Positions 1 through 64,000 of a stretch of DNA of 64,000 bases are shown piece by piece. The stretch lies in NCBI RefSeq assembly GCF_030817415.1, contig NZ_JAUSZI010000002.1:4774001-4838000 (forward strand), given 5' to 3'. Under the pieces are notes generated by a model that worked only from the letters and a program-made list of their open reading frames with translations, was not told the DNA's origin and did not search any database. Both the position numbers and the translations under genes were made by a program. Numbering within the stretch: position 1 is the first letter of the stretch; the number at the start of each line of letters is the position of its first letter. Origin of the DNA: Streptomyces umbrinus. GTDB lineage: Bacteria > Actinomycetota > Actinomycetes > Streptomycetales > Streptomycetaceae.

Positions 1-3000
1 TTCCCATGCATCGTCAGGTACCAGAACTGGTCTGATCCTGGATCGGACTTCCAGGCGCCTAGCATCTTTCCGCTATCGAGATCAACAGAGACGTGGCGCC
101 CTGAATTAGGATCCACAAAATGCCGAGCCGGGGTTCCCCGATAGGTTCCCGCGATCTGAACGTTCCCAGGGTTCTTCACAAAGTCCCCTATCGCATCAAC
201 GAACGCTTGCTTGGTCGCCTTGCTTTCTTTCCCCATGATTCCGAAGTCCTCAGCGTGCTTGAAGTGGTGGGGAATGCTGTTCGAATCAACCCACGCAGAT
301 CCACAGCCGGGACCACTGTTATGCACGAGAACTGGAGTGTCTCCGGCGAGCACATAGTACGTATGCAGGTCGTCAACCGTGAGGTTGTACGTCCGGGTGT
401 GCTTGGTGAAGGAGCGGCTGCCGGTGACGATGACAGTGTCACCGGCATCGGTGAGCAGGGTCATACCCGGCGCGAGATCGCCTGCCTCGACCCAACTGTG
501 CTCGGACGGCGACCAGAAGGGGTGCTCATGGGTGGCCGTGAGCTTTTCGATGCCGTCCTGTGTGGCGATGGACAGCTCGCTGAAGTGCTTGTCGTCCTCG
601 GTGATGATCAGACGGGTGACTCGTCTGGGGCCGGACTCGCCGGTTCGCGGGTCGGTGGCCTGGACCTTGTCGCCGAGTTCGACATCCTCGATGTCCTTCG
701 TGCTGCCATCCGACATGAGCACGTCGGTGCCGGCCAGGAAGCACTTGCACGGGGCCTTCAGACCGCGCCCTCCGGAGCCCCCTCCCAGACTTCCTGGCCC
801 CTCTCCGACCGTCGACTTGGACAAGAAGCCCATGGAAGGTCCGATGAAAGCCACCTTGCCCAGGCAGCCGCTCTTCCGTCCCAGGCTCATGCACGCGAGA
901 AGCTTGAGGTGCATGAGTTGCTGCCGGTCTGCTTCAGCTTCCTCCTGGTCCTGCGCATCAAGCAGACAGCCGGAAGTCTCCTGGCAGTGATTGTCGATCT
1001 GCCGGTTGAGGAGGCGCGCGAATTCGTTGGCGTATTTCCACTGCTTGTCCACGAATACGCCGGGGTAGATCTCCGCGTGTTTCTTACTGGACACCGTTGC
1101 GGCCGGATAGGCGGTGCCCCGGGCCAGCGCTGCCTGGTGGTTCTGTGAGTTCTTCCTCTTCCCCGGCGTATGGCCCGGCGTGGTGTTCTCGGCGTTGGCA
1201 TCCGGACGGGTCGGGCAGTCGATGAACGGGCACAGACCAGTGGGATCGCTCTTGCTGACGGGGCTGTTGCCGCTGTAGGCGTAGCCATTCATCTGCAACG
1301 GGTCCGCGATGTTGATGATCGGGTCGGCCGAGAGGAAGCGGCCCGAGTTCTGGTCGTACTCGCGAGCGCCGATGTGGGTCAGCCCGGTGGCCGCGTCGTC
1401 GATGCCGACGCCCAGGTAGCTGCGCTTGTTGGGCCAGGTCGACGGCTTGGGCCCGCGGACTTCGCCGTAGGGCTTGAAGGCTCGGCGGGTGACCGGCTGG
1501 CCGCTCGACAGTTCCACTGTTGTGTTCGCCGTGCCCACGTGATCCGCGAGCAGCACGCTGAGTTTGTGGCCCGTGGTGGCGCCGTTGCTCGTGGTGCGGA
1601 CCACCGTGGGTGCCCCGGCCTGGCCGTAGGCACGTGAGGCGCGGGTGATCGTCCCGGTGGCGTCCGTCGTCAGCTCGGTCTCGCCCAGGTAGAGCGTCGA
1701 GCCCGACGGTGAGTTCTCCAGGACGCGATTGCCGGTGGCGTCGTAGACGTATGTCGTCTTCTTGCCGTCGTCCGTGATCGCGTCGAGCTTGTTCTCGGAC
1801 GTCCAGGTCAGGTTCTGCGTGGTGTTCGACAGGTCGCGGACTTCGGTGTTTCCCACAGCGTCGTACGAGTAGCTGCTGCCCTTGCCCGACGGGGTGGAGC
1901 TGATCCACTTCATGGTGTGCGGCTGCGGGGTGCCGTAGCCGTACGTGTAGCCGACGTTCTTCGTCGCGTCGGCCGGGTCGTGCTCTGTCATGTTGGCCCG
2001 GTTGCCGAGCCAGTCGAAGGTGAACGACTGGCGGTAGGCCGTGGCGCCGGTGGCGACCGTGCTCGTGTCCGGAGCGGTCGCGGCGAGGGTCGACGTCAGC
2101 GAGGCGTCCGGGCTCGACACGTCGGTCGCCGCGTCAGGAGCGTCCGCCACCGGGCCGGACGAGGCGGCATAGTCGGTTCGATAGCCCCAGGTCGCCCCGC
2201 CCGACGACTTGCAGCCGATGCCCGTCCCGTCCGGCGCGACACTCGACGTCCAGGCGTTCACCAGCTCGCCCATCACGTCGTACGTGAAGCACTGGTTGTC
2301 CCACATCGTGCCCGAAGCCTCGGACAGCTTGCGGGCGTTGGACGTGATGGTGCCGGAGACGTCGTAGGAGTAGTAGCTGTCCGTGATGCGGTGCGGGCCT
2401 GAGGTCTCCCGGTCCGCGACGGTGCGCTGGAGGCGACCCGTGTGCGGGTCGACGAAGTTCGTCGACCACACCCGGTTGGGCTGGGATCCGGAGACCGTCC
2501 GCAGGACTTCGCCGTAGGGCGAATAGGTCGCGTCGGACGTGTACCAGGCCTGACCCGACGTCGACTCAGCGAGACCGTCAGCGTTGTAGCGGGTGACGAC
2601 CTTCTCCTTCGCCAGCCCGCCCGCGGCCGGCACCGTGATCGACAGAGGCTTGCCGGTCGGGGTGTAGGTGTACGCGTAGGCGTACGTGCCCGCCAGACCG
2701 GTGGTCGTTGTGTTGGCCGGAATCAGCGTCTCGCTGCCGGTGGGCCGGTAGTCGGTGTCGTAGCCGGTGACCCGGTTGACGTAGTCGCCGCTCGCCGTGT
2801 GCCGGGTCGAGGCGACGGGCTGGCCGAGCGCACCGGGCAGTGTGTCGTAGGTGAACGACTTGGCGGGTGTGGCGGTCGCGGAGCCCTCGCGGATGTACTT
2901 GATCCGGCCGAGCTCGTCGTACTCCGTGTGCGTCGTCCGGGACTTCGCGTCCGTCACCTTGGTCGGCCGGTCGGCGTCGTCGTATCCGGTGTCTGTTCTG

Positions 3001-6000
3001 CCGACGTCCGGGTCGGTGGTGGACGTCAGTCGGCCACGGGCGTCGTACGCGTACGTCCAGGCGTTGCCCGCCGCGTCCGTAACCTTGGTGCGCTGACCCC
3101 GCGCGTCGTACTCGTAGGCGGTTACGCGCCCGTCATCCGAGCCCGAGTCGTCGTTGCTGTAGTGGCGGATCGAGGTGACCCGGCCGAGGGCGTCGGTGTG
3201 GGTCCGGGTCCGCGGGACGGTCGAGCCGGCCGGGTTCACGTACGTGCTGGTGTCGCTGTAGGTCGTGTACGTCGCGTGCTCGTAGTCGCCGTCGTAGTAC
3301 GTCGACTGGCGGATCTGCCGCTCCAGGCCGTCGTAGCGCAGCTTGACCCAGCTAGGGATCAGCGACTTCGACCTGGGGGCGAAGAGTTCGGCGGCCGGCT
3401 CGCCCTTCGCGAGGTAGGCGCTCGTCTGCTCGTCGGGCAGGCCGTGGTCGTTGTAGGTGACGTCGGTGATGATCCGGCCCGGGCCATGAGCCTCGGACTG
3501 GGACTGGACCTGGCGCATCAGGCCGTCGTAGAGCGTCACCTGGCGGCTGTAGGAGCCGTCATCCTTCAACGTTCTGGCTGTGACGGCGGCCGGTCGGGTC
3601 TGCTCGGACGTGGCGATCGCCGCTTGGTAGTCGATCTCGATGTCCGGCGTCCTGCCGCCGGACGAGCGCGACGGTGACCAGCCCTTCACCAGACGTCCGA
3701 GAGCGTCGTACTCGCTGCGCGTCACTCGGCCGTTGGCGTCGGTGACCGTCAGCGCAAGGCTTCGGCCCGGATCGAAGGCCGTGGTGGCGGCATGCCCCTT
3801 CGCGTTGATCGTCTTGACTGACGTGACCGGCCCGCCTGCGTCCCCAGGGGTGTACTGCGTCTCGGTCGTACCGGTGCCCGGCTGGGTGACGGTGCGGAGG
3901 CGGCCCAGCGGATCGTAGGTGGTCTTCGTGGTGACCGAGTACGAAGTTCCAGCACCGTCGATCCCGGCGGAGGAGGTGACGAGCCCCTTCGTGGGAACTT
4001 CGCCGTAGGCCAGGTTGTCGTAGCTTTTCCGCGACGCCGACACAAGCTTGGTGGCCGGGTCGGCCGTGTCGTACCCAGCACACGAGGTCCCCGTGCTCCG
4101 CTCCTCCTTGGGAAGCCCGATCAGCCACGCCGACGTGTTGTGCACGTGCGACGTCTTGGTGCAGCTCTGGTCGGACAGGACCTCACTGCTGCCGCTCGGC
4201 TTGACCACAGCCGTCTCGACCTGGATCGGCAGCCCGTACGTGTCGTCGACCGTCGTCAGCGTCCGGACGGCGCGCCAGCTCGTGTCGGCCGTCTGGATCT
4301 CGTCCGTGCGCTTGGTGCCGCTGCGGTGGGCGAGCAGCGGGTCCATGTCCGTGCCGTTCTCGGCTTCCCTCGAACGGGACGCGGTCTGTTTCGACCAGGG
4401 GTAGTTCAGCGTCCGCTTCTGGACCCGCTTGTCCGAGTTCAGGTAGGTGATGCTCTCCGCCGCCATACCCGCGTACTGCGGAGCGTCGTCCGCGAGGAGC
4501 GTGTACGCGCCCGTTGAGTCCTTGATCTCGCCGCCCGCGCCTTGGAAGTAGCGCGTCTCTGAGTACGACTGGGCTTGCGGATCCCCCTGCTGGGAGCTGG
4601 ACTTGCTGCCCTTGGTGACCGCCACCTTGCGGTAGCCGCGCCAGTCGCTGTACGTGCGCAGGGACGGGCGGGTGAACTCGTCGTCGGACTTCGCCCAAGC
4701 GGGGTCCGTGTAGTCGTACATCGTGTGGACGGGCTTGCCGTGCGACGTAACCTTGTCCGTCTCGGTCACCGAGTCGACGACGTACTTGTTGAACCACGCC
4801 TTCGCGGGCGTCTTCTCGTCGCCGTCCGGGGACCAGCGGATGGGATAGCAGGTGCCGTTGTTCTTGCCCTTGTCCTCGGACGGTTCGCTCGCGCAGCCGC
4901 CCTTGTACTCGACCTCGATGTCACCGCCGTACTCGGTGGCGACCGTGCCGATACGGGGTCGGGTGAAGCCGGGGCGCTGGTCGTTCACGCCACTGGAGAC
5001 CAGGTTGGGGAGCTGACGGTCCTTGAGGCGCAGGCTCAGGGGCGAGGTCGCGCCGACCGAGTACTCAGCGAAGCTGACGCCGTCCTTGTGCTGGAGGATG
5101 CCGGTGGTGTCGCCGGGCGCGAAGCCGCGGCGGGTGATCGAGTTCAGCCAGAGGCCAGGCGATGTGTCGTACCAGTCTTCGGGGAAGGACTGGTGAAGGG
5201 TGTACGTGTCCACCTTGCCGAGGCCGGTCTGACCGGCGCGGGCCGCCTTCGTCGTCACTGTATCCAGGCGCAGCTGCGTCCAGAAGGACGGGAAGGCCGG
5301 GCACAGTTTGGACGTCGACTTGCAGTTGAGGTTGCCGGGGGTGTCCCACCAGGGGCGGTACGCGCCCGGGTCGTCGGTCTTGGCGAAGTTCGCCGCGTCA
5401 CAGTCCGTATCCGACTTCAGGCAGCGCTGCTTGACGCCGAACTCGACGGTGGCGGACGGCTTGGTCAGGTCGGAGCGCATGCCGTACTCGATGGTCGTCG
5501 GGTAGGCGTAACGGTCGTACTGCTCGGGGGACTTGAACTTCTTCTTGACGGCGTAGTGGTTCGTCTCCTGCTTCCAGTTGACGACCAGCGCGTTGCCGTG
5601 CACGTCGACGACCTTGTCCAGGCCCCAGCACCAGGCCTGCTTCTTGCCCGCGCCGCAGCGGGAGTCCGCGAAGGCGGTGGCGTGGCAGGGCTCGCCGGGG
5701 TGGTTGCCGAAGACAGGGACGGTGGAGACGGAGTTGGTGTCGGCGTGGCCGCCGCCGACGTTGTTCAGACCGTAGAAGTACTGGGTGCCGTCGGTGGTGG
5801 TGACAACCCAGTGCTCGCCGTCGTTGTCACCGTTGCTGCCACCGGTCTTCAGCTGGACACGAGTGCCGTCATCCTGCTGCGGGCGATACGTGTCGGTGTC
5901 GCCGACCCGCACCAGCTCGGTGGTCTTGCCTGCCAGGGACATCACCGCGTTGTCCGACACCCAACACAGATCTGATGTCTTGTCCTTCTTGGCTGCGTTG

Positions 6001-7223
6001 TTGGGTGCTCCGGAGTTCAGCGTCTTGCGGTCGTCCTGGCAGGCACGGTAGCGGCGCTCGATATGGCCGGGGTCGTATCCCCAGCCCTCGCCGATCCAGG
6101 AGGCTTGGGGCGAGGAGACCGCCGTACGGCCGTCCACCGTCTGCGAGTTGTAGCTGAACGAGATGCTGGGCGCCGGTCCCGCAGGCGCGGCCGGAACGGT
6201 CAGCGGATACGACCAGTTGAAGGCGCCCGAGGATCCGCCCGCCTGCCACTTGCCGTCCGAGGCGAGCGGGGTGGCCTTGAACGAACCTCCGCCGCCGCCA
6301 CCGGAGTCAACCGCGCCGATGACCGCGGTGTCACCGGCGGCCGCGGCCGGGGTCGCCGAACTGCGGTACGCGGCCTGGGCTATGGACGGCCCTTCCATAC
6401 CCGTCGCCGCGGCGGACGCAGGAGTCACCGTCCCGTCCGCCGCCGTGTCGACCGTGGCCGTGATCGACTGGGTCTTCGTGTCGTTGGCCGTCTCCAGTTC
6501 CTCGTAGGCCTGGCACGCCTCGTCGTCCGGCGTCGTCAGGTAGCACTCAGGAAACTGGACGAAGCGCAGGCGGGAGGCCCAGTCGGCACCGTAGAGGTAC
6601 TTGAACTCGGCGTAGTCGAGCTGGACGGAGATCGGAACGGAGCCGGTCGCCGGAGCCTGGACGGTCACGACGGCACCGTCGACGCCCTGGGACACGGGCG
6701 CGGTGCGAGCGGCCACCGAGACCTGCCAGGTGCCCGTGGGCGCGGCCTGGTCGGGGGCCTGTCCGAGGCTGACGGGCAGGTCGTCGACCGGGGTCAGGTC
6801 GACCTGCTGGGCAGCCGTGCCCAGGCTGGAGGCCGTCGCGGCCGTGCCCTTGCGTGCCGCAGTCCGGCCAGTGCGGGTCGACGCCTGGGCCGCGCTCGCC
6901 GTCGAGCCAAAGCTGACCGTCCCTGTGTCGGCGGGTGGTGCCGTCGCAGTGCCGGCCGGGGCCTGTTCCAGGTCCTCGGGGACGTCGACCTTCAGGGTCT
7001 CCAGGTCCCGCTCGAAGGCCTCACCCGAAATGGGCTTGTCCTGGCCGAGCGCCTCCAACTCCAGCGTCTCGCGGCCTTTTTCGGCCGCGGCCGGATCGGG
7101 CGGCAGCGCCAGGGACTGAGCGGGCAGGAGGCCCACCAGCAGGGCTGCCCCGAGGGCGGGTATGACAGCCGTGCGCAGGCGACGCCCACGGCGGCGCCGG
7201 GCAGGCGAGAAGCGACCGAACAC
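1..7223 (-). CDS. RHS/YD-repeat secreted polymorphic toxin, PT-Hint + colicin D-like C-terminus (3' end outside window)
   Basis: One reading frame is open from a GTG at 7223-7221, preceded by GGGGGAC, to the left edge: at least 2407 residues, with the stop codon outside the window. The N-terminus has an Arg-rich stretch and then a hydrophobic run ending near Ala-Leu-Pro, a secretion signal. A long region of YD repeats follows (YDALGRLV, YDARGRLT, YDELGRIK), then an RHS core signature (GRFLSADPI) near residue 1950. About residue 2160 starts a Hint domain (CFLAGTDVLM; TATHEHPFW; end VLVHN), the self-cleaving module of pretoxins. After VHN come about 100 residues with FKHAEDFG, GTYRG and HFVDPNSG, which I recognise as colicin D-like, a family of tRNA-Arg anticodon nucleases. 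Only a few residues are probably missing. An immunity gene, if present, lies beyond base 1. Inference: contact-dependent or released toxin between competing bacteria. Confidence 0.9.
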   Translation of the reverse strand, partial: MFGRFSPARRRRGRRLRTAVIPALGAALLVGLLPAQSLALPPDPAAAEKGRETLELEALGQDKPISGEAFERDLETLKVDVPEDLEQAPAGTATAPPADTGTVSFGSTASAAQASTRTGRTAARKGTAATASSLGTAAQQVDLTPVDDLPVSLGQAPDQAAPTGTWQVSVAARTAPVSQGVDGAVVTVQAPATGSVPISVQLDYAEFKYLYGADWASRLRFVQFPECYLTTPDDEACQAYEELETANDTKTQSITATVDTAADGTVTPASAAATGMEGPSIAQAAYRSSATPAAAAGDTAVIGAVDSGGGGGGSFKATPLASDGKWQAGGSSGAFNWSYPLTVPAAPAGPAPSISFSYNSQTVDGRTAVSSPQASWIGEGWGYDPGHIERRYRACQDDRKTLNSGAPNNAAKKDKTSDLCWVSDNAVMSLAGKTTELVRVGDTDTYRPQQDDGTRVQLKTGGSNGDNDGEHWVVTTTDGTQYFYGLNNVGGGHADTNSVSTVPVFGNHPGEPCHATAFADSRCGAGKKQAWCWGLDKVVDVHGNALVVNWKQETNHYAVKKKFKSPEQYDRYAYPTTIEYGMRSDLTKPSATVEFGVKQRCLKSDTDCDAANFAKTDDPGAYRPWWDTPGNLNCKSTSKLCPAFPSFWTQLRLDTVTTKAARAGQTGLGKVDTYTLHQSFPEDWYDTSPGLWLNSITRRGFAPGDTTGILQHKDGVSFAEYSVGATSPLSLRLKDRQLPNLVSSGVNDQRPGFTRPRIGTVATEYGGDIEVEYKGGCASEPSEDKGKNNGTCYPIRWSPDGDEKTPAKAWFNKYVVDSVTETDKVTSHGKPVHTMYDYTDPAWAKSDDEFTRPSLRTYSDWRGYRKVAVTKGSKSSSQQGDPQAQSYSETRYFQGAGGEIKDSTGAYTLLADDAPQYAGMAAESITYLNSDKRVQKRTLNYPWSKQTASRSREAENGTDMDPLLAHRSGTKRTDEIQTADTSWRAVRTLTTVDDTYGLPIQVETAVVKPSGSSEVLSDQSCTKTSHVHNTSAWLIGLPKEERSTGTSCAGYDTADPATKLVSASRKSYDNLAYGEVPTKGLVTSSAGIDGAGTSYSVTTKTTYDPLGRLRTVTQPGTGTTETQYTPGDAGGPVTSVKTINAKGHAATTAFDPGRSLALTVTDANGRVTRSEYDALGRLVKGWSPSRSSGGRTPDIEIDYQAAIATSEQTRPAAVTARTLKDDGSYSRQVTLYDGLMRQVQSQSEAHGPGRIITDVTYNDHGLPDEQTSAYLAKGEPAAELFAPRSKSLIPSWVKLRYDGLERQIRQSTYYDGDYEHATYTTYSDTSTYVNPAGSTVPRTRTHTDALGRVTSIRHYSNDDSGSDDGRVTAYEYDARGQRTKVTDAAGNAWTYAYDARGRLTSTTDPDVGRTDTGYDDADRPTKVTDAKSRTTHTEYDELGRIKYIREGSATATPAKSFTYDTLPGALGQPVASTRHTASGDYVNRVTGYDTDYRPTGSETLIPANTTTTGLAGTYAYAYTYTPTGKPLSITVPAAGGLAKEKVVTRYNADGLAESTSGQAWYTSDATYSPYGEVLRTVSGSQPNRVWSTNFVDPHTGRLQRTVADRETSGPHRITDSYYSYDVSGTITSNARKLSEASGTMWDNQCFTYDVMGELVNAWTSSVAPDGTGIGCKSSGGATWGYRTDYAASSGPVADAPDAATDVSSPDASLTSTLAATAPDTSTVATGATAYRQSFTFDWLGNRANMTEHDPADATKNVGYTYGYGTPQPHTMKWISSTPSGKGSSYSYDAVGNTEVRDLSNTTQNLTWTSENKLDAITDDGKKTTYVYDATGNRVLENSPSGSTLYLGETELTTDATGTITRASRAYGQAGAPTVVRTTSNGATTGHKLSVLLADHVGTANTTVELSSGQPVTRRAFKPYGEVRGPKPSTWPNKRSYLGVGIDDAATGLTHIGAREYDQNSGRFLSADPIINIADPLQMNGYAYSGNSPVSKSDPTGLCPFIDCPTRPDANAENTTPGHTPGKRKNSQNHQAALARGTAYPAATVSSKKHAEIYPGVFVDKQWKYANEFARLLNRQIDNHCQETSGCLLDAQDQEEAEADRQQLMHLKLLACMSLGRKSGCLGKVAFIGPSMGFLSKSTVGEGPGSLGGGSGGRGLKAPCKCFLAGTDVLMSDGSTKDIEDVELGDKVQATDPRTGESGPRRVTRLIITEDDKHFSELSIATQDGIEKLTATHEHPFWSPSEHSWVEAGDLAPGMTLLTDAGDTVIVTGSRSFTKHTRTYNLTVDDLHTYYVLAGDTPVLVHNSGPGCGSAWVDSNSIPHHFKHAEDFGIMGKESKATKQAFVDAIGDFVKNPGNVQIAGTYRGTPARHFVDPNSGRHVSVDLDSGKMLGAWKSDPGSDQFWYLTMHG

Positions 7224-7706
7224 GACGAAGTCCCCCGGACCACTTGAAGCGGGACCAGGTTCGGACCACGCGTGATGGCGTATCAGATGCGCAGATTCTG
7301 TGGCGCCTCTGTGAAGTTCCGCTAGATCGTCTGTGCGGATGTGATCACCGTCACGGTACGTAGCATGCCGTAGCGGTTAGTAGCGCACAGACCTCGCCCC
7401 GCCTGATATAGCGAGCGCTTCCGGATCTTCGCGATCTAACGCGTAATTCGTCAATCGCCCTGCCAAATAGCCTTGGCAATGGGGGCATTGAGAGATATCT
7501 CGTGGCGGTTTGGCATCAAGACCACTGCGCGGCCGGGCAGTTATGGACCTGCGCGCCCAACCGTGGATACGGCTCAGACGGTTGATCGACTCAATCCCCT
7601 CCCCCGTATGCGAAGGGTGACGACAGCCCGCTCATAGGTCATCATCGGCGGGCCCGGCAGCGCCCTGTCACGTGCCGGTTCCAAGGGGAGAAGGGGAACT
7701 CGCCGG
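7224..7706. other. Divergent intergenic region between RHS toxin and FG-GAP protein
   Basis: 483 bases without a credible gene, visibly richer in A/T than the flanking genes. It must hold both divergent promoters. An inverted repeat TGCCAA-N6-TTGGCA lies at 7461-7478. Its right arm overlaps a possible plus-strand -35 (TTGGCA, 7473-7478), followed 17 bases later by TATCTC (7496-7501). These promoter elements are weak matches and are inference. The ribosome binding site of the plus-strand gene (GGGGAG, then AAGGGGA) lies at 7685-7697. Confidence 0.4.
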
Positions 7707-10700
7707 ATGACGCGCACCAGGACGGGCAAGAGACTCGGCTGGCGTCGAGCGCCCGGGAGCCGGACCACCGCGGCCGTACTCGCGGCAGCTCTCGCTGCCA
7801 CCGGCATCGTTTTCGTGAGTCTCGGCCTGGACGATTCCGAACCCCGCGGCGAGGCGGACGGCGTCCGGAAGGCGAAGCCGGTCACCGAAGCCGCGGCCGC
7901 CGCACAAGCGGCCAGGACCGGGAAGTCCGTCGAGGTCACCGCGCTGCACACGGCCCGCTCCACCACCTGGGCGCGGCCCGACGGTCTCCTCGCCAAGAAG
8001 CTGTACTCCTCCCCGGTCCGGGCCAAGGTGGGCGGCGAATGGAAGGCCATCGACTACGGCCTCCATCGCACCAAGGCCGGCTGGGAACCCAGGGCCACCA
8101 ACGCGCGGATGGTGTTCTCGGCCGGCTCCGAAGGACGCGGCTCCAAGGGGCGTGAGGAGGAGCAGCGCTCCTCCCGTGGCACGGCCCACCGCGTCTCCCT
8201 GCTCAACGGGCTCATGGGCGCTGCCGCAGCAGACGAGACCTCGACTCCCCTGGTCACCCTGACCGTTGACGGCTACGACATTCAACTCACCTGGCCGGGC
8301 CCCGTTCCCACCCCGATCATCGACGGCTCCCGAGCCCTCTACCCGGAGATCTTCCCGGGCGCCGACCTGGTCCTCACCGCCGACGACGAGGGCTTCGGCC
8401 AACTCGTCGTCCTCAAGAACCGGCAGGCCGCAGCCGATCCACGCGCCAAGCAACTGTCGTACGGCATCACCTCGGAGGACCTGACCTTCCGGCTGGACCC
8501 GGTCTCGGGCATCGTCACAGCCGACAGCGCGTACGGCAACGAGGTCGCCATGTCGCCCACCCCACTGATGTGGGACAGCAGCGGCGCCCCGGCGGTCACC
8601 GACGGAACGGTCGGAGCCACCGCCCAGCCAACCGCGTCGGAGAGCCCCAACCCCACCGACACGGACACCGGCACACCGAGCGACAGCCCGAGCCCCACCG
8701 AGGAGCTCATCGAGACGGACGAGCAGACCGACACCACGCCCGAGACGCTGCCGGCGGCCACCGACGGCCCGGAGCCCTCCGTGGCGGAGTCCCCACTGCC
8801 ATCCGCGCCGGCAGAGCCGACGCCCGCCCCCTCGCAGGGCGGCCCCGCAGCCACGCTCGGCCTGCCCGGGCTCGACGGCCCGTCCCCCGACTCCCGCGGC
8901 GAACTCGTCGAGACCGATCTGTCCGGGGCGAACTGGGTGATCACCCCCGCCCAGGACTTCCTCGTGAACTCGGCCACGACATACCCGGTGTTCATCGACC
9001 CGTCGGTGAAGAAGCACACCCAGAACTGGACCACGGCGTACAGCCGCCACCCGAACGCCACCTTCTACAACGGCAAGGGCTTCAACAAGGGCGGTACCCA
9101 CGAGGCACGCGTCGGCTTCGAGTCCGACACCTGGGGCACCTCACGCTCGTACTTCAACATCTCCTTCGACAAGGACCTCAAGGGCACGAAGATCACCAGC
9201 GCGAAGCTCCGCATGCTGGAGACATACTCTTGGTCATGCAGCGACCGCTCGATGAGCGTGCACCTCACCGGCGAGATCAACTCCCACACCAACTGGAAGA
9301 ACGCGCCCAAGCTGCACGACGGAAACAAGTTCGCGACCAAGAGCTTCGCGCACGGCTACAAGTCCGGCTGCCGGGACGCGTACGAGACCTTCGACGTGAA
9401 GAAGGCTGCTCAGAAGCGAGCCGACAAAGGTGAGGACACCATCACGTTCGGCCTGCGGGCCCGCGACGAGCACTCGCAGTACGCGTGGAAGAAGTTCCGG
9501 GCCAACGGGGACAACGCGCCCGTCCTGGAACTCGTCTACAACCGCAAGCCGACCGTCGACTCCAAGTCGCTCGACCTCGGCCCCGAGGGCAAGTGCACCA
9601 CCACCGAGCCGTACATCCGGATGGGTTCCGGCAATCTGACCTTCACCGCCCGGGCATCCGACAAGGACAAGAACCTCGACTACCTCGACTTCGACCTGTG
9701 GGCCAAGGGCAAGTGGGACACCACCGGTGATCTGCTGAAATCCATCGGAAAGGTCTCGGTCGGCGGTGACAAGGACACCGCTCTGCGCACCACGAACGGT
9801 TTCTCTCCCAGCACCCTCACCAACGGCACGACCTACTCCTGGCGGGTGCGAGCCGTCGACGACGCCAACGCCACCTCCGGCTACAGCCCAGCCAAGACAC
9901 CGTGCCGCTTCGTCCTCGACACCGCCGCGCCCAAGCCGCCAAAGGTCAGCTCCACCGACTTCCCGAACGCGGACGGCAGCGAGAACGGCTTCGGCAATGA
10001 CAGCGAGGATGCCAACTGGAGCACCCTCAAGTTCGGCACCGCGGGCTCCTTCACCGTTCGCGCCCTCAACACTGACGTCGTTCGCTACGAGTACGGCTTC
10101 AACTCGGCCTCCTACACCGGCTCGCTCACACGTACGTCCGGAACGGCCACCACCGTCAGCGCCACCATCGGCAACGCCAAGCCGCCGACCGCCGGCCCCA
10201 ACGTGCTGTACGTCAGGACCGTGGACGGCGCGGGCAACGTCTCGCAGCCGACGAAGTACTTCTTCTACGTCACCCCCCGCGACCAGGCTGACGCCCCGGG
10301 CGACTTCACGGGCGACAAGCTCGCCGACCTGATGGTCGTCACCGAGGGCGGGAACCTCTCCCTGTACCCCTCGCAGGCCACGAGCGACCTCACCAAGGGA
10401 TCCGGCGACCTGGACTACTCGATGTCCGGCGCCTACCGCGCCAACCCGGAGAAGGACCCGAACGGGGACGACCTGCCGCCCTTCGTGGCCGCACCCTCCG
10501 GGCACTTCAAGGGCGCGCTGATCACCCACAACGGCGACATCTACGGCGGCGACGGCCTCCAGGACCTCATCGTCCGCGTCGAAGGCAAGCTGTGGGTCTA
10601 CCCGGGCGACGGCTACGGCGCCGTCAACGTCGACAAGCGCCGCGAGATCCTGCTGCCCGACGGAGCTCCCAGCCCGGCGAGCCTCACCCAGATCGTGTCC

Positions 10701-11213
10701 GCCGGTGACGCCACCGGTGACGGCAGGACCGACTTCTTCGCCACCGTCGGCGACGAGTTGTGGGCCTTCACCGGCTACCACGGAGCGACCATCGACCAGG
10801 CGATGCGTCTGGCCGCCTCGACGTGGACCGAGCGCGACCTGGTCACCGCCCAGGACATCAGCGGAGACGGCATCACCGACATCGTCTACCGCACTGATGT
10901 CTCCGAGCGCCTGTTGCTGCGCAAGGGAATCGCCGCGAGCGGCGGCGGGGTGAACATGGACTCTCTGAAATCCGGAGCCGCCTCTTCAGGGGGCGCCGAC
11001 ACCGAGTACGGCGCGGCCGGCTGGTCCAGCGCCAACATCCCGCTACTCATCGGAACACCGGACGCCAACGGAGACTCCATCCCCGACATCTGGACCGTAC
11101 GCTCCGACGGCTCGGTCCGCTTCTACGCAGGCGGCAAAACCGTCCTCTCAGGAGCCGGCACAGAGATCATCGCCCCCGCAAGCTACTGGAAGACCCGCAT
11201 CGCCATCGGATGA
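7707..11213 (+). CDS. Large secreted DNRLRE / FG-GAP repeat surface protein
   Basis: 1168 residues. A basic N-terminus and one hydrophobic segment (about residues 20-42) indicate export or membrane anchoring. Residues about 300-390 are a Pro/Thr/Ser/Glu-rich linker. Residues about 426-610 resemble the DNRLRE domain of actinobacterial wall proteins (YPVFIDPSVKKH and a beta-rich stretch). From about 860 to the end there are five FG-GAP/VCBS-type blades, each starting with a D-x-x-G-D-x-x-x-D calcium-loop-like motif (DFTGDKLAD, DATGDGRTD, DISGDGITD, DANGDSIPD). It is divergent from the RHS toxin gene. FG-GAP proteins often sit beside RHS genes in Streptomyces, so a shared surface or delivery role is plausible but inferred. 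ATG 7707 was chosen for its GGGGAG/AAGGGGA ribosome binding site. Confidence 0.85.
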   Translation: MTRTRTGKRLGWRRAPGSRTTAAVLAAALAATGIVFVSLGLDDSEPRGEADGVRKAKPVTEAAAAAQAARTGKSVEVTALHTARSTTWARPDGLLAKKLYSSPVRAKVGGEWKAIDYGLHRTKAGWEPRATNARMVFSAGSEGRGSKGREEEQRSSRGTAHRVSLLNGLMGAAAADETSTPLVTLTVDGYDIQLTWPGPVPTPIIDGSRALYPEIFPGADLVLTADDEGFGQLVVLKNRQAAADPRAKQLSYGITSEDLTFRLDPVSGIVTADSAYGNEVAMSPTPLMWDSSGAPAVTDGTVGATAQPTASESPNPTDTDTGTPSDSPSPTEELIETDEQTDTTPETLPAATDGPEPSVAESPLPSAPAEPTPAPSQGGPAATLGLPGLDGPSPDSRGELVETDLSGANWVITPAQDFLVNSATTYPVFIDPSVKKHTQNWTTAYSRHPNATFYNGKGFNKGGTHEARVGFESDTWGTSRSYFNISFDKDLKGTKITSAKLRMLETYSWSCSDRSMSVHLTGEINSHTNWKNAPKLHDGNKFATKSFAHGYKSGCRDAYETFDVKKAAQKRADKGEDTITFGLRARDEHSQYAWKKFRANGDNAPVLELVYNRKPTVDSKSLDLGPEGKCTTTEPYIRMGSGNLTFTARASDKDKNLDYLDFDLWAKGKWDTTGDLLKSIGKVSVGGDKDTALRTTNGFSPSTLTNGTTYSWRVRAVDDANATSGYSPAKTPCRFVLDTAAPKPPKVSSTDFPNADGSENGFGNDSEDANWSTLKFGTAGSFTVRALNTDVVRYEYGFNSASYTGSLTRTSGTATTVSATIGNAKPPTAGPNVLYVRTVDGAGNVSQPTKYFFYVTPRDQADAPGDFTGDKLADLMVVTEGGNLSLYPSQATSDLTKGSGDLDYSMSGAYRANPEKDPNGDDLPPFVAAPSGHFKGALITHNGDIYGGDGLQDLIVRVEGKLWVYPGDGYGAVNVDKRREILLPDGAPSPASLTQIVSAGDATGDGRTDFFATVGDELWAFTGYHGATIDQAMRLAASTWTERDLVTAQDISGDGITDIVYRTDVSERLLLRKGIAASGGGVNMDSLKSGAASSGGADTEYGAAGWSSANIPLLIGTPDANGDSIPDIWTVRSDGSVRFYAGGKTVLSGAGTEIIAPASYWKTRIAIG

Positions 11214-11411
11214 CGACTCTGAGGAGAACGGCCGTCGCAATCTCAGGCGCGGCGGCCGTGCTGCTTGCGATACCCCACCGCCCCCGACTGAGCCCACTGG
11301 ACCATCGAGGAGGCCTCGAACTCGGGCAGGGGCAGGCTCAGGGTGAGGTCAGGGTCGTGTCCGGGATCTTCCCGATGGAAGGGAGGGATGTGCGGGGCGA
11401 GGCTGGTGTGC
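11214..11411. other. Gap with a degenerate small ORF, possible gene remnant
   Basis: A 72-codon plus-strand frame (11210-11428) starts with an ATG overlapping the stop of the FG-GAP gene and begins like a signal peptide (MTTLRRTAVAISGAAAVLL). It then loses any protein-like character. On the minus strand a frame ending at 11243 reads plausibly for about 35 residues. Neither is convincing as an intact gene; this may be decayed coding sequence. The leader of the serine hydrolase gene also lies here. Confidence 0.25.
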
Positions 11412-12545
11412 ATGGCGAACTTAGGTGAGTACAAGAGGCGTTGGAGGACGGTGGCGGCTGCCGGGGCTGTGGCGGCCGTGCTGGTGGTGGGGACCGTGCC
11501 GGCTGTGGCCGCGGATCCCGGGCACGGGGTGGTCCGTGGTGACCGGGGGCTCGACAAGGAGGCGCTGCGGGCAGCCCTCGCCGGGCTGCCCGATGAGAAC
11601 GTGACGGGTGGGCTGATCCGGATGTCCGGAACGGACGGCCGCTGGTCGGGCACGGCCGGCCCGTCCGTGCCGTCCGCCGACGCGCACTTCAGGATCGGCA
11701 GTGTCACGAAGATCTTCACGTCGACCGTGCTGCTCCAACTGGCCGCCGAGGGACGGCTGACCCTGGACGACACGGTGCAGGAGTTGATGCCGGGCCTTCT
11801 GCCGGCCGGCTACTTCCCCGTCACCGTGGGCCAGTTGCTCAGCCACACCAGCGGCCTGCAGATCATGACCTGCGCCACGGAGGACATGTCACCGCGCGAG
11901 GCCGTCGACGCCTCCCTGGCCTGCGGCGAGCCGACGGAACCGGGCAGGGCCACCCGGTACAACGGCATCAACTACTTCATCGCGGGCCTGATCATCGAGC
12001 AGGTGACGGGCCATGCTTACGGCTCCGAGGTTCGCACCCGCATCCTCACCCCCCTCCGCCTGCGCGACACCTACGTCCCCGCCCTGGACGACTGGTCAAT
12101 CCCGGCGCCCTACACACGCGGCCTGGTGGCAGTGCCGGGCTCCGGCGAGCTCAAGGACGTGAGCGTCCAGAACCCGTACGGGTGGGCGGAGGGCGGCATG
12201 ATCTCCAACGCCCCCGACCTGGCACGCTTCTTCACGGCCCTGTACCGCGGCCGTCTCCTCCCGCCGGCCCAGCAGAAGGACCTGTTCCGGATGCCCGCCG
12301 CGGCGTCCGGCGACACGCAGTTCAGCTACGGCGGGCTCCAGCGCACCGAGTTCCCCGACGGCACCGTCGTCTGGGGCAAGAGCGGGCACGTCCCCGGCTA
12401 CACGAGCGGCGCCTTCGCCTCCCGTGACCTCCGCCGTGTCCTGGTCTACGCCCTCAACCCGACGGACCGGTCCCCGGAACTGCCGTACGTCCTGCGGATA
12501 GCGGGGGCGGCGTTCGACGTCCCCATACCGGCTACAGCTGGCTGA
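11412..12545 (+). CDS. Secreted serine hydrolase, beta-lactamase/D-alanyl-D-alanine carboxypeptidase (class C-like) family
   Basis: 377 residues from ATG 11412 (GAGG about 9 bases upstream); in-frame starts exist at 11343 and 11388. The N-terminus is a signal peptide ending near AVAADP. The nucleophile motif S-x-x-K is SVTK in RIGSVTKIF. The second motif, usually Y-x-N, reads Y-N-G in RYNGINYF, so the usual Asn position is Gly. A late K-S-G followed by HVPGY fits the third motif. The family covers D,D-peptidases, esterases and class C beta-lactamases, so substrate cannot be assigned. The 3' end overlaps the convergent DUF4132 gene by 14 bases. Confidence 0.85.
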   Translation: MANLGEYKRRWRTVAAAGAVAAVLVVGTVPAVAADPGHGVVRGDRGLDKEALRAALAGLPDENVTGGLIRMSGTDGRWSGTAGPSVPSADAHFRIGSVTKIFTSTVLLQLAAEGRLTLDDTVQELMPGLLPAGYFPVTVGQLLSHTSGLQIMTCATEDMSPREAVDASLACGEPTEPGRATRYNGINYFIAGLIIEQVTGHAYGSEVRTRILTPLRLRDTYVPALDDWSIPAPYTRGLVAVPGSGELKDVSVQNPYGWAEGGMISNAPDLARFFTALYRGRLLPPAQQKDLFRMPAAASGDTQFSYGGLQRTEFPDGTVVWGKSGHVPGYTSGAFASRDLRRVLVYALNPTDRSPELPYVLRIAGAAFDVPIPATAG

Positions 12546-15003
12546 GGATCGTCGGGTCCGTGATCTCCGTGTCCTTGGCCAGCATCATCGCCTTGCTGAG
12601 GATGACGGCGAGGGTGCGGTCTCCCTCGTAGGGGAGGTAGCCGGTCTGGGGAGTCGTCGCGGACTTGGGGACGATGCACAGGTACTGGTCGTTCGGGGTC
12701 ATCAGGATGTTGCCCGAGCCGAGGTGGATCTTGTACGTGTGACGCTCGCCCTTCACGTGCAGGAAGCGGCCCTCCAGGGTGCAGCGGTCGGCTATCGCGA
12801 GCCGGGGGATCAGGCGGTCGAGGAGGGCCCGGCGGGTCTCGGCGCTCTGGTTCAGTTCGCCGAAGCTGTACCCCGACCAGTACTCCTGGAAGCGGCCGCC
12901 CGGGCCGCCGTCCTGCCAGGTCGGGTCGTTGCCGACGCTCGCGACACCCACGAACAGGTCGACGTCGCGCAGGACTTCGGAGAGGGCGAGGGGCGGGATC
13001 CCGGTGAGGGGCAGGGGCTCGACCGGGTCCTGCCCGTCCCGCAGCCACATGCTGTACTCGCCGCCGTAGCAGTGGGCCGAGTTCTCCGGCGCGTCGATCG
13101 GGTAGAAGCGGACCTGGTCGGTGCGCAGCCGCAGGTAGCTGCCGGACTCCGTGGTGTCCTCGCCGTACTCCTCGCCGTCGCCCTCGATCCAGTACTCGGC
13201 GCGCAGCCCCCACTGGGGCAGCTCCCGGGTGGCCGGCGGAGCCGAGTCGTCGACGCACAGCCGGAGCTTGTTGCGCCAACCCCTGATCGCGGCCAGCGAG
13301 TTGAACTGGTGCTGCCGCAGCACGTGCGCCGCGAAACGGTTCGAGTAGGTGCCCGTGGCGCGCTCGGCGTCGGTGAGCAGGTACACCTCGCGGTGGGCCT
13401 GTTTGAACGGCTGGGTGATCTCGTGCCGCTCCAGCCAGTCGCGCCAGGCGACGATCTCGGCCGGTTCGCGCCCGACCGGGTGCCAGAGCTCGACCTCCGA
13501 ACCCGTGGTCACCGGATCGTCGGTGAGCGTGCGCAGCTCGCCGTCGGCGAAGCCGACCGGTCTGCCGTCGACCGTCCACAGGAGGCGCCTGGCGAGGGTG
13601 CCGACCAGCGGGTGGTCGATGTAGCGCTCGCGCCAGGCGTCGTACGCCCAGGTGCGACGGGCCAGGAACTGACGGTCGAGCCGCTCCGCCTGCGCCGAGA
13701 GCATCTTGTCGATGTCCTTGGCGGCGGCCTTGAGCTCCTTGAGCTCGTCGGCGTGATCCCGCTTCACGGCGGCGGGCACGCTCTTGACCTCCTTGCCTGC
13801 CGCGTTGCGCCAGCCGAGCACGGACTTGGTGCCGTGGACCTCGATGAGGGCGGTGACGTCCCCGAGTCGGTGCAGGGCGCGCCCCACCTCGGTGAGCCCG
13901 TACGCCGGGACGGCTAGCTCCTCGATCTCCTCCCGGCTCAGGCCGAGAGCGGTGGCGCGCGCCTCCAACGCCACGTCGAGCAGTTTCGCCGTGTTCTTGT
14001 ACGTCACCCGGGTGGCCAGGCGGGCCAGTTCGGCGAGGGCGGCCTCGCTGTCGACGCGCGAGAGCGCGATGACGCCCGCGTTGGCGACCTTCGGGTTGCG
14101 CGGGCCCATTCCGGCGACCTTCTTGAGGGAGGTCTCGACGAGCGCGCCCAGCGCCCGGGCCGTGTCGGGGTGCGGCGGGAGAAGGGACAGCAGCCAGGCG
14201 AGTCCGCGCAGGGCGTTGGCGTTGTAGGGGTCGTAGGCGTTGTTGATGTCCGGCTCGTACGTCTGGCGTTCCAGCGGGATGGTGCGCGGGCGGCCGACGA
14301 GGGCGAGCCAGGACAGCGCGGTCTCCCTGACCCGGTCCGCTCCGATGCTGTCGATGAGGGCCTGGGCCTGCTTGTCCCACTTGGCGCTCGGCTTGGAGGC
14401 GGTGGCCGTGAGGGCGTGGAGGAGCAGGGCCTGCCAGGGGTCGTCGTCCGAGCCGGTGAGCTGCTCCATGGCGTGATCGGCCCACGCCTCGCCGACGTTG
14501 AGGACAGGGGTGGTGAGCTTCTTGACCAACTCCACGAGGTGCTCCGAGCGGTAGGCGACCAGGGCCGTACGACGGAAGACGGCCACGACGGAGGGCGCGA
14601 GCCGTCGGCCGGTCGCGAGCTCCGCCTCCGCCAGGAGGTCGAGGCGCGTGGCGTGCCAGTAGGAGTGCCGGGCACCGAGCGTTTCGAGCTCCGCCAGCCG
14701 CTCGGTGGGGAGGAAGAAGTCGTCGGGCAGGTCACGGGCGACGATGCCGAGCAGCGTCAGCACCTTCTGCCGGGTCTCCGGCTCCGTGCCGAGCGAGCGG
14801 AAGCGCTCGATGAGCGCGTGGGCGAGCCGGCGACGCTCCTCCACGGGCAGGTTGCGCAGGGTGTCGAAGAGCTCGGACCATTCGTCACCCCAGAAGCCGT
14901 GGTTGGCGACAGCGGCCTTCAGCACCTCGTCGGCGAGTCTGCCCATGTTCCCCGCGTCGATCTGGTTGCGGATCTTCTGCGTGTGCGATCGCATCGACGC
15001 CAT
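12532..15003 (-). CDS. DUF4132 (MolR-like) domain protein
   Basis: 823 residues with no signal peptide or membrane segment, so probably cytoplasmic. The N-terminal two thirds is alpha-helical and Leu/Ala-rich. The central segment (RRLLWTVDGRPVGFADGE, then a stretch like WRDWLERHEITQPFKQAHRE) is characteristic of DUF4132, and the C-terminal stretch (FLHVKGERHTYKIHLGSGN) matches the conserved tail of such proteins. The N-terminal WGR domain of E. coli MolR is not visible. The ATG shares one base with the stop codon of the small upstream gene (TGATG), so the two are translationally coupled. Biochemical function is unknown. Confidence 0.85.
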   Translation of the reverse strand: MASMRSHTQKIRNQIDAGNMGRLADEVLKAAVANHGFWGDEWSELFDTLRNLPVEERRRLAHALIERFRSLGTEPETRQKVLTLLGIVARDLPDDFFLPTERLAELETLGARHSYWHATRLDLLAEAELATGRRLAPSVVAVFRRTALVAYRSEHLVELVKKLTTPVLNVGEAWADHAMEQLTGSDDDPWQALLLHALTATASKPSAKWDKQAQALIDSIGADRVRETALSWLALVGRPRTIPLERQTYEPDINNAYDPYNANALRGLAWLLSLLPPHPDTARALGALVETSLKKVAGMGPRNPKVANAGVIALSRVDSEAALAELARLATRVTYKNTAKLLDVALEARATALGLSREEIEELAVPAYGLTEVGRALHRLGDVTALIEVHGTKSVLGWRNAAGKEVKSVPAAVKRDHADELKELKAAAKDIDKMLSAQAERLDRQFLARRTWAYDAWRERYIDHPLVGTLARRLLWTVDGRPVGFADGELRTLTDDPVTTGSEVELWHPVGREPAEIVAWRDWLERHEITQPFKQAHREVYLLTDAERATGTYSNRFAAHVLRQHQFNSLAAIRGWRNKLRLCVDDSAPPATRELPQWGLRAEYWIEGDGEEYGEDTTESGSYLRLRTDQVRFYPIDAPENSAHCYGGEYSMWLRDGQDPVEPLPLTGIPPLALSEVLRDVDLFVGVASVGNDPTWQDGGPGGRFQEYWSGYSFGELNQSAETRRALLDRLIPRLAIADRCTLEGRFLHVKGERHTYKIHLGSGNILMTPNDQYLCIVPKSATTPQTGYLPYEGDRTLAVILSKAMMLAKDTEITDPTILSQL

Positions 15004-15395
15004 CAGCCACCCACCAGCGCGACGAGCTTCAGGAACGTGACCTCGGTGCCGAGCTTCAGCTCGATCTCCTCGTCGAGGTCGGTGAACTGCCGGTCCCCCA
15101 CCAGCACCAGGAACCCGTTCCCCGCGAAGGCCTTCAGCGCCAGCTCGGTCTGGGCCTCGGGGTCTATCCGCCGGGGCGTCCGCAACGCGTACCCGTTCAG
15201 CACCCGCTCGGTGTCGTTGGGCTGCACCAGCCCCTGGAACACCTCCGGCGTACGCGCGTTGAACTCGGCGACCTCCTGGAAGACCCGCCGCCGGATCAAC
15301 TCGCGCAGCGCGAGCCGCTCCTCGGCGATCTCCAGCCCCCAGCCCGCACCGCGGTCCCCGCTTGTCGTCTCGTCGACGAACGTCACCATTCCCAT
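15003..15395 (-). CDS. Small protein with ubiquitin/MoaD-like beta-grasp features and C-terminal Gly-Gly
   Basis: 130 residues from ATG 15395 (in-frame alternatives: ATG 15389, TTG 15425). The start MGMVTFVDETTSG followed by WGLEIAEERL resembles the first beta hairpin of a beta-grasp fold, and RELIRRRVFQEVAEFN would be the following helix. The C-terminal half has the spacing of ubiquitin/MoaD-type domains: GFLVLVGDRQFTDLDEE, then GTEVTFLKLVALVGG with the terminal Gly-Gly as last residues. About 40 residues between the halves would be an insertion. The stop overlaps the DUF4132 start by one base. An inverted repeat ACTGA-CAA-TCAGT (15418-15430) lies upstream. The fold assignment is from pattern only; no E1-like enzyme or JAMM protease is encoded nearby. 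Confidence 0.75.
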   Translation of the reverse strand: MGMVTFVDETTSGDRGAGWGLEIAEERLALRELIRRRVFQEVAEFNARTPEVFQGLVQPNDTERVLNGYALRTPRRIDPEAQTELALKAFAGNGFLVLVGDRQFTDLDEEIELKLGTEVTFLKLVALVGG

Positions 15396-15449
15396 GCCGT
15401 CGACAGTACGAGGCACCACTGACAATCAGTCACCGCGGGGGAAAGGCAG

Positions 15450-15481
15450 GCGGCGGGGCCCCGGTTTAAGGGCCCCGCCGC
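15450..15481 (-). terminator. Hairpin terminator after aldo/keto reductase gene
   Basis: Perfect 12-bp stem, GCGGCGGGGCCC (15450-15461) and GGGCCCCGCCGC (15470-15481), with an 8-base A/T-rich loop. It lies 43 bases past the stop of the minus-strand aldo/keto reductase and upstream of the small Gly-Gly protein gene, so it separates the two units. Confidence 0.7.
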
Positions 15482-15523
15482 ACACTGCGGCCCGTACCGT
15501 CCGCTGTGGGCCGTACCGTCCGC

Positions 15524-16537
15524 CTACCTGCGGCGCCGCAGCGACGGGTCCGTCAACGCCGGCTGCTCGACGAAGTAGTTGTCGGCCCGGTTCAGGTCCG
15601 TGCCGGGCGGAACGATCTCGTCGATACGGTCCAGGGTCGCGTCGTCGAGGGTGACGTCCGCGCCCGCCAGCAGGTCGGTGAGCTGGTCCATCGTGCGGGG
15701 GCCGATGATGGCCGAGGTGACGCCCGGGTGGGCGCGTACGAAGGCCAGGGCCATGTGCGGGAGCGGGAGACCGGCGTCGGCGGCGACCTTCTTGAGGTCG
15801 GCGACCGCGGCGAGCTTGGCCGCGTTGCCGGGCAGGGCCGGGTCGAACTTGAAGCCCTCCAGCTTGGCGCGCCCGCTGGCCGCGAGGTCACGGCCGGAGA
15901 GCCAGCCGGCGCTGAGCGGCCCCCAGGTCAGCGTGCCCATGCCGTAGCGCTGGGCCGCCGGAAGGATGCTGCCCTCCGCCCCGCGGGCCAGGATCGAGTA
16001 GGGCGGCTGCTCAGTACGGAACCGGACGTGGCCGCGCCGCTCGGCCGTCCACTGGGCCTCCACGATCTGGTCGGCCGGGAAGGAGGAGGAGCCCACGACC
16101 CGCACCTTTCCGGACCGTACGAGGTCGGACAGGGCGGACAGGGTCTCGTCGATGTCCGTGAGCGGGTCGGGGCGGTGCATCTGGTAGAGGTCGATGTAGT
16201 CGGTGTCCAGGCGCCGCAGGCTGTCCTCGACCGCGCGCGCGATGTAGCGGCGCGAGCCTCCCGCCAGGTTGGGCTCGTCGCCCATGGGCAGCCGGAACTT
16301 GGTCGCGAGGACGACCTCCTCGCGGCGCCCCTTGAGGGCCTTGCCGACGATCTCCTCGGACTCGCCGGTGCTGTAGATGTCGGCGGTGTCCACGAAGTTG
16401 ATGCCCGCTTCCAGGGCCGCGTGGATGATCCGTACGGAATCGTCGTGGTCGGGGTTGCCGATCTCCCCGAACATCATCGCGCCGAGCGCGTACTCGCTGA
16501 CCGAGATGCCGGTGCCGCCCAGAATCCTGCGCTGCAT
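15524..16537 (-). CDS. Aldo/keto reductase
   Basis: 337 residues, the usual length of the NADPH-dependent aldo/keto reductase family. The catalytic tetrad is visible: Asp50 and Tyr55 in FVDTADIYSTGESE, Lys80 in VVLATKF and His121 in YIDLYQMHRPD. The C-terminal part carries the family's cofactor-binding segment. It reduces aldehydes or ketones in the cytoplasm; the substrate is unknown. It is divergent from an HTH regulator (16744), and three direct repeats lie just upstream of its ATG, so that regulator is the obvious candidate controller. Confidence 0.92.
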   Translation of the reverse strand: MQRRILGGTGISVSEYALGAMMFGEIGNPDHDDSVRIIHAALEAGINFVDTADIYSTGESEEIVGKALKGRREEVVLATKFRLPMGDEPNLAGGSRRYIARAVEDSLRRLDTDYIDLYQMHRPDPLTDIDETLSALSDLVRSGKVRVVGSSSFPADQIVEAQWTAERRGHVRFRTEQPPYSILARGAEGSILPAAQRYGMGTLTWGPLSAGWLSGRDLAASGRAKLEGFKFDPALPGNAAKLAAVADLKKVAADAGLPLPHMALAFVRAHPGVTSAIIGPRTMDQLTDLLAGADVTLDDATLDRIDEIVPPGTDLNRADNYFVEQPALTDPSLRRRR

Positions 16538-16558
16538 GAGTTGTCCAGCCTCCTAGGG

Positions 16559-16613
16559 CTTCACGTGGCTGTGGGCTTCACATGGCTGTGGGCTTGCTTC
16601 ACGTGGCTGTGTG
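16559..16613. repeat. Three direct repeats upstream of aldo/keto reductase, candidate operators
   Basis: CTTCACGTGGCTGTG occurs at 16559-16573 and 16597-16611, and a one-mismatch copy (CTTCACATGGCTGTG) at 16576-16590. Centre spacings are 17 and 21 bases, near two helical turns. The copies start 22 bases upstream of the aldo/keto reductase ATG, between that gene and the divergent regulator. Confidence 0.6.
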
Positions 16614-16743
16614 GATACCTTTCGACCCTCCCTCCCGACGCACATCCGGACCAGGCCCGGTCCAGCCTGGGTCTGGCAGTACCAGGAAGCGGCGGTGGAG
16701 GAGCGGTCCGCGGCCATGGACCCGGCTGGGCGATACTCGGAGC

Positions 16744-17622
16744 ATGGTCACGCGTCCCGAGCCCGACATCAGCGCGTTCCTCAAGGCCCGCCGGGCCGCT
16801 CTCGACCCGGCCGGGCTGGGACTCCCGGCGGGGGTCAACCGCAGACGGGTGCCTGGCCTGCGGCGCGAGGAGGCCGCCCAGCTGGCGGGGATCAGCGTGG
16901 ACTACTACACGCGCATCGAGCAGGGCCGTACGCCCAACATCTCGGACTCGGTCCTGGACGCCGTCGCCCGCGCGCTGCGGCTGACCGACTCCGAGTACGC
17001 CTATCTGCGGGACCTCACCCTCCCGGGACGCCGGACGCCGACGACGGGGACGGGGACGGGGACGACGGGATCCCAGCAGGTACGGCAGGGCATCCGGCTG
17101 CTGATCGACGCCATGGAGGACGTACCCGCGTACGTGTGCAGCGTGGCCATGGACGTCCTGGCCTGGAACACGCTCGGCGGGCGGATCACCTACGACTTCG
17201 CCGCGCTGGAGCCGCGGGAGCGGAACCTGGCCCGGCTGTACTTCCTGGACGAGGAGCAGTCCAGGTCGCTGTATCCGGAGTGGGAGGCGGGCGGCGAGTA
17301 CATGGCCGCGACGCTCCGCGCCGACGTGGGCCGGCACCCCGACGACCCCGCCCTGAGCGCGCTGATCGCCGACCTGCTGGAGCACAGCGCGCAGTTCCGC
17401 CGCTGCTGGGACCAGCAGCACGTACGGGGCCTGTGCTACGGCGTGAAGCACATCACCCACCCGGTGGCGGGTGAGCTGTGGCTGCACTACGAGTCGCTGC
17501 CGCTGCCCTCCGATCCCGGCCAGACCCTGGTCACGTTCACGGCGGAGCCCGGCTCTCCGACGGAGAAGGCGCTGCGGCTGCTCGCCACGCGCGCGACGCC
17601 GCAGCCGGTTCCCTCGCCCTGA
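16744..17622 (+). CDS. XRE-type HTH regulator with MmyB-like ligand-binding domain
   Basis: 292 residues. ATG 16744 was chosen because the upstream in-frame extension (from 16582) runs through the promoter repeats and does not look coding. The N-terminal helix-turn-helix is visible (RREEAAQLAGISVDYYTRIEQGR), followed by a Thr/Gly linker encoded by a short GGGGAC microsatellite. The C-terminal two thirds has the MmyB-like sensor pattern (VLAWN, LARLYFLDEE, GVKHITHPVAGEL). Such regulators usually control the adjacent divergent oxidoreductase gene; here that is the aldo/keto reductase, by inference. Confidence 0.9.
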   Translation: MVTRPEPDISAFLKARRAALDPAGLGLPAGVNRRRVPGLRREEAAQLAGISVDYYTRIEQGRTPNISDSVLDAVARALRLTDSEYAYLRDLTLPGRRTPTTGTGTGTTGSQQVRQGIRLLIDAMEDVPAYVCSVAMDVLAWNTLGGRITYDFAALEPRERNLARLYFLDEEQSRSLYPEWEAGGEYMAATLRADVGRHPDDPALSALIADLLEHSAQFRRCWDQQHVRGLCYGVKHITHPVAGELWLHYESLPLPSDPGQTLVTFTAEPGSPTEKALRLLATRATPQPVPSP

Positions 17623-17647
17623 GCGGACGGCGACCTATTCTGACGGT

Positions 17648-18058
17648 ATGTCAGATGACGAGTCGTACGAACTGCTCGGTTTCGACAACGTGCTGCTGCC
17701 CGTCGGGAACCTCGACGAGGCGCTGGGCTTCTACGGGCGGGCCGGATTCCCGGTGGCCTTCCGCCTGGACGAGGCCGGGATCGCCCTGCTGAAGGTCGGG
17801 AACGAGACTCCGGGCGTGCTGCTGCGCGTGGACGAGGAGCTCGGACAGCGGGGGCCGTCCTGGCCGGCGTGCCGCGTGTGGCTGGAGGTGCGGGACGCGC
17901 GGGTGACGGCACGGGCGCTGACCGCGGCCGGGATCCAGCCCCTCGACGAGCCCTTCCCGGTGGCCACCGGCTGGACCGTAGAGATCGCCGACCCCTGGGG
18001 CAACGTCATCGGCTTCACGGACTACGGCAAGCGTCCGGAGCTGGCACGCACCGGCTGA
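17648..18058 (+). CDS. VOC (glyoxalase/bleomycin-resistance) family protein
   Basis: 136 residues, single VOC-fold domain. FDNVLLPVGNLDEALGFYGR at the start and WTVEIADPWGNVIGF near the end are the paired beta-alpha-beta-beta-beta signatures. The terminal D-P-x-G-N is typical, but the metal-ligand pattern is not clear enough to name a reaction. It starts 25 bases after the MmyB-type regulator and may be co-transcribed with it. It could be an enzyme, a binding protein or a resistance protein. Confidence 0.85.
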   Translation: MSDDESYELLGFDNVLLPVGNLDEALGFYGRAGFPVAFRLDEAGIALLKVGNETPGVLLRVDEELGQRGPSWPACRVWLEVRDARVTARALTAAGIQPLDEPFPVATGWTVEIADPWGNVIGFTDYGKRPELARTG

Positions 18059-18149
18059 GCCCCGCTCGCCGCACCAGCCGAGCACACCCCGGCCCTCCAC
18101 CCCCTTGCGGCCTGAGCCGCACGTCACACACGCACGCCCCGCAACCGAC

Positions 18150-18210
18150 TTGAACACGTTCAAAAACAGGTCTACATTCTTCCTCGACAGCGCGTTTTGA
18201 ACGCGTTCAA
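18150..18210 (+). promoter_or_regulatory. Promoter flanked by two TetR-type palindromic operators
   Basis: TTGAACACGTTCAA (18150-18163) and TTGAACGCGTTCAA (18197-18210) are near-identical palindromes with centres 47 bases apart. The first contains a -35 hexamer TTGAAC (18150-18155), spaced 17 bases from TACATT (18173-18178) as -10. The second lies in the early transcribed region. This arrangement fits repression by the TetR protein encoded two genes downstream. Confidence 0.75.
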
Positions 18211-18232
18211 GAAGTCGAGAAAGGGTGGGGAC

Positions 18233-18640
18233 ATGGACCTCACGGTCGTCGCGTATGTCATCTATCTGCTGGTCAGCGTGGCGCTGACGATCTGGGTGGC
18301 ACGGACGCTCAGCCAGAACGGGCGGATCTTTCTGGCTGATGTGCTGCACGGGAACGAGAAGCTCGCGGACGCCGTCAACCACCTGCTGGTGGTGGGCTTC
18401 TACCTGGTGAACCTGGGCTTCGTGGCCCTCTATCTCAGCCAGGACGAGGAGATCGCCGACGCCCGCGGGGTGTTCGAGGCCCTGTCGACGAAGATCGGCG
18501 TGGTGCTCCTGGTGCTCGGCGCCATGCACCTGGGCAACGTCTACGTGCTCAACAAGATCCGGCGCCGGGGCATCATGGAGCGCGAGCAGCAGCCGCCCGT
18601 GCCGCCGCAGGACTGGGTCGCCCCGGCGGTCGGGGCGTGA
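18233..18640 (+). CDS. Small integral membrane protein
   Basis: 135 residues from ATG 18233 with GGTGGGGAC just upstream; an in-frame ATG at 18197 lies inside the second operator and is unlikely. Three hydrophobic segments are visible (VVAYVIYLLVSVALTIWVA, LLVVGFYLVNLGFVALYL, IGVVLLVLGAMHLGNVYVL), with a basic C-terminal tail. No enzymatic motif. It is the first gene of the operon behind the TetR-type promoter, and its stop overlaps the next gene's GTG start. Confidence 0.85.
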   Translation: MDLTVVAYVIYLLVSVALTIWVARTLSQNGRIFLADVLHGNEKLADAVNHLLVVGFYLVNLGFVALYLSQDEEIADARGVFEALSTKIGVVLLVLGAMHLGNVYVLNKIRRRGIMEREQQPPVPPQDWVAPAVGA

Positions 18641-19158
18641 CCGCGATGGCCACCGCCGCCACCCCGGACCGGGACGCCGCGCGCGTCCCGGTCCGCGGGC
18701 TCACCGTCCTGTACGACGCGCAGTGCTCGCTCTGCGGCTTCCTGCGCGACTGGCTCGTACGGCAGCGCCAGTTGGTGCCCCTGGACCTGGTGCCCGCCGG
18801 CTCGGAGGCCGCCATGCGGCGCTTCCCGGGGCTCGACCACGCGGTGACGCTCGACGAGATCACCGTGATCGGCGATTCGGGCCAGGTCTACCGGGGCACC
18901 GCCGCCTGGATCGTCACCCTGTGGGCGCTCGCCGAGTACCGCCCGACGGCCCACCGGTTCAGTACCCCGGCCGGAGCGCGGCTCGCGCGCGGCGCGGTCC
19001 TCGCCGCCGCCAAGTGGCGTGAGGGCCAGTGGGCACGCAGGCACGGCGCCTGGGGCGGAGGCGCGTACTACGGGGCCAACGGATGGCAGTACTCCCCGGC
19101 CACGGGGTGGACCTACAACGCACCCGCCTGCGACAGCGACACCTGCGCGCCTCGTTAG
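18637..19158 (+). CDS. DCC-family (DUF393) thiol-disulfide oxidoreductase-like protein
   Basis: 173 residues from GTG 18637, which overlaps the preceding stop (GTGA); ATG 18646 is an alternative. The motif YDAQCSLCGF gives the D-x-x-C-x-x-C of the DCC1/DUF393 family, predicted to act in thiol-disulfide chemistry. The middle (FPGLDHAVTLDEITVIG, YRGTAAWIVTLWAL) also matches the family. The C-terminus is rich in Gly, Trp and Tyr. Second gene of the TetR-controlled operon. Confidence 0.85.
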   Translation: MTAMATAATPDRDAARVPVRGLTVLYDAQCSLCGFLRDWLVRQRQLVPLDLVPAGSEAAMRRFPGLDHAVTLDEITVIGDSGQVYRGTAAWIVTLWALAEYRPTAHRFSTPAGARLARGAVLAAAKWREGQWARRHGAWGGGAYYGANGWQYSPATGWTYNAPACDSDTCAPR

Positions 19159-19168
19159 GCTCTGTCCC

Positions 19169-19945
19169 GTGCCAGCAGCGAAAGACAGCGCCAGTCGTCC
19201 GGACGGCCCCGCGGAGCCGGAGGGCCCCGCCCGGCCGTCCCGTACGCCGGCGAAGAGCGAGCAGACCCGGGCCCTGATCCTGGAGACGGCGATGCGCCTG
19301 TTCCAGGAGCGGGGCTACGAGAAGACGACGATGCGGGCCATCGCCAAGGAGGCAGGGGTCTCCGTAGGCAACGCGTACTACTACTTCGCCGGCAAGGAGC
19401 ACCTGATCCAGGGGTTCTACGACCGGCTCGCCGCCGAGCACAGGGTGGCTGTCCGCGAAGTCCTGGACCAGGAGAAGGACCTGGAGGCGCGGATCGCCGG
19501 GGTGCTGAAGGCGTGGCTGGACGTGGCGACGCCGTACCACGAGTTCGCGGTGCAGTTCTTCAAGAACGCCGCCGATCCGGACAGCCCGCTCAGCCCGTTC
19601 TCCGCCGAGTCGGAGCACGCGCGCGTGGAGGCCATCGCGGTCTGCCGCGAGGTGCTGGCGGGCTCCAAGGCGAAGATCCCCGAGGAACTGCGGGAGGTGC
19701 TCCCCGAGTTGCTGTGGCTCTCCCAGATGGGTCTCGTCCTGTACTGGGTCTTCGACCGCACGGAGGGTCGCGAGCGCAGTTACCGCCTCGCCGAACGAGG
19801 TGCCCGGCTCACCTCGCTCGGCGTCTCACTGGCCCGCTTCCGGGTGCTGCGGCCCCTGGTCCGCGAGGTGCACGGGCTGTTCACGGACTTCCTGCCGGGG
19901 ATGACGAACGCACTGCCCGACCCCGCCAAGAAGTCCGCGAAATAG
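19169..19945 (+). CDS. TetR family transcriptional regulator
   Basis: 258 residues from GTG 19169, ten bases after the preceding stop. The first 40 residues are a charged, disordered extension; then comes a TetR HTH (SEQTRALILETAMRLFQERG, MRAIAKEAGVSVGNAYYYF). The C-terminal helical domain is long and ends in a Lys-rich tail. As last gene of the operon whose promoter carries two TetR-type palindromes (18150-18210), it is probably an autorepressor. The ligand is unknown. Confidence 0.92.
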   Translation: MPAAKDSASRPDGPAEPEGPARPSRTPAKSEQTRALILETAMRLFQERGYEKTTMRAIAKEAGVSVGNAYYYFAGKEHLIQGFYDRLAAEHRVAVREVLDQEKDLEARIAGVLKAWLDVATPYHEFAVQFFKNAADPDSPLSPFSAESEHARVEAIAVCREVLAGSKAKIPEELREVLPELLWLSQMGLVLYWVFDRTEGRERSYRLAERGARLTSLGVSLARFRVLRPLVREVHGLFTDFLPGMTNALPDPAKKSAK

Positions 19946-19958
19946 CGCCCCCGCGCGG

Positions 19959-22385
19959 TCAGTTCACGGCGTCCACCTCGTCCTCCGCCAGCTCCACGTC
20001 GTACACCAGCGGTTCGGCGCCGACCATCACGTGCCGGGCGCGGGAGGGGTGCTCGGCGGCCGTCACGGCCAGCAGGTACGAGCCCGCGGAGGGCACCGAG
20101 ACGATGTACGAGCCGTCGGCCAGCGACGTCACCCGGTCGAGCTGACGGCCGCCCTTGGAGAGCAGGGTCAGCGCGGCGCCCTCGACGGGTGCGCCGTCCG
20201 GGGTACGGACGAAGCCGTGGATCACGGTCGACCCGCCGTCGGCGTCGGCCACGCGCGCGTGGGGCTCGGAGACCTCCTCCTCGCGGGGCTCGACCGCCAG
20301 GTGCGGCAGTCGCTTCTCCAGACCGGCGGGCAGCCACCAGTTGGAGTTCCCCAGGAGGTGCATCGCGGCCGGCACCAGCGCCGTACGCAGGATGAACGCG
20401 TCCAGCGCGACCGCCGCCGCGAGCCCGATGCCCGCCATCGCGCCCTCCATGTCGCCGCTGAGGACGAACGCGGAGAAGACGCAGATCATGATCAGGGCCG
20501 CGCAGTTGATGACCCGGCTGGTCTCGGCGAGGCCGACCCGGACCGCCCGCGCGTTGTCCTTGGTGTGCACCCACTCCTCGTGCATGCGGCTCACCAGGAA
20601 CACCTGGTAGTCCATCGAGAGCCCGAAGAGCAGCGACAGCATGATGACCGGCAGGAAGGCGGTGATCGGCCCCTCCTTGCCGATGCCGAGGAGTTCCGTG
20701 CCCCAGCCCCACTGGAAGATCGCGACGAGCACTCCGAAGGACGCGGCGGCCGCGATCAGGTTCATCAGGGCGGCCGTCAGCGGCACCACCAGGGAGCGGA
20801 AGGCCACCATCAGCAGCAGGAAGCCGAGCGTGATGATCGCCGCGACGAAGTACGGCAGCCGGTCCCCCGTGACGGCCGCGAAGTCCTTGAAGACGGCGGT
20901 CACTCCGCCCACGTGGGCCTCGGTTCCGGACTCCGGGATCACGTCGTCCCGCAGCCGGTCGATCAGCTGGTCCGTCTTCTCGGACTGCGGTGACGTGGTG
21001 GGCACGACCTGGATCACCGTGACGCCCTGGGAGGGCGGCGCGACGGCGACCTGGGCGACGCCCTCGGTCGAGCGGATCGTCGACACGAGCGCGTCCGTGT
21101 CACCGCCGTCCACGACCACCTGGAGCGGGCCGTTGAAGCCGGGCCCGAAGCCCTCGGCGAGCAGGTCGTACGCCTGGCGCGTCGTCGTCGAGTCCTTGTG
21201 GTTGCCCTGGTCGGTGGCGCCGAGCCGGATCGACAGGACGGGCAGCGCGAGGATCACCATCACGACCAGTGCCCCGGCGGCGATCGAACGCGGCCGCTTC
21301 TGCACGTACATGGACCAGCGTGCCGCGAGGCCGCTCGCCTCGGCCGGCTCCGGTCCCGTCGCGGCGAGCCTGCGCCGCTGCTTGCGGCTGAGGACGCGCA
21401 TCCCGAGCAGGCCGAGGAGCGCGGGCAGCAGGGTGGTCGCGGCGAGAACGCTCAGTACGACGGTCAGCGAGGTCGCGACGACCACGCCGTCCAGGAAGCG
21501 CATGTTCATCACGAGCATTCCGGCGAGCGCGATGCACACCGTGCCGCCCGCGAACAGCACGGCACGGCCCGAGGTGTTGAGGGCCGTGACGGCGGACTCC
21601 TCGGGCTTCATGCCGCGCAGGATGCCCCGGCGGTGCCGCGTCACGATGAACAGCGCGTAGTCGATGCCCACGCCGAGACCGATCAACGAGCCGAGCAGCG
21701 GGGCCACTTCGGGTACGTCGGTGACATGGCTGAGCAGCGAGGTCGCCATCAGGCCGGTGCCGAGGGCCGCGATCGCGACGACGAGCGGCAGCAGCATCGC
21801 GAAGAACGAGCCGAAGGCGAGGAAGAGGACGACCGCCGCGGCCATGATGCCGACCATCTCGGCGATACCGGTGGGCGGCTCCTGGATCCGGGTGATCGCC
21901 TGACCGCCCAGCTCCACCTGGAGACCGGCGCGTTCGGCGCCCTGCGACGTGTCGACGACGTCCTGGACCAGCTCCTTGGGGACGCCGTTCGCCTGCTCGG
22001 TGAAGGTCACCTGGGCGTAGGCGATCCGCCCGTTCTCACTGATCTGCGTGGCCCCCTGGGCGGCGTACGGGCTGCTGACGTCGCCGACGCCCTTCATGCG
22101 CCCGATCTCCTCCAGGGCGGGCTCGATCCGGGAGCGTACGGAATCGTCCCGTACGGATCCGTCGTCGACCTTCCACACCACCGTGTCGGTGTCGCCCGAC
22201 CTCTCCGGGAAGGCCTTCTCCATCAGGTCGTACGCGCGCGTGGAGTCCGTGTTCGGAAGAGTGAAGGTGTCCGCGTAGTTCGTGCCCGCGGCGGATCCCG
22301 CGAAGCCCAGCCCCAACAACGCCCCCACCCACAACAACAGGACCACCAGCCGGTGCCGATAGCACCACCGTGCCAATGTCGTCAC
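19959..22385 (-). CDS. MMPL/RND-type membrane transporter with C-terminal beta-sandwich extension
   Basis: 808 residues from a GTG with AAGGAG about 10 bases upstream. Two repeats of the MMPL architecture are visible: a first transmembrane helix (VVLLLWVGALLGLGFA), an extracytoplasmic loop, then a five-helix bundle, all duplicated; LFGLSMDYQVFLVSRMHEEW in the second half is characteristic. The family exports lipids or drugs using the proton gradient. After the last helix, residues about 720-808 form a soluble tail (VIHGFVRTPDGAPVEGAALTL) resembling a carboxypeptidase regulatory-like domain, which is not part of the usual family. Convergent with the TetR gene; the two-component system follows divergently. 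Confidence 0.93.
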   Translation of the reverse strand: MTTLARWCYRHRLVVLLLWVGALLGLGFAGSAAGTNYADTFTLPNTDSTRAYDLMEKAFPERSGDTDTVVWKVDDGSVRDDSVRSRIEPALEEIGRMKGVGDVSSPYAAQGATQISENGRIAYAQVTFTEQANGVPKELVQDVVDTSQGAERAGLQVELGGQAITRIQEPPTGIAEMVGIMAAAVVLFLAFGSFFAMLLPLVVAIAALGTGLMATSLLSHVTDVPEVAPLLGSLIGLGVGIDYALFIVTRHRRGILRGMKPEESAVTALNTSGRAVLFAGGTVCIALAGMLVMNMRFLDGVVVATSLTVVLSVLAATTLLPALLGLLGMRVLSRKQRRRLAATGPEPAEASGLAARWSMYVQKRPRSIAAGALVVMVILALPVLSIRLGATDQGNHKDSTTTRQAYDLLAEGFGPGFNGPLQVVVDGGDTDALVSTIRSTEGVAQVAVAPPSQGVTVIQVVPTTSPQSEKTDQLIDRLRDDVIPESGTEAHVGGVTAVFKDFAAVTGDRLPYFVAAIITLGFLLLMVAFRSLVVPLTAALMNLIAAAASFGVLVAIFQWGWGTELLGIGKEGPITAFLPVIMLSLLFGLSMDYQVFLVSRMHEEWVHTKDNARAVRVGLAETSRVINCAALIMICVFSAFVLSGDMEGAMAGIGLAAAVALDAFILRTALVPAAMHLLGNSNWWLPAGLEKRLPHLAVEPREEEVSEPHARVADADGGSTVIHGFVRTPDGAPVEGAALTLLSKGGRQLDRVTSLADGSYIVSVPSAGSYLLAVTAAEHPSRARHVMVGAEPLVYDVELAEDEVDAVN

Positions 22386-22543
22386 GCCTCAACGCTCCTT
22401 AGTCGGTCGTCGGTCGGTCCCCCAGGTCCTGCGGCTCAGCATCGGGGTGGCGCGCACGCGTGCACACGAATCGGCCATGACTCACAAGGAACTCCAAAGC
22501 ACGACCCGGCCCCGTTGTCGGTGCCCGCGCCGATACTGGGGAC

Positions 22544-23233
22544 ATGACCGCTCACGAGGGGGCGACCGTCCTGGTCGTCGAGGACGAACCGAGCATCGCG
22601 GACGTCCTGGCCATCGCTCTGCGCTACCACCGCTTCGAGGTGATGACGGCGGGGACCGTGCGCCAGGCGCTGACGCTGGCCGAGCGCACCCGCCCGGACG
22701 CCGCGCTCCTCGACGTGATGCTCCCGGACGGCGACGGCCGGGCACTGGGCCGCGAACTGCGCGCGAAACAGCCCGACCTGGCCCTGGTGTTCCTGACCGC
22801 GAGGGACGCGCCCACCGAGATCGTCGGCGCGCTCGCCTTCGGCGACGACTACATCACCAAGCCGTTCAACATCGACGAGGTGATCGCCCGCATCACCGCG
22901 GTCCTGCGCCGCACCCGCCCGGCCGACGTCCTCCCCGAGCGCCCGCCCCTGCGCTACGGGGACCTGGAGCTGGACGAGACGACCTACTCGGTGCACCGCG
23001 CGGGCCGCTCGGTCGAGCTCACCCCCACCGAGTACGCGCTCCTGCGCTTCCTCGTGCGCAACGGCGGCCGGATCGTCCCCAAGGAGCAACTCCTGCGCCA
23101 CGTCTGGCAGTACGAGCACTCGGCCGAGTCGACCGTCGTGGAGACGTACATCAGCTATCTGCGCCGCAAGCTCGACGCCCTCGGCGCCCCGGTGATCACG
23201 ACCCGCCGGGGCGTCGGATACGGGCTCGCATGA
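22544..23233 (+). CDS. Two-component response regulator, OmpR/PhoB type
   Basis: 229 residues. The N-terminal receiver has the acidic pocket (VVEDEP), the phospho-acceptor Asp near residue 55 in LLDVMLPDGDG and the conserved Lys in ITKPFN. The C-terminal winged helix (VELTPTEYALLRFLVRNGG, TVVETYISYLRRKL, RRGVGYGL) is the OmpR/PhoB DNA-binding domain. The stop overlaps the kinase ATG (ATGA), so both are coupled. It is divergent from the MMPL transporter, a plausible but unproven target. Confidence 0.96.
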   Translation: MTAHEGATVLVVEDEPSIADVLAIALRYHRFEVMTAGTVRQALTLAERTRPDAALLDVMLPDGDGRALGRELRAKQPDLALVFLTARDAPTEIVGALAFGDDYITKPFNIDEVIARITAVLRRTRPADVLPERPPLRYGDLELDETTYSVHRAGRSVELTPTEYALLRFLVRNGGRIVPKEQLLRHVWQYEHSAESTVVETYISYLRRKLDALGAPVITTRRGVGYGLA

Positions 23234-24675
23234 TCTTCCGCCACCACCACAGCCGTGGCATCCACTCGCTGCGCGGCAAGCTGACGCTGGCCAACGTGGC
23301 GCTGCTGGCGCTCGGCATCATCGTGGCGACGGCGGTCAGCCTGATGGGCATGCGGTACTACCTGCTGGACCAGGTCGACTCGGAGCTGTTCAAGACACGG
23401 GACTCACTGGGGAGTACGCAGCTCACGGCGCAGCAGATCGACTCGATGAGCGCGCTGGCCTTCGTCCGCGACGGGAAGATCCCGGAGTCGCAGGGGCCGC
23501 CGAACTCGGACTCCCTCTTCGCCCTGGTCGACACGACGGGACACAGCCTCACGATCGGCACCTTCGAACCGACGGAGAACCAGCGGGCGCTGGCCGAGGC
23601 CGTGGACGACCCCCGGTCCCTCACCGGCGACGCCGAGCCGCAGGACGTGACCGTGGACGGCACCCCGTTCCGGGTCATAGGTATCTCCCTCACCGACGGC
23701 ACGACCATCCTGCTGGCCAGCTCGACGGACGCCCTGCACAAGGGCATGGCCAAGGCCCTCAAGCTCGATCTGACCTTCGGTGCCCTGCTGTTGGCGCTCC
23801 TCGCCGTACTGACCATGCTCAGCGTGAGCCGCCGGCTGCGGCCCCTGGAGGACATGGTCGAGACGTCGTCGGCGATCGCCGAGGGGGATCTGGCCCGGCG
23901 CGTGCCCTCCAGCCACCACCCCACCCAGGAGGTCGAGCAGCTGCGGCTCGCCCTCAACTCGATGCTCCACCAGGTCGAGTCGGCGTACCGCACCCGCGAG
24001 CGGAGCGCCACGCAGCTGCGCCGCTTCGTCGCGGACGCCTCCCACGAGCTGCGTACGCCCCTGTCGGCGATCCGCGGCTACCTCCAGCTGTACGACAAGG
24101 GCATGCTGCGCGAGCCGGGCGAGCGCAAGCGGGCCTGGGACCGGATGACCGGTGAGGCCGACCGCATGGCCCGCCTGGTCGACGAGCTGCTCACCCTGGC
24201 CCGCCTCGACCAGCAGCCCGAACTGCGCTTCAAGAACGTCGACCTGAGCCGTCTCGTGCGTGACGCGGCCGAGGACCTTCGGGCCCAGCAGCCCGAGCGG
24301 CCGGTGTCCGTGGGCGCGGACGGGGCCCTGCTGATACACGCCGACGAGTCGGGCCTGCGTCAGATCCTGGGCAACCTCGTGGCGAACGTACGGACGCACA
24401 CGCCGGCGGATGTCGCGGTCACGCTCGGTCTGGAGCGGGTTGACGGGGTCGTGCGTCTTTGTGTCGCCGACGAGGGGCCCGGTCTTGAGGAGGATGACGC
24501 CTCGCGGATTTTCGACCGGTTCTTCCGGGCGGGTGGGGGTGCGGGCAGCGGGCTGGGCATGGCCATCGTTCAGGGGGTGGTCGTGGCTCATGGGGGTGAG
24601 GTGGAGGTGCGGACGGCTCCGGGGGAGGGGTTGGCGGTGACGGTTACGTTGCCTGCGAAGGCTTGTGCGGGGTGA
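23230..24675 (+). CDS. Sensor histidine kinase
   Basis: 481 residues from the ATG overlapping the regulator's stop. It has a first membrane helix (residues about 22-45), an extracytoplasmic sensor of about 130 residues without cysteines, a second helix and a HAMP segment. The phospho-acceptor box is SHELRTPLSAI (His about 273). The ATPase domain shows an N-box (NLVANVRTH), DEGPGL and GSGLGMAIVQG. Partner of the upstream OmpR-type regulator; the signal is unknown. Confidence 0.96.
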   Translation: MIFRHHHSRGIHSLRGKLTLANVALLALGIIVATAVSLMGMRYYLLDQVDSELFKTRDSLGSTQLTAQQIDSMSALAFVRDGKIPESQGPPNSDSLFALVDTTGHSLTIGTFEPTENQRALAEAVDDPRSLTGDAEPQDVTVDGTPFRVIGISLTDGTTILLASSTDALHKGMAKALKLDLTFGALLLALLAVLTMLSVSRRLRPLEDMVETSSAIAEGDLARRVPSSHHPTQEVEQLRLALNSMLHQVESAYRTRERSATQLRRFVADASHELRTPLSAIRGYLQLYDKGMLREPGERKRAWDRMTGEADRMARLVDELLTLARLDQQPELRFKNVDLSRLVRDAAEDLRAQQPERPVSVGADGALLIHADESGLRQILGNLVANVRTHTPADVAVTLGLERVDGVVRLCVADEGPGLEEDDASRIFDRFFRAGGGAGSGLGMAIVQGVVVAHGGEVEVRTAPGEGLAVTVTLPAKACAG

Positions 24676-24704
24676 TTTCCGTGGGGGGTGCGGTGTGTTG
24701 CGAA

Positions 24705-24747
24705 GTGCGGGCCGGTGGGGGCTTGTCGCACAGTTCCCCGCGCCCCT
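24705..24747 (+). repeat. REP-like intergenic repeat, copy A
   Basis: 43-base element containing CAGTTCCCCGCGCCCCT. It differs at one base from the inverse complement of 35361-35403. It lies just after the histidine kinase gene and before that gene's terminator hairpin. Confidence 0.75.
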
Positions 24748-24748
24748 G

Positions 24749-24776
24749 AAAAGACGGGGCTGCGCCCCTGTCTTTT
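24749..24776 (+). terminator. Hairpin with T tail after the two-component system
   Basis: Stem AAAAGACGGGGC / GCCCCTGTCTTTT with loop TGC and one bulged base, ending in four T. Suits termination of the plus-strand kinase gene and, in reverse, of the minus-strand ATPase gene. Confidence 0.65.
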
Positions 24777-24793
24777 GTCCCCCCGCAAGGGCG

Positions 24794-25195
24794 CTATGGC
24801 GCCGGGACCAGAGCCCAGACCGTCTTGCCGTACCTTCCTCGGCTCCATACTCCCCAGGCCGTTGTGAGGTGTTCCACCAGGGTCAGGCCTCGGCCGGACT
24901 CCTCGTCGTACTCTCCGACCACCCGCAGGCGGGGCTGGACGGGGCTCTCGTCGGAGACCTCGATGAGGCAGGAGCCGTCCGCGATCACGGTGACCGCGAC
25001 CTCGAACTCCCGCTCCAGCAGCGGCCCGTGGCGCACCGCGTTCGTCGCCAGCTCGGACACGAGCAGCACGACGTCCTCGAACGCCTGCTCCCCCGCGCTG
25101 TGCCCCCAGTTCGACAGATGGTCACGCACCCGGCGCCGGGCGAGCCCGACCGAAGCCGGATGCCGGGGCAGCCGGAAGGAGTTGCGTCTCAACAC
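24794..25195 (-). CDS. RsbW-like ATP-binding protein (anti-sigma/regulatory ATPase)
   Basis: 133 residues from GTG 25195, with GAGGAG just upstream. It is a stand-alone HATPase_c domain: VLLVSELATNAVRHG is the N-box, IEVSDESP the Mg-binding segment and GRGLTLVEHL the glycine-rich lid. Such short proteins are very numerous in Streptomyces and resemble the anti-sigma kinases RsbW/SpoIIAB. No partner anti-anti-sigma gene is adjacent, so the target is unknown. Confidence 0.92.
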   Translation of the reverse strand: MLRRNSFRLPRHPASVGLARRRVRDHLSNWGHSAGEQAFEDVVLLVSELATNAVRHGPLLEREFEVAVTVIADGSCLIEVSDESPVQPRLRVVGEYDEESGRGLTLVEHLTTAWGVWSRGRYGKTVWALVPAP

Positions 25196-25291
25196 GTTTG
25201 CTCCTCACCCCACGCACACCTTCGTCACAAGGTGCCGCGTGGGGTGAGCCCATCGCGTCACTGACGCAACCGTCAACCCCGCGCGAACGCG

Positions 25292-26842
25292 TCAGATCCG
25301 GTCGAGGCTCCACAGCCGGAAGACTCCGGTGCCGTCCGACAGGTACTGTCCGCCGCCCACGGCCTCGCTGCTCAGTACGTAGTCCTTGCGCTGCCACAGC
25401 GGAACGAGCGGAACATCGCGGGCGACGTCGTCCTGGACCGCCCGGAAGTCCCCCTCCGTGCGACTGCGGTCCGGGTACTGCCGGCTGTCCTGAATCCGCC
25501 GGTCCACGTCCTTGCTGCTGTAGCCGTTCTTCATGCTGCCGCCGGTACCGACCAGCGGAGCGGTGAAGTTGTCCGGGTCGGGGAAGTCGGCGACCCACCC
25601 GACGGCGTACGCGTCCAGCTCGCCGTCCGCGTACCGCTTCTGGAAGTCGGTCCACTCGTAGCCCTTGAGCGTCACCTGGAACAGTCCGCCCCGCTCCAAC
25701 TGCCGTTTGAGCTCGGCGGCTTCCGCGCCGGCCGCGTCCCTCCCCTTCGCGTAGCCGTAGGTGAAGCGCACGGGCGTCTTCACCCCGGCGGCGGCGAGCA
25801 GTGCCTTCGCCCGCGCGGGATCGGGCTTCGGGTAGGCGTCGAAGAAGGAGGCCGTGTGCCCGGTGATGCCGGCGGGGATCAGCGAGTACAGCGGATCGAC
25901 CGTGCCCTCGTACGTCGTGGCGGCCAGCTCGTCGCGGTCGACCAGCAGGGCCAGCGCCTGCCGTACCCGGCGGTCGTGGAGCGGTGATCCGGCCCGCACG
26001 TCGAGGTACAGATTGCGGGTCTCGGCGCCCGCCGCCTCCGTGACGCGGTGGCCGGGGTCGCTCGGCGACAGCCCGGCGAGCACCTTGGGCGGCAGCGTGC
26101 GCGCGACGACGTCGACCTTCTTGGCCTTCCAGGCCGCGTCGAGCTTCTCGGGGGTCGCGTAGTAGCGCACTACGGCGGATTCACCCTTGCTCTGCGCCGC
26201 CCCCCGATAGCGGGAGTTCGGCGTCAGAACGGCCCGCTGATCCTTCGTGTACGTCTTCAGTGTGTACGGTCCCGAGCCGTCGACGCCGTTGCCGGTACGC
26301 AGCGAGTGTCCGGAGTAGCGGGTGCGGTCGACGATCGAACCGGCACCGGTGGCGACCTTGAACGGGAACGTGGCGTCCGGCGACGACACATGGAAGGTGA
26401 CGGTGAACCCGCTCGCGTCCACCGAACCCACCGTGTCGAACAACGAGGCAGGGCCGACGGACGAGTCGATGGACCTGACCCGGTCGAAGGAGAACTTCAC
26501 GTCCTCGGCGGTCATCCTGTGCCCGCTGGGAAACGTGATGCCCTCCTTCAGCGTGCATCGGTACGTGGTCAGGCCCGTACCGACGAATCCGCAGCTCCTG
26601 GCCGCGTCGGGCACGGGGTCCGCGCCGCCCGGCTCGAAGGTCAGCAGCGACTGGAAGACGTTGCTGAACAGGTCCCAGGACCCGGCGTCGTAGGCGCCCG
26701 CCGGATCGAGGGCCGTCACCGCGTCCGTCGTACCGACGGTGATGCTCCCGGCGCCGCCCGTCGGCAGCAGCTGCCAGCCGCCCACACCCACGGCGACCAG
26801 CACCAGAACCACCGCGAGAATCCGTATGCGAACCGATCGCAT
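25292..26842 (-). CDS. ABC transporter substrate-binding protein, family 5 (peptide/nickel type), orphan
   Basis: 516 residues from ATG 26842 (AGGAGGGG upstream; the in-frame extension to 26935 is not supported). The N-terminal hydrophobic segment (ILAVVLVLVAVGVGGWQLL) has no lipobox cysteine, so it would be membrane-anchored or cleaved rather than lipidated. The mature part follows the DppA/OppA pattern: ITVGTTDAVTALDPAGAYD, then GITFPSGHRMTAEDVKFSFDR, later DAYAVGWVADFPDPDNF. No permease or ATPase gene adjoins it, so partners must be elsewhere. Substrate unknown, probably peptide-like. Confidence 0.9.
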   Translation of the reverse strand: MRSVRIRILAVVLVLVAVGVGGWQLLPTGGAGSITVGTTDAVTALDPAGAYDAGSWDLFSNVFQSLLTFEPGGADPVPDAARSCGFVGTGLTTYRCTLKEGITFPSGHRMTAEDVKFSFDRVRSIDSSVGPASLFDTVGSVDASGFTVTFHVSSPDATFPFKVATGAGSIVDRTRYSGHSLRTGNGVDGSGPYTLKTYTKDQRAVLTPNSRYRGAAQSKGESAVVRYYATPEKLDAAWKAKKVDVVARTLPPKVLAGLSPSDPGHRVTEAAGAETRNLYLDVRAGSPLHDRRVRQALALLVDRDELAATTYEGTVDPLYSLIPAGITGHTASFFDAYPKPDPARAKALLAAAGVKTPVRFTYGYAKGRDAAGAEAAELKRQLERGGLFQVTLKGYEWTDFQKRYADGELDAYAVGWVADFPDPDNFTAPLVGTGGSMKNGYSSKDVDRRIQDSRQYPDRSRTEGDFRAVQDDVARDVPLVPLWQRKDYVLSSEAVGGGQYLSDGTGVFRLWSLDRI

Positions 26843-27046
26843 CGGCGCCCCTCCTGGAGCCACGGTCCCGTGGCTCGATCCCGCCACTCCCCCAGTGGCT
26901 CCTCGTGCCACTCCCCGGTGGCGCGAGGCACTCAACCACAGGGGTTTCGGGCGAGGGAAGGCTTATGGGGAGTGTTGGGAGAAAGCTGACCAAGCGATGG
27001 TTTCCGGCCGCTTTCACAGCCCGCTTCCAGGTGTGAAGCGTGCGCC

Positions 27047-28354
27047 TCAGGCCTGCTTGGAAGCCAGTTCCACGACCGTGATGTCGGACGGCGCGCCCAC
27101 CCGAGTGGGCGGCCCCCAGGCACCGGCGCCCCGCGACACGTACAACTGCGTGTCCCCGTACCGCTCCAGGCCCGCGAGGGTCGGATTGGCCTGATCCGCG
27201 ATGAGGCTGCCGGGCCACAACTGGCCGCCGTGCGTGTGCCCCGAGAGCTGGAGATCCACTCCATGGTCCACGGCGTCATGGATCTGCACCGGCTGGTGTG
27301 CCAGCAACACACATGCCCGCGACCGGTCCCGGTCCCCGAGCGCCTTGACGAAGTCGGGCCCCTGCCCCTCGTCCTCACCGGCCACGTCGTTGACCCCGGC
27401 GAGATCGAAATCGGCCAGTTCCGTACGGGCGTTCTCCAGCGGCCGCAGCCCCAACTCCCGTACGCGCGCGACCCACTCCTCGGCCCCGGAGAAGTACTCG
27501 TGATTGCCCGTGACGAAGAACGACCCGTGCCGTGCCTTCAACTGGGCGAGGGGCGCGGCCGCGGGGCCGAGATCCTTCACGCTGCCGTCGACGAGGTCAC
27601 CCACGACCGCGATGAGGTCGGGCTGCGTCGAGTTGATCGTGTCGACCACCTTCTGCGCGAACCCGCGCCCGAGTACGGGCCCGAGGTGCACATCGCTGAC
27701 GACGGCGATGCGGTACCCGTGGGCCGACCTGGGGAGTTTCGCGAGCGGCACGGTCACCCGCTTCACCTTGGGCCCGCGCAGGACGCCGTACGTCCCGTAT
27801 CCGACGGTCCCCACGGCCGCGGCAGCGGCGGCCCCGCCGACCACGCGCGAGACGAAAAGGCGGCGCGAGGGGCCGGTGGCCGCGGGCTCCGGCTTCTCGG
27901 CGGGCCCGGGCTTGGCACCGGCTTCTGCTCCGGCTTCGGAGCGGGTCTCTGGCTCTGAGGAGGGCTCAGCTTCCAGGTCGGGCACTCGCGTGCGTACGGG
28001 TGCGCCCTCGCGTACGCCCACCGGCTCCACCGCGGGCGTCGAGCGCCGCTCCAGCACCCGCCGGAGCAACGGCCGTACGACCTCCCCCACCAGCAACCCC
28101 AGCAGGAGGTAGAGCGAGAAGGCCATCCACAGGAACCCCGGCCAGGCCAGCACCTGCTGCAGCCAGAAGGGTGCCCCGCCCCGCTCGGACGCGATCGCCG
28201 CGAACATGAGGAACGGCCCCCCGACGACCAGGGCCGTGCCCACCCGACGCGCCACGCCCGGCCGCGCCGTCGTGTCGCGCACCATCCGGCGCCACACGTA
28301 CCAGTGCAGACCGCCGAACACGGCCAGGACCAGGACAACGAACACGATGATCAC
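27047..28354 (-). CDS. Membrane-anchored metallophosphoesterase
   Basis: 435 residues from GTG 28354 (GGGGAG upstream). The N-terminal part has several membrane helices, then a charged Pro/Glu-rich linker, then a twin-Arg-like RRLFVSRVV before another hydrophobic segment. The catalytic domain carries the calcineurin-like metal ligands: VVSDVHLG, VVGDLVDG, GNHEYF, LLAHQPV and SGHTHGGQ. It resembles YkuE/YaeI-type phosphoesterases acting at the outer face of the membrane. The small membrane protein gene lies 15 bases upstream. Confidence 0.93.
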   Translation of the reverse strand: MIIVFVVLVLAVFGGLHWYVWRRMVRDTTARPGVARRVGTALVVGGPFLMFAAIASERGGAPFWLQQVLAWPGFLWMAFSLYLLLGLLVGEVVRPLLRRVLERRSTPAVEPVGVREGAPVRTRVPDLEAEPSSEPETRSEAGAEAGAKPGPAEKPEPAATGPSRRLFVSRVVGGAAAAAAVGTVGYGTYGVLRGPKVKRVTVPLAKLPRSAHGYRIAVVSDVHLGPVLGRGFAQKVVDTINSTQPDLIAVVGDLVDGSVKDLGPAAAPLAQLKARHGSFFVTGNHEYFSGAEEWVARVRELGLRPLENARTELADFDLAGVNDVAGEDEGQGPDFVKALGDRDRSRACVLLAHQPVQIHDAVDHGVDLQLSGHTHGGQLWPGSLIADQANPTLAGLERYGDTQLYVSRGAGAWGPPTRVGAPSDITVVELASKQA

Positions 28355-28368
28355 GCGGAGACTCCCCG

Positions 28369-28611
28369 TTATGACGTGTGACGCAAGGCTCGAACTCCGC
28401 GCAACCCGATGCCCCCGACGACCGTCCCCAAGACAAAGGAGACAACGGCGAGCGTCAGGTGCACCCAGAAGTACCCGGTCGGATCGCCCGCGTCGTCGAA
28501 CGCGAGCCCACTCCCGTCCTTCCACAGGTTCTTGACGAAAGTGATCCAGATGACCCAGCTCCACACTCCGAAGGCGAGCAGGAACCAGGAGACGGGACGG
28601 CTGAGCTTCAT
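28369..28611 (-). CDS. Small two-helix membrane protein
   Basis: 80 residues from ATG 28611. Two hydrophobic helices (WFLLAFGVWSWVIWITFV and VHLTLAVVSFVLGTVVGGIG) flank a short acidic loop (DDAGDPTGYFW). This is the pattern of the small SCO-type membrane proteins in actinobacteria. It ends 15 bases before the metallophosphoesterase start and is probably co-transcribed. Function unknown. Confidence 0.8.
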   Translation of the reverse strand: MKLSRPVSWFLLAFGVWSWVIWITFVKNLWKDGSGLAFDDAGDPTGYFWVHLTLAVVSFVLGTVVGGIGLRGVRALRHTS

Positions 28612-28756
28612 GGGTTCAGTATCGCCGCCGTCGAACGGCACCGGCGTCCGGGGTGGGGAGGACCACAGCGGGAACGACCGCGGCGGTACGCGCCACGGCG
28701 GGGAGCACCGCGCGACTTCCCGCCCGACGCCCTGTACGTTCTCGACCGTGCCCGCC

Positions 28757-30088
28757 ATGAAAAAGACCGCCAAGTCCTCCTTGCTGGTCACCTCCGCCAC
28801 CCTGTTGTCGTTCTCGCTCGCGCTCACCGCGACCGCCACCGCGCCGGCCCTCGCGGACGACAAGCCCTCCTCGACTCCGTCGGCGACTCCGTCGACGTCG
28901 ACCTCGCCGTCGGGCAAGTCGTCGACCAGCCCGTCGGCCACGCCCCCGGCGGACATGTCGACCGTGGGCGGCGCCCAGCTGGGCCGGTCCGGCACTCAGG
29001 CGAACCTCGGCACCGGCGCCCCGGTCCTCCCGAAGGACCTGAGCGCCCGTTCCTGGATCGTCGCGGACGCCGAGTCGGGCGATGTCCTCGCCTCGCACAA
29101 CGCGCACTGGCGGCTGCCTCCGGCGAGCACGCTGAAGATGCTCTTCGCGGACACGCTGCTGCCGAAGTTCCCGAAGACGGAGAAGCACAAGGTCGTGCCG
29201 TCCGACCTGGCGGGCATCGGCTCGGGCTCCAGCATGGTGGGCATAAAGGAGGACGAGACGTACACGGTCCACGACCTGTGGCTCGGCGTCTTCCTTCGCT
29301 CCGGCAACGACGCGGTCCACGTCCTGTCCGCGATGAACAAGGGCGTCGACCAGACCGTCAAGGACATGAACGCGCACGCGGAGGAGCTCCAGGCCCTCGA
29401 CACGACCGTGGTCAGTCCGGACGGGTACGACGAGAAGGGGCAGGTGTCGTCGGCGTACGACCTGACCCTGTTCGCCCGCTCCGGCCTGCAGAAGAAGGAC
29501 TTCCGGGAGTACTGCTCGACGGTCCGCGCGAAGTTCCCCGGCGAGACCAAGAAGAACAAGAAGGGCAAGACGACCCGCGAGTCCTTCGAGATCCAGAACA
29601 CCAACCGGCTGCTCACGGGTGACTACGGTCTCGACGCCTACAAGGGCATCGCAGGTGTGAAGAACGGCAACACCACGAACGCGGGCTCGACCTTCACGGG
29701 TGTCGCCGAGCGCGACGGCAAGGTGCTGCTCGTCACGGTCATGAACCCCGAGAAGGAGGAGCACGACCAGGTCTACAAGGAGACCGCGAAGCTCCTCGAC
29801 TGGGGCTTCCAGGCGTCCGGCAAGGTCGACCCGGTGGGCGAGCTGGTGCCGCCGAAGAGCGCGGACACGGACGCGCAGCCGGGCGCGAACGCCTCCGGCG
29901 AGGCGGGCGGTTCGGGCGACGGCGAGGCCTCCTCGAAGCCCGTCGCGGCCTCGGCCGAGACGGACGGTTCGAGCGGTGTCGGCATCGCGCTGGCGATCAC
30001 CGGCGGCGTCCTCGTGCTCCTCGCGGCCGGTGTCTTCGTGATCAACCGCCGCTGGCCGCTGCCCGACCTGATGCGCCGCCGCCGCTGA
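28757..30088 (+). CDS. D-alanyl-D-alanine carboxypeptidase (low-molecular-mass PBP)
   Basis: 443 residues from ATG 28757; GTG 28748 is an in-frame alternative. Signal peptide ends near PALADD, followed by a Ser/Thr/Pro-rich spacer. Active-site motifs of the PBP5 type are S-x-x-K (STLK), S-x-N (SGN in RSGNDAV) and a third motif reading K-N-G (GVKNGNTTNAG) where K-T-G is usual. After a Gly/Ser/Glu-rich region a C-terminal membrane helix ends in a poly-Arg tail. It trims peptidoglycan stem peptides outside the membrane. Its 3' end overlaps the convergent YihY gene by 47 bases. Confidence 0.9.
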   Translation: MKKTAKSSLLVTSATLLSFSLALTATATAPALADDKPSSTPSATPSTSTSPSGKSSTSPSATPPADMSTVGGAQLGRSGTQANLGTGAPVLPKDLSARSWIVADAESGDVLASHNAHWRLPPASTLKMLFADTLLPKFPKTEKHKVVPSDLAGIGSGSSMVGIKEDETYTVHDLWLGVFLRSGNDAVHVLSAMNKGVDQTVKDMNAHAEELQALDTTVVSPDGYDEKGQVSSAYDLTLFARSGLQKKDFREYCSTVRAKFPGETKKNKKGKTTRESFEIQNTNRLLTGDYGLDAYKGIAGVKNGNTTNAGSTFTGVAERDGKVLLVTVMNPEKEEHDQVYKETAKLLDWGFQASGKVDPVGELVPPKSADTDAQPGANASGEAGGSGDGEASSKPVAASAETDGSSGVGIALAITGGVLVLLAAGVFVINRRWPLPDLMRRRR

Positions 30089-31079
30089 CACCGGCGGACT
30101 TGCCGAGGCCGGTGGCTCTGCCGGCGTCGGCGACCGGGCCGGACCCGGACCCGGTGGATCCGCCGGACCCGGCCGGTCCGTCCGCCGCGGCGGAGTCGTC
30201 GGGCTCGGCCGGCTCTTCGGACCCGGCCGGCTCCTCGTGCTGCGTCGCCGTCCAGGCGGCGCAGTACAACAGCAGCTTCGAGGTGAAGTTGATCCACAGG
30301 AGCAGTGCGATGGGCACCCCGAACGCCCCGTACATGCTCTTCGAGGCGACGCCCTGCATATAGCCGCTGAGCAGCAGTTTCAGCAGTTCGAACCCGGCCG
30401 CGCCGATGAGCGCGGCGACCACGAGGCGGCGCCTCGCGGGCTGGACTCCGGGCAGCAGCGTCAGGACGTACAGGAGCAGTAGGAAGTCGGCGAGGACGGC
30501 CACGGCGAACGCGGCGGTCTGCAGCAGCACCCCGCCCCAGCCGTCCTCGTCGATGCCGAACAGCCGGGCAGTCCAGCCCACCGCGCTCGACGCGACGGTG
30601 GAGGCGGCGAGCGTGACGAGCACGGCGCCACCGAGGCCGACGAGTACGCCGGCGTCCTTGAGCTTGCTCAGGAAGGGGTTCTCCTCCTCGTCCGGCAGCT
30701 CCCAGACCGCGCGCAGGCACTCGCGCATCGAACCGACCCAGCCGATGCCGGTGAACAGCAGCAGGGCGCCCGCGATGAGTCCGACCGTGCCGGCGTTGTC
30801 GACGAGACCGCCGATGTCGAGCTGGTCGGAGATGCCCGGCACCTGCTCGGCGATCTTCTCCTGCAGCTTCTCCTGCCCGTCCTTGTCGAGCGTCGCGGCG
30901 GCGATCGCCGCCGCGACGGTGATCAGCGGGAACAGCGCGACGAAGCTGATGAAGGTCATCGCGGCGGCGAGCCGCGTCCACTTCACCCGGTCCAGCCGTT
31001 CGTACGAGCGCCACGCGTGCGTGGCCATCAGACGTGTGACCAACGGGCCCACGCCGGGGAGCTTTTTCAGCCAGTCCAT
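30042..31079 (-). CDS. YihY/virulence factor BrkB family membrane protein
   Basis: 345 residues from ATG 31079; the longer frame to 31229 overlaps the GtrA gene and is rejected. It has the YihY pattern: MTFISFVALFPLITVAAAI at helix 1, then GGLVDNAGTVGLIAGALLLF, and near the end YGAFGVPIALLLWINFTSKLLLYCAA. Six membrane helices are expected. The C-terminus is a long Gly/Ser/Ala-rich, probably disordered tail. Exact role unknown. It follows the GtrA gene with a 13-base overlap, so it may belong to that operon. Confidence 0.92.
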   Translation of the reverse strand: MDWLKKLPGVGPLVTRLMATHAWRSYERLDRVKWTRLAAAMTFISFVALFPLITVAAAIAAATLDKDGQEKLQEKIAEQVPGISDQLDIGGLVDNAGTVGLIAGALLLFTGIGWVGSMRECLRAVWELPDEEENPFLSKLKDAGVLVGLGGAVLVTLAASTVASSAVGWTARLFGIDEDGWGGVLLQTAAFAVAVLADFLLLLYVLTLLPGVQPARRRLVVAALIGAAGFELLKLLLSGYMQGVASKSMYGAFGVPIALLLWINFTSKLLLYCAAWTATQHEEPAGSEEPAEPDDSAAADGPAGSGGSTGSGSGPVADAGRATGLGKSAGVSGGGASGRAAASGG

Positions 31080-31576
31080 GATCCGACTCTGCCCTCGCCT
31101 CGGAAAACCAATGTCCGGGTACCCCAAAACCGCAGGACAGTGGCGAGCGCCATGCCGATTCCCGAACCCGACACCGTGTCCGCGCGCGGGGAGGTGAACC
31201 CGAGGCCGTAGTGGCTGATGAGGATGCACAGCAGCTGGACGAGGGCTCCGGCGACGTTCACCGCGAAGAAGACCGCGTACCGGCGCAGGCCCCCCGTCGT
31301 CGTGTGGCGGTAGGTGCCGAGCGCGTTGCCCGCGTACGCGACCGAGCAGCCCGCCACGAACGACAGTGCCTTGGCGGTGAGCGGGTCCAGCCCGACGGGG
31401 CCGCGCAGCCAGACGAAGAGGGCGAGGTCGGCGGCGTACGCGAGGAGCCCGGCGGCGGCGAAGCCGAGCAGCTCCTGGGCTCCGGGGCGCCGGGCCCGCG
31501 GCCTCGGCGGTGGCTGGGGGTGGGCCTGGGGCTGAGGCTGGGGCCCGGGGGCCTTCAGCCGCTGTGCGTGGCTCAC
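31067..31576 (-). CDS. GtrA family membrane protein, candidate polyprenyl-phospho-sugar flippase
   Basis: 169 residues from GTG 31576, which overlaps the stop of the UbiA-type gene (GTGA). After a Pro/Gln-rich start, four hydrophobic helices appear (LLGFAAAGLLAYAADLALFVW, LSFVAGCSVAYAGN, YAVFFAVNVAGALVQLLC, IGMALATVLRFWGTRTLVF), the GtrA pattern; R-F-W-x-x-R near the end is conserved. In Mycobacterium the GtrA protein Rv3789 sits beside dprE1/dprE2 and was proposed to act in decaprenyl-phosphoryl-arabinose reorientation; the context here is the same. Confidence 0.88.
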   Translation of the reverse strand: MSHAQRLKAPGPQPQPQAHPQPPPRPRARRPGAQELLGFAAAGLLAYAADLALFVWLRGPVGLDPLTAKALSFVAGCSVAYAGNALGTYRHTTTGGLRRYAVFFAVNVAGALVQLLCILISHYGLGFTSPRADTVSGSGIGMALATVLRFWGTRTLVFRGEGRVGSWTG

Positions 31577-32520
31577 CAGTTGGCCACGGCCAGGCCGTAC
31601 ATCGCGAGCCACACGACGCCGATGAGGGCGAGCGCGCGGTCGCGCAGGACGACGTCCTCGGGTTCGCCCGCGGTGCCGCGGTCGGCGAACACCGCGTATC
31701 TCAGGACCGCGAGGATGAAGGCGACCATCGACAGCTGCCGCCAGGGCAGGACGCTGGTGTGGGGTACGCCGCCCTCCTCCAGGGCCCACAGGCAGTAGCC
31801 GAGGACGGCGACCGAGGCCGCGAGCTGCCAGACGAAGCGCAGGTAGCCGGTGGTGTATTCGGTGAGCAACGCGCGCGTGGCGCCCGCTTTCCCGGCCATC
31901 TGCACGGCTTCGGAGTAGCGCTTCGCGGAGACCATGAACAGCGCGCCGAAGCCGGTCGTGATCAGGAACCAGCGCGACAGCGGAATACCGAGCGCGAGGC
32001 CCCCGATCATGGCCCGCATCAGGAACCCGGTGGTCACGACGACGAGGTCGATCACGAGGACGTGCTTGAGGCTGACGCAGTACGCGAACTGCATGCCCAG
32101 GTAGGCGGTCAGCAGGGCCGAGGTGAGCGGGGAGCACAGGAAAGCGGCCACCGTCGGGGCGACGACGGCGAGCGCGATCCCTACGGAGTAGGCGACCGGT
32201 ACGGGCACCTGTCCGGCGGCGACCGGCCGGTGGCGCTTGACCGGGTGGGCGCGGTCGGCGTCGGCGTCCCGGGCGTCGTTGACCAGGTAGACGCCGGCGG
32301 CGGAGGCCGTGAACAGCACGAAGACCAGCGCGATCTGGGTGAGCGCGTGGCGTGAGAAGAGCTCGCCGGCCGCGGCCGGGGCGGCGACCACGAGGACGTT
32401 CTTGACCCACTGTTTCGGACGGGCGGTCCTGATCAGTCCTCTTAGGAGGCTGCTTTTCTCCCGGGCGGACTGTTTCTCGTGCTTCTTGTGCGTGCTCTCC
32501 AGAAGGACCGTTTCAGCCAT
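31573..32520 (-). CDS. Decaprenyl-phosphate phosphoribosyltransferase-like UbiA family protein
   Basis: About 315 residues from ATG 32520; GTG 32526 is two codons upstream. It is a polytopic UbiA prenyltransferase-fold protein with the first Asp-rich motif NDARDADADRAHPVKRHRP. That exact pattern (N-D-x-x-D-x-x-x-D-R-x-H-P-x-K-x-R-P) is shared with Rv3806c, which transfers phosphoribose from PRPP to decaprenyl phosphate. The start overlaps the PAP2 gene's end and the stop overlaps the GtrA start. First committed step of the pathway completed by PAP2, DprE1 and DprE2. Confidence 0.92.
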   Translation of the reverse strand: MAETVLLESTHKKHEKQSAREKSSLLRGLIRTARPKQWVKNVLVVAAPAAAGELFSRHALTQIALVFVLFTASAAGVYLVNDARDADADRAHPVKRHRPVAAGQVPVPVAYSVGIALAVVAPTVAAFLCSPLTSALLTAYLGMQFAYCVSLKHVLVIDLVVVTTGFLMRAMIGGLALGIPLSRWFLITTGFGALFMVSAKRYSEAVQMAGKAGATRALLTEYTTGYLRFVWQLAASVAVLGYCLWALEEGGVPHTSVLPWRQLSMVAFILAVLRYAVFADRGTAGEPEDVVLRDRALALIGVVWLAMYGLAVANW

Positions 32521-33034
32521 GGTCACGGCCTCCTGTCATCCAGCGGGCCCCGAGCCGGGCCGTGATCGCGCCGAGCGCCGCGCCCGCGGCCACGTCGGAG
32601 GGGTAGTGGACGCCGACGACGAGCCGCGAGAGGCACATCGCGGCGGCCAGCGGGGGCACCACGTGGGCGCCGAGCGCTCCGAAGGCCACGGCGGCGGCCG
32701 CCGCGGAGGTGGCGTGCGAGCTGGGGAAGGAGTGCCGGCCCGCGGTGCGGACCAGCGGTTCGACGTGTCCTGGGCGTGGGCGGCGTACGAGCCGTTTCAC
32801 ACCCATGCTGGCCAGGTGCGCGCCCGCGGTCAGGGCCGTGCCGCGCAGCCAGGCGCCGCGCCGCTCCCGGTCGACGGCCGCTCCGGCGAGGCCCGCCGCG
32901 AGCCACAGCGCGCCGTGCTCGCCGGCCAGGGACAGGGCCCGCGCGGCGGCGGCGACGCTCGGGGCGGCACCGCGGGCGTGGAGGGCCGTGAGGATCCGGT
33001 GGTCCAGGTCGGGGACGTCGTCGTGGTGGTCCAT
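32513..33034 (-). CDS. PAP2 phosphatase, probable decaprenylphosphoryl-5-phosphoribose phosphatase
   Basis: 173 residues. The three PAP2 motifs are in order: KRLVRRPRP, then FPSSHATS, then SRLVVGVHYPSD with the catalytic His. Hydrophobic helices surround them, so it is a membrane phosphatase. Its mycobacterial counterpart Rv3807c is next to Rv3806c and is proposed to remove the 5-phosphate from decaprenylphosphoryl-phosphoribose; the same order here supports that role. First gene of the minus-strand set, divergent from dprE1 with 132 bases between. Confidence 0.9.
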   Translation of the reverse strand: MDHHDDVPDLDHRILTALHARGAAPSVAAAARALSLAGEHGALWLAAGLAGAAVDRERRGAWLRGTALTAGAHLASMGVKRLVRRPRPGHVEPLVRTAGRHSFPSSHATSAAAAAVAFGALGAHVVPPLAAAMCLSRLVVGVHYPSDVAAGAALGAITARLGARWMTGGRDHG

Positions 33035-33166
33035 GTGGACTCACTGTTCACGTCAACACCGCTGGAACTCCGGCAATATTGAGCGACATCCCATTAATCA
33101 CCCATTTCGGGGAGAGTAAGGATGTTAGGGAACTAGCGGTCACTTTCGGGCGATACGGTCGCGTGC

Positions 33167-34522
33167 ATGCCTGCCGACACGGTTTCCGTCACGGGGTGGG
33201 GCCGCACCGCCCCCACCACCGCCCGTCTGATCCGCCCTCGTTCGTACGAGGAGGCCGCGGCGGCCGTCCGGGAGTGCGGGGCCCGCGGAGGCATCCCACG
33301 GGGCCTGGGACGGGCGTACGGGGACGCGGCGCAGAACGCGGGCGGGGCCGTGTTCGACATGACGGGCCTGGACCGCGTCCACGCGATCGACGCCGACGGC
33401 GGGACGGTGCTGTGCGACGCGGGCGTCTCGTTACACCGCCTCATGGAAGTCCTGCTGCCACTGGGCTGGTTCGTGCCGGTGACGCCCGGGACCCGCTATG
33501 TGACGGTCGGCGGGGCGATCGGCGCGGACATCCACGGCAAGAACCACCATGTGTCCGGCTCCTTCGCCCGCCATGTGCTCTCCTTCGAACTGCTGACCGC
33601 GGACGGCGAGATCCGTACGGTGAGCCGCGGCACGCCCCTCTTCGACGCCACGGCGGGCGGGATGGGCCTGACCGGTGTCATCCTCACGGCCACCGTCCGG
33701 CTGCAGCCCGTGGCGACCTCGTTGATGTCGGTCGACACGGAACGCGCCACGGACCTGGACGACTTGATGGCCCGCCTGACGGCCACCGACCACCGCTACC
33801 GCTACTCGGTCGCCTGGATCGATCTGCTGGCCCGCGGCGCGTCCATGGGGCGTTCGGTGCTGACCCGGGGCGATCACGCCCCCCTGGAGGTGCTGGCGGA
33901 CCGCACGCGCGCGCGTAGAGCCCCTCTGGAGTTCCGTCCCGGCAGCCTGCCCGCCGCCCCCGCCTGGCTGCCCGAGGGACTGCTCGGCCGGACGACGGTC
34001 GGTCTCTTCAACGAGCTCTGGTACCGGAAAGCGCCCCGCGAGCGCAGCGGCGAACTGCAGCGGATCTCCACCTTCTTCCACCCCCTCGACGGCGTGCCGC
34101 ACTGGAACCGCGTCTACGGGCGCGGCGGTTTCGTGCAGTACCAGTTCGTCGTCGGATACGGCCAGGAGGACGCCCTGCGCCGGATCGTGCACCGCATCTC
34201 ACAGCGCCGCTGCCCCTCCTTCCTCGCCGTCCTGAAGCGCTTCGGGGAGGGCGATCCGGGCTGGCTGTCCTTCCCGATGTCCGGCTGGACCCTCGCGCTG
34301 GACATCCCCGCGAACCTGCCGGGGCTCGACGGCTTCCTGGACGAGCTGGACGAGGAGGTGACCGCGGCCGCCGGGCGTGTCTACCTCGCCAAGGACTCCC
34401 GGCTGCGGCCCGAGCTGCTCTCGGAGATGTATCCGCGGCTGGGCGATTTCCGGGCGCTGCGCGAGGAGTTGGACCCGCGTTCCGTCTTCACCTCGGACCT
34501 GTCCCGGCGCCTCGGGCTCTGA
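33167..34522 (+). CDS. dprE1: Decaprenylphosphoryl-beta-D-ribose oxidase
   Basis: 451 residues, similar to the mycobacterial enzyme. N-terminal FAD-binding domain of the vanillyl-alcohol oxidase type: GIPRGLGRAYGDAAQN, then GTRYVTVGGAIGADIHGKNHH. The C-terminal substrate domain contains the helix region VLKRFGEGDPGWLSFPMSGW. The residue at the position of Mycobacterium tuberculosis Cys387 (in GWNICVDFP) is Ala377 here (GWTLALDIP). It oxidises decaprenylphosphoryl-ribose to the 2-keto intermediate, which DprE2 reduces. Start ATG 33167; divergent from the PAP2/UbiA/GtrA genes. Confidence 0.93.
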   Translation: MPADTVSVTGWGRTAPTTARLIRPRSYEEAAAAVRECGARGGIPRGLGRAYGDAAQNAGGAVFDMTGLDRVHAIDADGGTVLCDAGVSLHRLMEVLLPLGWFVPVTPGTRYVTVGGAIGADIHGKNHHVSGSFARHVLSFELLTADGEIRTVSRGTPLFDATAGGMGLTGVILTATVRLQPVATSLMSVDTERATDLDDLMARLTATDHRYRYSVAWIDLLARGASMGRSVLTRGDHAPLEVLADRTRARRAPLEFRPGSLPAAPAWLPEGLLGRTTVGLFNELWYRKAPRERSGELQRISTFFHPLDGVPHWNRVYGRGGFVQYQFVVGYGQEDALRRIVHRISQRRCPSFLAVLKRFGEGDPGWLSFPMSGWTLALDIPANLPGLDGFLDELDEEVTAAAGRVYLAKDSRLRPELLSEMYPRLGDFRALREELDPRSVFTSDLSRRLGL

Positions 34523-34589
34523 GGCGATCCGCTCGGTGAGTTCGGTTTTCCCACTCTCTCTGAATCTCTCTCCATAGGAGTTCGGTTTC

Positions 34590-35345
34590 ATGAAGGACGC
34601 CTTCGGTGCCCCCCAGTCCATGCTCGTTCTCGGCGGCACGTCCGAGATCGCACTGGCCACCGCGCGGCGGCTGATCGCCCGCCGTACCCGCACGGTGTGG
34701 CTCGCCGGCCGCCCCTCGCCCGCCCTGGAGACGGCCGCCGCCGACCTGCGCGTCCTCGGCGCGGACGTCCGTACGGTCGCCTTCGACGCGCTCGACCCCG
34801 ACGCCCACGAGATCACCCTCGGCAAGGTCTTCGCCGAGGGCGACATCGATCTCGTACTGCTCGCGTTCGGTGTCCTGGGCGACCAGTCGCGCGACGAGAA
34901 CGAGCCCGGCTCGGCGGTCCGGGTCGCGCAGACCAACTACACGGGCGCGGTGTCGTCGGGGCTGGTGTGCGCGCGGGCCCTCCAGGCCCAGGGACACGGC
35001 TCCCTGGTGGTGCTCTCCTCGGTGGCCGGTGAGCGCGCCCGCCGCGCCAACTTCATCTACGGCTCCAGCAAGGCGGGCCTCGACGCCTTCGCCCAGGGCC
35101 TGGGCGACGCCCTGCACGGCACGGGCGTCCACGTGATGGTCGTACGCCCCGGCTTCGTCCGCACCAGGATGACGACGGGCCTGCCGGAGGCCCCCCTCGC
35201 GACGACCCCCGAGGCGGTCGCCACGGCCATCGAGACAGGCCTGCGCCGACGCTCCGAGACGGTGTGGGTACCGGGGGCACTGCGGCTGGTCATGACGGCC
35301 CTGAGGCACGTACCGAGGTCGGTGTTCCGCCGCCTGCCGATCTAG
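34590..35345 (+). CDS. dprE2: Decaprenylphosphoryl-2-keto-beta-D-erythro-pentose reductase (SDR)
   Basis: 251 residues, short-chain dehydrogenase/reductase. The nucleotide-binding start is SMLVLGGTSEIALATARRL, with the catalytic Ser in LVVLSSVAGERARRANF and Tyr-x-x-x-Lys in YGSSKAG. It follows dprE1 by 67 bases on the same strand. In mycobacteria DprE1 and DprE2 together epimerise the ribose C2 to give decaprenylphosphoryl-arabinose. The stop lies in the terminator stem. Confidence 0.92.
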   Translation: MKDAFGAPQSMLVLGGTSEIALATARRLIARRTRTVWLAGRPSPALETAAADLRVLGADVRTVAFDALDPDAHEITLGKVFAEGDIDLVLLAFGVLGDQSRDENEPGSAVRVAQTNYTGAVSSGLVCARALQAQGHGSLVVLSSVAGERARRANFIYGSSKAGLDAFAQGLGDALHGTGVHVMVVRPGFVRTRMTTGLPEAPLATTPEAVATAIETGLRRRSETVWVPGALRLVMTALRHVPRSVFRRLPI

Positions 35346-35362
35346 GGGGCGATGCCCCCTAG
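35342..35362 (+). terminator. Terminator hairpin of the dprE1-dprE2 unit
   Basis: Perfect 9-bp stem CTAGGGGGC / GCCCCCTAG with a GAT loop, containing the dprE2 stop codon. The REP-like copy B starts inside its right edge. Confidence 0.6.
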
Positions 35363-35403
35363 GGGCGCGGGGAACTGCGCGACAAGCCCCCACCGGCCCG
35401 CAC
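35361..35403 (-). repeat. REP-like intergenic repeat, copy B
   Basis: Inverse complement matches copy A (24705-24747) at 42 of 43 positions. It lies between dprE2 and the lipoprotein gene. Confidence 0.75.
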
Positions 35404-35444
35404 TCTGAACACTGCCCCGCCCCCGCCCCGCTCCCCGCGGAGCG

Positions 35445-36650
35445 CTACCGCTTGAGCGACACGATCACGGACTTGCTCATCGGATTCCCGCTCTGATTGA
35501 CCTGGACGTGCCCCACCCCAAGAACCCGATCGGTGCCCGGCACCAATTCCACCGCCGACAACCACAACGACTGCCGGGAAGTCGCCCGCACACCACCCTC
35601 GCTGGGCAACCGCGGCCGCTTGATCTTCGTACAGGCACCGCCGCTGTCGACGTACCGGTTGCCGTCCAGGAACAGCCCACGCGTGCCGTCGACCGCCATG
35701 GGGACGCGTCCGGCGCAGTCCCCCTCTGCGTCGGGCGCCTTGGCCCAGCCGGAGCCGTCCCAGCGGAGCCGTACGGGCTCCTCCTGGGGTTCGTCCTCCA
35801 CCTCGCCGTGGTTGAAGCTGTGCGTGCCGTACGCGCGGACGTCGTCGGCCGCGAGAGCGAGGACGTCGTCGATCGAGGCGCCGGGCTCGGGCGGCACCGG
35901 CTCGGGGAAGCGGTAGGCGGGCGTCTCCGTCAGCTGCCAGGAGGAGCCGTCCCAGTGCACGGCCGCGGGCTGTGTGAACTCTCCGCCGTCGCTGCCGTCA
36001 CCCGTTTCGCGGTAGCCGACGGCCCACAGGTCGTCGGCCGCGACGCCGTCGAGCGAGACGACGGTGGCGGGCAGGGTCGAAGTGCTCCACCGGGTGCCGT
36101 CCCAGTGGTGGATCCGCGACTCGCCGCTCAGGGCCCATACGTCGTCGGCCGCGAACGCCTTCATGTCGACGAGCCGGCCGCCGTCGCCCGGCAGCTCCGG
36201 GAGCGCGGTCCAGCGCGTGCCGTCCCAGCGGACCGTCCGTGGCCCTGCCAGGGTCGGCAGCGAGGCCGTCAGCAGGAACCCGTCCGTACCCAGAAAGTCG
36301 AAGCGGGCCTCGTGGACGGCGGAGCCGAGCGCGGCGGGCATCGGCTGCCGCTGCCGGCGCGTGCCGTCGTGGTGGAGCAGAAAACCGTCGTCGGGTGACG
36401 GATTCTCACTGTCCGTGGCGGTGACGGTGCCCGCTGCCCAGACGTCGTCGTCGGCCGTCGCGATCACGTCCGACAGCTCGCTCTCGTCGTCGAGGATCTC
36501 GTCGTAGGCCCAGGTCGGCCCGGCCGTCCTACCGGCCGACGGTGACGATGACGAGGGCTGCTTCGCCTTGCCGTCGTCGCCGTCGGCCTCCGTACCGCAT
36601 CCGGCCAGCGCGAGGCCCAGCACGGCGAGGCCCGTCACGATCCTGCGCAT
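35445..36650 (-). CDS. Secreted lipoprotein with beta-propeller-like repeats
   Basis: 401 residues. Signal peptide with lipobox ALAGC (Cys18), then a Ser/Pro-rich spacer. The body repeats blocks of the type DDVWA(A/V/L)G followed by HWDGTRW or HWDGSSW (at least five pairs), a pattern of beta-propeller blades as in Kelch- or WD-like outer-surface proteins. No catalytic motif. Its ligand is unknown. It lies convergent to dprE2 with a REP-like element between. Confidence 0.85.
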   Translation of the reverse strand: MRRIVTGLAVLGLALAGCGTEADGDDGKAKQPSSSSPSAGRTAGPTWAYDEILDDESELSDVIATADDDVWAAGTVTATDSENPSPDDGFLLHHDGTRRQRQPMPAALGSAVHEARFDFLGTDGFLLTASLPTLAGPRTVRWDGTRWTALPELPGDGGRLVDMKAFAADDVWALSGESRIHHWDGTRWSTSTLPATVVSLDGVAADDLWAVGYRETGDGSDGGEFTQPAAVHWDGSSWQLTETPAYRFPEPVPPEPGASIDDVLALAADDVRAYGTHSFNHGEVEDEPQEEPVRLRWDGSGWAKAPDAEGDCAGRVPMAVDGTRGLFLDGNRYVDSGGACTKIKRPRLPSEGGVRATSRQSLWLSAVELVPGTDRVLGVGHVQVNQSGNPMSKSVIVSLKR

Positions 36651-36749
36651 GATCCCCCTGATCGTCCGATTCCCCGCCCGCCCGGCCCGTGGACCGTCCG
36701 GTCCGCGGGCTGTCCAGTCGGTGGGCCGTCCACTCGGCGGGCTGTTCGC

Positions 36750-37328
36750 TCAGCGGGCCGGGAGCGGGCCCCGCTCCGCGCGGGCGGCCTGCGGCGGTAC
36801 GACAGCGCCCCCGAAGACGTAGTCACGCAGCCTGCGCCACACGCCGTCGGCCCCCTGCTCGTAGAGCGCGAAGCCGGTGCAGGGCCAGTCGGCCGCGTAC
36901 TCCGCAAGCTCCTCGAACGCCCGGTCCATCGCCTCGTCGTCGATGCCGTGCGCCACCGTGACATGCGGGTGGTACGGGAACTGCAGCTCGCGCGCCACGG
37001 GCCCGGACGCGTCCCTGACCTGCTTCTGCAGCCAGGTGCAGGCCTCGGCCCCCTCGACGACCTGCACGAACACGACGGGCGACAGCGGACGGAAGGTCCC
37101 CGTGCCCGACAGACGCATCAGGAAGGGGCGGCCGGCGGCCGCGACCTCGACGAGATGCGCCTCGATCGCGGGGAGCGCCGACTCGTCGACCTCCGTCGGC
37201 GGCAGCAGTGTGACGTGCGTGGGGATGCCGGAAGCCGCGGGGTCGCCGAAGCCCGCGCGCCGCTCCTGGAGCAGGCTGCCGTGTGGCTCCGGGACCGCGA
37301 TCGACACACCGATCGTTACGGTCCCCAC
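36750..37328 (-). CDS. 2'-5' RNA ligase/cyclic phosphodiesterase (2H) family protein
   Basis: 192 residues from GTG 37328 with GGAGA just upstream. Two H-x-T/S motifs of the 2H phosphoesterase superfamily are present: HVT at residues 38-40 (THVTLLPPT) and HVT at 122-124 (YHPHVTVAHG). The family includes bacterial 2'-5' RNA ligases and cyclic phosphodiesterases; the true substrate is not predictable. It lies 181 bases beyond trpS on the same strand and may be read from the trpS promoter. Confidence 0.87.
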   Translation of the reverse strand: MGTVTIGVSIAVPEPHGSLLQERRAGFGDPAASGIPTHVTLLPPTEVDESALPAIEAHLVEVAAAGRPFLMRLSGTGTFRPLSPVVFVQVVEGAEACTWLQKQVRDASGPVARELQFPYHPHVTVAHGIDDEAMDRAFEELAEYAADWPCTGFALYEQGADGVWRRLRDYVFGGAVVPPQAARAERGPLPAR

Positions 37329-37508
37329 GTCGTCTCCTGTCGTTGTGTTGATGTTCCGTCGTGTTTATGTACTTCTCGGGCAGGGGTTGCTGCCGGTTCG
37401 GCTATCGACTGTACGGCCGTACGGCCCCGTTCCGGTTGTCGTACCGGTGTTGCCCTGGTCTCGTACTGGCTGTTGTCCCGGTTTTCGGCCCCGGTGTCGT
37501 CCTGGCGG

Positions 37509-39301
<1,793 letters not shown>

Positions 39302-39315
<14 letters not shown>

Positions 39316-40258
39316 CTCGGACGAGTCGTACGAGGTGGGAGGCCCGGGGTCGTCCTTCGGTGACCGGGGCCGGCGTGAGAGCCGGCACGGGGGCGGGGAC
39401 GGGCGCGGGCATGCGCCTGGACCTGGACCTGGGCAGGGGGATGGGCACGGGCCGGGTGTCTCCCGGTTGCCCGAGGAGCTGCGGGCGCTGGGGCGGTCGC
39501 TGGACCGGCCCGGCGCGGCGGGCGGTGAGTCGATGGTCGAGCGGGTGCTGGAGCAGATACTCGCCGAGCACGTACCGGTCCCGGTGGCCGAGCCCCCGGG
39601 CCTCGCGGAGCGGCTGAGGGCGGTGCGCCGCTGGGCCCGGGCGCGTCGGCGCGCGCTGGCCGCGGGGCTGTGCGGTCTGCTGACGGTCCTCGTGCTCACG
39701 CCTCCGGTGCGCGCCGCGGTCGTCGAGTGGTTCGACTTCGGCGGGGTGGAGGTGCGGTACGACCCGTCGGCGACGCCTTCGCACGGGGCCCAGGTGCCCG
39801 GCTGCGGCGGCCCGTCCCTCACCCTCGCCGAGGCCGAGCGGCGGGCGGGCTTCGCGCCCCTCACGCCCCCTGCCCTGGGGACCCCGGAGGCGGTGACGGT
39901 GACCCGCGAGCCGAAGGGGCGGTTCCTGATCACCCTGTGCTGGCGCGAGCAGGGGCGCACGGTCCGGCTGGACGAGTATCCGGCGGTGCTGAGTCCCGGC
40001 TTCACCAAGTTCGTGCGGAAGCAGCCGGAGTATGTGCCGCTCGGCAAGGACGCGGACTTCGTCGAGCGTACGGCGCTGTGGTTCCCCGACCCTCATCTCC
40101 TGCGCCTCTGGCTGATGGACGGGAACGGGGAGTTCACCCACTCCACCCGGACCGCGGGACCCACGCTGCTGTGGGTGCACGGGGGCGACCTGACGCTCCG
40201 GCTGGAGGGTGTGGCTTCGAGGGCGCGAGCGGTGGAGATCGCGAAGTCGCTGGGCTAG
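39302..40258 (+). CDS. Membrane-anchored protein coupled to ECF sigma, putative anti-sigma factor
   Basis: 318 residues from ATG 39302, with GGGGAGGAG just upstream; GTG 39299 and 39308 are alternatives. The first 60 residues are Gly/Asp-rich. Residues about 75-115 are a charged helical cytoplasmic part, then one membrane helix (ALAAGLCGLLTVLVL) and an extracytoplasmic domain of about 180 residues. No zinc-binding H-x-x-x-C-x-x-C anti-sigma motif is visible, so the anti-sigma role rests on gene overlap and topology. The outer domain may sense the cell-envelope signal. Confidence 0.7.
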
Positions 40259-40377
40259 CGGGCCTGTTGACGAGGGCGGGGCTGGGCTGGGCGATGTGGG
40301 GCGGGGCCCAGCCGGACCGGGGCGGGGCGGCGGCCTGGCGCGGCGCTGATTTCTCGAAATTTTGGTCGGCGCCGAGT

Positions 40378-40407
40378 GGGAACCCCGGTGGGTCGAGCGG
40401 TGTACCA
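40378..40407 (+). promoter_or_regulatory. ECF-type promoter, copy 2 (upstream of secreted-protein gene)
   Basis: GGGAACC (40378-40384), 14-base spacer, GGTGTACCA (40399-40407). Spacing and both boxes match the motif upstream of the sigma gene, so the gene at 40463 is a likely member of this sigma factor's regulon. Confidence 0.65.
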
Positions 40408-40462
40408 GAAGTGACACGCGGGTGCGGGCGGACCGCACCGGGGCCGATTGGGGGGTGTCGCG

Positions 40463-41221
40463 ATGCGCAGGGTTCGTGCACGGGTGACGGGGAGCCGGGG
40501 TTGGGCGGCGGTCTCGGGCTGGGCGATGGCTCTCGGACTGGTGGTGCTGTGCGCGCCCACGGCGACAGCCGGCGGTCCGACGAGTGTGCTGGTGGTCTCG
40601 CCGGAGAGCGGCCAGAGCGCAGCGCTCTACAACTCGAAGGAGGACTACGGGGAGTTGGAGCGCCTCCTCGGACAGCCGGGCAGCGGCACCCGCGAGGAGC
40701 CGCCCGGTCTGGGCGTGGGCAGCGGTCGGCAGATCAATGTCACCTGGATGATCCATGACGTCTCGCCCTGGCGGGTCGACCGCGTCTATCTGGAGACACC
40801 ACGCACCAAGGACGTCTGGATACACACGGCGGCCGACGTTCCGAAGTCCATGAACGGCTACTGGCACAAGGCCGAGCAACCGACGGCAGTGCGCGCGCTG
40901 TTGAAGAAGCTCGGCGTGATGGGTGAGTCGTCGTCCGGCGCGGGCGCAATCTATCCGGCGCCCTGGGAGACGGCGGAGGGTGCCGCTGCCGGGTCCGCAC
41001 CCGAGGCCGGGTCCACGGAGCAGTCCGGAACGTCTGCGGCCGCCGCAGCAGCGGACGATGACACCGACTGGTGGTGGGCGATTCCTGGGCTGGTTACGGG
41101 GGCCGTGCTGGCCCTGGGGCTGCGGCCGTTCGTCGGGCGGTTGCCGGGAGTGCGGGAGTTGGGCCGTCGGCGGGTTCGGGTGCGGGAGGCGGGTCCTCGG
41201 CAGGAGCTGAGGGATGTCTGA
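40463..41221 (+). CDS. Secreted membrane-anchored protein, probable ECF regulon member
   Basis: 252 residues from ATG 40463. Signal peptide ends near ATAGGP. The outer domain (SVLVVSPESGQSAALY, WMIHDVSPWRVDRVYLE, DVWIHTAADVP) has no cysteine pair or recognised catalytic motif. An Ala/Asp-rich stretch leads to a C-terminal membrane helix (WWWAIPGLVTGAVLALGL) and a basic tail. The next gene encodes a paralogue of the same architecture. It sits 55 bases after the second ECF promoter. Function unknown. Confidence 0.8.
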   Translation: MRRVRARVTGSRGWAAVSGWAMALGLVVLCAPTATAGGPTSVLVVSPESGQSAALYNSKEDYGELERLLGQPGSGTREEPPGLGVGSGRQINVTWMIHDVSPWRVDRVYLETPRTKDVWIHTAADVPKSMNGYWHKAEQPTAVRALLKKLGVMGESSSGAGAIYPAPWETAEGAAAGSAPEAGSTEQSGTSAAAAAADDDTDWWWAIPGLVTGAVLALGLRPFVGRLPGVRELGRRRVRVREAGPRQELRDV

Positions 41222-41472
41222 AAGGGGCTTCTGCGAAGGGCTTTGAGAAGGGCGTCCGAGAGGGGCTTCCGGATGGGGTGTCTGAGGGGGCCTGCCGGAG
41301 GAGGGGCCTTGTGAGGAGGGGGAGTTGTGGTGGGCAGGGCTTATGAGGGGGAAGCCGTGAGGCTGGGCTCATGAAGGTGGGGGTCGGGCGCGTGGGGGTG
41401 GCCCTCGGTTTGCGGCACCGAAGAACGGGGGCGGCCCGTGGCCGGCGGATCGAGGGAACGGAGGTCCGGGGC
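41222..41472 (+). other. G-rich low-complexity gap between the two paralogues
   Basis: 251 bases, strongly G-rich on the plus strand, with imperfect repeats of GGGGCTTC- and GAGGGG-like words. No gene or promoter matching the two ECF motifs is seen. The good ribosome binding site GGAGG (41460-41464) sits 8 bases before ATG 41473. An ATG at 41371 is open in the same frame, so the downstream gene could start there. Confidence 0.4.
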
Positions 41473-42300
41473 ATGCTGCTCCCGGGGCTGCGGATCTGGG
41501 GCCTACGGATCTGGGGCCTACGGCCCCGGGGAACGAGTGCCCAGGGCTTGGGTGCGGCCCGTCGCCTTCAGGTCTGGCGGGTAGAAGCGAGTCCGAGCGG
41601 GCGGGTAGGAGAGAGCCCGGGTGGGTGGCTCGGCGGCGGGGCGCCTGGCGGAATCGTGTGCGTCATGGCCGCGCTCGTCGTTGTGGGTCTCCCCGGGCTC
41701 GGGGCGCCTCGGGCGTATGCGGCGGTGCCGTCCGCGGCCCCAGCGTCGGCATCGGCATCGGCGCCGGATCCCGACGTTCCCAACCTGGCAGTGGTCGTGG
41801 CGGGTGACGGCAGCGGGCGGACGACGAGCGTGCGCTCCGGGGATCCGTACTTCGCGCGGCTCTGGCGACTGTTGGGGCCGTCGGCCACGGACACGGAGAA
41901 GGTTCCGCAGGACTGGCTGGAGGGCGACTTCCCCGCCGTGCGGGCCACCGTGATCTGGGGGACGACCGGCGTGGGCGGCTGGCCCGAGACGGACAGTGCG
42001 CCCGGGGGCGACATCTACATGGGGCGCCAGGACCAGTTGTTCCTCGCGGGCGACGGCACACCCTGGATACGGAGTGACCCGGCGGTCGACGTGAACGACG
42101 ACGACATCCGCTGGCATCGGGCACCGCGGTCGGTCTACGACCAGTTGGAGGGAAAGGAGTTGTTCGGTCCGGGGCGCGCGGCGGGCGGTGCGGTCGATCC
42201 CCCGGGCAGCCCGGGATGGGGCGATAGCCGGACTCGCGGCGGGCCTCGCCCTCGGCTCCGGCGGCACCCTGCTGATACGCCGCGCGGCGGCCGGGCGTGA
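41473..42300 (+). CDS. Paralogue of the preceding secreted protein, C-terminus frameshifted
   Basis: The frame runs from ATG 41473 (GGAGG 8 bases upstream; ATG 41371 and a start near 41665 are alternatives) to 42300. A membrane/signal segment (MAALVVVGLPGLGAPRAYA) precedes the outer domain (NLAVVVAGDGSGRTTSVRS, WPETDSAPGGDIYMGRQDQ). The expected C-terminal membrane helix is not in this frame. It appears in the next frame from about 42215 to the stop at 42346, as AIAGLAAGLALGSGGTLL followed by a tail resembling the first paralogue's end (PRESRQEL against PRQEL). Removing one G from the run at 42218-42221 restores it. A tandem 15-base repeat (CGGATCTGGGGCCTA) lies in the 5' part. Confidence 0.65.
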   Translation: MLLPGLRIWGLRIWGLRPRGTSAQGLGAARRLQVWRVEASPSGRVGESPGGWLGGGAPGGIVCVMAALVVVGLPGLGAPRAYAAVPSAAPASASASAPDPDVPNLAVVVAGDGSGRTTSVRSGDPYFARLWRLLGPSATDTEKVPQDWLEGDFPAVRATVIWGTTGVGGWPETDSAPGGDIYMGRQDQLFLAGDGTPWIRSDPAVDVNDDDIRWHRAPRSVYDQLEGKELFGPGRAAGGAVDPPGSPGWGDSRTRGGPRPRLRRHPADTPRGGRA

Positions 42301-42454
42301 GCCTGGGCCGCCGCGGGAGTCACGACAGGAGTTGATCGACTTGTGAGCCGACTTGTGAATCGACCTACGAATCCGCTGGTTCGGCTGGTGAGGCGGTTCC
42401 GGCCGAGACCGGAGGTCGGTTCTCGGTCTCGGCGCCCGCGCCTACGCCCGCGGT

Positions 42455-42476
42455 CTCGGCTGAAGCCTCAGCCGAG
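42455..42476 (-). terminator. Hairpin overlapping the glyA stop codon
   Basis: CTCGGCTGA / TCAGCCGAG perfect 9-bp stem with a 4-base loop; the glyA stop (42468-42470) is inside it. Probable terminator for glyA. Confidence 0.55.
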
Positions 42477-43913
42477 GTCGATCTCCGGGTAGAGCGGGAA
42501 GCCGGTCAGGAGGTCGGTCGCCCGGTGGGAGATCTCGTCGGCGATCTTCGGGTCCAGGATGTGCTGGGCCTTGGAAGGGGCGCCCTTGGCGGTGGTGCCG
42601 GGCTCCGTGGTGGCGAGGACGCGGTCGATGAGGCCGGCGATCTCGTCCATCTCGGTGGCGCCGAGGCCACGGGTGGTCAGCGCGGGGGTGCCGATACGGA
42701 TGCCGGAGGTGTACCAGGCGCCGTTCGGGTCGGCGGGGATGGCGTTGCGGTTGGTGACGATGCCCGAGTCCAGCAGGGCGGACTCGGCCTGGCGGCCGGT
42801 GAGGCCGTAGGAGGAGGCGACGTCGATGAGGTTGAGGTGGTTGTCGGTGCCTCCGGTGACCAGCGTGGCGCCGCGTCGCATCAGGCCCTCGGCGAGAGCG
42901 CGGGCGTTGTCGACGACAGCCTGGGCGTAGTCGCGGAACTCGGGGCGGCGGGCCTCGGCGAGTGCGACCGCCTTGGCGGCCATCACGTGCGGGAGGGGGC
43001 CGCCGAGGACCATCGGGCAGCCGCGGTCGACCTGGTCGGCGAGGGAGGAGTCGCACAGGACCATGCCGCCGCGCGGGCCGCGCAGCGACTTGTGGGTGGT
43101 CGTGGTGACGATCTGGGCGTGCGGCACCGGGTCGAAGTCGCCGGTGAGGACCTTGCCGGCGACGAGGCCCGCGAAGTGCGCCATGTCGACCATCAGCGTG
43201 GCGCCGACCTCGTCGGCGATCTCCCGCATGATCCGGAAGTTCACGAGACGGGGGTAGGCGGAGTAGCCGGCAACGATGATGAGGGGCTTGAACTCACGGG
43301 CGGAGGTGCGCAGGGCCTCGTAGTCGATGAGGCCGGTGGCGGGGTCGGTGCCGTAGGAGCGCTGGTCGAACATCTTGCCGGAGATGTTCGGGCGGAAGCC
43401 GTGGGTGAGGTGGCCGCCGGCGTCCAGGGACATGCCGAGCATGCGCTGGTTGCCGAAGGCCTGGCGCAGTTCGGCCCAGTCGGCGTCGGAGAGGTCGTTG
43501 ACGTTGCGGACGCCGGCCTTCTGGAGGGCGGGGGCCTCGACGCGGGCGGCGAGGACGGCCCAGAAGGCGACGAGGTTGGCGTCGATGCCGGAGTGCGGCT
43601 GGGCGTAGGCGTGCTCGGCGCCGAAGAGTTCGCGGGCGTGCTCGGCGGCGAGGGCTTCGACGGTGTCCACGTTGCGGCAGCCGGCGTAGAAGCGGCGGCC
43701 GACGGTGCCTTCGGCGTACTTGTCGCTGAACCAGTTGCCCATCGCAAGGAGGGTGGCCGGGGAGGCGTAGTTCTCGGAGGCGATCAGCTTGAGCATCTCG
43801 CGCTGGTCGGCGATTTCCTGCCCGATGGCGTCGGCGACGCGGGGCTCGACGGCGCGGATCACTTCGAGGGCGCTGCGGAAGGCGGTGGATTCGTTGGAAA
43901 GGGGCTCTGGCAT
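42468..43913 (-). CDS. glyA: Serine hydroxymethyltransferase
   Basis: 481 residues from ATG 43913, with CCGGAGG upstream. It interconverts serine and glycine with tetrahydrofolate, using pyridoxal phosphate. Family blocks visible: [37 protein letters not shown], and the cofactor Lys in [15 protein letters not shown]. The sequence is longer than the common 420-residue form because of an insertion around [19 protein letters not shown], as in one of the two actinobacterial types. A short upstream ORF precedes it. Divergent from rocD. Confidence 0.95.
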
Positions 43914-44232
43914 GACGGCCTCCGGACGTGGGCGTTCGGCGTTCACGGTTCGGCCCAGGCGCACGGCACACGGTTCATGGGCCGCTCCCCGATGGTCGGT
44001 CCCATCCCAGCGCGCCAGTCACGGCCCGTGGATCAGCGTACCGGGCGCGCCGGTACGCCGGCCACGCGGCGGTAGCCGCATGATCGATACCGCCCCGTCC
44101 ACCATGCGAGCGACGATAGGAAAGGGGCCACACGCACTCGGACGTCCGGAAGGGAGCCGGGCCGGGACCCGGGAACAGCAGCGGGAAAAGTAGCAGGTCA
44201 CGAGCCCTCGTGCGGCCGGAAACGGAGACCCC
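43914..44232. other. Divergent glyA-rocD intergenic region
   Basis: 319 bases carrying the glyA leader with its short ORF (43943-43978, minus) and the rocD leader with GGAGA before GTG 44233. No confident -35/-10 pair and no glycine-riboswitch core could be recognised by eye. A short palindromic stretch (TACCGG-N8-CCGGTA type) lies near 44038-44058. Confidence 0.35.
43943..43978 (-). CDS. Short upstream ORF in the glyA leader (possible leader peptide)
   Basis: ATG at 43978 with GGGGAG six bases upstream, followed by 11 codons ([11 protein letters not shown]) and a TGA, 29 bases before the glyA ATG. It has its own good ribosome binding site and contains Cys and Trp codons. No terminator/antiterminator pair is evident. 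Regulatory function is inference. Confidence 0.35.
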
Positions 44233-45438
44233 GTGAGCACCACCGAAGAACTGATCGCCTCGGCCGAAGCGCACAGCGCGCCCACCTATCACCCGCTTCC
44301 GGTCGTCGTGGCGACGGCGGACGGGGCCTGGATGACGGATGTCGAGGGGCGCCGTTATCTGGATCTGCTGGCGGGGTATTCGGCGCTGAATTTCGGTCAT
44401 GGCAACCGGCGGCTGATCGAGGCGGCGAAGGCGCAGTTGGAGCGGGTGACGTTGACGTCGCGGGCGTTCCATCACGACCGGTTCGCCGAGTTCTGCGCGC
44501 GGCTGGCCGAGTTGTGCGGCATGGAGATGGTGCTGCCGATGAACACGGGCGCGGAGGCGGTCGAGTCGGCCGTGAAGACCGCCCGAAAGTGGGGGTACCG
44601 GGTCAAGGGCGTGCCCGAGGGGATGGCGAAGGTCGTCGTGGCGGGCAACAACTTCCACGGGCGTACGACGACGATCATCAGCTTCTCCACGGATTCCGAG
44701 GCGCGGGCGGACTTCGGTCCGTACACACCGGGCTTCGAGATCGTGCCGTACGGGGATCTGACGGCGATGCGCGCGGCGGTCACGGAGAACACGGTGGCCG
44801 TGCTGCTGGAGCCCATTCAGGGCGAGGCGGGGGTGCTGGTGCCGCCGGCCGGTTATCTCGCGGGCGTACGGGAGCTGACGCGGGAGCGGAACGTGCTGTT
44901 CGTGGCCGACGAGATCCAGTCGGGCCTCGGGCGGACGGGGCGGACCTTCGCGTGTGAGCACGAGGGGGTCGTGCCGGACATGTATGTGCTGGGCAAGGCG
45001 CTCGGGGGCGGGGTCGTGCCGGTGTCGGCGGTGGTGTCGTCGAGCGAGGTGCTCGGGGTGTTCCGGCCGGGTGAACACGGGTCGACGTTCGGCGGGAATC
45101 CGCTGGCCTGTGCGGTGGCGCTGGAGGTGATCGCGATGCTGCGATCGGGCGAGTACCAGCGGCGGGCCACCGAGCTGGGCGAGCATCTGCGCCGGGAGCT
45201 GGGGCAGTTGACCGGTTCGGGCCTGATCACTCAGGTGCGGGGGCGCGGGCTCTGGGCGGGGATCGACATCGACCCGGTGTACGGGACGGGCCGGGAGATC
45301 TCCGAGAAGCTGATGGACCGGGGTGTCCTGGTCAAGGACACCCATGGGTCCACGGTCCGGATCGCGCCGCCGCTGGTGATCAGTAAGGAGGACCTTGACT
45401 GGGGGCTCGCTCAGCTGCGGGGCGTACTGGGGGTGTGA
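44233..45438 (+). CDS. rocD: Ornithine aminotransferase
   Basis: 401 residues from GTG 44233. Class III pyridoxal-phosphate aminotransferase converting ornithine to glutamate semialdehyde. Visible family blocks: LLAGYSALNFGHGN, NTGAEAVESAVKTARKWGY, VLLEPIQGEAGV, FVADEIQSGLGRTG, the cofactor Lys in YVLGKALGGGVVPVSA, and HGSTFGGNPLACAVA. Alternative members such as acetylornithine aminotransferase lack the AVKTARKWGY pattern. Possibly feeds arginine catabolism; arginase genes are not in the window. Confidence 0.95.
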   Translation: MSTTEELIASAEAHSAPTYHPLPVVVATADGAWMTDVEGRRYLDLLAGYSALNFGHGNRRLIEAAKAQLERVTLTSRAFHHDRFAEFCARLAELCGMEMVLPMNTGAEAVESAVKTARKWGYRVKGVPEGMAKVVVAGNNFHGRTTTIISFSTDSEARADFGPYTPGFEIVPYGDLTAMRAAVTENTVAVLLEPIQGEAGVLVPPAGYLAGVRELTRERNVLFVADEIQSGLGRTGRTFACEHEGVVPDMYVLGKALGGGVVPVSAVVSSSEVLGVFRPGEHGSTFGGNPLACAVALEVIAMLRSGEYQRRATELGEHLRRELGQLTGSGLITQVRGRGLWAGIDIDPVYGTGREISEKLMDRGVLVKDTHGSTVRIAPPLVISKEDLDWGLAQLRGVLGV

Positions 45439-45485
45439 TCGTCCTCGCCGGGCCCGAGGGCGCCCGGCCCGACGCGGGGATCACA
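45434..45485. terminator. Nested hairpin shared by convergent rocD and GSP-synthase-like genes
   Basis: Outer arms TGTGATC (45434-45440) and GATCACA (45479-45485), inner arms GCCGGGC (45447-45453) and GCCCGGC (45462-45468). Both genes' stop codons sit in the outer arms. Works as a bidirectional terminator by position and symmetry. Confidence 0.6.
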
Positions 45486-46665
45486 GGATCACGTGTGGCA
45501 GGAAGCGGGCGTACTCGTCCGTGATGAGGCCGGAGGACTCGCGGATGCCGAGGCCCGCCGACTCGTTCTCGACGACCCAGGCTCCGAGGACGACGCGGTT
45601 GCCGTCGAAGGACGGGAGGGGCGCCAACTCCTGGTAGCAGCAGGGTTCTTCGTGGACGACGGGAGCGGAGCCCGGTTCGTGGACCGTGACTCCGGCGCCC
45701 TCGCGACCGAGCAGGGGCTTGGCCACGTATCCGCGGGTGATGGCCAGTTCGCGTGGGCCGTCGAGGAAGGCCGGAAGGAGGTTGGGGTGGTCCGGGTACA
45801 GCTCCCAGAGGATCGCGAGGAGGGCCTTGTTGCTGAGCAGCATCTTCCAGGCCGGCTCGACCCACATCGTGGTCCCCGTGCCGCCGCCGTTGTCGAGGGT
45901 GGCGAGGACGTGCGGGGCGAAGCGGTCGGTGGTGAGCCATTCCCACGGATAGAGCTTGAAGCAACTGCGGATGAAGCGGAGTTGCTTGTCGACGAAGCGG
46001 CCGGAGAGGCGGTCCCAGCCGATCTCCTCCATGGCGATCCAGGAGGTGTCGAGGCCGGCCTGTTCGGCGGTCTCCTTCAGATAGGCGACGGTCATCAGGT
46101 CCTCGCCGAGCTCGTCGGCGGCGGAGTGCGCGAAGTAGAGGGGGCTGCCCGGCGGGAGGAGGGCGGACTGTTTCTTCCAGGCGTCGACGAGGCGTTCGTG
46201 GAGGGAGTTCCACTGGTCGGCGCCGGGGAAGCGTTCCTCCATCCAGAACCACTGGGGGCTGGCGGCCTCGACGAGTGAGGTCGGGGTGTCGGCGTTGTAC
46301 TCCAGGAGCTTCGCCGGGCCGGTGCCGTCGTGGCGGAGGTCGAAACGGCCGTACAGGGACGGGAGTTCGGCGCGGCGGTGCCAGGCCTCGGCGACTGCCT
46401 CGGTCACTCGCTGGTCGGTGATGCCGAGGTCGGCGAAGCGGTTCTCGGTGACGATGTGTTCGGCGGCCGCCAGGCACATCGTGTGGAGTTCCTCGACGGC
46501 CTCCTCCAGGGCCTCGACCTCGGGGAGGGAGAAGACGTAGTACGCGGACTCGTCCCAGTACGGGCGCAGGGAGTCGTCCGGGTAGCGCGTGAGGGGGTAG
46601 ATGAGGCCCTGTTCCTCGACGGTCTGCTGCCAGCCGGGGCGGGGGGTCGTGGTGCGGCGTTCCAT
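45481..46665 (-). CDS. Glutathionylspermidine synthase-like ATP-grasp ligase
   Basis: 394 residues. The pattern LLEYNADTPTSLVEAASPQWFW, GYVAKPLLGREGAGVTVHE and LPSFDGNRVVLGAWVVENESAGLGIRES is that of the glutathionylspermidine synthase C-terminal (ATP-grasp) family, like E. coli YgiC/YjfC. Streptomycetes lack glutathione, so the true substrates are unknown and a peptide-amine ligation is only inferred. The lipoprotein gene lies 51 bases upstream on the same strand, a pairing like ygiB-ygiC. Confidence 0.9.
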   Translation of the reverse strand: MERRTTTPRPGWQQTVEEQGLIYPLTRYPDDSLRPYWDESAYYVFSLPEVEALEEAVEELHTMCLAAAEHIVTENRFADLGITDQRVTEAVAEAWHRRAELPSLYGRFDLRHDGTGPAKLLEYNADTPTSLVEAASPQWFWMEERFPGADQWNSLHERLVDAWKKQSALLPPGSPLYFAHSAADELGEDLMTVAYLKETAEQAGLDTSWIAMEEIGWDRLSGRFVDKQLRFIRSCFKLYPWEWLTTDRFAPHVLATLDNGGGTGTTMWVEPAWKMLLSNKALLAILWELYPDHPNLLPAFLDGPRELAITRGYVAKPLLGREGAGVTVHEPGSAPVVHEEPCCYQELAPLPSFDGNRVVLGAWVVENESAGLGIRESSGLITDEYARFLPHVIL

Positions 46666-46716
46666 GACGGCGGTCCGGTTCCTCGGAGTTGCTGGGTTCT
46701 CCCGACTTCCCCGGGG

Positions 46717-47070
46717 TCAGCCGCCGCCGCTGCCCGAGCCGGAGCAGCCGAAGCCGTCCCGGTCCACGGCCTCGCTGCGGCTGAAGGTGCCGTAGTCGGC
46801 GTAACCGGCGCTGACGTCGGCGTCGTAGTACCAGGCGGCGTCGACCGCGCCGGTCCGGCCGCCGCCGCGGTTCTTGCCCGACGAGGTGGAGGTGGAGCCC
46901 GACTTGCAGTTCTTGTCGGCGACGATCTTGTAGCCGTCGTACTCGTAGCTGTCGCGGTCCACGCAGCGACGGTCCGGGTCGGAACCGCACGAGGTGAGGG
47001 CCGCGGCGAGGACGCCCATCCCGCCGAGTACGACCGTGCTCGAACGCAGTTTCCTGCGCTGGTCCGCCAT
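46717..47070 (-). CDS. Small lipoprotein (YgiB/DUF1190-like by context)
   Basis: 117 residues. Signal peptide with lipobox ALTSC, followed by a Cys/Asp-rich mature part (DPDRRCVDRDSYEYDGYKIV) and a Ser/Gly-rich region ending in GFGCSGSGSGGG. The C-terminal Gly/Ser richness and position before a glutathionylspermidine synthase-like gene resemble E. coli YgiB, although sequence similarity is not obvious. Function unknown; probably attached to the outer face of the membrane. Confidence 0.75.
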   Translation of the reverse strand: MADQRRKLRSSTVVLGGMGVLAAALTSCGSDPDRRCVDRDSYEYDGYKIVADKNCKSGSTSTSSGKNRGGGRTGAVDAAWYYDADVSAGYADYGTFSRSEAVDRDGFGCSGSGSGGG

Positions 47071-47206
47071 GTTCTCTCCCCCGTTGGGCCCGTCCGGCGG
47101 GCTCGTCCATGGCCGGCTCGCTCGTCCGGCCCCGGACAGGTTAAAGATCAGGTGAGCGGGTTGTACAAACGGCTCTCCCGAACTCTCCCTCCCCTAGAGT
47201 CGCTTT

Positions 47207-48151
47207 GTGCTCTTTGGAATGGTGTGTGCCCTTGGCGCGGCGGTGTGCTTCGGCACGGCGACGGTGTTGCAGGCGATCGCGGCGCGGGCGGCCGCACGCG
47301 GCCCGGAGAGCCCCGGCTCCCCGGGCGGTTCCTCGGGCGGATCCACCGGCGGATCCACCGGGGGATCCACCGGTGGATCGTCCGACGGGGCTTCCGGTGT
47401 GGACGCCGCCTTGTTGTGGCGCGCGCTGCGCGAGTGGCGGTACCTCGCCGGGCTCGCGCTCGACGGGGTCGGGTTCGTCCTGCAGATCGCGGCCCTGCGG
47501 TCGCTCCCGATCTACACGGTGGGGGCGGCGCTCGCCGCGAGCCTCGCCGTGACGGCGGTGGTCGCCGCATGGCTGCTCCATGTGCGGCTGAGCGGGCTCG
47601 AATGGGGCGCGGTCGCGGTGGTGTGCGCGGGGCTCGCGATGCTCGGGCTCGCGTCCGGGGAGGAGGGGGACAAGGCCGGGTCCACCGCGCTCAAGTACGC
47701 GATGCTCGGCACCGCCGTGGTCGTACTGCTCCTCGGCGCACTGGCCGGACGGCTGCCCGACCGGGGGCGGGCGCTCGCACTGGGACTGGGTGCCGGGTTC
47801 GGGTTCGGGGTGGTCGAGGTGGCGGTCCGGCTCATCGACGGCCTCACTCCCTCGGCGCTCTTCACCAACCCGGCGACGTACGCCCTGCTGCTGGGCGGAG
47901 GCGCGGCGTTCCTGCTTCTCACGTCGGCGCTCCAGCGGGGCTCGGTGACGACGGCCACGGCGGGGCTGGTCATCGGCGAGACCATCGGGCCCGCCGTGGT
48001 GGGGGTGGTGTGGCTGGGTGACCGTACGCGGGAGGGGCTGGCCTGGCTGGCCGTGCTCGGTTTCGCCGTGGCGGTGGCCGGGGCGCTGGCGCTCGCGCGC
48101 TTCGGGGAGGCGCCCGTGGAGGTGGCCGAGTCGGAGTCGGTTGCGCCATAG
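47207..48151 (+). CDS. DMT-type integral membrane protein
   Basis: 314 residues from GTG 47207. About nine hydrophobic helices: GMVCALGAAVCFGTATVLQAI at the start and GETIGPAVVGVVWLGDRTREGLAWL near the end resemble the drug/metabolite transporter fold (EamA-like halves), often annotated simply as integral membrane protein. Between the first and second helices is a Gly/Ser/Thr stretch built from tandem 12-base units. Substrate unknown. It starts 137 bases after, and divergently from, the lipoprotein gene. Confidence 0.85.
   Translation: MLFGMVCALGAAVCFGTATVLQAIAARAAARGPESPGSPGGSSGGSTGGSTGGSTGGSSDGASGVDAALLWRALREWRYLAGLALDGVGFVLQIAALRSLPIYTVGAALAASLAVTAVVAAWLLHVRLSGLEWGAVAVVCAGLAMLGLASGEEGDKAGSTALKYAMLGTAVVVLLLGALAGRLPDRGRALALGLGAGFGFGVVEVAVRLIDGLTPSALFTNPATYALLLGGGAAFLLLTSALQRGSVTTATAGLVIGETIGPAVVGVVWLGDRTREGLAWLAVLGFAVAVAGALALARFGEAPVEVAESESVAP
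47324..47383 (+). repeat. Tandem 12-base repeat encoding (GGST)n
   Basis: About four to five copies of a unit like GGCGGATCCACC, with small variations, inside the DMT-type gene. The encoded Gly-Gly-Ser-Thr loop is hydrophilic. Unit length keeps the reading frame, so copy number can vary without inactivating the gene. Confidence 0.7.
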
Positions 48152-48215
48152 GGCTCCACAGGCCGGTTCCGTTCCGCGCGGGGCCGCGCCTCGCGCGGCG
48201 CACCGCCCGGCAGCG

Positions 48216-49748
48216 CTAGGGCAGCGCCCTGACCAGGGCCTCCAGTGTTCCCGGCCATCCGCTGTCCGTCGGCGTTCCGTACCCCACGACCAGTGCGTCC
48301 AGGGGTGGGGCCGTGGCGGACGGGTGGCGGTAGCGGGTCAGGCCGTGGACCGCCAGGCCCTGCCAGACCGCCGCGCGGACGACCGACTGCTCGGTGCCGG
48401 GCGGGAGTTGGAGTACCGCGTGGAAGCCGGCCGCGATACCGGTCGCCGTCACCGAGGGCGCGTGGGCGGCCAGGGCCGAGACGAGGTGGTCGCGGCGACG
48501 GCGGTAACGAAGGCGCGAGGCGCGCACATGGCGGTCGTACGCGCCCGATGTGATGAACTCCGCCAGGGTCAACTGGTCCAGGACACCGCACGACCAGTCC
48601 GCGCCGCCCTTCGCCGCCGTGACCTCGGCCGCCAGGGCCGGCGGCAGGACCAGCCAGCCCAGGCGCAGGCCGGGGGCCAGGGCCTTGCTGGCGGTGCCCA
48701 TGTACACCACGTGGTCCGGGTCGAGGCCCTGGAGCGCGCCCACCGGCTGCCGGTCGTAGCGGAACTCCCCGTCGTAGTCGTCCTCCAGGATCAGCCCGCC
48801 CGTCCGCCGCGCCCAGTCGACGACCGCGGCACGTCGGTCGGGGTGCAGAGGCACGCCCATGGGGAACTGATGGGCGGGAGTCAGCAGCACCGCCGCCACA
48901 CCACCGGCCCCGCCCTTGCCCCCGCTCCCAGCCCTGCCCCGGCTCCCCAGCCCGCCGCCACTCCCCCTGCCGCTCCCAGGCCCGCCCCCATTTCCATCCC
49001 AGCTCCCACTTCCATCCCCGCTCCCGCCAGGCCCTCCCCCGGTCAACTCCTCGGTCCGTGTGCCCAGTTCGTCGAACGGCAGGTTCACCGAACGCAGGCC
49101 CGCCCGCTCCACCAGCTTCCAGTGCACGTCGAGTCCGTACGACTCCATCGCCAGCGCCCCCGCGCCCCGCTGTCGCAGCACCGCGCCGAGCAGCATCAGG
49201 CCGTGTGCGAACCCGGAGCAGATGAGGATGCGTTCGGGGTCGGCGCGTACGCCGCGGGCCCGGGCGAGGTAGCCCGCGAGCGCGGTGCGCAGTTCGACGC
49301 GGCCGCGCGGGTCCCCGTATCCGAGAGCGTCGTACGGGGCCGCCGCGAGGGCCCGGCGGGATGCCTTGAGCCACTCGGCGCGCGGGAAGGAGGCGAGGTC
49401 GGGGGTGCCGGGGACGAGGTCGTACGCCGGGCCGCCGGGCGTACGCGGCCGGGGCGGGGCGGAGGCCGGTGCCACCACCGCACGCTCGGCGACCCGCGTG
49501 CCGGAGCCCTGGCGGGCGGTGAGCCAGCCCTCGGCCACGAGGTCGGCGTACGCGTCGGCGACGGTGTTGCGCGCGATGCCCAGATCGGCCGCGAGGGAGC
49601 GTGACGACGGCAGCCGGGTCCCGGGCGCGAGCCGTCCGCCTCGCACCGCGGCCCGCAGCGCGTCCGTCAGGCCTTTGCGCAGGCCGGAGCCGGTGCCCGT
49701 CACGTCGACATGCAGATCCACCCCGAAAGTGGCCCAGGATTTCACCAT
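48216..49748 (-). CDS. MocR-type regulator (GntR HTH fused to aminotransferase-like domain)
   Basis: 510 residues. N-terminal GntR winged helix: RKGLTDALRAAVRGGRLAPG, RLPSSRSLAADLGIARNTV, AEGWLTARQGSGTRV. The rest is a class I aminotransferase-like domain with LRLGWLVLP and a PLP-Lys candidate in MGTASKALAPG. A Gly/Ser/Arg-rich insertion of about 50 residues sits inside that domain (after GTRTEELTGGG), encoded by repeats of short C-rich words. MocR proteins sense pyridoxal phosphate or other amines. Divergent from the AhpD-like gene, its likely target. Confidence 0.92.
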   Translation of the reverse strand: MVKSWATFGVDLHVDVTGTGSGLRKGLTDALRAAVRGGRLAPGTRLPSSRSLAADLGIARNTVADAYADLVAEGWLTARQGSGTRVAERAVVAPASAPPRPRTPGGPAYDLVPGTPDLASFPRAEWLKASRRALAAAPYDALGYGDPRGRVELRTALAGYLARARGVRADPERILICSGFAHGLMLLGAVLRQRGAGALAMESYGLDVHWKLVERAGLRSVNLPFDELGTRTEELTGGGPGGSGDGSGSWDGNGGGPGSGRGSGGGLGSRGRAGSGGKGGAGGVAAVLLTPAHQFPMGVPLHPDRRAAVVDWARRTGGLILEDDYDGEFRYDRQPVGALQGLDPDHVVYMGTASKALAPGLRLGWLVLPPALAAEVTAAKGGADWSCGVLDQLTLAEFITSGAYDRHVRASRLRYRRRRDHLVSALAAHAPSVTATGIAAGFHAVLQLPPGTEQSVVRAAVWQGLAVHGLTRYRHPSATAPPLDALVVGYGTPTDSGWPGTLEALVRALP

Positions 49749-49789
49749 GGAAATGGACCATACTCCTGGGCTACTCGAAACGTAGGCTC

Positions 49790-50338
49790 ATGATCATGAC
49801 GACGAACACCACCGCCACCGAGGCCACCGCAGACACCGCCACCGACATCCCGCAGGACACCCCGCTCGCCCCCGAGCACACCCCCCGGCTCCAGTGGACC
49901 GAGTTCGCCCCCGAGGTCTACAAGGCCATGGTCAGGCTGGACGCGGCCGCCCGGAAGGGCGTCGACCCGGTGCTGCTGGAGCTGGTGAAGATCCGCGCGT
50001 CGCAGCTCAACCACTGCGCGTTCTGCCTCGACATGCACACGAAGGACGCGTTCGCGGCGGGCGAGAGCGTCGAGCGGATCGTCCAGCTCAGCGCGTGGGA
50101 GGAGTCACGGCACTTCTACACGGAGAAAGAACTCGCCGCGCTCGCGCTCACCGAGGCCGTGACGGTCCTGACGGACGGCTTCGTGCCGGACGAGGTGTAC
50201 GAGACCGCCGCCCGCCACTTCGACGAGGCCGAGCTGACCCAGCTCATCGCCGCCATCACGGTGATCAACGCCTGGAACCGCTTCGGCGTGACCTGCCGTC
50301 TCGTGGCCGGCCACTACACGGCCGGGCAGTACAAGTAG
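49790..50338 (+). CDS. Carboxymuconolactone decarboxylase/AhpD-like alkylhydroperoxidase protein
   Basis: 182 residues from ATG 49790 (ATG 49796 two codons later is equally possible). The C-x-x-C pair Cys76/Cys79 with nearby His is in NHCAFCLDMHTKDAF, the peroxidatic motif of the AhpD family. The first 25 residues are Thr/Ala-rich and probably disordered. The 41 bases to the divergent MocR gene hold the operator region, with a partial palindrome around CCATGGAAATGGACCAT. Probable thiol-dependent peroxidase; physiological substrate unknown. Confidence 0.9.
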   Translation: MIMTTNTTATEATADTATDIPQDTPLAPEHTPRLQWTEFAPEVYKAMVRLDAAARKGVDPVLLELVKIRASQLNHCAFCLDMHTKDAFAAGESVERIVQLSAWEESRHFYTEKELAALALTEAVTVLTDGFVPDEVYETAARHFDEAELTQLIAAITVINAWNRFGVTCRLVAGHYTAGQYK

Positions 50339-50383
50339 CAGTACGGACGCGTAGCCGTACGAGTAGCGGCACAGCACACAGGA

Positions 50384-50418
50384 GTGCCGGGTGCCCTCGT
50401 CAGGGAGACACCCGGCAC
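50384..50418. terminator. Bidirectional hairpin terminator
   Basis: GTGCCGGGTG (50384-50393) and CACCCGGCAC (50409-50418), perfect 10-bp stem, with further pairing CCT/AGG in the loop. It lies between the convergent AhpD-like gene and the betaine-binding protein gene. Confidence 0.65.
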
Positions 50419-50459
50419 CCGTACAGGGAGGCCGCTCGGACGGCCCGTACGGCGGTGGG

Positions 50460-51494
50460 CTAGCTCGGCAGCCACGCCTTCCACGTGGACTCATGGCCCT
50501 CGGCCCACTTCCGCGCCGCCTCCTCGGGCGTCAGCTTCTGGTCGGCGATCATCAGGGAGACCTCGTTCTGGTCCTCGGTCGTCCACTTGAACTTCTTCAG
50601 GAAGGCCGCCGCCTTGCCGCCGCTCTCCGCGAAGTCCGTGTTCAGGTACTTCTGCAGCGGGGTGTGCGGATAGGCGCAGGCGACCTTCTCCGGGTCGGCG
50701 TCGCAGCCCTCCTTGTAGGCGGGCAGCTTCACCTCCGTCATGGGGACCTTCTTGAAGAGCCACTGGGGTGAGTACCAGTAGGTCAGGAACGGCTTCTTCT
50801 CCTTGGCGAACTGGCGCATCTGGGTGATCTGGGCCGCCTCCGAACCGGCGAACACCACCTGGAGGTCGAGGTCCAGGTTCTTCACCAGCGCCTTGTCGTT
50901 CGTGACGTAGGAGGGTGAGCCGTCGAGCAACTGCCCCTTGCCGCCGCTCTCGGGGGTGCGGAGCTGGTCGGCGTACTTGTTCAGGTTCTTCCAGTTGGTC
51001 ACGTCGGGGTGCTGCTTCGCGAAGTACGTCGGTACGAACCAGCCGATGTGCCCGGTGACGCCGAGGCCGCCGCCGTTCACGATCGTCTTCTTGTCCTTGA
51101 CGTACCGCTGTTCCTGCTCGGGGTGGCCCCAGTCCTCCAGGATCGCGTCGACCCGGCCCTGGCTGAGCGCGTCCCACGCGGGGACCTCGTCGACCTGGAC
51201 GGTGTCGACGCGATAGCCCAGCTCGTGCTCCAACAGGTACTGCGCGACGGCCACGTTGGCCTGTGCGCCGACCCACGACTGCACGGACAGGGTCACCGTC
51301 CTGGCCCCCTGCGCGTTGGCGAAGGGCGAGGCCTGCTTGGTCATGTCGGCGGCTCCGCAGCCGGCCGTCGTCAGCACCAGCAGGGAGCAGCCGGCGGCCA
51401 GAGCGCCCGTCATGCGCGTACCGGTCATGCGCGTACCACCGGCCGCACGACTCATACGACTCATACGACCCGTACGACTCATACGCGTACGCAT
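50460..51494 (-). CDS. Glycine betaine/choline ABC transporter substrate-binding lipoprotein
   Basis: 344 residues. The lipobox is LTTAGC around residue 46 (an earlier GALAAGC is less likely). The OpuAC-type domain shows VQSWVGAQANVAVAQYLL, VDAILEDWGHPEQ and WYSPQWLFKK with aromatic residues typical of quaternary-amine cages. The long N-terminal extension repeats RMSR and TRMTG, encoded by 12- to 15-base direct repeats. The ATG lies two bases after the permease stop, with GGGAG upstream. Last gene of the betaine operon. Confidence 0.92.
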   Translation of the reverse strand: MRTRMSRTGRMSRMSRAAGGTRMTGTRMTGALAAGCSLLVLTTAGCGAADMTKQASPFANAQGARTVTLSVQSWVGAQANVAVAQYLLEHELGYRVDTVQVDEVPAWDALSQGRVDAILEDWGHPEQEQRYVKDKKTIVNGGGLGVTGHIGWFVPTYFAKQHPDVTNWKNLNKYADQLRTPESGGKGQLLDGSPSYVTNDKALVKNLDLDLQVVFAGSEAAQITQMRQFAKEKKPFLTYWYSPQWLFKKVPMTEVKLPAYKEGCDADPEKVACAYPHTPLQKYLNTDFAESGGKAAAFLKKFKWTTEDQNEVSLMIADQKLTPEEAARKWAEGHESTWKAWLPS

Positions 51495-51495
51495 C

Positions 51496-53466
51496 TCAGG
51501 CTCCCTTCTTCGTGCGGCGGTCCGTCGGCTGGGTCACCCGGTCGAGCATCAGGCCGAGGCAGACGATCGCCGCGCCGGCCACCAGGCCCGTGGCCAAGTC
51601 GCCCTGGGCGAGCCCGAACACGACGTCGTAGCCGAGTGCGCCACCGCCGACCAGACCGCCGATGATGACGACGGCGAGGACGAGGACGACGCCCTGGTTG
51701 AGCGCGAGCAGCAGTGCGGGACGGGCCAACGGCAGCTGGACCTGGCGCAGTTGCTGCCAGCCCGTCGCGCCCATCGAGCGCGAGGACTCCATGGCCGCCG
51801 GGTCGACCTGGCGCAGGCCCTGTGTGGTGATGCGGACGACGGCGGGCAGGGCGTAGACGACCGCGGCGGCGACCGCCGGGGCGCGGCCCACGCCGAAAAG
51901 CGCGACGACGGGGATGAGGTACACGAACTGCGGCATCGTCTGGAAGACGTCCAGGAAGGGGCGCAGCACACGTTCGCAGCGCTCGCTCCTGGCAGCCGCG
52001 ATGCCGGTCGCGAAGCCCAGGACCAGGGTGACGGCCACGGCCGCGAGGACCTGCGACAGCGTGTCGAGGGACGGACCCCACACTCCGAGCACACCGATCG
52101 CGGCCATCGCGAGGACGGCGGTGACCGCGGTGCGCCAGGTGCCGATCAGCCAGGCGAGCGCGGCGACGATCAGCAGGACCGACCACCAGGGCAGCCACTG
52201 CAGGCCGTCCCTCATCGGGTCCAGGACCCAGGTGGTGAAGTGGCCCGCCCAGTCGGCGGTGCCGCCCACGTAGGGGACGCCGGAGTAGAGGTGGTCCGTC
52301 ATCCAGTCGACGGCCCTGTTGACGGGCTCGGCGATGTTCACGAGCCAGGCCTCGGGCCAGTCCAGGCGGTCGGTGAGGCGTCCGGCGACCGCGACGGCCA
52401 CCGCCGCGACAGCCGCGTAGGCCCAGCCGGTCCAGCGGGACCTGGGCTCGCCGGGCCCGACGCCCGTGGATGCCGCCGAAGTCACGGATCCCGCCGCTCC
52501 CGTCACCCGGTCGAGGACGACCGCGAGCAGCACGATCGGGATGCCGGCCGCGAGCGCCGCGCCCACGTCGACCGAGGCGAGCGCCTGGTAGACGCGGTCA
52601 CCGAGGCCGGCCGCGCCGATGACGGACGCGATGACGGCCATGGACAGGGCCATCATGATCGTCTGGTTGAGGCCGAGGAGGAGTTCCTTGCGGGCGAGCG
52701 GGATACGGGCCGTGAGGAGCCGCTGCCGGGCCGTGGTGCCCAGGGACTCGACGGCCTCCATCACCCCGGCGTCGGCGCCGCGCAGACCGAGCGCGGTGAG
52801 CCGGGCCATGGGCGGGGCCGCGTACACGACGGTGGCCAGCACCGCGGCCGGGACACCCATGCCGAAGACGAGGACGACCGGCAGGAGGTACGCGTAGGCA
52901 GGGAACACCTGCATGGTGTCGAGTACGGGGCGCAGCGCGCGGTACGTACGGTCGGAGAGCCCGGCCGCGAGGCCGAGGAGCACGCCGAGCACGACGGACG
53001 CGAGGACCGCGACCACCATGAGTGCGAGCGTCTGCATGGTGGGGATCCACATGCCGAGCAGCCCGCAGGCCAGGAACGCGGCGCCCGTGCCGAGCGCCAG
53101 CCGTACCCCCGCGACCCGCCAGGCGACCAGTGCCGCCGCGGCCGTGACGCCCGCCCAGCCGGCGGCGAGCAAAACGAGGTAGACGGCGCGTACGGAGAGG
53201 ACGACCGCGTTGGAGACGTACCCGAAGAAGTAGAGGAACAGCGGGTGGCTGTCGCGGTTGTCGATGACCCAGTCGCTGGCCTTGCCGAGGGGTTCGGTGA
53301 GGTCGATGGTGAGGGCGTTCGGCCAACTGCCGCTGGCCCAGCGGGCGTTGGCCAACGGGACGAGGACCGCCGCCGCGACGGCGAGCAGCAGGAGCTTGCC
53401 GGTGGCGGGGTGCCTGAGGAAGCCGGGGAGACCGCTCCGGGGAGCGGCCGCGGTGATCGTGGCCAT
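51496..53466 (-). CDS. Betaine/choline ABC transporter permease, internally duplicated
   Basis: 656 residues: two ProW/OpuAB-like permease halves in one chain. Each half has a set of helices and an EAA-type loop: ADAGVMEAVESLGTTARQRL in the first, AAMESSRSMGATGWQQLRQV in the second. Each starts with an outer segment of similar pattern (DNRDSHPLFLYFFGYV; DHLYSGVPYVGGTADW). The fusion would give one chain for the usual homodimeric permease. Its ATG shares one base with the ATPase stop. Imports glycine betaine or choline with the adjacent ATPase and binding protein. Confidence 0.93.
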   Translation of the reverse strand: MATITAAAPRSGLPGFLRHPATGKLLLLAVAAAVLVPLANARWASGSWPNALTIDLTEPLGKASDWVIDNRDSHPLFLYFFGYVSNAVVLSVRAVYLVLLAAGWAGVTAAAALVAWRVAGVRLALGTGAAFLACGLLGMWIPTMQTLALMVVAVLASVVLGVLLGLAAGLSDRTYRALRPVLDTMQVFPAYAYLLPVVLVFGMGVPAAVLATVVYAAPPMARLTALGLRGADAGVMEAVESLGTTARQRLLTARIPLARKELLLGLNQTIMMALSMAVIASVIGAAGLGDRVYQALASVDVGAALAAGIPIVLLAVVLDRVTGAAGSVTSAASTGVGPGEPRSRWTGWAYAAVAAVAVAVAGRLTDRLDWPEAWLVNIAEPVNRAVDWMTDHLYSGVPYVGGTADWAGHFTTWVLDPMRDGLQWLPWWSVLLIVAALAWLIGTWRTAVTAVLAMAAIGVLGVWGPSLDTLSQVLAAVAVTLVLGFATGIAAARSERCERVLRPFLDVFQTMPQFVYLIPVVALFGVGRAPAVAAAVVYALPAVVRITTQGLRQVDPAAMESSRSMGATGWQQLRQVQLPLARPALLLALNQGVVLVLAVVIIGGLVGGGALGYDVVFGLAQGDLATGLVAGAAIVCLGLMLDRVTQPTDRRTKKGA

Positions 53467-54701
53467 CAGGCCACCCCCTCGCGAGCGGACTCGGCCGTTC
53501 CGTCGCCCTGCTCCCGGGCGGACTCGGCCGTTCCGTCGCCCTGGTCGGGAGCGGGCGCGGCCGAACCGGCACCCGAACCATCAGTCGCATCGGCGGCCTC
53601 ATCGGCGAACTGCCCGCCGGTCCCCGCCACCACCCCCAGCAGCGCGTCCGAGTCGACGACCCCGAGGCAGCGTCCCCGGTCCACCACGCGGGCGGTCTGT
53701 CCGGTGCGCGCGACCGCCTCGATGGCCTCGGAGACCGTGGCCTGGGGCGCGAGGGCCGGACCCTCGCCCGCCTCCTGCGCGGACGCGGCCCGCATGGCCC
53801 GCCGTACCGTCATGACCTGCTCGCGCGGCACGTCGCGTACGAACTCGCGTACGTAGTCGTCGGCGGGCGAGCCCACGATCTCCTCGGGCGTGCCGAGCTG
53901 GACGACGCGGCCGTCGCGCATGAGGGCGATGCGGTCGCCCAGGCGCAGGGCCTCGTTCAGGTCGTGGGTGATGAAGACCATCGTGCGGCCCTCCTCGTGG
54001 TGGAGCCGGACGACCTCCTCCTGCATGTCGCGCCGGATCAGCGGGTCGAGCGCGCTGAACGGCTCGTCGAACAGCAGGACCTCGGGGTCCACGGCGAGCG
54101 CCCGGGCCAGTCCGACGCGCTGCTGCTGGCCGCCGGAGAGCTGGCCGGGCCGCCGGTGCTCCATGCCTTCGAGGCCGACCTTGGTGACGACCTCCTGCGC
54201 CTTCTCGCGGCGCTCGCGCTTGCCGACGCCCTGGACTTCGAGCCCGTACGCGACGTTGTCGAGCACGGTCCGGTGCGGCAGGAGGCCGAAGTGCTGGAAG
54301 ACCATGGCGGCGCGGTGGCGGCGCAGTTCGCGCAGCCGGGCCTTGTCCATGGCGCGGACGTCCTCGCCGTCGATGACGATCGAGCCGGCCGTCGGCTCGA
54401 TGAGCCGGGTCAGACAGCGTACGAGGGTGGACTTGCCCGAGCCGGACAGGCCCATGACGACGAAGACCTCGCCCTTGCGCACGTCGAAGCTCACGTCCCG
54501 GACGGCGGCCGTGCAGCCGGTACGGGACCGGAGTTCGGCCGGGGTGAGGGCCGCGAGCTCGGGGTCGGCGGGGACGCGGTCGGCCTTGGGGCCGAAGACC
54601 TTCCAGAGCCCCTCGACGGCGAAGACGGGGGCAGTGCCCGCGCGCTCGGCATCCGTGCGCTCGAAAGCGGCATCCTGAACATCGGTTGACGTACTGCTCA
54701 T
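53466..54701 (-). CDS. Betaine/choline ABC transporter ATP-binding protein
   Basis: 411 residues. Walker A is GLSGSGKST, the signature [15 protein letters not shown], Walker [13 protein letters not shown], and the H-loop ITHDLNEAL. An N-terminal extension of about 50 residues precedes the domain, as in ProV. The C-terminal part has one CBS-like segment ([19 protein letters not shown]), used by OpuA/ProV for osmoregulation. The last 40 residues carry a tandem duplication ([11 protein letters not shown] twice). ATG overlaps the GMC-oxidase stop by one base. Confidence 0.95.
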
Positions 54702-56260
54702 CACGCACCGCCTCCCAGCAGGTCCACACACTTCTCGCCGACCATGAGCACCCCGATCATCGGGTTCACGGCGGGCATCGTCGGGAAGACCGACGCATCG
54801 GCGATCCGGATTCCTTCGAGACCGCGGATCCGCAACTCGGGGTCGACGACGGCCAGTTGGTCCTCGGGCGCGCCCATGCGGCAGGTGCCCGCCGGGTGGT
54901 ACACGGTGTGCGCCACCGACCGGGCGTACGCGCTGAGCTCCTCGTCGTCCGTGACGTCCGGTCCCGGGCAGACCTCGCGCTTGAGCCAGTGCGCGAGCGG
55001 CTCGGACTTGGCGATCTCGCGCGCGATCCTGATGCCGTCGACGAGAGTGCGGCCGTCGTAGTCGTCCTCGTCCGTGAAGTAGCGGAAGTCGAGGGCGGGC
55101 TTCTCGGCCGGGTCGGCGCTCTTCAGATAGAGGCGGCCGCGGCTGCGCGGCTTGGGGATGTTCGGGGTCATCGAGACGCCGTGCGCGGGGCGTTCGTAGC
55201 CGATGCGCTCCGGGTTGTCCGTGAAGGGCACCTGGTAGAAGTGGAACATCAGGTCCGGACCGGCGTGTTCGGGGTCGCGCCGCACGAACAGGCCCGCGTC
55301 GGAGTCCATCGCGGAGTTCTCGGGGATCGGCCCGTCCGTCTCCCAGACGATGACCGACTCGGGGTGGTCGAGCAGGTTCTCGCCGACGCCCGGCAGGTCG
55401 TGGACGACGGGGATGCCGAGCGCTTCGAGGTCCTGGCGCGGCCCGATGCCGGAGTGCATGAGCAGCCGCGGCGAGTCGACGGCACCGGCGCACAGCAGCA
55501 CTTCGTTCCGCGCCCGGACGAGGACTTCCTCGCCGTCCTTGGTGCGTACGTGCACACCGCGGGCGCGCGTCCCGTCGAGCTCCAGCCTGTACGCCCAGGT
55601 CTCCAGGAGGATGTGGAGGTTGGGGCGCTCGTCCATGAACGGATGCAGGTAGGCGACCGACGCGCTCGACCGCTTGTTGTTCTCCGGGTGGTACGCGAGG
55701 TCGAAGAAGCCGACGCCCTCGGTGAACGGCTGCTTGTTGAAGCCCTCCACGCGCGGCACTTCGAGCGCCGACCGCGCGGCGTCGACGAAGTCGCGGGCGA
55801 TGGCGTTCCGGTCCTTCTCGTCGACCGGCACGATGTTGTTGCGCAGCCGCGGGAAGTACGCCTCCATCGGCACCGCGCCCCAGCCCTTGGCGCCCGCCGC
55901 CTCCCACTCGTCCCAGTCGGACGGCAGCGGCTTGAACGCGATGAGCGTGTTGTGCGAGGAGCATCCGCCGAGGACCCGGGCGCGGCTGTGCCGGATGTGC
56001 GAGTTGCCGCGCGGCTGCTCGGTCGTCGGGTAGTCGTAGTCCAGCTCCCCGCCGAGCAGGCCCATCCAGCGCCGCAGGGTCAGGACGTCGTCGCGGCCGA
56101 CGTCGCTCGGGCCGCCCTCGATGACGGCGACGGTGACGTCCGGGTTCTCGGTGAGCCGGGAGGCGATGACGGAACCCGCGGTGCCGCCGCCTATGACGAC
56201 GTAGTCGTACGTGTTCTGCTCTTCGGGCATCGCGTGTTCAGGCGTGGGGTGTTCAGGCAT
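54701..56260 (-). CDS. GMC oxidoreductase, probable choline dehydrogenase/oxidase
   Basis: 519 residues from ATG 56260; ATG 56230 is an alternative. FAD-binding start [20 protein letters not shown] signature around [13 protein letters not shown]; catalytic region [10 protein letters not shown] and C-terminal [13 protein letters not shown]. It lies between a betaine aldehyde dehydrogenase-like gene and a betaine-type ABC transporter, so choline oxidation to betaine aldehyde (BetA role) is the likely reaction. Other alcohols are possible. Its stop is fused to the ATPase start. Confidence 0.92.
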
Positions 56261-56327
56261 GGCGTGGCGCTCCAAGGTGCCTTGTGCGGTGGGGAGTCCG
56301 GGGAGTCGACGGTGGTCGGGGCGGGGG

Positions 56328-57839
56328 TCAGCCCGTGAACCACCGGACGGGCTTCGGCGCGAGGTTCTGGTAGACGTGCTTCGTCTCGCGGTACTCGGCG
56401 AGCCCCGCGGGCCCGAGTTCGCGCCCCACACCGCTCTTGCCGAAGCCGCCCCACTCCGCCTGCGGGAGATAGGGGTGGAAGTCGTTGATCCAGACGGTGC
56501 CGTGCCGCAGCCGGCCGGCGACGCGCCGGGCGCGCCCCGCGTCGGCGGTCCAGACACCGCCCGCGAGCCCGTACTCCGTGTCGTTGGCGAGCGCGACGGC
56601 CTCGTCCTCCGTACGGAAGGTCTCGACGGTCAGGACCGGGCCGAACACCTCTTCCCGGACGACCCGCATGTCGCGGTGGCACTGGTCGAGGACGGTCGGC
56701 TCGTAGAAGTAGCCGGTGGCGGGCCGCTCGGCGGACGGCTCGGGGCGGGCGCCGCCGGCCCGCAGCACCGCGCCCTCGGCGAGCGCCGCGGCGACGTACG
56801 ACTCGGTCTTCTCGCGCTGTTCGGCGGAGACGAGCGGTCCGCACTCGACGCCGTCCTCGGTGCCGCGGCCGAGCCGGATCCGCTCGGCCCGCCGCGCCAG
56901 TTCGGCGACGAAGCGCTCGCGCACGGACTCCTCGATGATGAGCCGGGAGCCCGCGGAGCACACCTGCCCGCTGTGGATGAAGGCGGCGTTCAGGGCCTGG
57001 TCGACGGCGGTGTCGAACCCTTCCTCCGTGGCGCAGGCGTCGGCGAAGACGACGTTGGGGTTCTTGCCGCCGAGTTCGAGAGCGACCTTCTTCACGGTGA
57101 CGGCGGCGGCCTGCGCGACCTTCGTACCGCTGACGAGTCCGCCGGTGAAGGACACGAGGTCGACGTCCGGGTGCTCGGCGAGCCGGGCGCCGACGCTGTG
57201 GCCGGGACCGGTGACGATGTTGGCGACGCCCTCGGGCAGTCCGGCCTCGACCAGCAGCTCGATGAGGGCGACCGTGGTCAGCGGAGTGATCTCGCTCGGC
57301 TTGATGACGAAGGTGTTCCCGGCGGCGAGGGCGGGGGCAACCTTCCAACTCGCCTGCAACAGGGGGTAGTTCCAGGGCGTGATCATCGCGCAGACGCCGA
57401 CGGGTTCGTGCACGACCACGCTGTGGATGTCGTCCGACCCGGCGTCGACGACCCGTCCGCCGCCCTCTCCGACGACGAGATCGGCGAAGTACCGGAAGGC
57501 GTCGGCGACACAGTCGATGTCGACGCGCCCCTCCTCCAGGGTCTTGCCCGCGTCCCGGCTCTCAAGGAGCCCGAGCGGTTCGCGGTCGCGTACGAGGAGG
57601 TCGGCGACGCGGCGCAGGAGCGCGGCCCGCTCGGTGACGGGCGTGTGTGGCCACTCTCCGTGGTCGAAGGCGCCCCGGGCGGCCTCGACGGCGGCGTCCG
57701 TGTCCGGTACGCCGCCTTCGGCGACCACGGCGAACGCCTTGGCGTCCGCCGGGTCGAGAATGTCGCGCGTGGCCCCTGAGGCGGCCGCACGCCACTCTCC
57801 GCCCACGTGAATCGTCTGCTGCGCCTGGTGTCCCGACAT
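56328..57839 (-). CDS. betB: Betaine-aldehyde dehydrogenase
   Basis: 503 residues, NAD(P)-dependent aldehyde dehydrogenase. Catalytic Cys in SGQVCSAGSR, general-base Glu in ALELGGKNPN, cofactor-loop VSFTGGLVSGTKV, and the N-terminal MITPWNYPLL. It oxidises betaine aldehyde to glycine betaine in the choline pathway with the GMC oxidase 67 bases downstream. First gene of the five-gene operon. A MarR-GNAT gene is divergent 260 bases away and carries a palindromic operator at its own promoter. Confidence 0.94.
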   Translation of the reverse strand: MSGHQAQQTIHVGGEWRAAASGATRDILDPADAKAFAVVAEGGVPDTDAAVEAARGAFDHGEWPHTPVTERAALLRRVADLLVRDREPLGLLESRDAGKTLEEGRVDIDCVADAFRYFADLVVGEGGGRVVDAGSDDIHSVVVHEPVGVCAMITPWNYPLLQASWKVAPALAAGNTFVIKPSEITPLTTVALIELLVEAGLPEGVANIVTGPGHSVGARLAEHPDVDLVSFTGGLVSGTKVAQAAAVTVKKVALELGGKNPNVVFADACATEEGFDTAVDQALNAAFIHSGQVCSAGSRLIIEESVRERFVAELARRAERIRLGRGTEDGVECGPLVSAEQREKTESYVAAALAEGAVLRAGGARPEPSAERPATGYFYEPTVLDQCHRDMRVVREEVFGPVLTVETFRTEDEAVALANDTEYGLAGGVWTADAGRARRVAGRLRHGTVWINDFHPYLPQAEWGGFGKSGVGRELGPAGLAEYRETKHVYQNLAPKPVRWFTG

Positions 57840-58099
57840 GATCGGTGTTGCCTTCCGTTCCTGTTCCGTGCCCCTGTGTCACACGCGTGTCACTCTCGCG
57901 GGCCGAGTGCACCTGCCCCGGGGCCTGGTTTGCATGCACAACCGGTGACGGATAGTGCGCGGGGTCACTGAAAAATCATCGGAAATGCGACCAGAAGGCG
58001 CGAAAGGCGAGGCTGCGGGTGACCGTCTTCGGCGGCGGGGTCTCCGGCCGTGGCCCGACCATGGACACCCGGCCATCCTTTGACTAAAGTCAAAGAAAT
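57840..58099. other. Divergent betB / MarR-GNAT intergenic region
   Basis: 260 bases holding the betB leader and promoter and the palindrome of the divergent regulator near its right end. No other palindrome of the same type is visible on the betB side, so control of betB by that regulator is not supported by sequence. Confidence 0.35.
58078..58095 (+). promoter_or_regulatory. MarR-type palindromic operator
   Basis: CTTTGACTAAAGTCAAAG, two perfect 8-base arms around AA. It ends five bases before the ATG of the MarR-GNAT gene, so bound protein would block its transcription start. Suggests autoregulation. Confidence 0.7.
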
Positions 58100-58993
58100 A
58101 TGGAGCCAGTGACAGCGTCAGTGTCCGCGGAGCACGTGACCACCCTGCGCCGCTTCAACCGCTACTTCACCCGCCGGATCGGTGTGCTCGACGATCACTA
58201 CCTCGGGCAGGACCGGCCGCTCGGCGAGGCGCGCCTGCTGTTCGAGATCGGGACCGGCGCGTCGCTGAGGGAGCTGAGGACCCGACTCGGCCTGGACGCC
58301 GGGTACCTGAGCCGGATGGTGCGCGCGCTGGAGGGCCAGGGGCTCGTCCGGGTCAGCGTGCACCCGACGGACAGCCGGCTGCGCCTCGCGGAGCTCACGG
58401 AGGCCGGGCGGGCGGAGCTGGCGGAGCAGAACCGGCGGGCCGACGGACTCGCCGAGGGCCTGCTCGACGGGCTGAGCGAGGAGCAGCGGGAGCGGCTGAC
58501 GGGGGCCGTCACCGTGGCCGAGCGGCTGCTGCGGCTGGCGGGGGTCGGTGTCAGGGCCGTCGACGCCCGGTCGGCCGACGCGCGGGCCTGTCTGGCCGGT
58601 TTCGCCGCCGAACTCGACGAGCGGTTCCCCGAGGGGTACGCCGCCACGGATCTCGTACCGCCGGAACAGATCGCCGTCCTCCTCGTCGCGTACGAGGAGG
58701 AGCGTGCCGTCGGCTGCGGAGCGCTGTGCGCGCTCGACGCCGACACGGCCGAGATCCGGCATCTCTGGGTACACCCCGACGCGCGCGGACTCGGCCTCGG
58801 GCGGCGGCTGTTGACCGCACTGGAACGTGCGGCCGCCCGGCGCGGGCATCACGTCGTACGCCTCGACACGCACGAGGTCCTCAAGGAGGCCGCAGCGATG
58901 TACCGCACGAGCGGGTACGTCGAGATCCCGGCGTACGACGCGAACGCGCACGCCAGTTACTGGTTCGAGAAGGTCCTGGTCCTGCCCCGCTGA
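58100..58993 (+). CDS. MarR regulator fused to GNAT acetyltransferase domain
   Basis: 297 residues. The first 140 are a MarR winged helix (RPLGEARLLFEIGTGASLRE, LGLDAGYLSRMVRALEGQGL, HPTDSRLRLAELTEAG). The last 150 are a GNAT domain with the acetyl-CoA loop VHPDARGLGLGRRLL, then GYVEIPAYDANAHASYWFEK. Fusions of this type are common in actinobacteria; targets are unknown. The operator palindrome immediately before its ATG implies autoregulation. The divergent betaine operon is a possible second target. Confidence 0.9.
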   Translation: MEPVTASVSAEHVTTLRRFNRYFTRRIGVLDDHYLGQDRPLGEARLLFEIGTGASLRELRTRLGLDAGYLSRMVRALEGQGLVRVSVHPTDSRLRLAELTEAGRAELAEQNRRADGLAEGLLDGLSEEQRERLTGAVTVAERLLRLAGVGVRAVDARSADARACLAGFAAELDERFPEGYAATDLVPPEQIAVLLVAYEEERAVGCGALCALDADTAEIRHLWVHPDARGLGLGRRLLTALERAAARRGHHVVRLDTHEVLKEAAAMYRTSGYVEIPAYDANAHASYWFEKVLVLPR

Positions 58994-59024
58994 TGTACGG
59001 CCCGCGGCTGTAGCCCCTCGCCCG

Positions 59025-59275
59025 TCAGCCGTCCTTGCTGCTGATCGAGGGCACCGCGCTCGGGGAGGGGACCGGGTCGAAGCGGAACGTCTGGCCCGAC
59101 TCGTCCTGACCGCAGGACAGTTGGAGCACCGGGGCCCAGCTCTTCTTGGAACCGCCGGTCACGCCCAGGCAGCCGTAGCCGAAGACCGGGTGGAGCGAGC
59201 GGATCCGGTAGACCCCGTCCCCCTGGTCCTCCAGGGCGTAGGTCAGGACGCAGTCGGCGGTGGCGGGGCGGTGGG
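59025..59275 (-). pseudogene. C-terminal fragment of a RICIN-like secreted protein gene
   Basis: A minus-strand frame ending at TGA 59025 reads DCVLTYALEDQGDGVYRIR and LHPVFGYGCLGVTGGSKK, then a Ser/Pro tail, with strongly G/C-ending codons. It resembles the last part of a ricin B-type lectin domain. No start codon or signal peptide is found in this frame before sequence quality breaks down near 59275, so the 5' part is missing. A rearrangement at the adjacent mobile element could have removed it. Confidence 0.5.
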
Positions 59276-59287
59276 CCCGCCTCGGGG

Positions 59288-59812
59288 TTGAGGGGTCTCG
59301 GAGCCGCGCTCGCCCTAGGGCCTGTCTGACAATTCCCGTCGTCGCCCGGAGGGCGGCCTCGCGGCGTCAGGTGCGTGCTCTCGGCGTGCCGGGCGTAGAG
59401 CCTCGTACTGGACGTACTTGGCTCTGCGCCCGGTGCGGCGAGAGTGCGTGCATGGCGTCGTGAGGCTGGGGGCACCTCCCGGCCGGAGGCTGGGGGCACC
59501 TCCCGGCCGGAGGCTGGGGGCACCTCCCGGCCGGAGGCTGGGGGAGGGAATTGTCAGACAGGCCCTAGGTGCCATGAGCGCACCGGCGAGCGCCGCGCCC
59601 AGCGCCTGCTGGAGCGAGCAGACCAGCCCGACCTTCGCCCGGGGCGCCTGCAACAGCATTGCGGGCGGCGGGAGTCGGCGGCTCGGCATCCGGTGTTCCG
59701 ACGGTGACTACAAGTGGTCCGCCTGGAAGGCGGTCACCACGCCCACAAGCCTGCGCTGCTCCGGCGGCCCGACCGTCACGAACCACTGGATCGACACCGC
59801 CCGAGCCCGAGC
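59288..59812 (+). pseudogene. Small secreted-protein gene interrupted by MITE
   Basis: Removing the element plus one CTAG copy (59319-59568) joins TTG 59288 in frame to a signal peptide-like string ([18 protein letters not shown]) and a mature part with good codon use: [48 protein letters not shown]. Four cysteines and the cleavage site suggest a small exported protein. The 3' end is unclear because the frame runs on into a hairpin. The insertion (250 bases net) is not a multiple of three and separates the signal peptide from the mature part, so the gene is inactivated. Confidence 0.55.
59319..59564. mobile_element. 246-bp MITE with 19-bp terminal inverted repeats and CTAG target duplication
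   Basis: Left end GGCCTGTCTGACAATTCCC (59319-59337) is the exact inverse complement of the right end (59546-59564). CTAG flanks both sides (59315-59318 and 59565-59568). The interior encodes no transposase, contains a long imperfect palindrome (about 59370-59457) and three tandem 24-base units starting GAGGCTGGGGGCACCTCCCG (59462 on). The 4-base CTAG duplication and ends suggest mobilisation in trans by an IS5-like transposase; that family link is inference. Confidence 0.85.
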
Positions 59813-59889
59813 CGGGCTCGTACGCCCGCGCTGTCCGGGACCTGCTGCGCGTGGGGAGAGCAGGTCCCGGGCGGTGCGCGGTGCGCGAA

Positions 59890-59923
59890 AAGCCGCCCCC
59901 CGGGGACTCCCGGGGGGCGGCTT
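59890..59923 (-). terminator. Strong hairpin terminator of mdh
   Basis: AAGCCGCCCCCCGGG (59890-59904) and its exact inverse complement (59909-59923), 4-base loop. Lies 26 bases past the mdh stop. A second hairpin CGGGACCTGCT / AGCAGGTCCCG precedes it near 59838-59874. Confidence 0.8.
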
Positions 59924-59948
59924 CAGGCTTGGGCCCTGAGGCTTCGGC

Positions 59949-61022
<1,074 letters not shown>

Positions 61023-61042
61023 TCACCTGTGTCGATGATCGA

Positions 61043-61060
61043 TCTCTTGGCGTCAAGAGA
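61043..61060 (-). promoter_or_regulatory. Palindrome upstream of mdh
   Basis: TCTCTTG-GCGT-CAAGAGA, seven-base perfect arms, about 105 bases upstream of the mdh ATG. Read on the mdh strand it contains TTGACG, a possible -35. Candidate operator or promoter. Confidence 0.5.
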
Positions 61061-61409
61061 GATCCAGCGGTCAGGCTATCGCGCATCCGGGATCCCGTAC
61101 GGCCGGGGCCGATGTGGCCCACCCCACAGGGCGCTCGGCGGGGCGCTCCGCGGAGGCGCGGGACGCGGGCGGGGTGTGGGGCCGGGTGTGGGAGGGGGCA
61201 TGGGAAGGCGGCCGTCGTTCCGGGAGAGAAGGACGACGGCCGCCTTGGTGGGGGTGCCGGGTGGCCGGGAGGGGGGTGAGTCCTCCCGGTCGGTGCCGGA
61301 CTCCCGTGGGGGTACGGTTCGCCTGCCCCGGCGGGGGGAGGGCATTCCTGTTGTTTGACGAATAGTTGCGGGGCGCCCCGGATCGCGTGGGTGGGGTTCG
61401 GGGGCCTGA

Positions 61410-61477
61410 GTGGGCTTGGGGTGGTGGGTGTGTGCGGGTCGAGTTGGGCTGATCGCGCAGTTCCCCGCGCCCCTGAA
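61410..61477 (+). repeat. REP-like repeat, copy C
   Basis: 68 bases that match 61529-61596 at 64 positions. The 3' part contains GCAGTTCCCCGCGCCCCTGA, the core shared with copies A and B. Confidence 0.75.
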
Positions 61478-61528
61478 AGGCAGGAGCCTGCGGCCCCAAA
61501 AGGCCGGGCCTGCGGCCCGAACAAGCGG

Positions 61529-61596
61529 GTGGGCTTGGGGCTGTGGGTATGTGCGGGTCGAGTTGGGCTGGTCGCGCAGTTCCCCGCGCCCCTGAA
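61529..61596 (+). repeat. REP-like repeat, copy D
   Basis: Direct repeat of copy C 119 bases downstream, 64 of 68 positions identical, with the same CAGTTCCCCGCGCCCCT core. Confidence 0.75.
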
Positions 61597-61697
61597 GACA
61601 CCGCGGGTGCCCGCCTCCCGGAAAAGGCGGGTGCCCGTGGAGCTGGAAACTGGGTGCCCGTGGACCTGAGAGGTCGGGACCCGGTCCCGAACAAACA

Positions 61698-61725
61698 GGT
61701 GCCCGCCTCTCGTGAGGCGGGCACC
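61698..61725 (-). terminator. Hairpin terminator after the XRE/DUF2690 gene
   Basis: GGTGCCCGCCTC / GAGGCGGGCACC, perfect 12-bp stem with TCGT loop, 35 bases beyond the stop of the minus-strand gene. Confidence 0.75.
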
Positions 61726-61759
61726 CGGGTGAAGCTCGTTCAGCGTGAGCCTCTGTGTG

Positions 61760-63064
61760 CTACTTCGTGCAGCCCTCCTCGCCCGAGGTCTGGAGGGTGG
61801 CGCAGGCCTTGGCCGCGGTGGCGTTCTTGACGGCGACCATCGGGGTGTAGGCGTCGGTGTCCGTGTCGACCTCGGCGGTCTGGGCGGCTGCCTTGCCCGC
61901 CGTGATCCGGACCTCGTCGCCGGGCCCGGCCGCGGTGATGCGGGCCCACGCTGCCCCGCACGTCTCGCTGTAGCGGACCTCGACCTGGGCGGTGCCGACG
62001 ACTGCCTTCTCGACCGTCGTCGCGAGCGTGCCGCCGCAGCCCATGTTCTCCGGGTCCTTGCCCGCGCAGTCCGCGCCGAAGCACTCGACACCGGCCGGCA
62101 GCTCCTTGCTGACGGTCGGCGTCGGCGTCGGTGTGGTGTCGCTCCCTGCCTTGTCGTCGCTCCCGCCGTTCGTGAGGAACACGGCCGCGGCTATCACCAC
62201 GAGCGCGCCCACGACCCCCGCGAGGAACATCGTGAGCCGGCGCTTCCCGCGCTTCCCGTCGGGCGAACCGCCGGAACGCGGCCGCGCGTCCTGGGGCGGA
62301 CCCCCGGCAGAACCGCCCGCGCCCGCGGCACCGGCGGGACCGGCCATACCGGACGGTCCGAAGGAACCCGACGGGCCGAGGCCCGACGACCCGGACGCAC
62401 CAGACACACCGGCAGAGCCGGACGCGCCGGCGCTCGACGTACCCAGACCCCCGGGGTATCCGTACCCCCCGGACGCTCCGGACGTCCCCGAAGGCGTGGC
62501 GACGACTCCCCAGCCGCCACCACGCGAACCCGAGGCCCCGCCCGAGCCGCTGCCGGCACCGGCGCCGCGCTGCGTCCGCCGCTCCTCCCCCTGCACCGGA
62601 GTCCCCGGCGGCACTGTGGGTGCCACCCCGGCAGGTCCCGCGATACCCGGCGTGGGCGCCGCTGTCGCGCTACCCCCGGCGCGCGCCTGCTTCCCGTTCC
62701 GTCCCCCCTTGGCCGGAGTCGACCCGAACTCTCCGAGCGCGGCACGCGCCTGGGAGATCCGGATCGCTTCCATGGTCATGTCGTGGCGCATCTCCGAGCG
62801 GCTCCAGGCCCTCTCGGCAAGCTCCCACATCGTCGTCAGATGGACGGGATTGGTCCCGGTCACCTCGGCCAGAGCCACGATCGCGCCCTTCGGCGCGAGC
62901 AGCCGGCCGTTCAGATACCGCTCCCAGGACGTCTTGCTGTACCCGGTGCGGTCGGCCACGGCGGCGACACTCAGTCCGCTGCGGTCGACCAACCGGCGCA
63001 GCTGGCTGGCGAACTCCCTGACCTGCGGATCGAGTTCATCCGGCAAGGCCCTCCAACGAGGCAT
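61760..63064 (-). CDS. XRE-type HTH membrane regulator with DUF2690 extracytoplasmic domain
   Basis: 434 residues from ATG 63064 (GAGGGGGG upstream). N-terminal helix-turn-helix: FASQLRRLVDRSGLSVAAVADRTG, YSKTSWERYLNGRLLAPKG. A Gly/Ser/Ala/Pro-rich linker of about 150 residues follows, then one membrane helix (MFLAGVVGALVVIAAAVFL). The outer domain (CFGADCAGKDPENMGCGGTL, VEVRYSETCGAAWARI) is DUF2690-like with paired cysteines. Such proteins link an outside domain to a cytoplasmic HTH, but a sensing role is inferred. Divergent from the secreted peptidoglycan-binding-like protein. Confidence 0.92.
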   Translation of the reverse strand: MPRWRALPDELDPQVREFASQLRRLVDRSGLSVAAVADRTGYSKTSWERYLNGRLLAPKGAIVALAEVTGTNPVHLTTMWELAERAWSRSEMRHDMTMEAIRISQARAALGEFGSTPAKGGRNGKQARAGGSATAAPTPGIAGPAGVAPTVPPGTPVQGEERRTQRGAGAGSGSGGASGSRGGGWGVVATPSGTSGASGGYGYPGGLGTSSAGASGSAGVSGASGSSGLGPSGSFGPSGMAGPAGAAGAGGSAGGPPQDARPRSGGSPDGKRGKRRLTMFLAGVVGALVVIAAAVFLTNGGSDDKAGSDTTPTPTPTVSKELPAGVECFGADCAGKDPENMGCGGTLATTVEKAVVGTAQVEVRYSETCGAAWARITAAGPGDEVRITAGKAAAQTAEVDTDTDAYTPMVAVKNATAAKACATLQTSGEEGCTK

Positions 63065-63442
63065 TGCTACCCCCCTCTTTCCCCCCGTACGTGCTGGCTT
63101 TTCCCGCGCGTGAAGCCCTCTGCCGAGTCCTCGTTCTGGCTACCCACAGGGATGCGCACAGTAAGGATCTCAGTTCCCGGGATGGGGGCGCACGGGAGCA
63201 TTCGGGCCTGTGGGCATGCACCGTTGCACGCCCGTTGGTCTGCGGTCCAGTGTCCCACCGACTTCCCTCCCGGCCGACAGGATCACCTGGTCAGCGCACG
63301 GGACGTCCCGGAGCGTCCCGATTGCCCACGTTATCCCTGGTGTCGGCGGTGATCAGCGTAAATCCTCGAACTTGTCAACACATCGACACGCGGGGAACAC
63401 ATGCGCGACCCCGTGCGTCACTCGCGACCTCAGGGGGATCAC
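63065..63442. other. Divergent region between XRE/DUF2690 gene and secreted protein gene
   Basis: 378 bases, no credible ORF. It holds the leaders of both genes: GAGGGGGG before the minus-strand ATG and CAGGGGGATC before ATG 63443. No clear -35/-10 pair or palindrome longer than six bases stood out. Confidence 0.35.
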
Positions 63443-64000
63443 ATGCACACCAAGGGCAGGTCGAATCGTCGACTGCTCACCGCCGTCACCGTGACGGCGA
63501 CCGCGGGACTCGCGCTCGGCACGAGCGGTCCGCTCGCCGCGGCCACGTCCGGCTCCGCCGCCTCTCCGCAGGTCATCGACGGCACCGGCGGCGCGTACAA
63601 CGACTGGGGCGACGAGGGGACGCTCTCCGTCAGCCGCCACACGAACAGCAACGCGACCCGTCTGTGGCAGACCGTCCTCTACGCGGACGGCGCCAGGTGG
63701 AGGGACGGCAACGGCGTGAACCGCCCCTTCACGAAGTACGACATCGACGGCTCCTTCGGCTGGAAGACGAAGTCGGCCACGAAGTGGTGGCAGGCGCGCG
63801 AGGAGCTGGAGGACGTCGACGGCATCGTCGGAAAGGAGACTTTCGGCCACGCAGACGACTTCCTCGACGGCCCGTACCGGGGCGGCCAGGTTACGTACAG
63901 CGGCTACCAGCGGGACGTCACGTTCAAGCGGCTGAGCGGGAAGTACTACGTCAAGATCGGTACGCAGTGGAAGGTCGCGGCGTACAACTGGCGCGGCTGA
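63443..64000 (+). CDS. Secreted protein with peptidoglycan-binding-like domain
   Basis: 185 residues from ATG 63443 (GGGGG seven bases upstream); TGA ends at base 64000. The signal peptide (RRLLTAVTVTATAGLALG) is cleaved near LAAATSG. The centre shows the peptidoglycan-binding 1 pattern: ATRLWQTVLYADG, DIDGSFGWKTKSATKWWQ and VDGIVGKETFGHADDFL. The C-terminal 50 residues (VTYSGYQRDVTFKRLSGKYY) are Tyr/Lys-rich and beta-like. It probably binds cell wall; no hydrolase domain is present. Confidence 0.88.
   Translation: MHTKGRSNRRLLTAVTVTATAGLALGTSGPLAAATSGSAASPQVIDGTGGAYNDWGDEGTLSVSRHTNSNATRLWQTVLYADGARWRDGNGVNRPFTKYDIDGSFGWKTKSATKWWQAREELEDVDGIVGKETFGHADDFLDGPYRGGQVTYSGYQRDVTFKRLSGKYYVKIGTQWKVAAYNWRG

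What the first reader, a model, noticed from the sequence alone, without database searches (positions are those of the whole stretch)
12532..15395. Candidate undescribed module: ubiquitin-like protein ending in Gly-Gly coupled to DUF4132
The 130-residue protein has a beta-hairpin start, a helix and a C-terminal half spaced as in ubiquitin (VGDRQFTDLDEE, then GTEVTFLKLVALVGG), with Gly-Gly as its exact last residues. Its stop overlaps the start of an 823-residue DUF4132 protein by one base, so the two are made together. No E1, E2 or deconjugase is encoded nearby. DUF4132 has no known biochemical activity; it could be a partner, target or enzyme for the small protein.
Basis: partly seen in the sequence, partly recalled or inferred. 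Interest (0 to 1): 0.75.

Follow-up and report, generated by a model that had tools for sequence, protein, structure and literature searches.

The report
Ubiquitin-like tag with its partner enzyme
A small bacterial protein predicted to be shaped like ubiquitin, ending in the same two glycines, is found next to one large protein of unknown activity, and the two glycines appear and disappear together with a single cysteine in that partner, which suggests a so far undescribed two-part tagging or carrier system in bacteria.

Summary
The 130-residue ORF (15003-15395, -) ends exactly in Gly-Gly, and its stop overlaps by one base the ATG of an 823-residue protein with DUF4132 and DUF7737. All three refutation criteria were tested and survived. 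AlphaFold2 predicts a ubiquitin/MoaD-like beta-grasp with a floppy tail. Gly-Gly ends 250 of the 252 proteins listed by three capped searches (one exception is a fragment, one ends Gly-Ser). A DUF4132 partner adjoins it in three phyla, without any other widely shared gene in 23 loci compared.

Beyond the finding: in loci whose small protein ends in Gly-Gly, one cysteine of the partner (Cys776, in DUF7737) is present in 94 of 94 readable domains (92 loci). In four genomes that lost Gly-Gly, 0 of 5 partner domains keep it, and it is the only one of 47 otherwise invariant C-terminal positions changed in all five. Nine further genomes with Gly-Gly-less relatives gave no DUF7737 match.

Best reading: Cys776 handles the small protein's last glycine, probably as a thioester or related acyl intermediate, after activation by an enzyme encoded elsewhere. 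No chemistry was tested, and only two independent losses support the covariation. My searches found no description of the pair.

The parts
15003..15395 (-). small ubiquitin-like protein (UBL), 130 aa, beta-grasp predicted
15006..15011 (-). codons of the terminal Gly129-Gly130 (GGT GGC)
15001..15005 (-). TGATG: stop of the UBL overlapping the ATG of the DUF4132 gene by one base
12532..15003 (-). DUF4132-DUF7737 partner protein, 823 aa
13924..15003 (-). N-terminal helical HEAT-like repeat region (residues about 1-360)
   Evidence: AlphaFold2 model; structural matches are mostly helical-repeat proteins
13276..13797 (-). DUF4132 domain (residues 403-576)
12535..12843 (-). DUF7737 domain (residues 721-823)
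12676..12678 (-). codon of Cys776 (motif YLCIVP), which co-varies with the UBL Gly-Gly

Best explanation
The two genes are a self-contained pair: a ubiquitin-like carrier or modifier with a free Gly-Gly tail, and its dedicated partner enzyme. Cys776 in the partner's C-terminal DUF7737 domain acts on the carboxyl group of the tail's last glycine, most likely by taking it as a thioester (or an acyl-disulfide, as between ThiS and ThiF; recalled). The partner then passes the UBL, or the group it carries, to a target held by the HEAT-like repeats, or stays locked to it as a regulatory form. The pair encodes no recognisable activating enzyme, so activation would come from a housekeeping MoeB/ThiF-type E1, or from the DUF4132 core itself. 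Shown here: tail conservation, linkage and Gly-Gly/Cys776 covariation; the fold is a prediction. Inferred: covalent chemistry, direction of transfer, source of activation, target.
Against: Only two Gly-Gly losses fall on the tree (one pair on well-supported branches), so the covariation cannot reach significance by the paired sign test, and the pairing in G496 and G567 is inferred across contigs. Residues 771-780 have a mean pLDDT of 57, and no active site could be modelled. E1 and JAB genes are widespread in the control genomes, so their presence says little. Most other invariant core residues are kept in partners that lost Cys776, so the core activity need not depend on the tail. Close DUF4132 copies without an adjoining UBL can keep Cys776 (L132, L157), though their genomes hold another pair. 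Sequence similarity of the UBL to ThiS/MoaD is weak. One relative ends Gly-Ser.
Confidence: 0.45

Rival explanations
1. Non-covalent tail insertion: the UBL is a regulatory or structural subunit whose Gly-Gly tail docks into a pocket lined by Cys776, as the MoaD tail enters MoaE (recalled); no covalent bond to the cysteine forms.
For: Partners lacking Cys776 still keep a UBL gene beside them (L162, L250), so binding can persist without the cysteine. Best structural matches include MoaD within molybdopterin synthase.
Against: A docking pocket would be expected to tolerate Ser/Ala; instead the position is Cys in 94 of 94 and only it changes in all five non-GG partners.
Confidence: 0.25
2. Deconjugase or processing pair: Cys776 is the nucleophile of a cysteine peptidase that removes the UBL from targets, and conjugation is done by unrelated housekeeping enzymes.
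For: Cys776 and His760 are both invariant in Gly-Gly loci (94 of 94 each).
Against: His760 is kept in all five partners without Cys776 and in 5 of 9 UBL-less proteins, so it is not specific to the pair. Gly-Gly is already the exact C-terminus, so no precursor processing is needed. No conjugating enzyme is linked.
Confidence: 0.12
3. Sulfur carrier: the UBL C-terminus becomes a thiocarboxylate and the partner uses the sulfur in a biosynthetic reaction, with Cys776 as persulfide or relay.
For: Predicted fold and tail as in MoaD/ThiS; ThiF-family E1s exist in trans.
Against: No third gene travels with the pair; the partner is about 360 residues of repeats plus a core that also exists without UBL.
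Confidence: 0.13
4. Artefact of translation coupling: the Gly-Gly codons only serve as the Shine-Dalgarno sequence for the overlapping downstream gene.
For: Codon choice looks selected at the DNA level: penultimate Gly codon GGT 53, GGG 20, GGA 11, GGC 7 of 91, unusual for high-GC genomes (the expectation is recalled).
Against: Gly-Gly is kept when the gene order is swapped (L005) or a gap of 16-44 nt separates the genes (L156, L155). 0 of 63 other coupled genes in these loci end in GG, though 43 of those share one ending and are not independent. The Cys776 covariation is not explained.
Confidence: 0.05

Closest known systems
MoaD-MoaE (molybdopterin synthase) and ThiS-ThiF/ThiG
   Same: Small beta-grasp protein ending in Gly-Gly with a dedicated partner whose active site receives the tail (recalled); MoaD is the best Foldseek row. 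The ThiS-ThiF acyl-disulfide is a recalled parallel for a Cys-Gly link.
   Different: The UBL is longer (130 aa against about 80, with an insert before the second helix), has no Pfam match, and its partner is HEAT-like repeats + DUF4132 + DUF7737 rather than MoaE, ThiG or a ThiF-type E1.
Bacterial operon-type ubiquitin-like systems (gene clusters with E1, E2 and JAB in Iyer et al. 2006, PMC1779556, passages read; CBASS Cap2, Bil and Bub recalled)
   Same: Ubiquitin-like protein with a conserved C-terminal glycine inside a small conserved operon.
   Different: No E1, E2, RING or JAB gene is shared by the loci compared; the only constant partner is DUF4132/DUF7737.
MolR/YehI-type DUF4132 proteins of E. 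coli and relatives (names recalled)
   Same: Share the DUF4132 domain (the E. coli control genome rings for it).
   Different: No DUF7737 match in the 14 control genomes. The three other DUF4132 matches in the window's own genome have no convincing UBL match within the 17-18 kb fetched (best E 0.55).
CysO-Mec+ of mycobacteria (recalled)
   Same: Actinobacterial Gly-Gly sulfur carrier with its own partner enzyme.
   Different: Different partners; no sequence test against CysO by name was made beyond the ThiS/MoaD set.

Membership tests
Ubiquitin/ThiS/MoaD beta-grasp superfamily | beta-grasp fold (two strands, helix, then strands) | tested here: met
   AlphaFold2 pTM 0.75, order E2-10, E19-23, H30-48, H79-91, E95-99, E102-104, E110-112, E118-123; most Foldseek and VIA rows shown are ubiquitin-like or MoaD, though all Foldseek E-values are above 0.001. 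A prediction, not a solved structure.
Ubiquitin/ThiS/MoaD beta-grasp superfamily | exact C-terminal Gly-Gly, conserved | tested here: met
   119/120, 120/120, 11/12, 66/66
Ubiquitin/ThiS/MoaD beta-grasp superfamily | detectable sequence similarity to known members | tested here: inconclusive
   No Pfam hit for the window protein. Of 67 relatives, 4 hit Urm1 and 2 hit ThiS, best E 0.13 and 0.074. hhalign against 14 ThiS/MoaD rows (from 30 loci): alignment A2 scores 20.5, above all 100 shuffles (maximum 15.5), but A4 scores 15.2, below the best shuffle (15.9); probability at most 5.5%.
Ubiquitin/ThiS/MoaD beta-grasp superfamily | activation of the C-terminus by an E1-type enzyme | not testable with these tools
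   ThiF-family genes exist in 9 of 9 genomes, but no chemistry can be shown
Operon-type bacterial ubiquitin-like conjugation systems | E1, E2 or JAB gene in the same cluster | tested here: not met
   23 diverse loci share widely only the UBL and DUF4132 families; flanking products of the window are a beta-lactamase-family protein and an aldo/keto reductase
DUF4132 (PF13569) with DUF7737 (PF24879) | matches over the curated cut-offs | tested here: met
   187.5 and 141.5 bits against 27
Conjugating or thioester-forming enzyme | catalytic cysteine that carries the UBL | tested here: inconclusive
   Cys776 co-varies with Gly-Gly but no thioester was or could be tested

The most novel reading that the evidence does not exclude
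A two-gene ubiquitin-like transfer system that needs no E1, E2 or E3 of known fold beside it: the DUF4132-DUF7737 protein activates or accepts the UBL through Cys776 and passes it on to targets selected by its HEAT-like repeats. It would be a new family of ubiquitin-like transfer enzymes found in at least three bacterial phyla.
Probability: 0.25. Interest if true: 0.92.

Novelty: new variant of a known kind. Interest (0 to 1): 0.77.

Why it matters
DUF4132 and DUF7737 have no known activity that I could find: the library holds 3 papers naming DUF4132 (the single mention in PMC8533742 was read, and offers only a possible molybdopterin link; the other two were seen as listings) and none naming DUF7737. 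If the tail-cysteine link is real, it gives these families a first testable chemistry, names the residue to mutate, and adds to bacterial ubiquitin-like biology a module that lacks the usual companion enzymes. Lineages that lost the tail and the cysteine together are natural controls.

Tried and rejected
Considered and rejected: (1) Shine-Dalgarno artefact as the whole cause of Gly-Gly: contradicted by uncoupled copies and by 0 of 63 other coupled genes ending in GG (43 of the 63 share one ending). (2) Phage or defence-island cargo: no match in the phage collection of 50,697 records at E 1e-5, none confirmed in viral contigs with two peptide patterns, no significant PADLOC hit (best E 0.053). 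(3) A linked E1/E2/JAB: none in the 23 loci compared. (4) A solved homologue by sequence: none at E up to 10. (5) Fold of the DUF4132/DUF7737 half: the model is weak there and the matches shown lie mostly in the repeats, so the fold is untested, not new. (6) A first hhalign run held three wrong ORFs as ThiS rows; they were dropped and it was repeated with 14 rows. (7) A first residue table was mis-numbered by an alignment trim and was replaced. (8) In one search I first took large ORFs for the other DUF4132 proteins of the genome; one search shows the DUF4132 matches lie in shorter ORFs.

Rows set aside before counts: one search aligned 132 partner rows, of which 116 are readable at position 776; the 16 others are contig ends, fragments or one deletion. 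Of the readable rows, 8 without a UBL found in the fetched piece do have Cys776: two second copies (L132, L157), two short fetches whose UBL lies outside the piece (L127, L131), and four taken from short or contig-limited stretches (L160, L161, L260, L266). Two of the 92 loci give two rows (L077, L239); many loci are close Streptomyces relatives, so the 94 are not independent.

Full report
OBSERVATION. The window lies in a large Streptomyces-like genome (G000, contig C2, 4774001-4838000; the genus is inferred from the relatives). On the minus strand an ORF of 130 codons (15003-15395) ends in ...TEVTFLKLVALVGG, and its TGA shares one base with the ATG of an 823-codon ORF (12532-15003). The large protein matches DUF4132 (residues 403-576) and DUF7737 (721-823) far over their cut-offs; the small one matches no Pfam or NCBIfam family.

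IS THE TAIL CONSERVED? A search with the window protein gave 1321 hits; of the 120 listed (the window's own included), 119 end in Gly-Gly and one in Gly-Ser. A search from a more distant relative gave 2347 hits; 120 of the 120 listed end in Gly-Gly. A third, from a far subfamily, gave 12 hits: 11 end in Gly-Gly and one is a fragment. All 66 loci of the genome-contig scan end in Gly-Gly. Only the top 120 of the two large hit lists were visible, so these are counts of listed rows. In contrast, 11 of 805 other genes that a simple script called in the same loci and the window end in Gly-Gly.

IS DUF4132 LINKED? In 65 of the 66 loci a DUF4132 match lies downstream of the UBL; in the 66th (L022) only a short stretch that looks like its truncated start remains (that reading is mine, no search scored it). 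Among 396 Actinomycetota genomes (the window's own included) 18 hold a relative of the UBL: in 10 it ends in Gly-Gly and all 10 have a DUF4132 gene adjoining (in G316 that gene is in pieces, and in G444 the UBL stretch holds one stop). In 8 it lacks Gly-Gly; 6 of these 8 neighbourhoods were fetched and none gave a DUF4132 match, and none of the 8 genomes (80-98% complete) gave a DUF7737 match. In Armatimonadota (phylum of L076, whose record names it so) 24 of 291 genomes hold 27 UBL copies; 22 end in Gly-Gly and 5 do not. A Novosphingobium plasmid (Pseudomonadota) carries the pair with the tail LTPLKGG. Gene order is swapped in L005/L085. Within the genus the UBL is patchy: 9 of 61 near genomes hold a match. 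Across 23 diverse loci the only widely shared families are these two; the next is shared by 3 loci. Decayed pairs occur: L022, L247 (DUF4132 remnants with stops), and L087 (pieces of both genes). The reverse linkage is looser. G185 and G515 have a second close DUF4132 copy with no UBL beside it (L132, L157); G554 has five DUF7737 matches and two UBLs; and ten more distant DUF7737 loci (L165-L174) have no UBL match.

COUPLING ARTEFACT? The two glycine codons look selected at the DNA level as well: the first is GGT or GGG in 73 of 91 copies, as if they also served as the ribosome-binding site of the overlapping gene. That alone does not explain the amino acids: Gly-Gly is kept when the order is swapped (L005) and when gaps of 16 or 44 nt separate the genes (L156, L155).

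THE CYSTEINE. Aligning partners from all groups showed a cysteine in DUF7737 (Cys776, motif YLCIVP; codon at 12676-12678) that marks the Gly-Gly loci. Enlarging the sample: Cys776 is present in 94 of 94 readable DUF7737 domains, from 92 loci with a Gly-Gly UBL. In loci whose UBL lost the tail it is Pro and Phe (L162, tail GA, two partners) and Val (L250, tail GA). Two further genomes have UBL and partner on different contigs, so pairing is inferred: G496 (tail SS, Val) and G567 (tail GL, Leu). Thus 0 of 5. A fifth tail-less Armatimonadota copy (G455, tail EP) has no partner and its genome no DUF7737 match. Among 47 positions of residues 403-823 that are at least 97% conserved in the Gly-Gly rows and identical in seven partners of the long type, Cys776 is the only one changed in all five. 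The distant UBL-less DUF7737 proteins lack it too, 0 of 9 readable. On a tree of the C-terminal half, built without the columns around Cys776, Gly-Gly is lost twice (L162+L164; L250+L263, two of the tails being inferred pairings), each time with the cysteine. Two events cannot give a significant sign test, so this is a strong lead and not a proof.

HOW IT MOST LIKELY WORKS. Free C-terminal Gly-Gly on a beta-grasp protein is, in the characterised cases I know (recalled), the site of activation and transfer. A cysteine in the partner that is lost with the tail points to handling of the terminal carboxyl group at that cysteine. Much of the conserved core (His508, Gln531, Gln535, Arg538, Glu539, Tyr541, Arg556, Ser675-Glu676, Arg679, Asp682) is kept in the five tail-less partners and in the nine UBL-less proteins compared. 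So I read DUF4132 as an older enzyme core, of unknown reaction, to which UBL-tail handling was added in DUF7737. The N-terminal 360 residues are modelled as HEAT-like repeats, a usual scaffold for target binding (recalled). Activation would come from housekeeping ThiF-family enzymes, present in 9 of 9 genomes examined but also in 12 of 14 control genomes. Confidence: pair functions together 0.9; tail acts at Cys776 about 0.6; covalent intermediate 0.45.

KNOWN OR NEW? The library holds three papers naming DUF4132 and none naming DUF7737. A search for MolR with MoxR and vWA found one paper (two passages read), and one for yehI, molR and WGR listed four (listing only). Searches on bacterial ubiquitin-like systems (8 listed of 8, 20 of 285, 15 of 105) listed no title that joins them. 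In the 2006 survey of prokaryotic ubiquitin-like proteins (PMC1779556) I read passages only; 'MolR' and 'HEAT' do not occur there. Subscription papers are mostly not in the library, so a description there is not excluded. I file it as a new variant of a known kind (Gly-Gly beta-grasp protein with a dedicated partner), because the chemistry is untested; if the partner proves to be the transfer enzyme it would be a new class.

Noticed in passing
L097-L104, genomes G108, G132, G165, G283, G356, G383, G419, G435: Homologues of the UBL whose tails end in SG, RG, GS, AS, EA or DA instead of GG; none of these eight genomes gave a DUF7737 match, and six fetched neighbourhoods gave no DUF4132 match. 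Their role is unknown.
   Followed up: partly
L123, L124, L125 (window genome C2 near 1.009, 0.681 and 9.811 Mb): Three further DUF4132 matches in ORFs of about 296, 411 and 326 codons, without a convincing UBL. Two of them have the same score, and the large ORFs called beside them are 79% identical although about 9 Mb apart.
   Followed up: partly
L246, L251, L252, L115, L116, L162, L163, L250: A long partner type of about 1625-1740 aa; the one member scanned (L246) is DUF5724-DUF4132-DUF7737. Both Gly-Gly losses on the tree lie in this type.
   Followed up: partly
L162: Two DUF4132 genes flank one UBL that ends in Gly-Ala; both partners lack Cys776.
   Followed up: partly
L203 (Novosphingobium humi plasmid, NZ_CP103869.1): A few kb upstream of the pair lie two genes (509 and 255 aa) that resemble an IS21-type transposase pair (resemblance recalled, not searched), which may hint at mobility.
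   Followed up: no
window 43946-44032 (-): ZMP/ZTP riboswitch, 55.9 bits against a gathering score of 39.
   Followed up: no
window 15001-15011 and relatives: Terminal glycine codons appear to double as the ribosome-binding site of the overlapping gene: GGT, GGG or GGA rather than GGC at the first glycine in 84 of 91 copies.
   Followed up: yes
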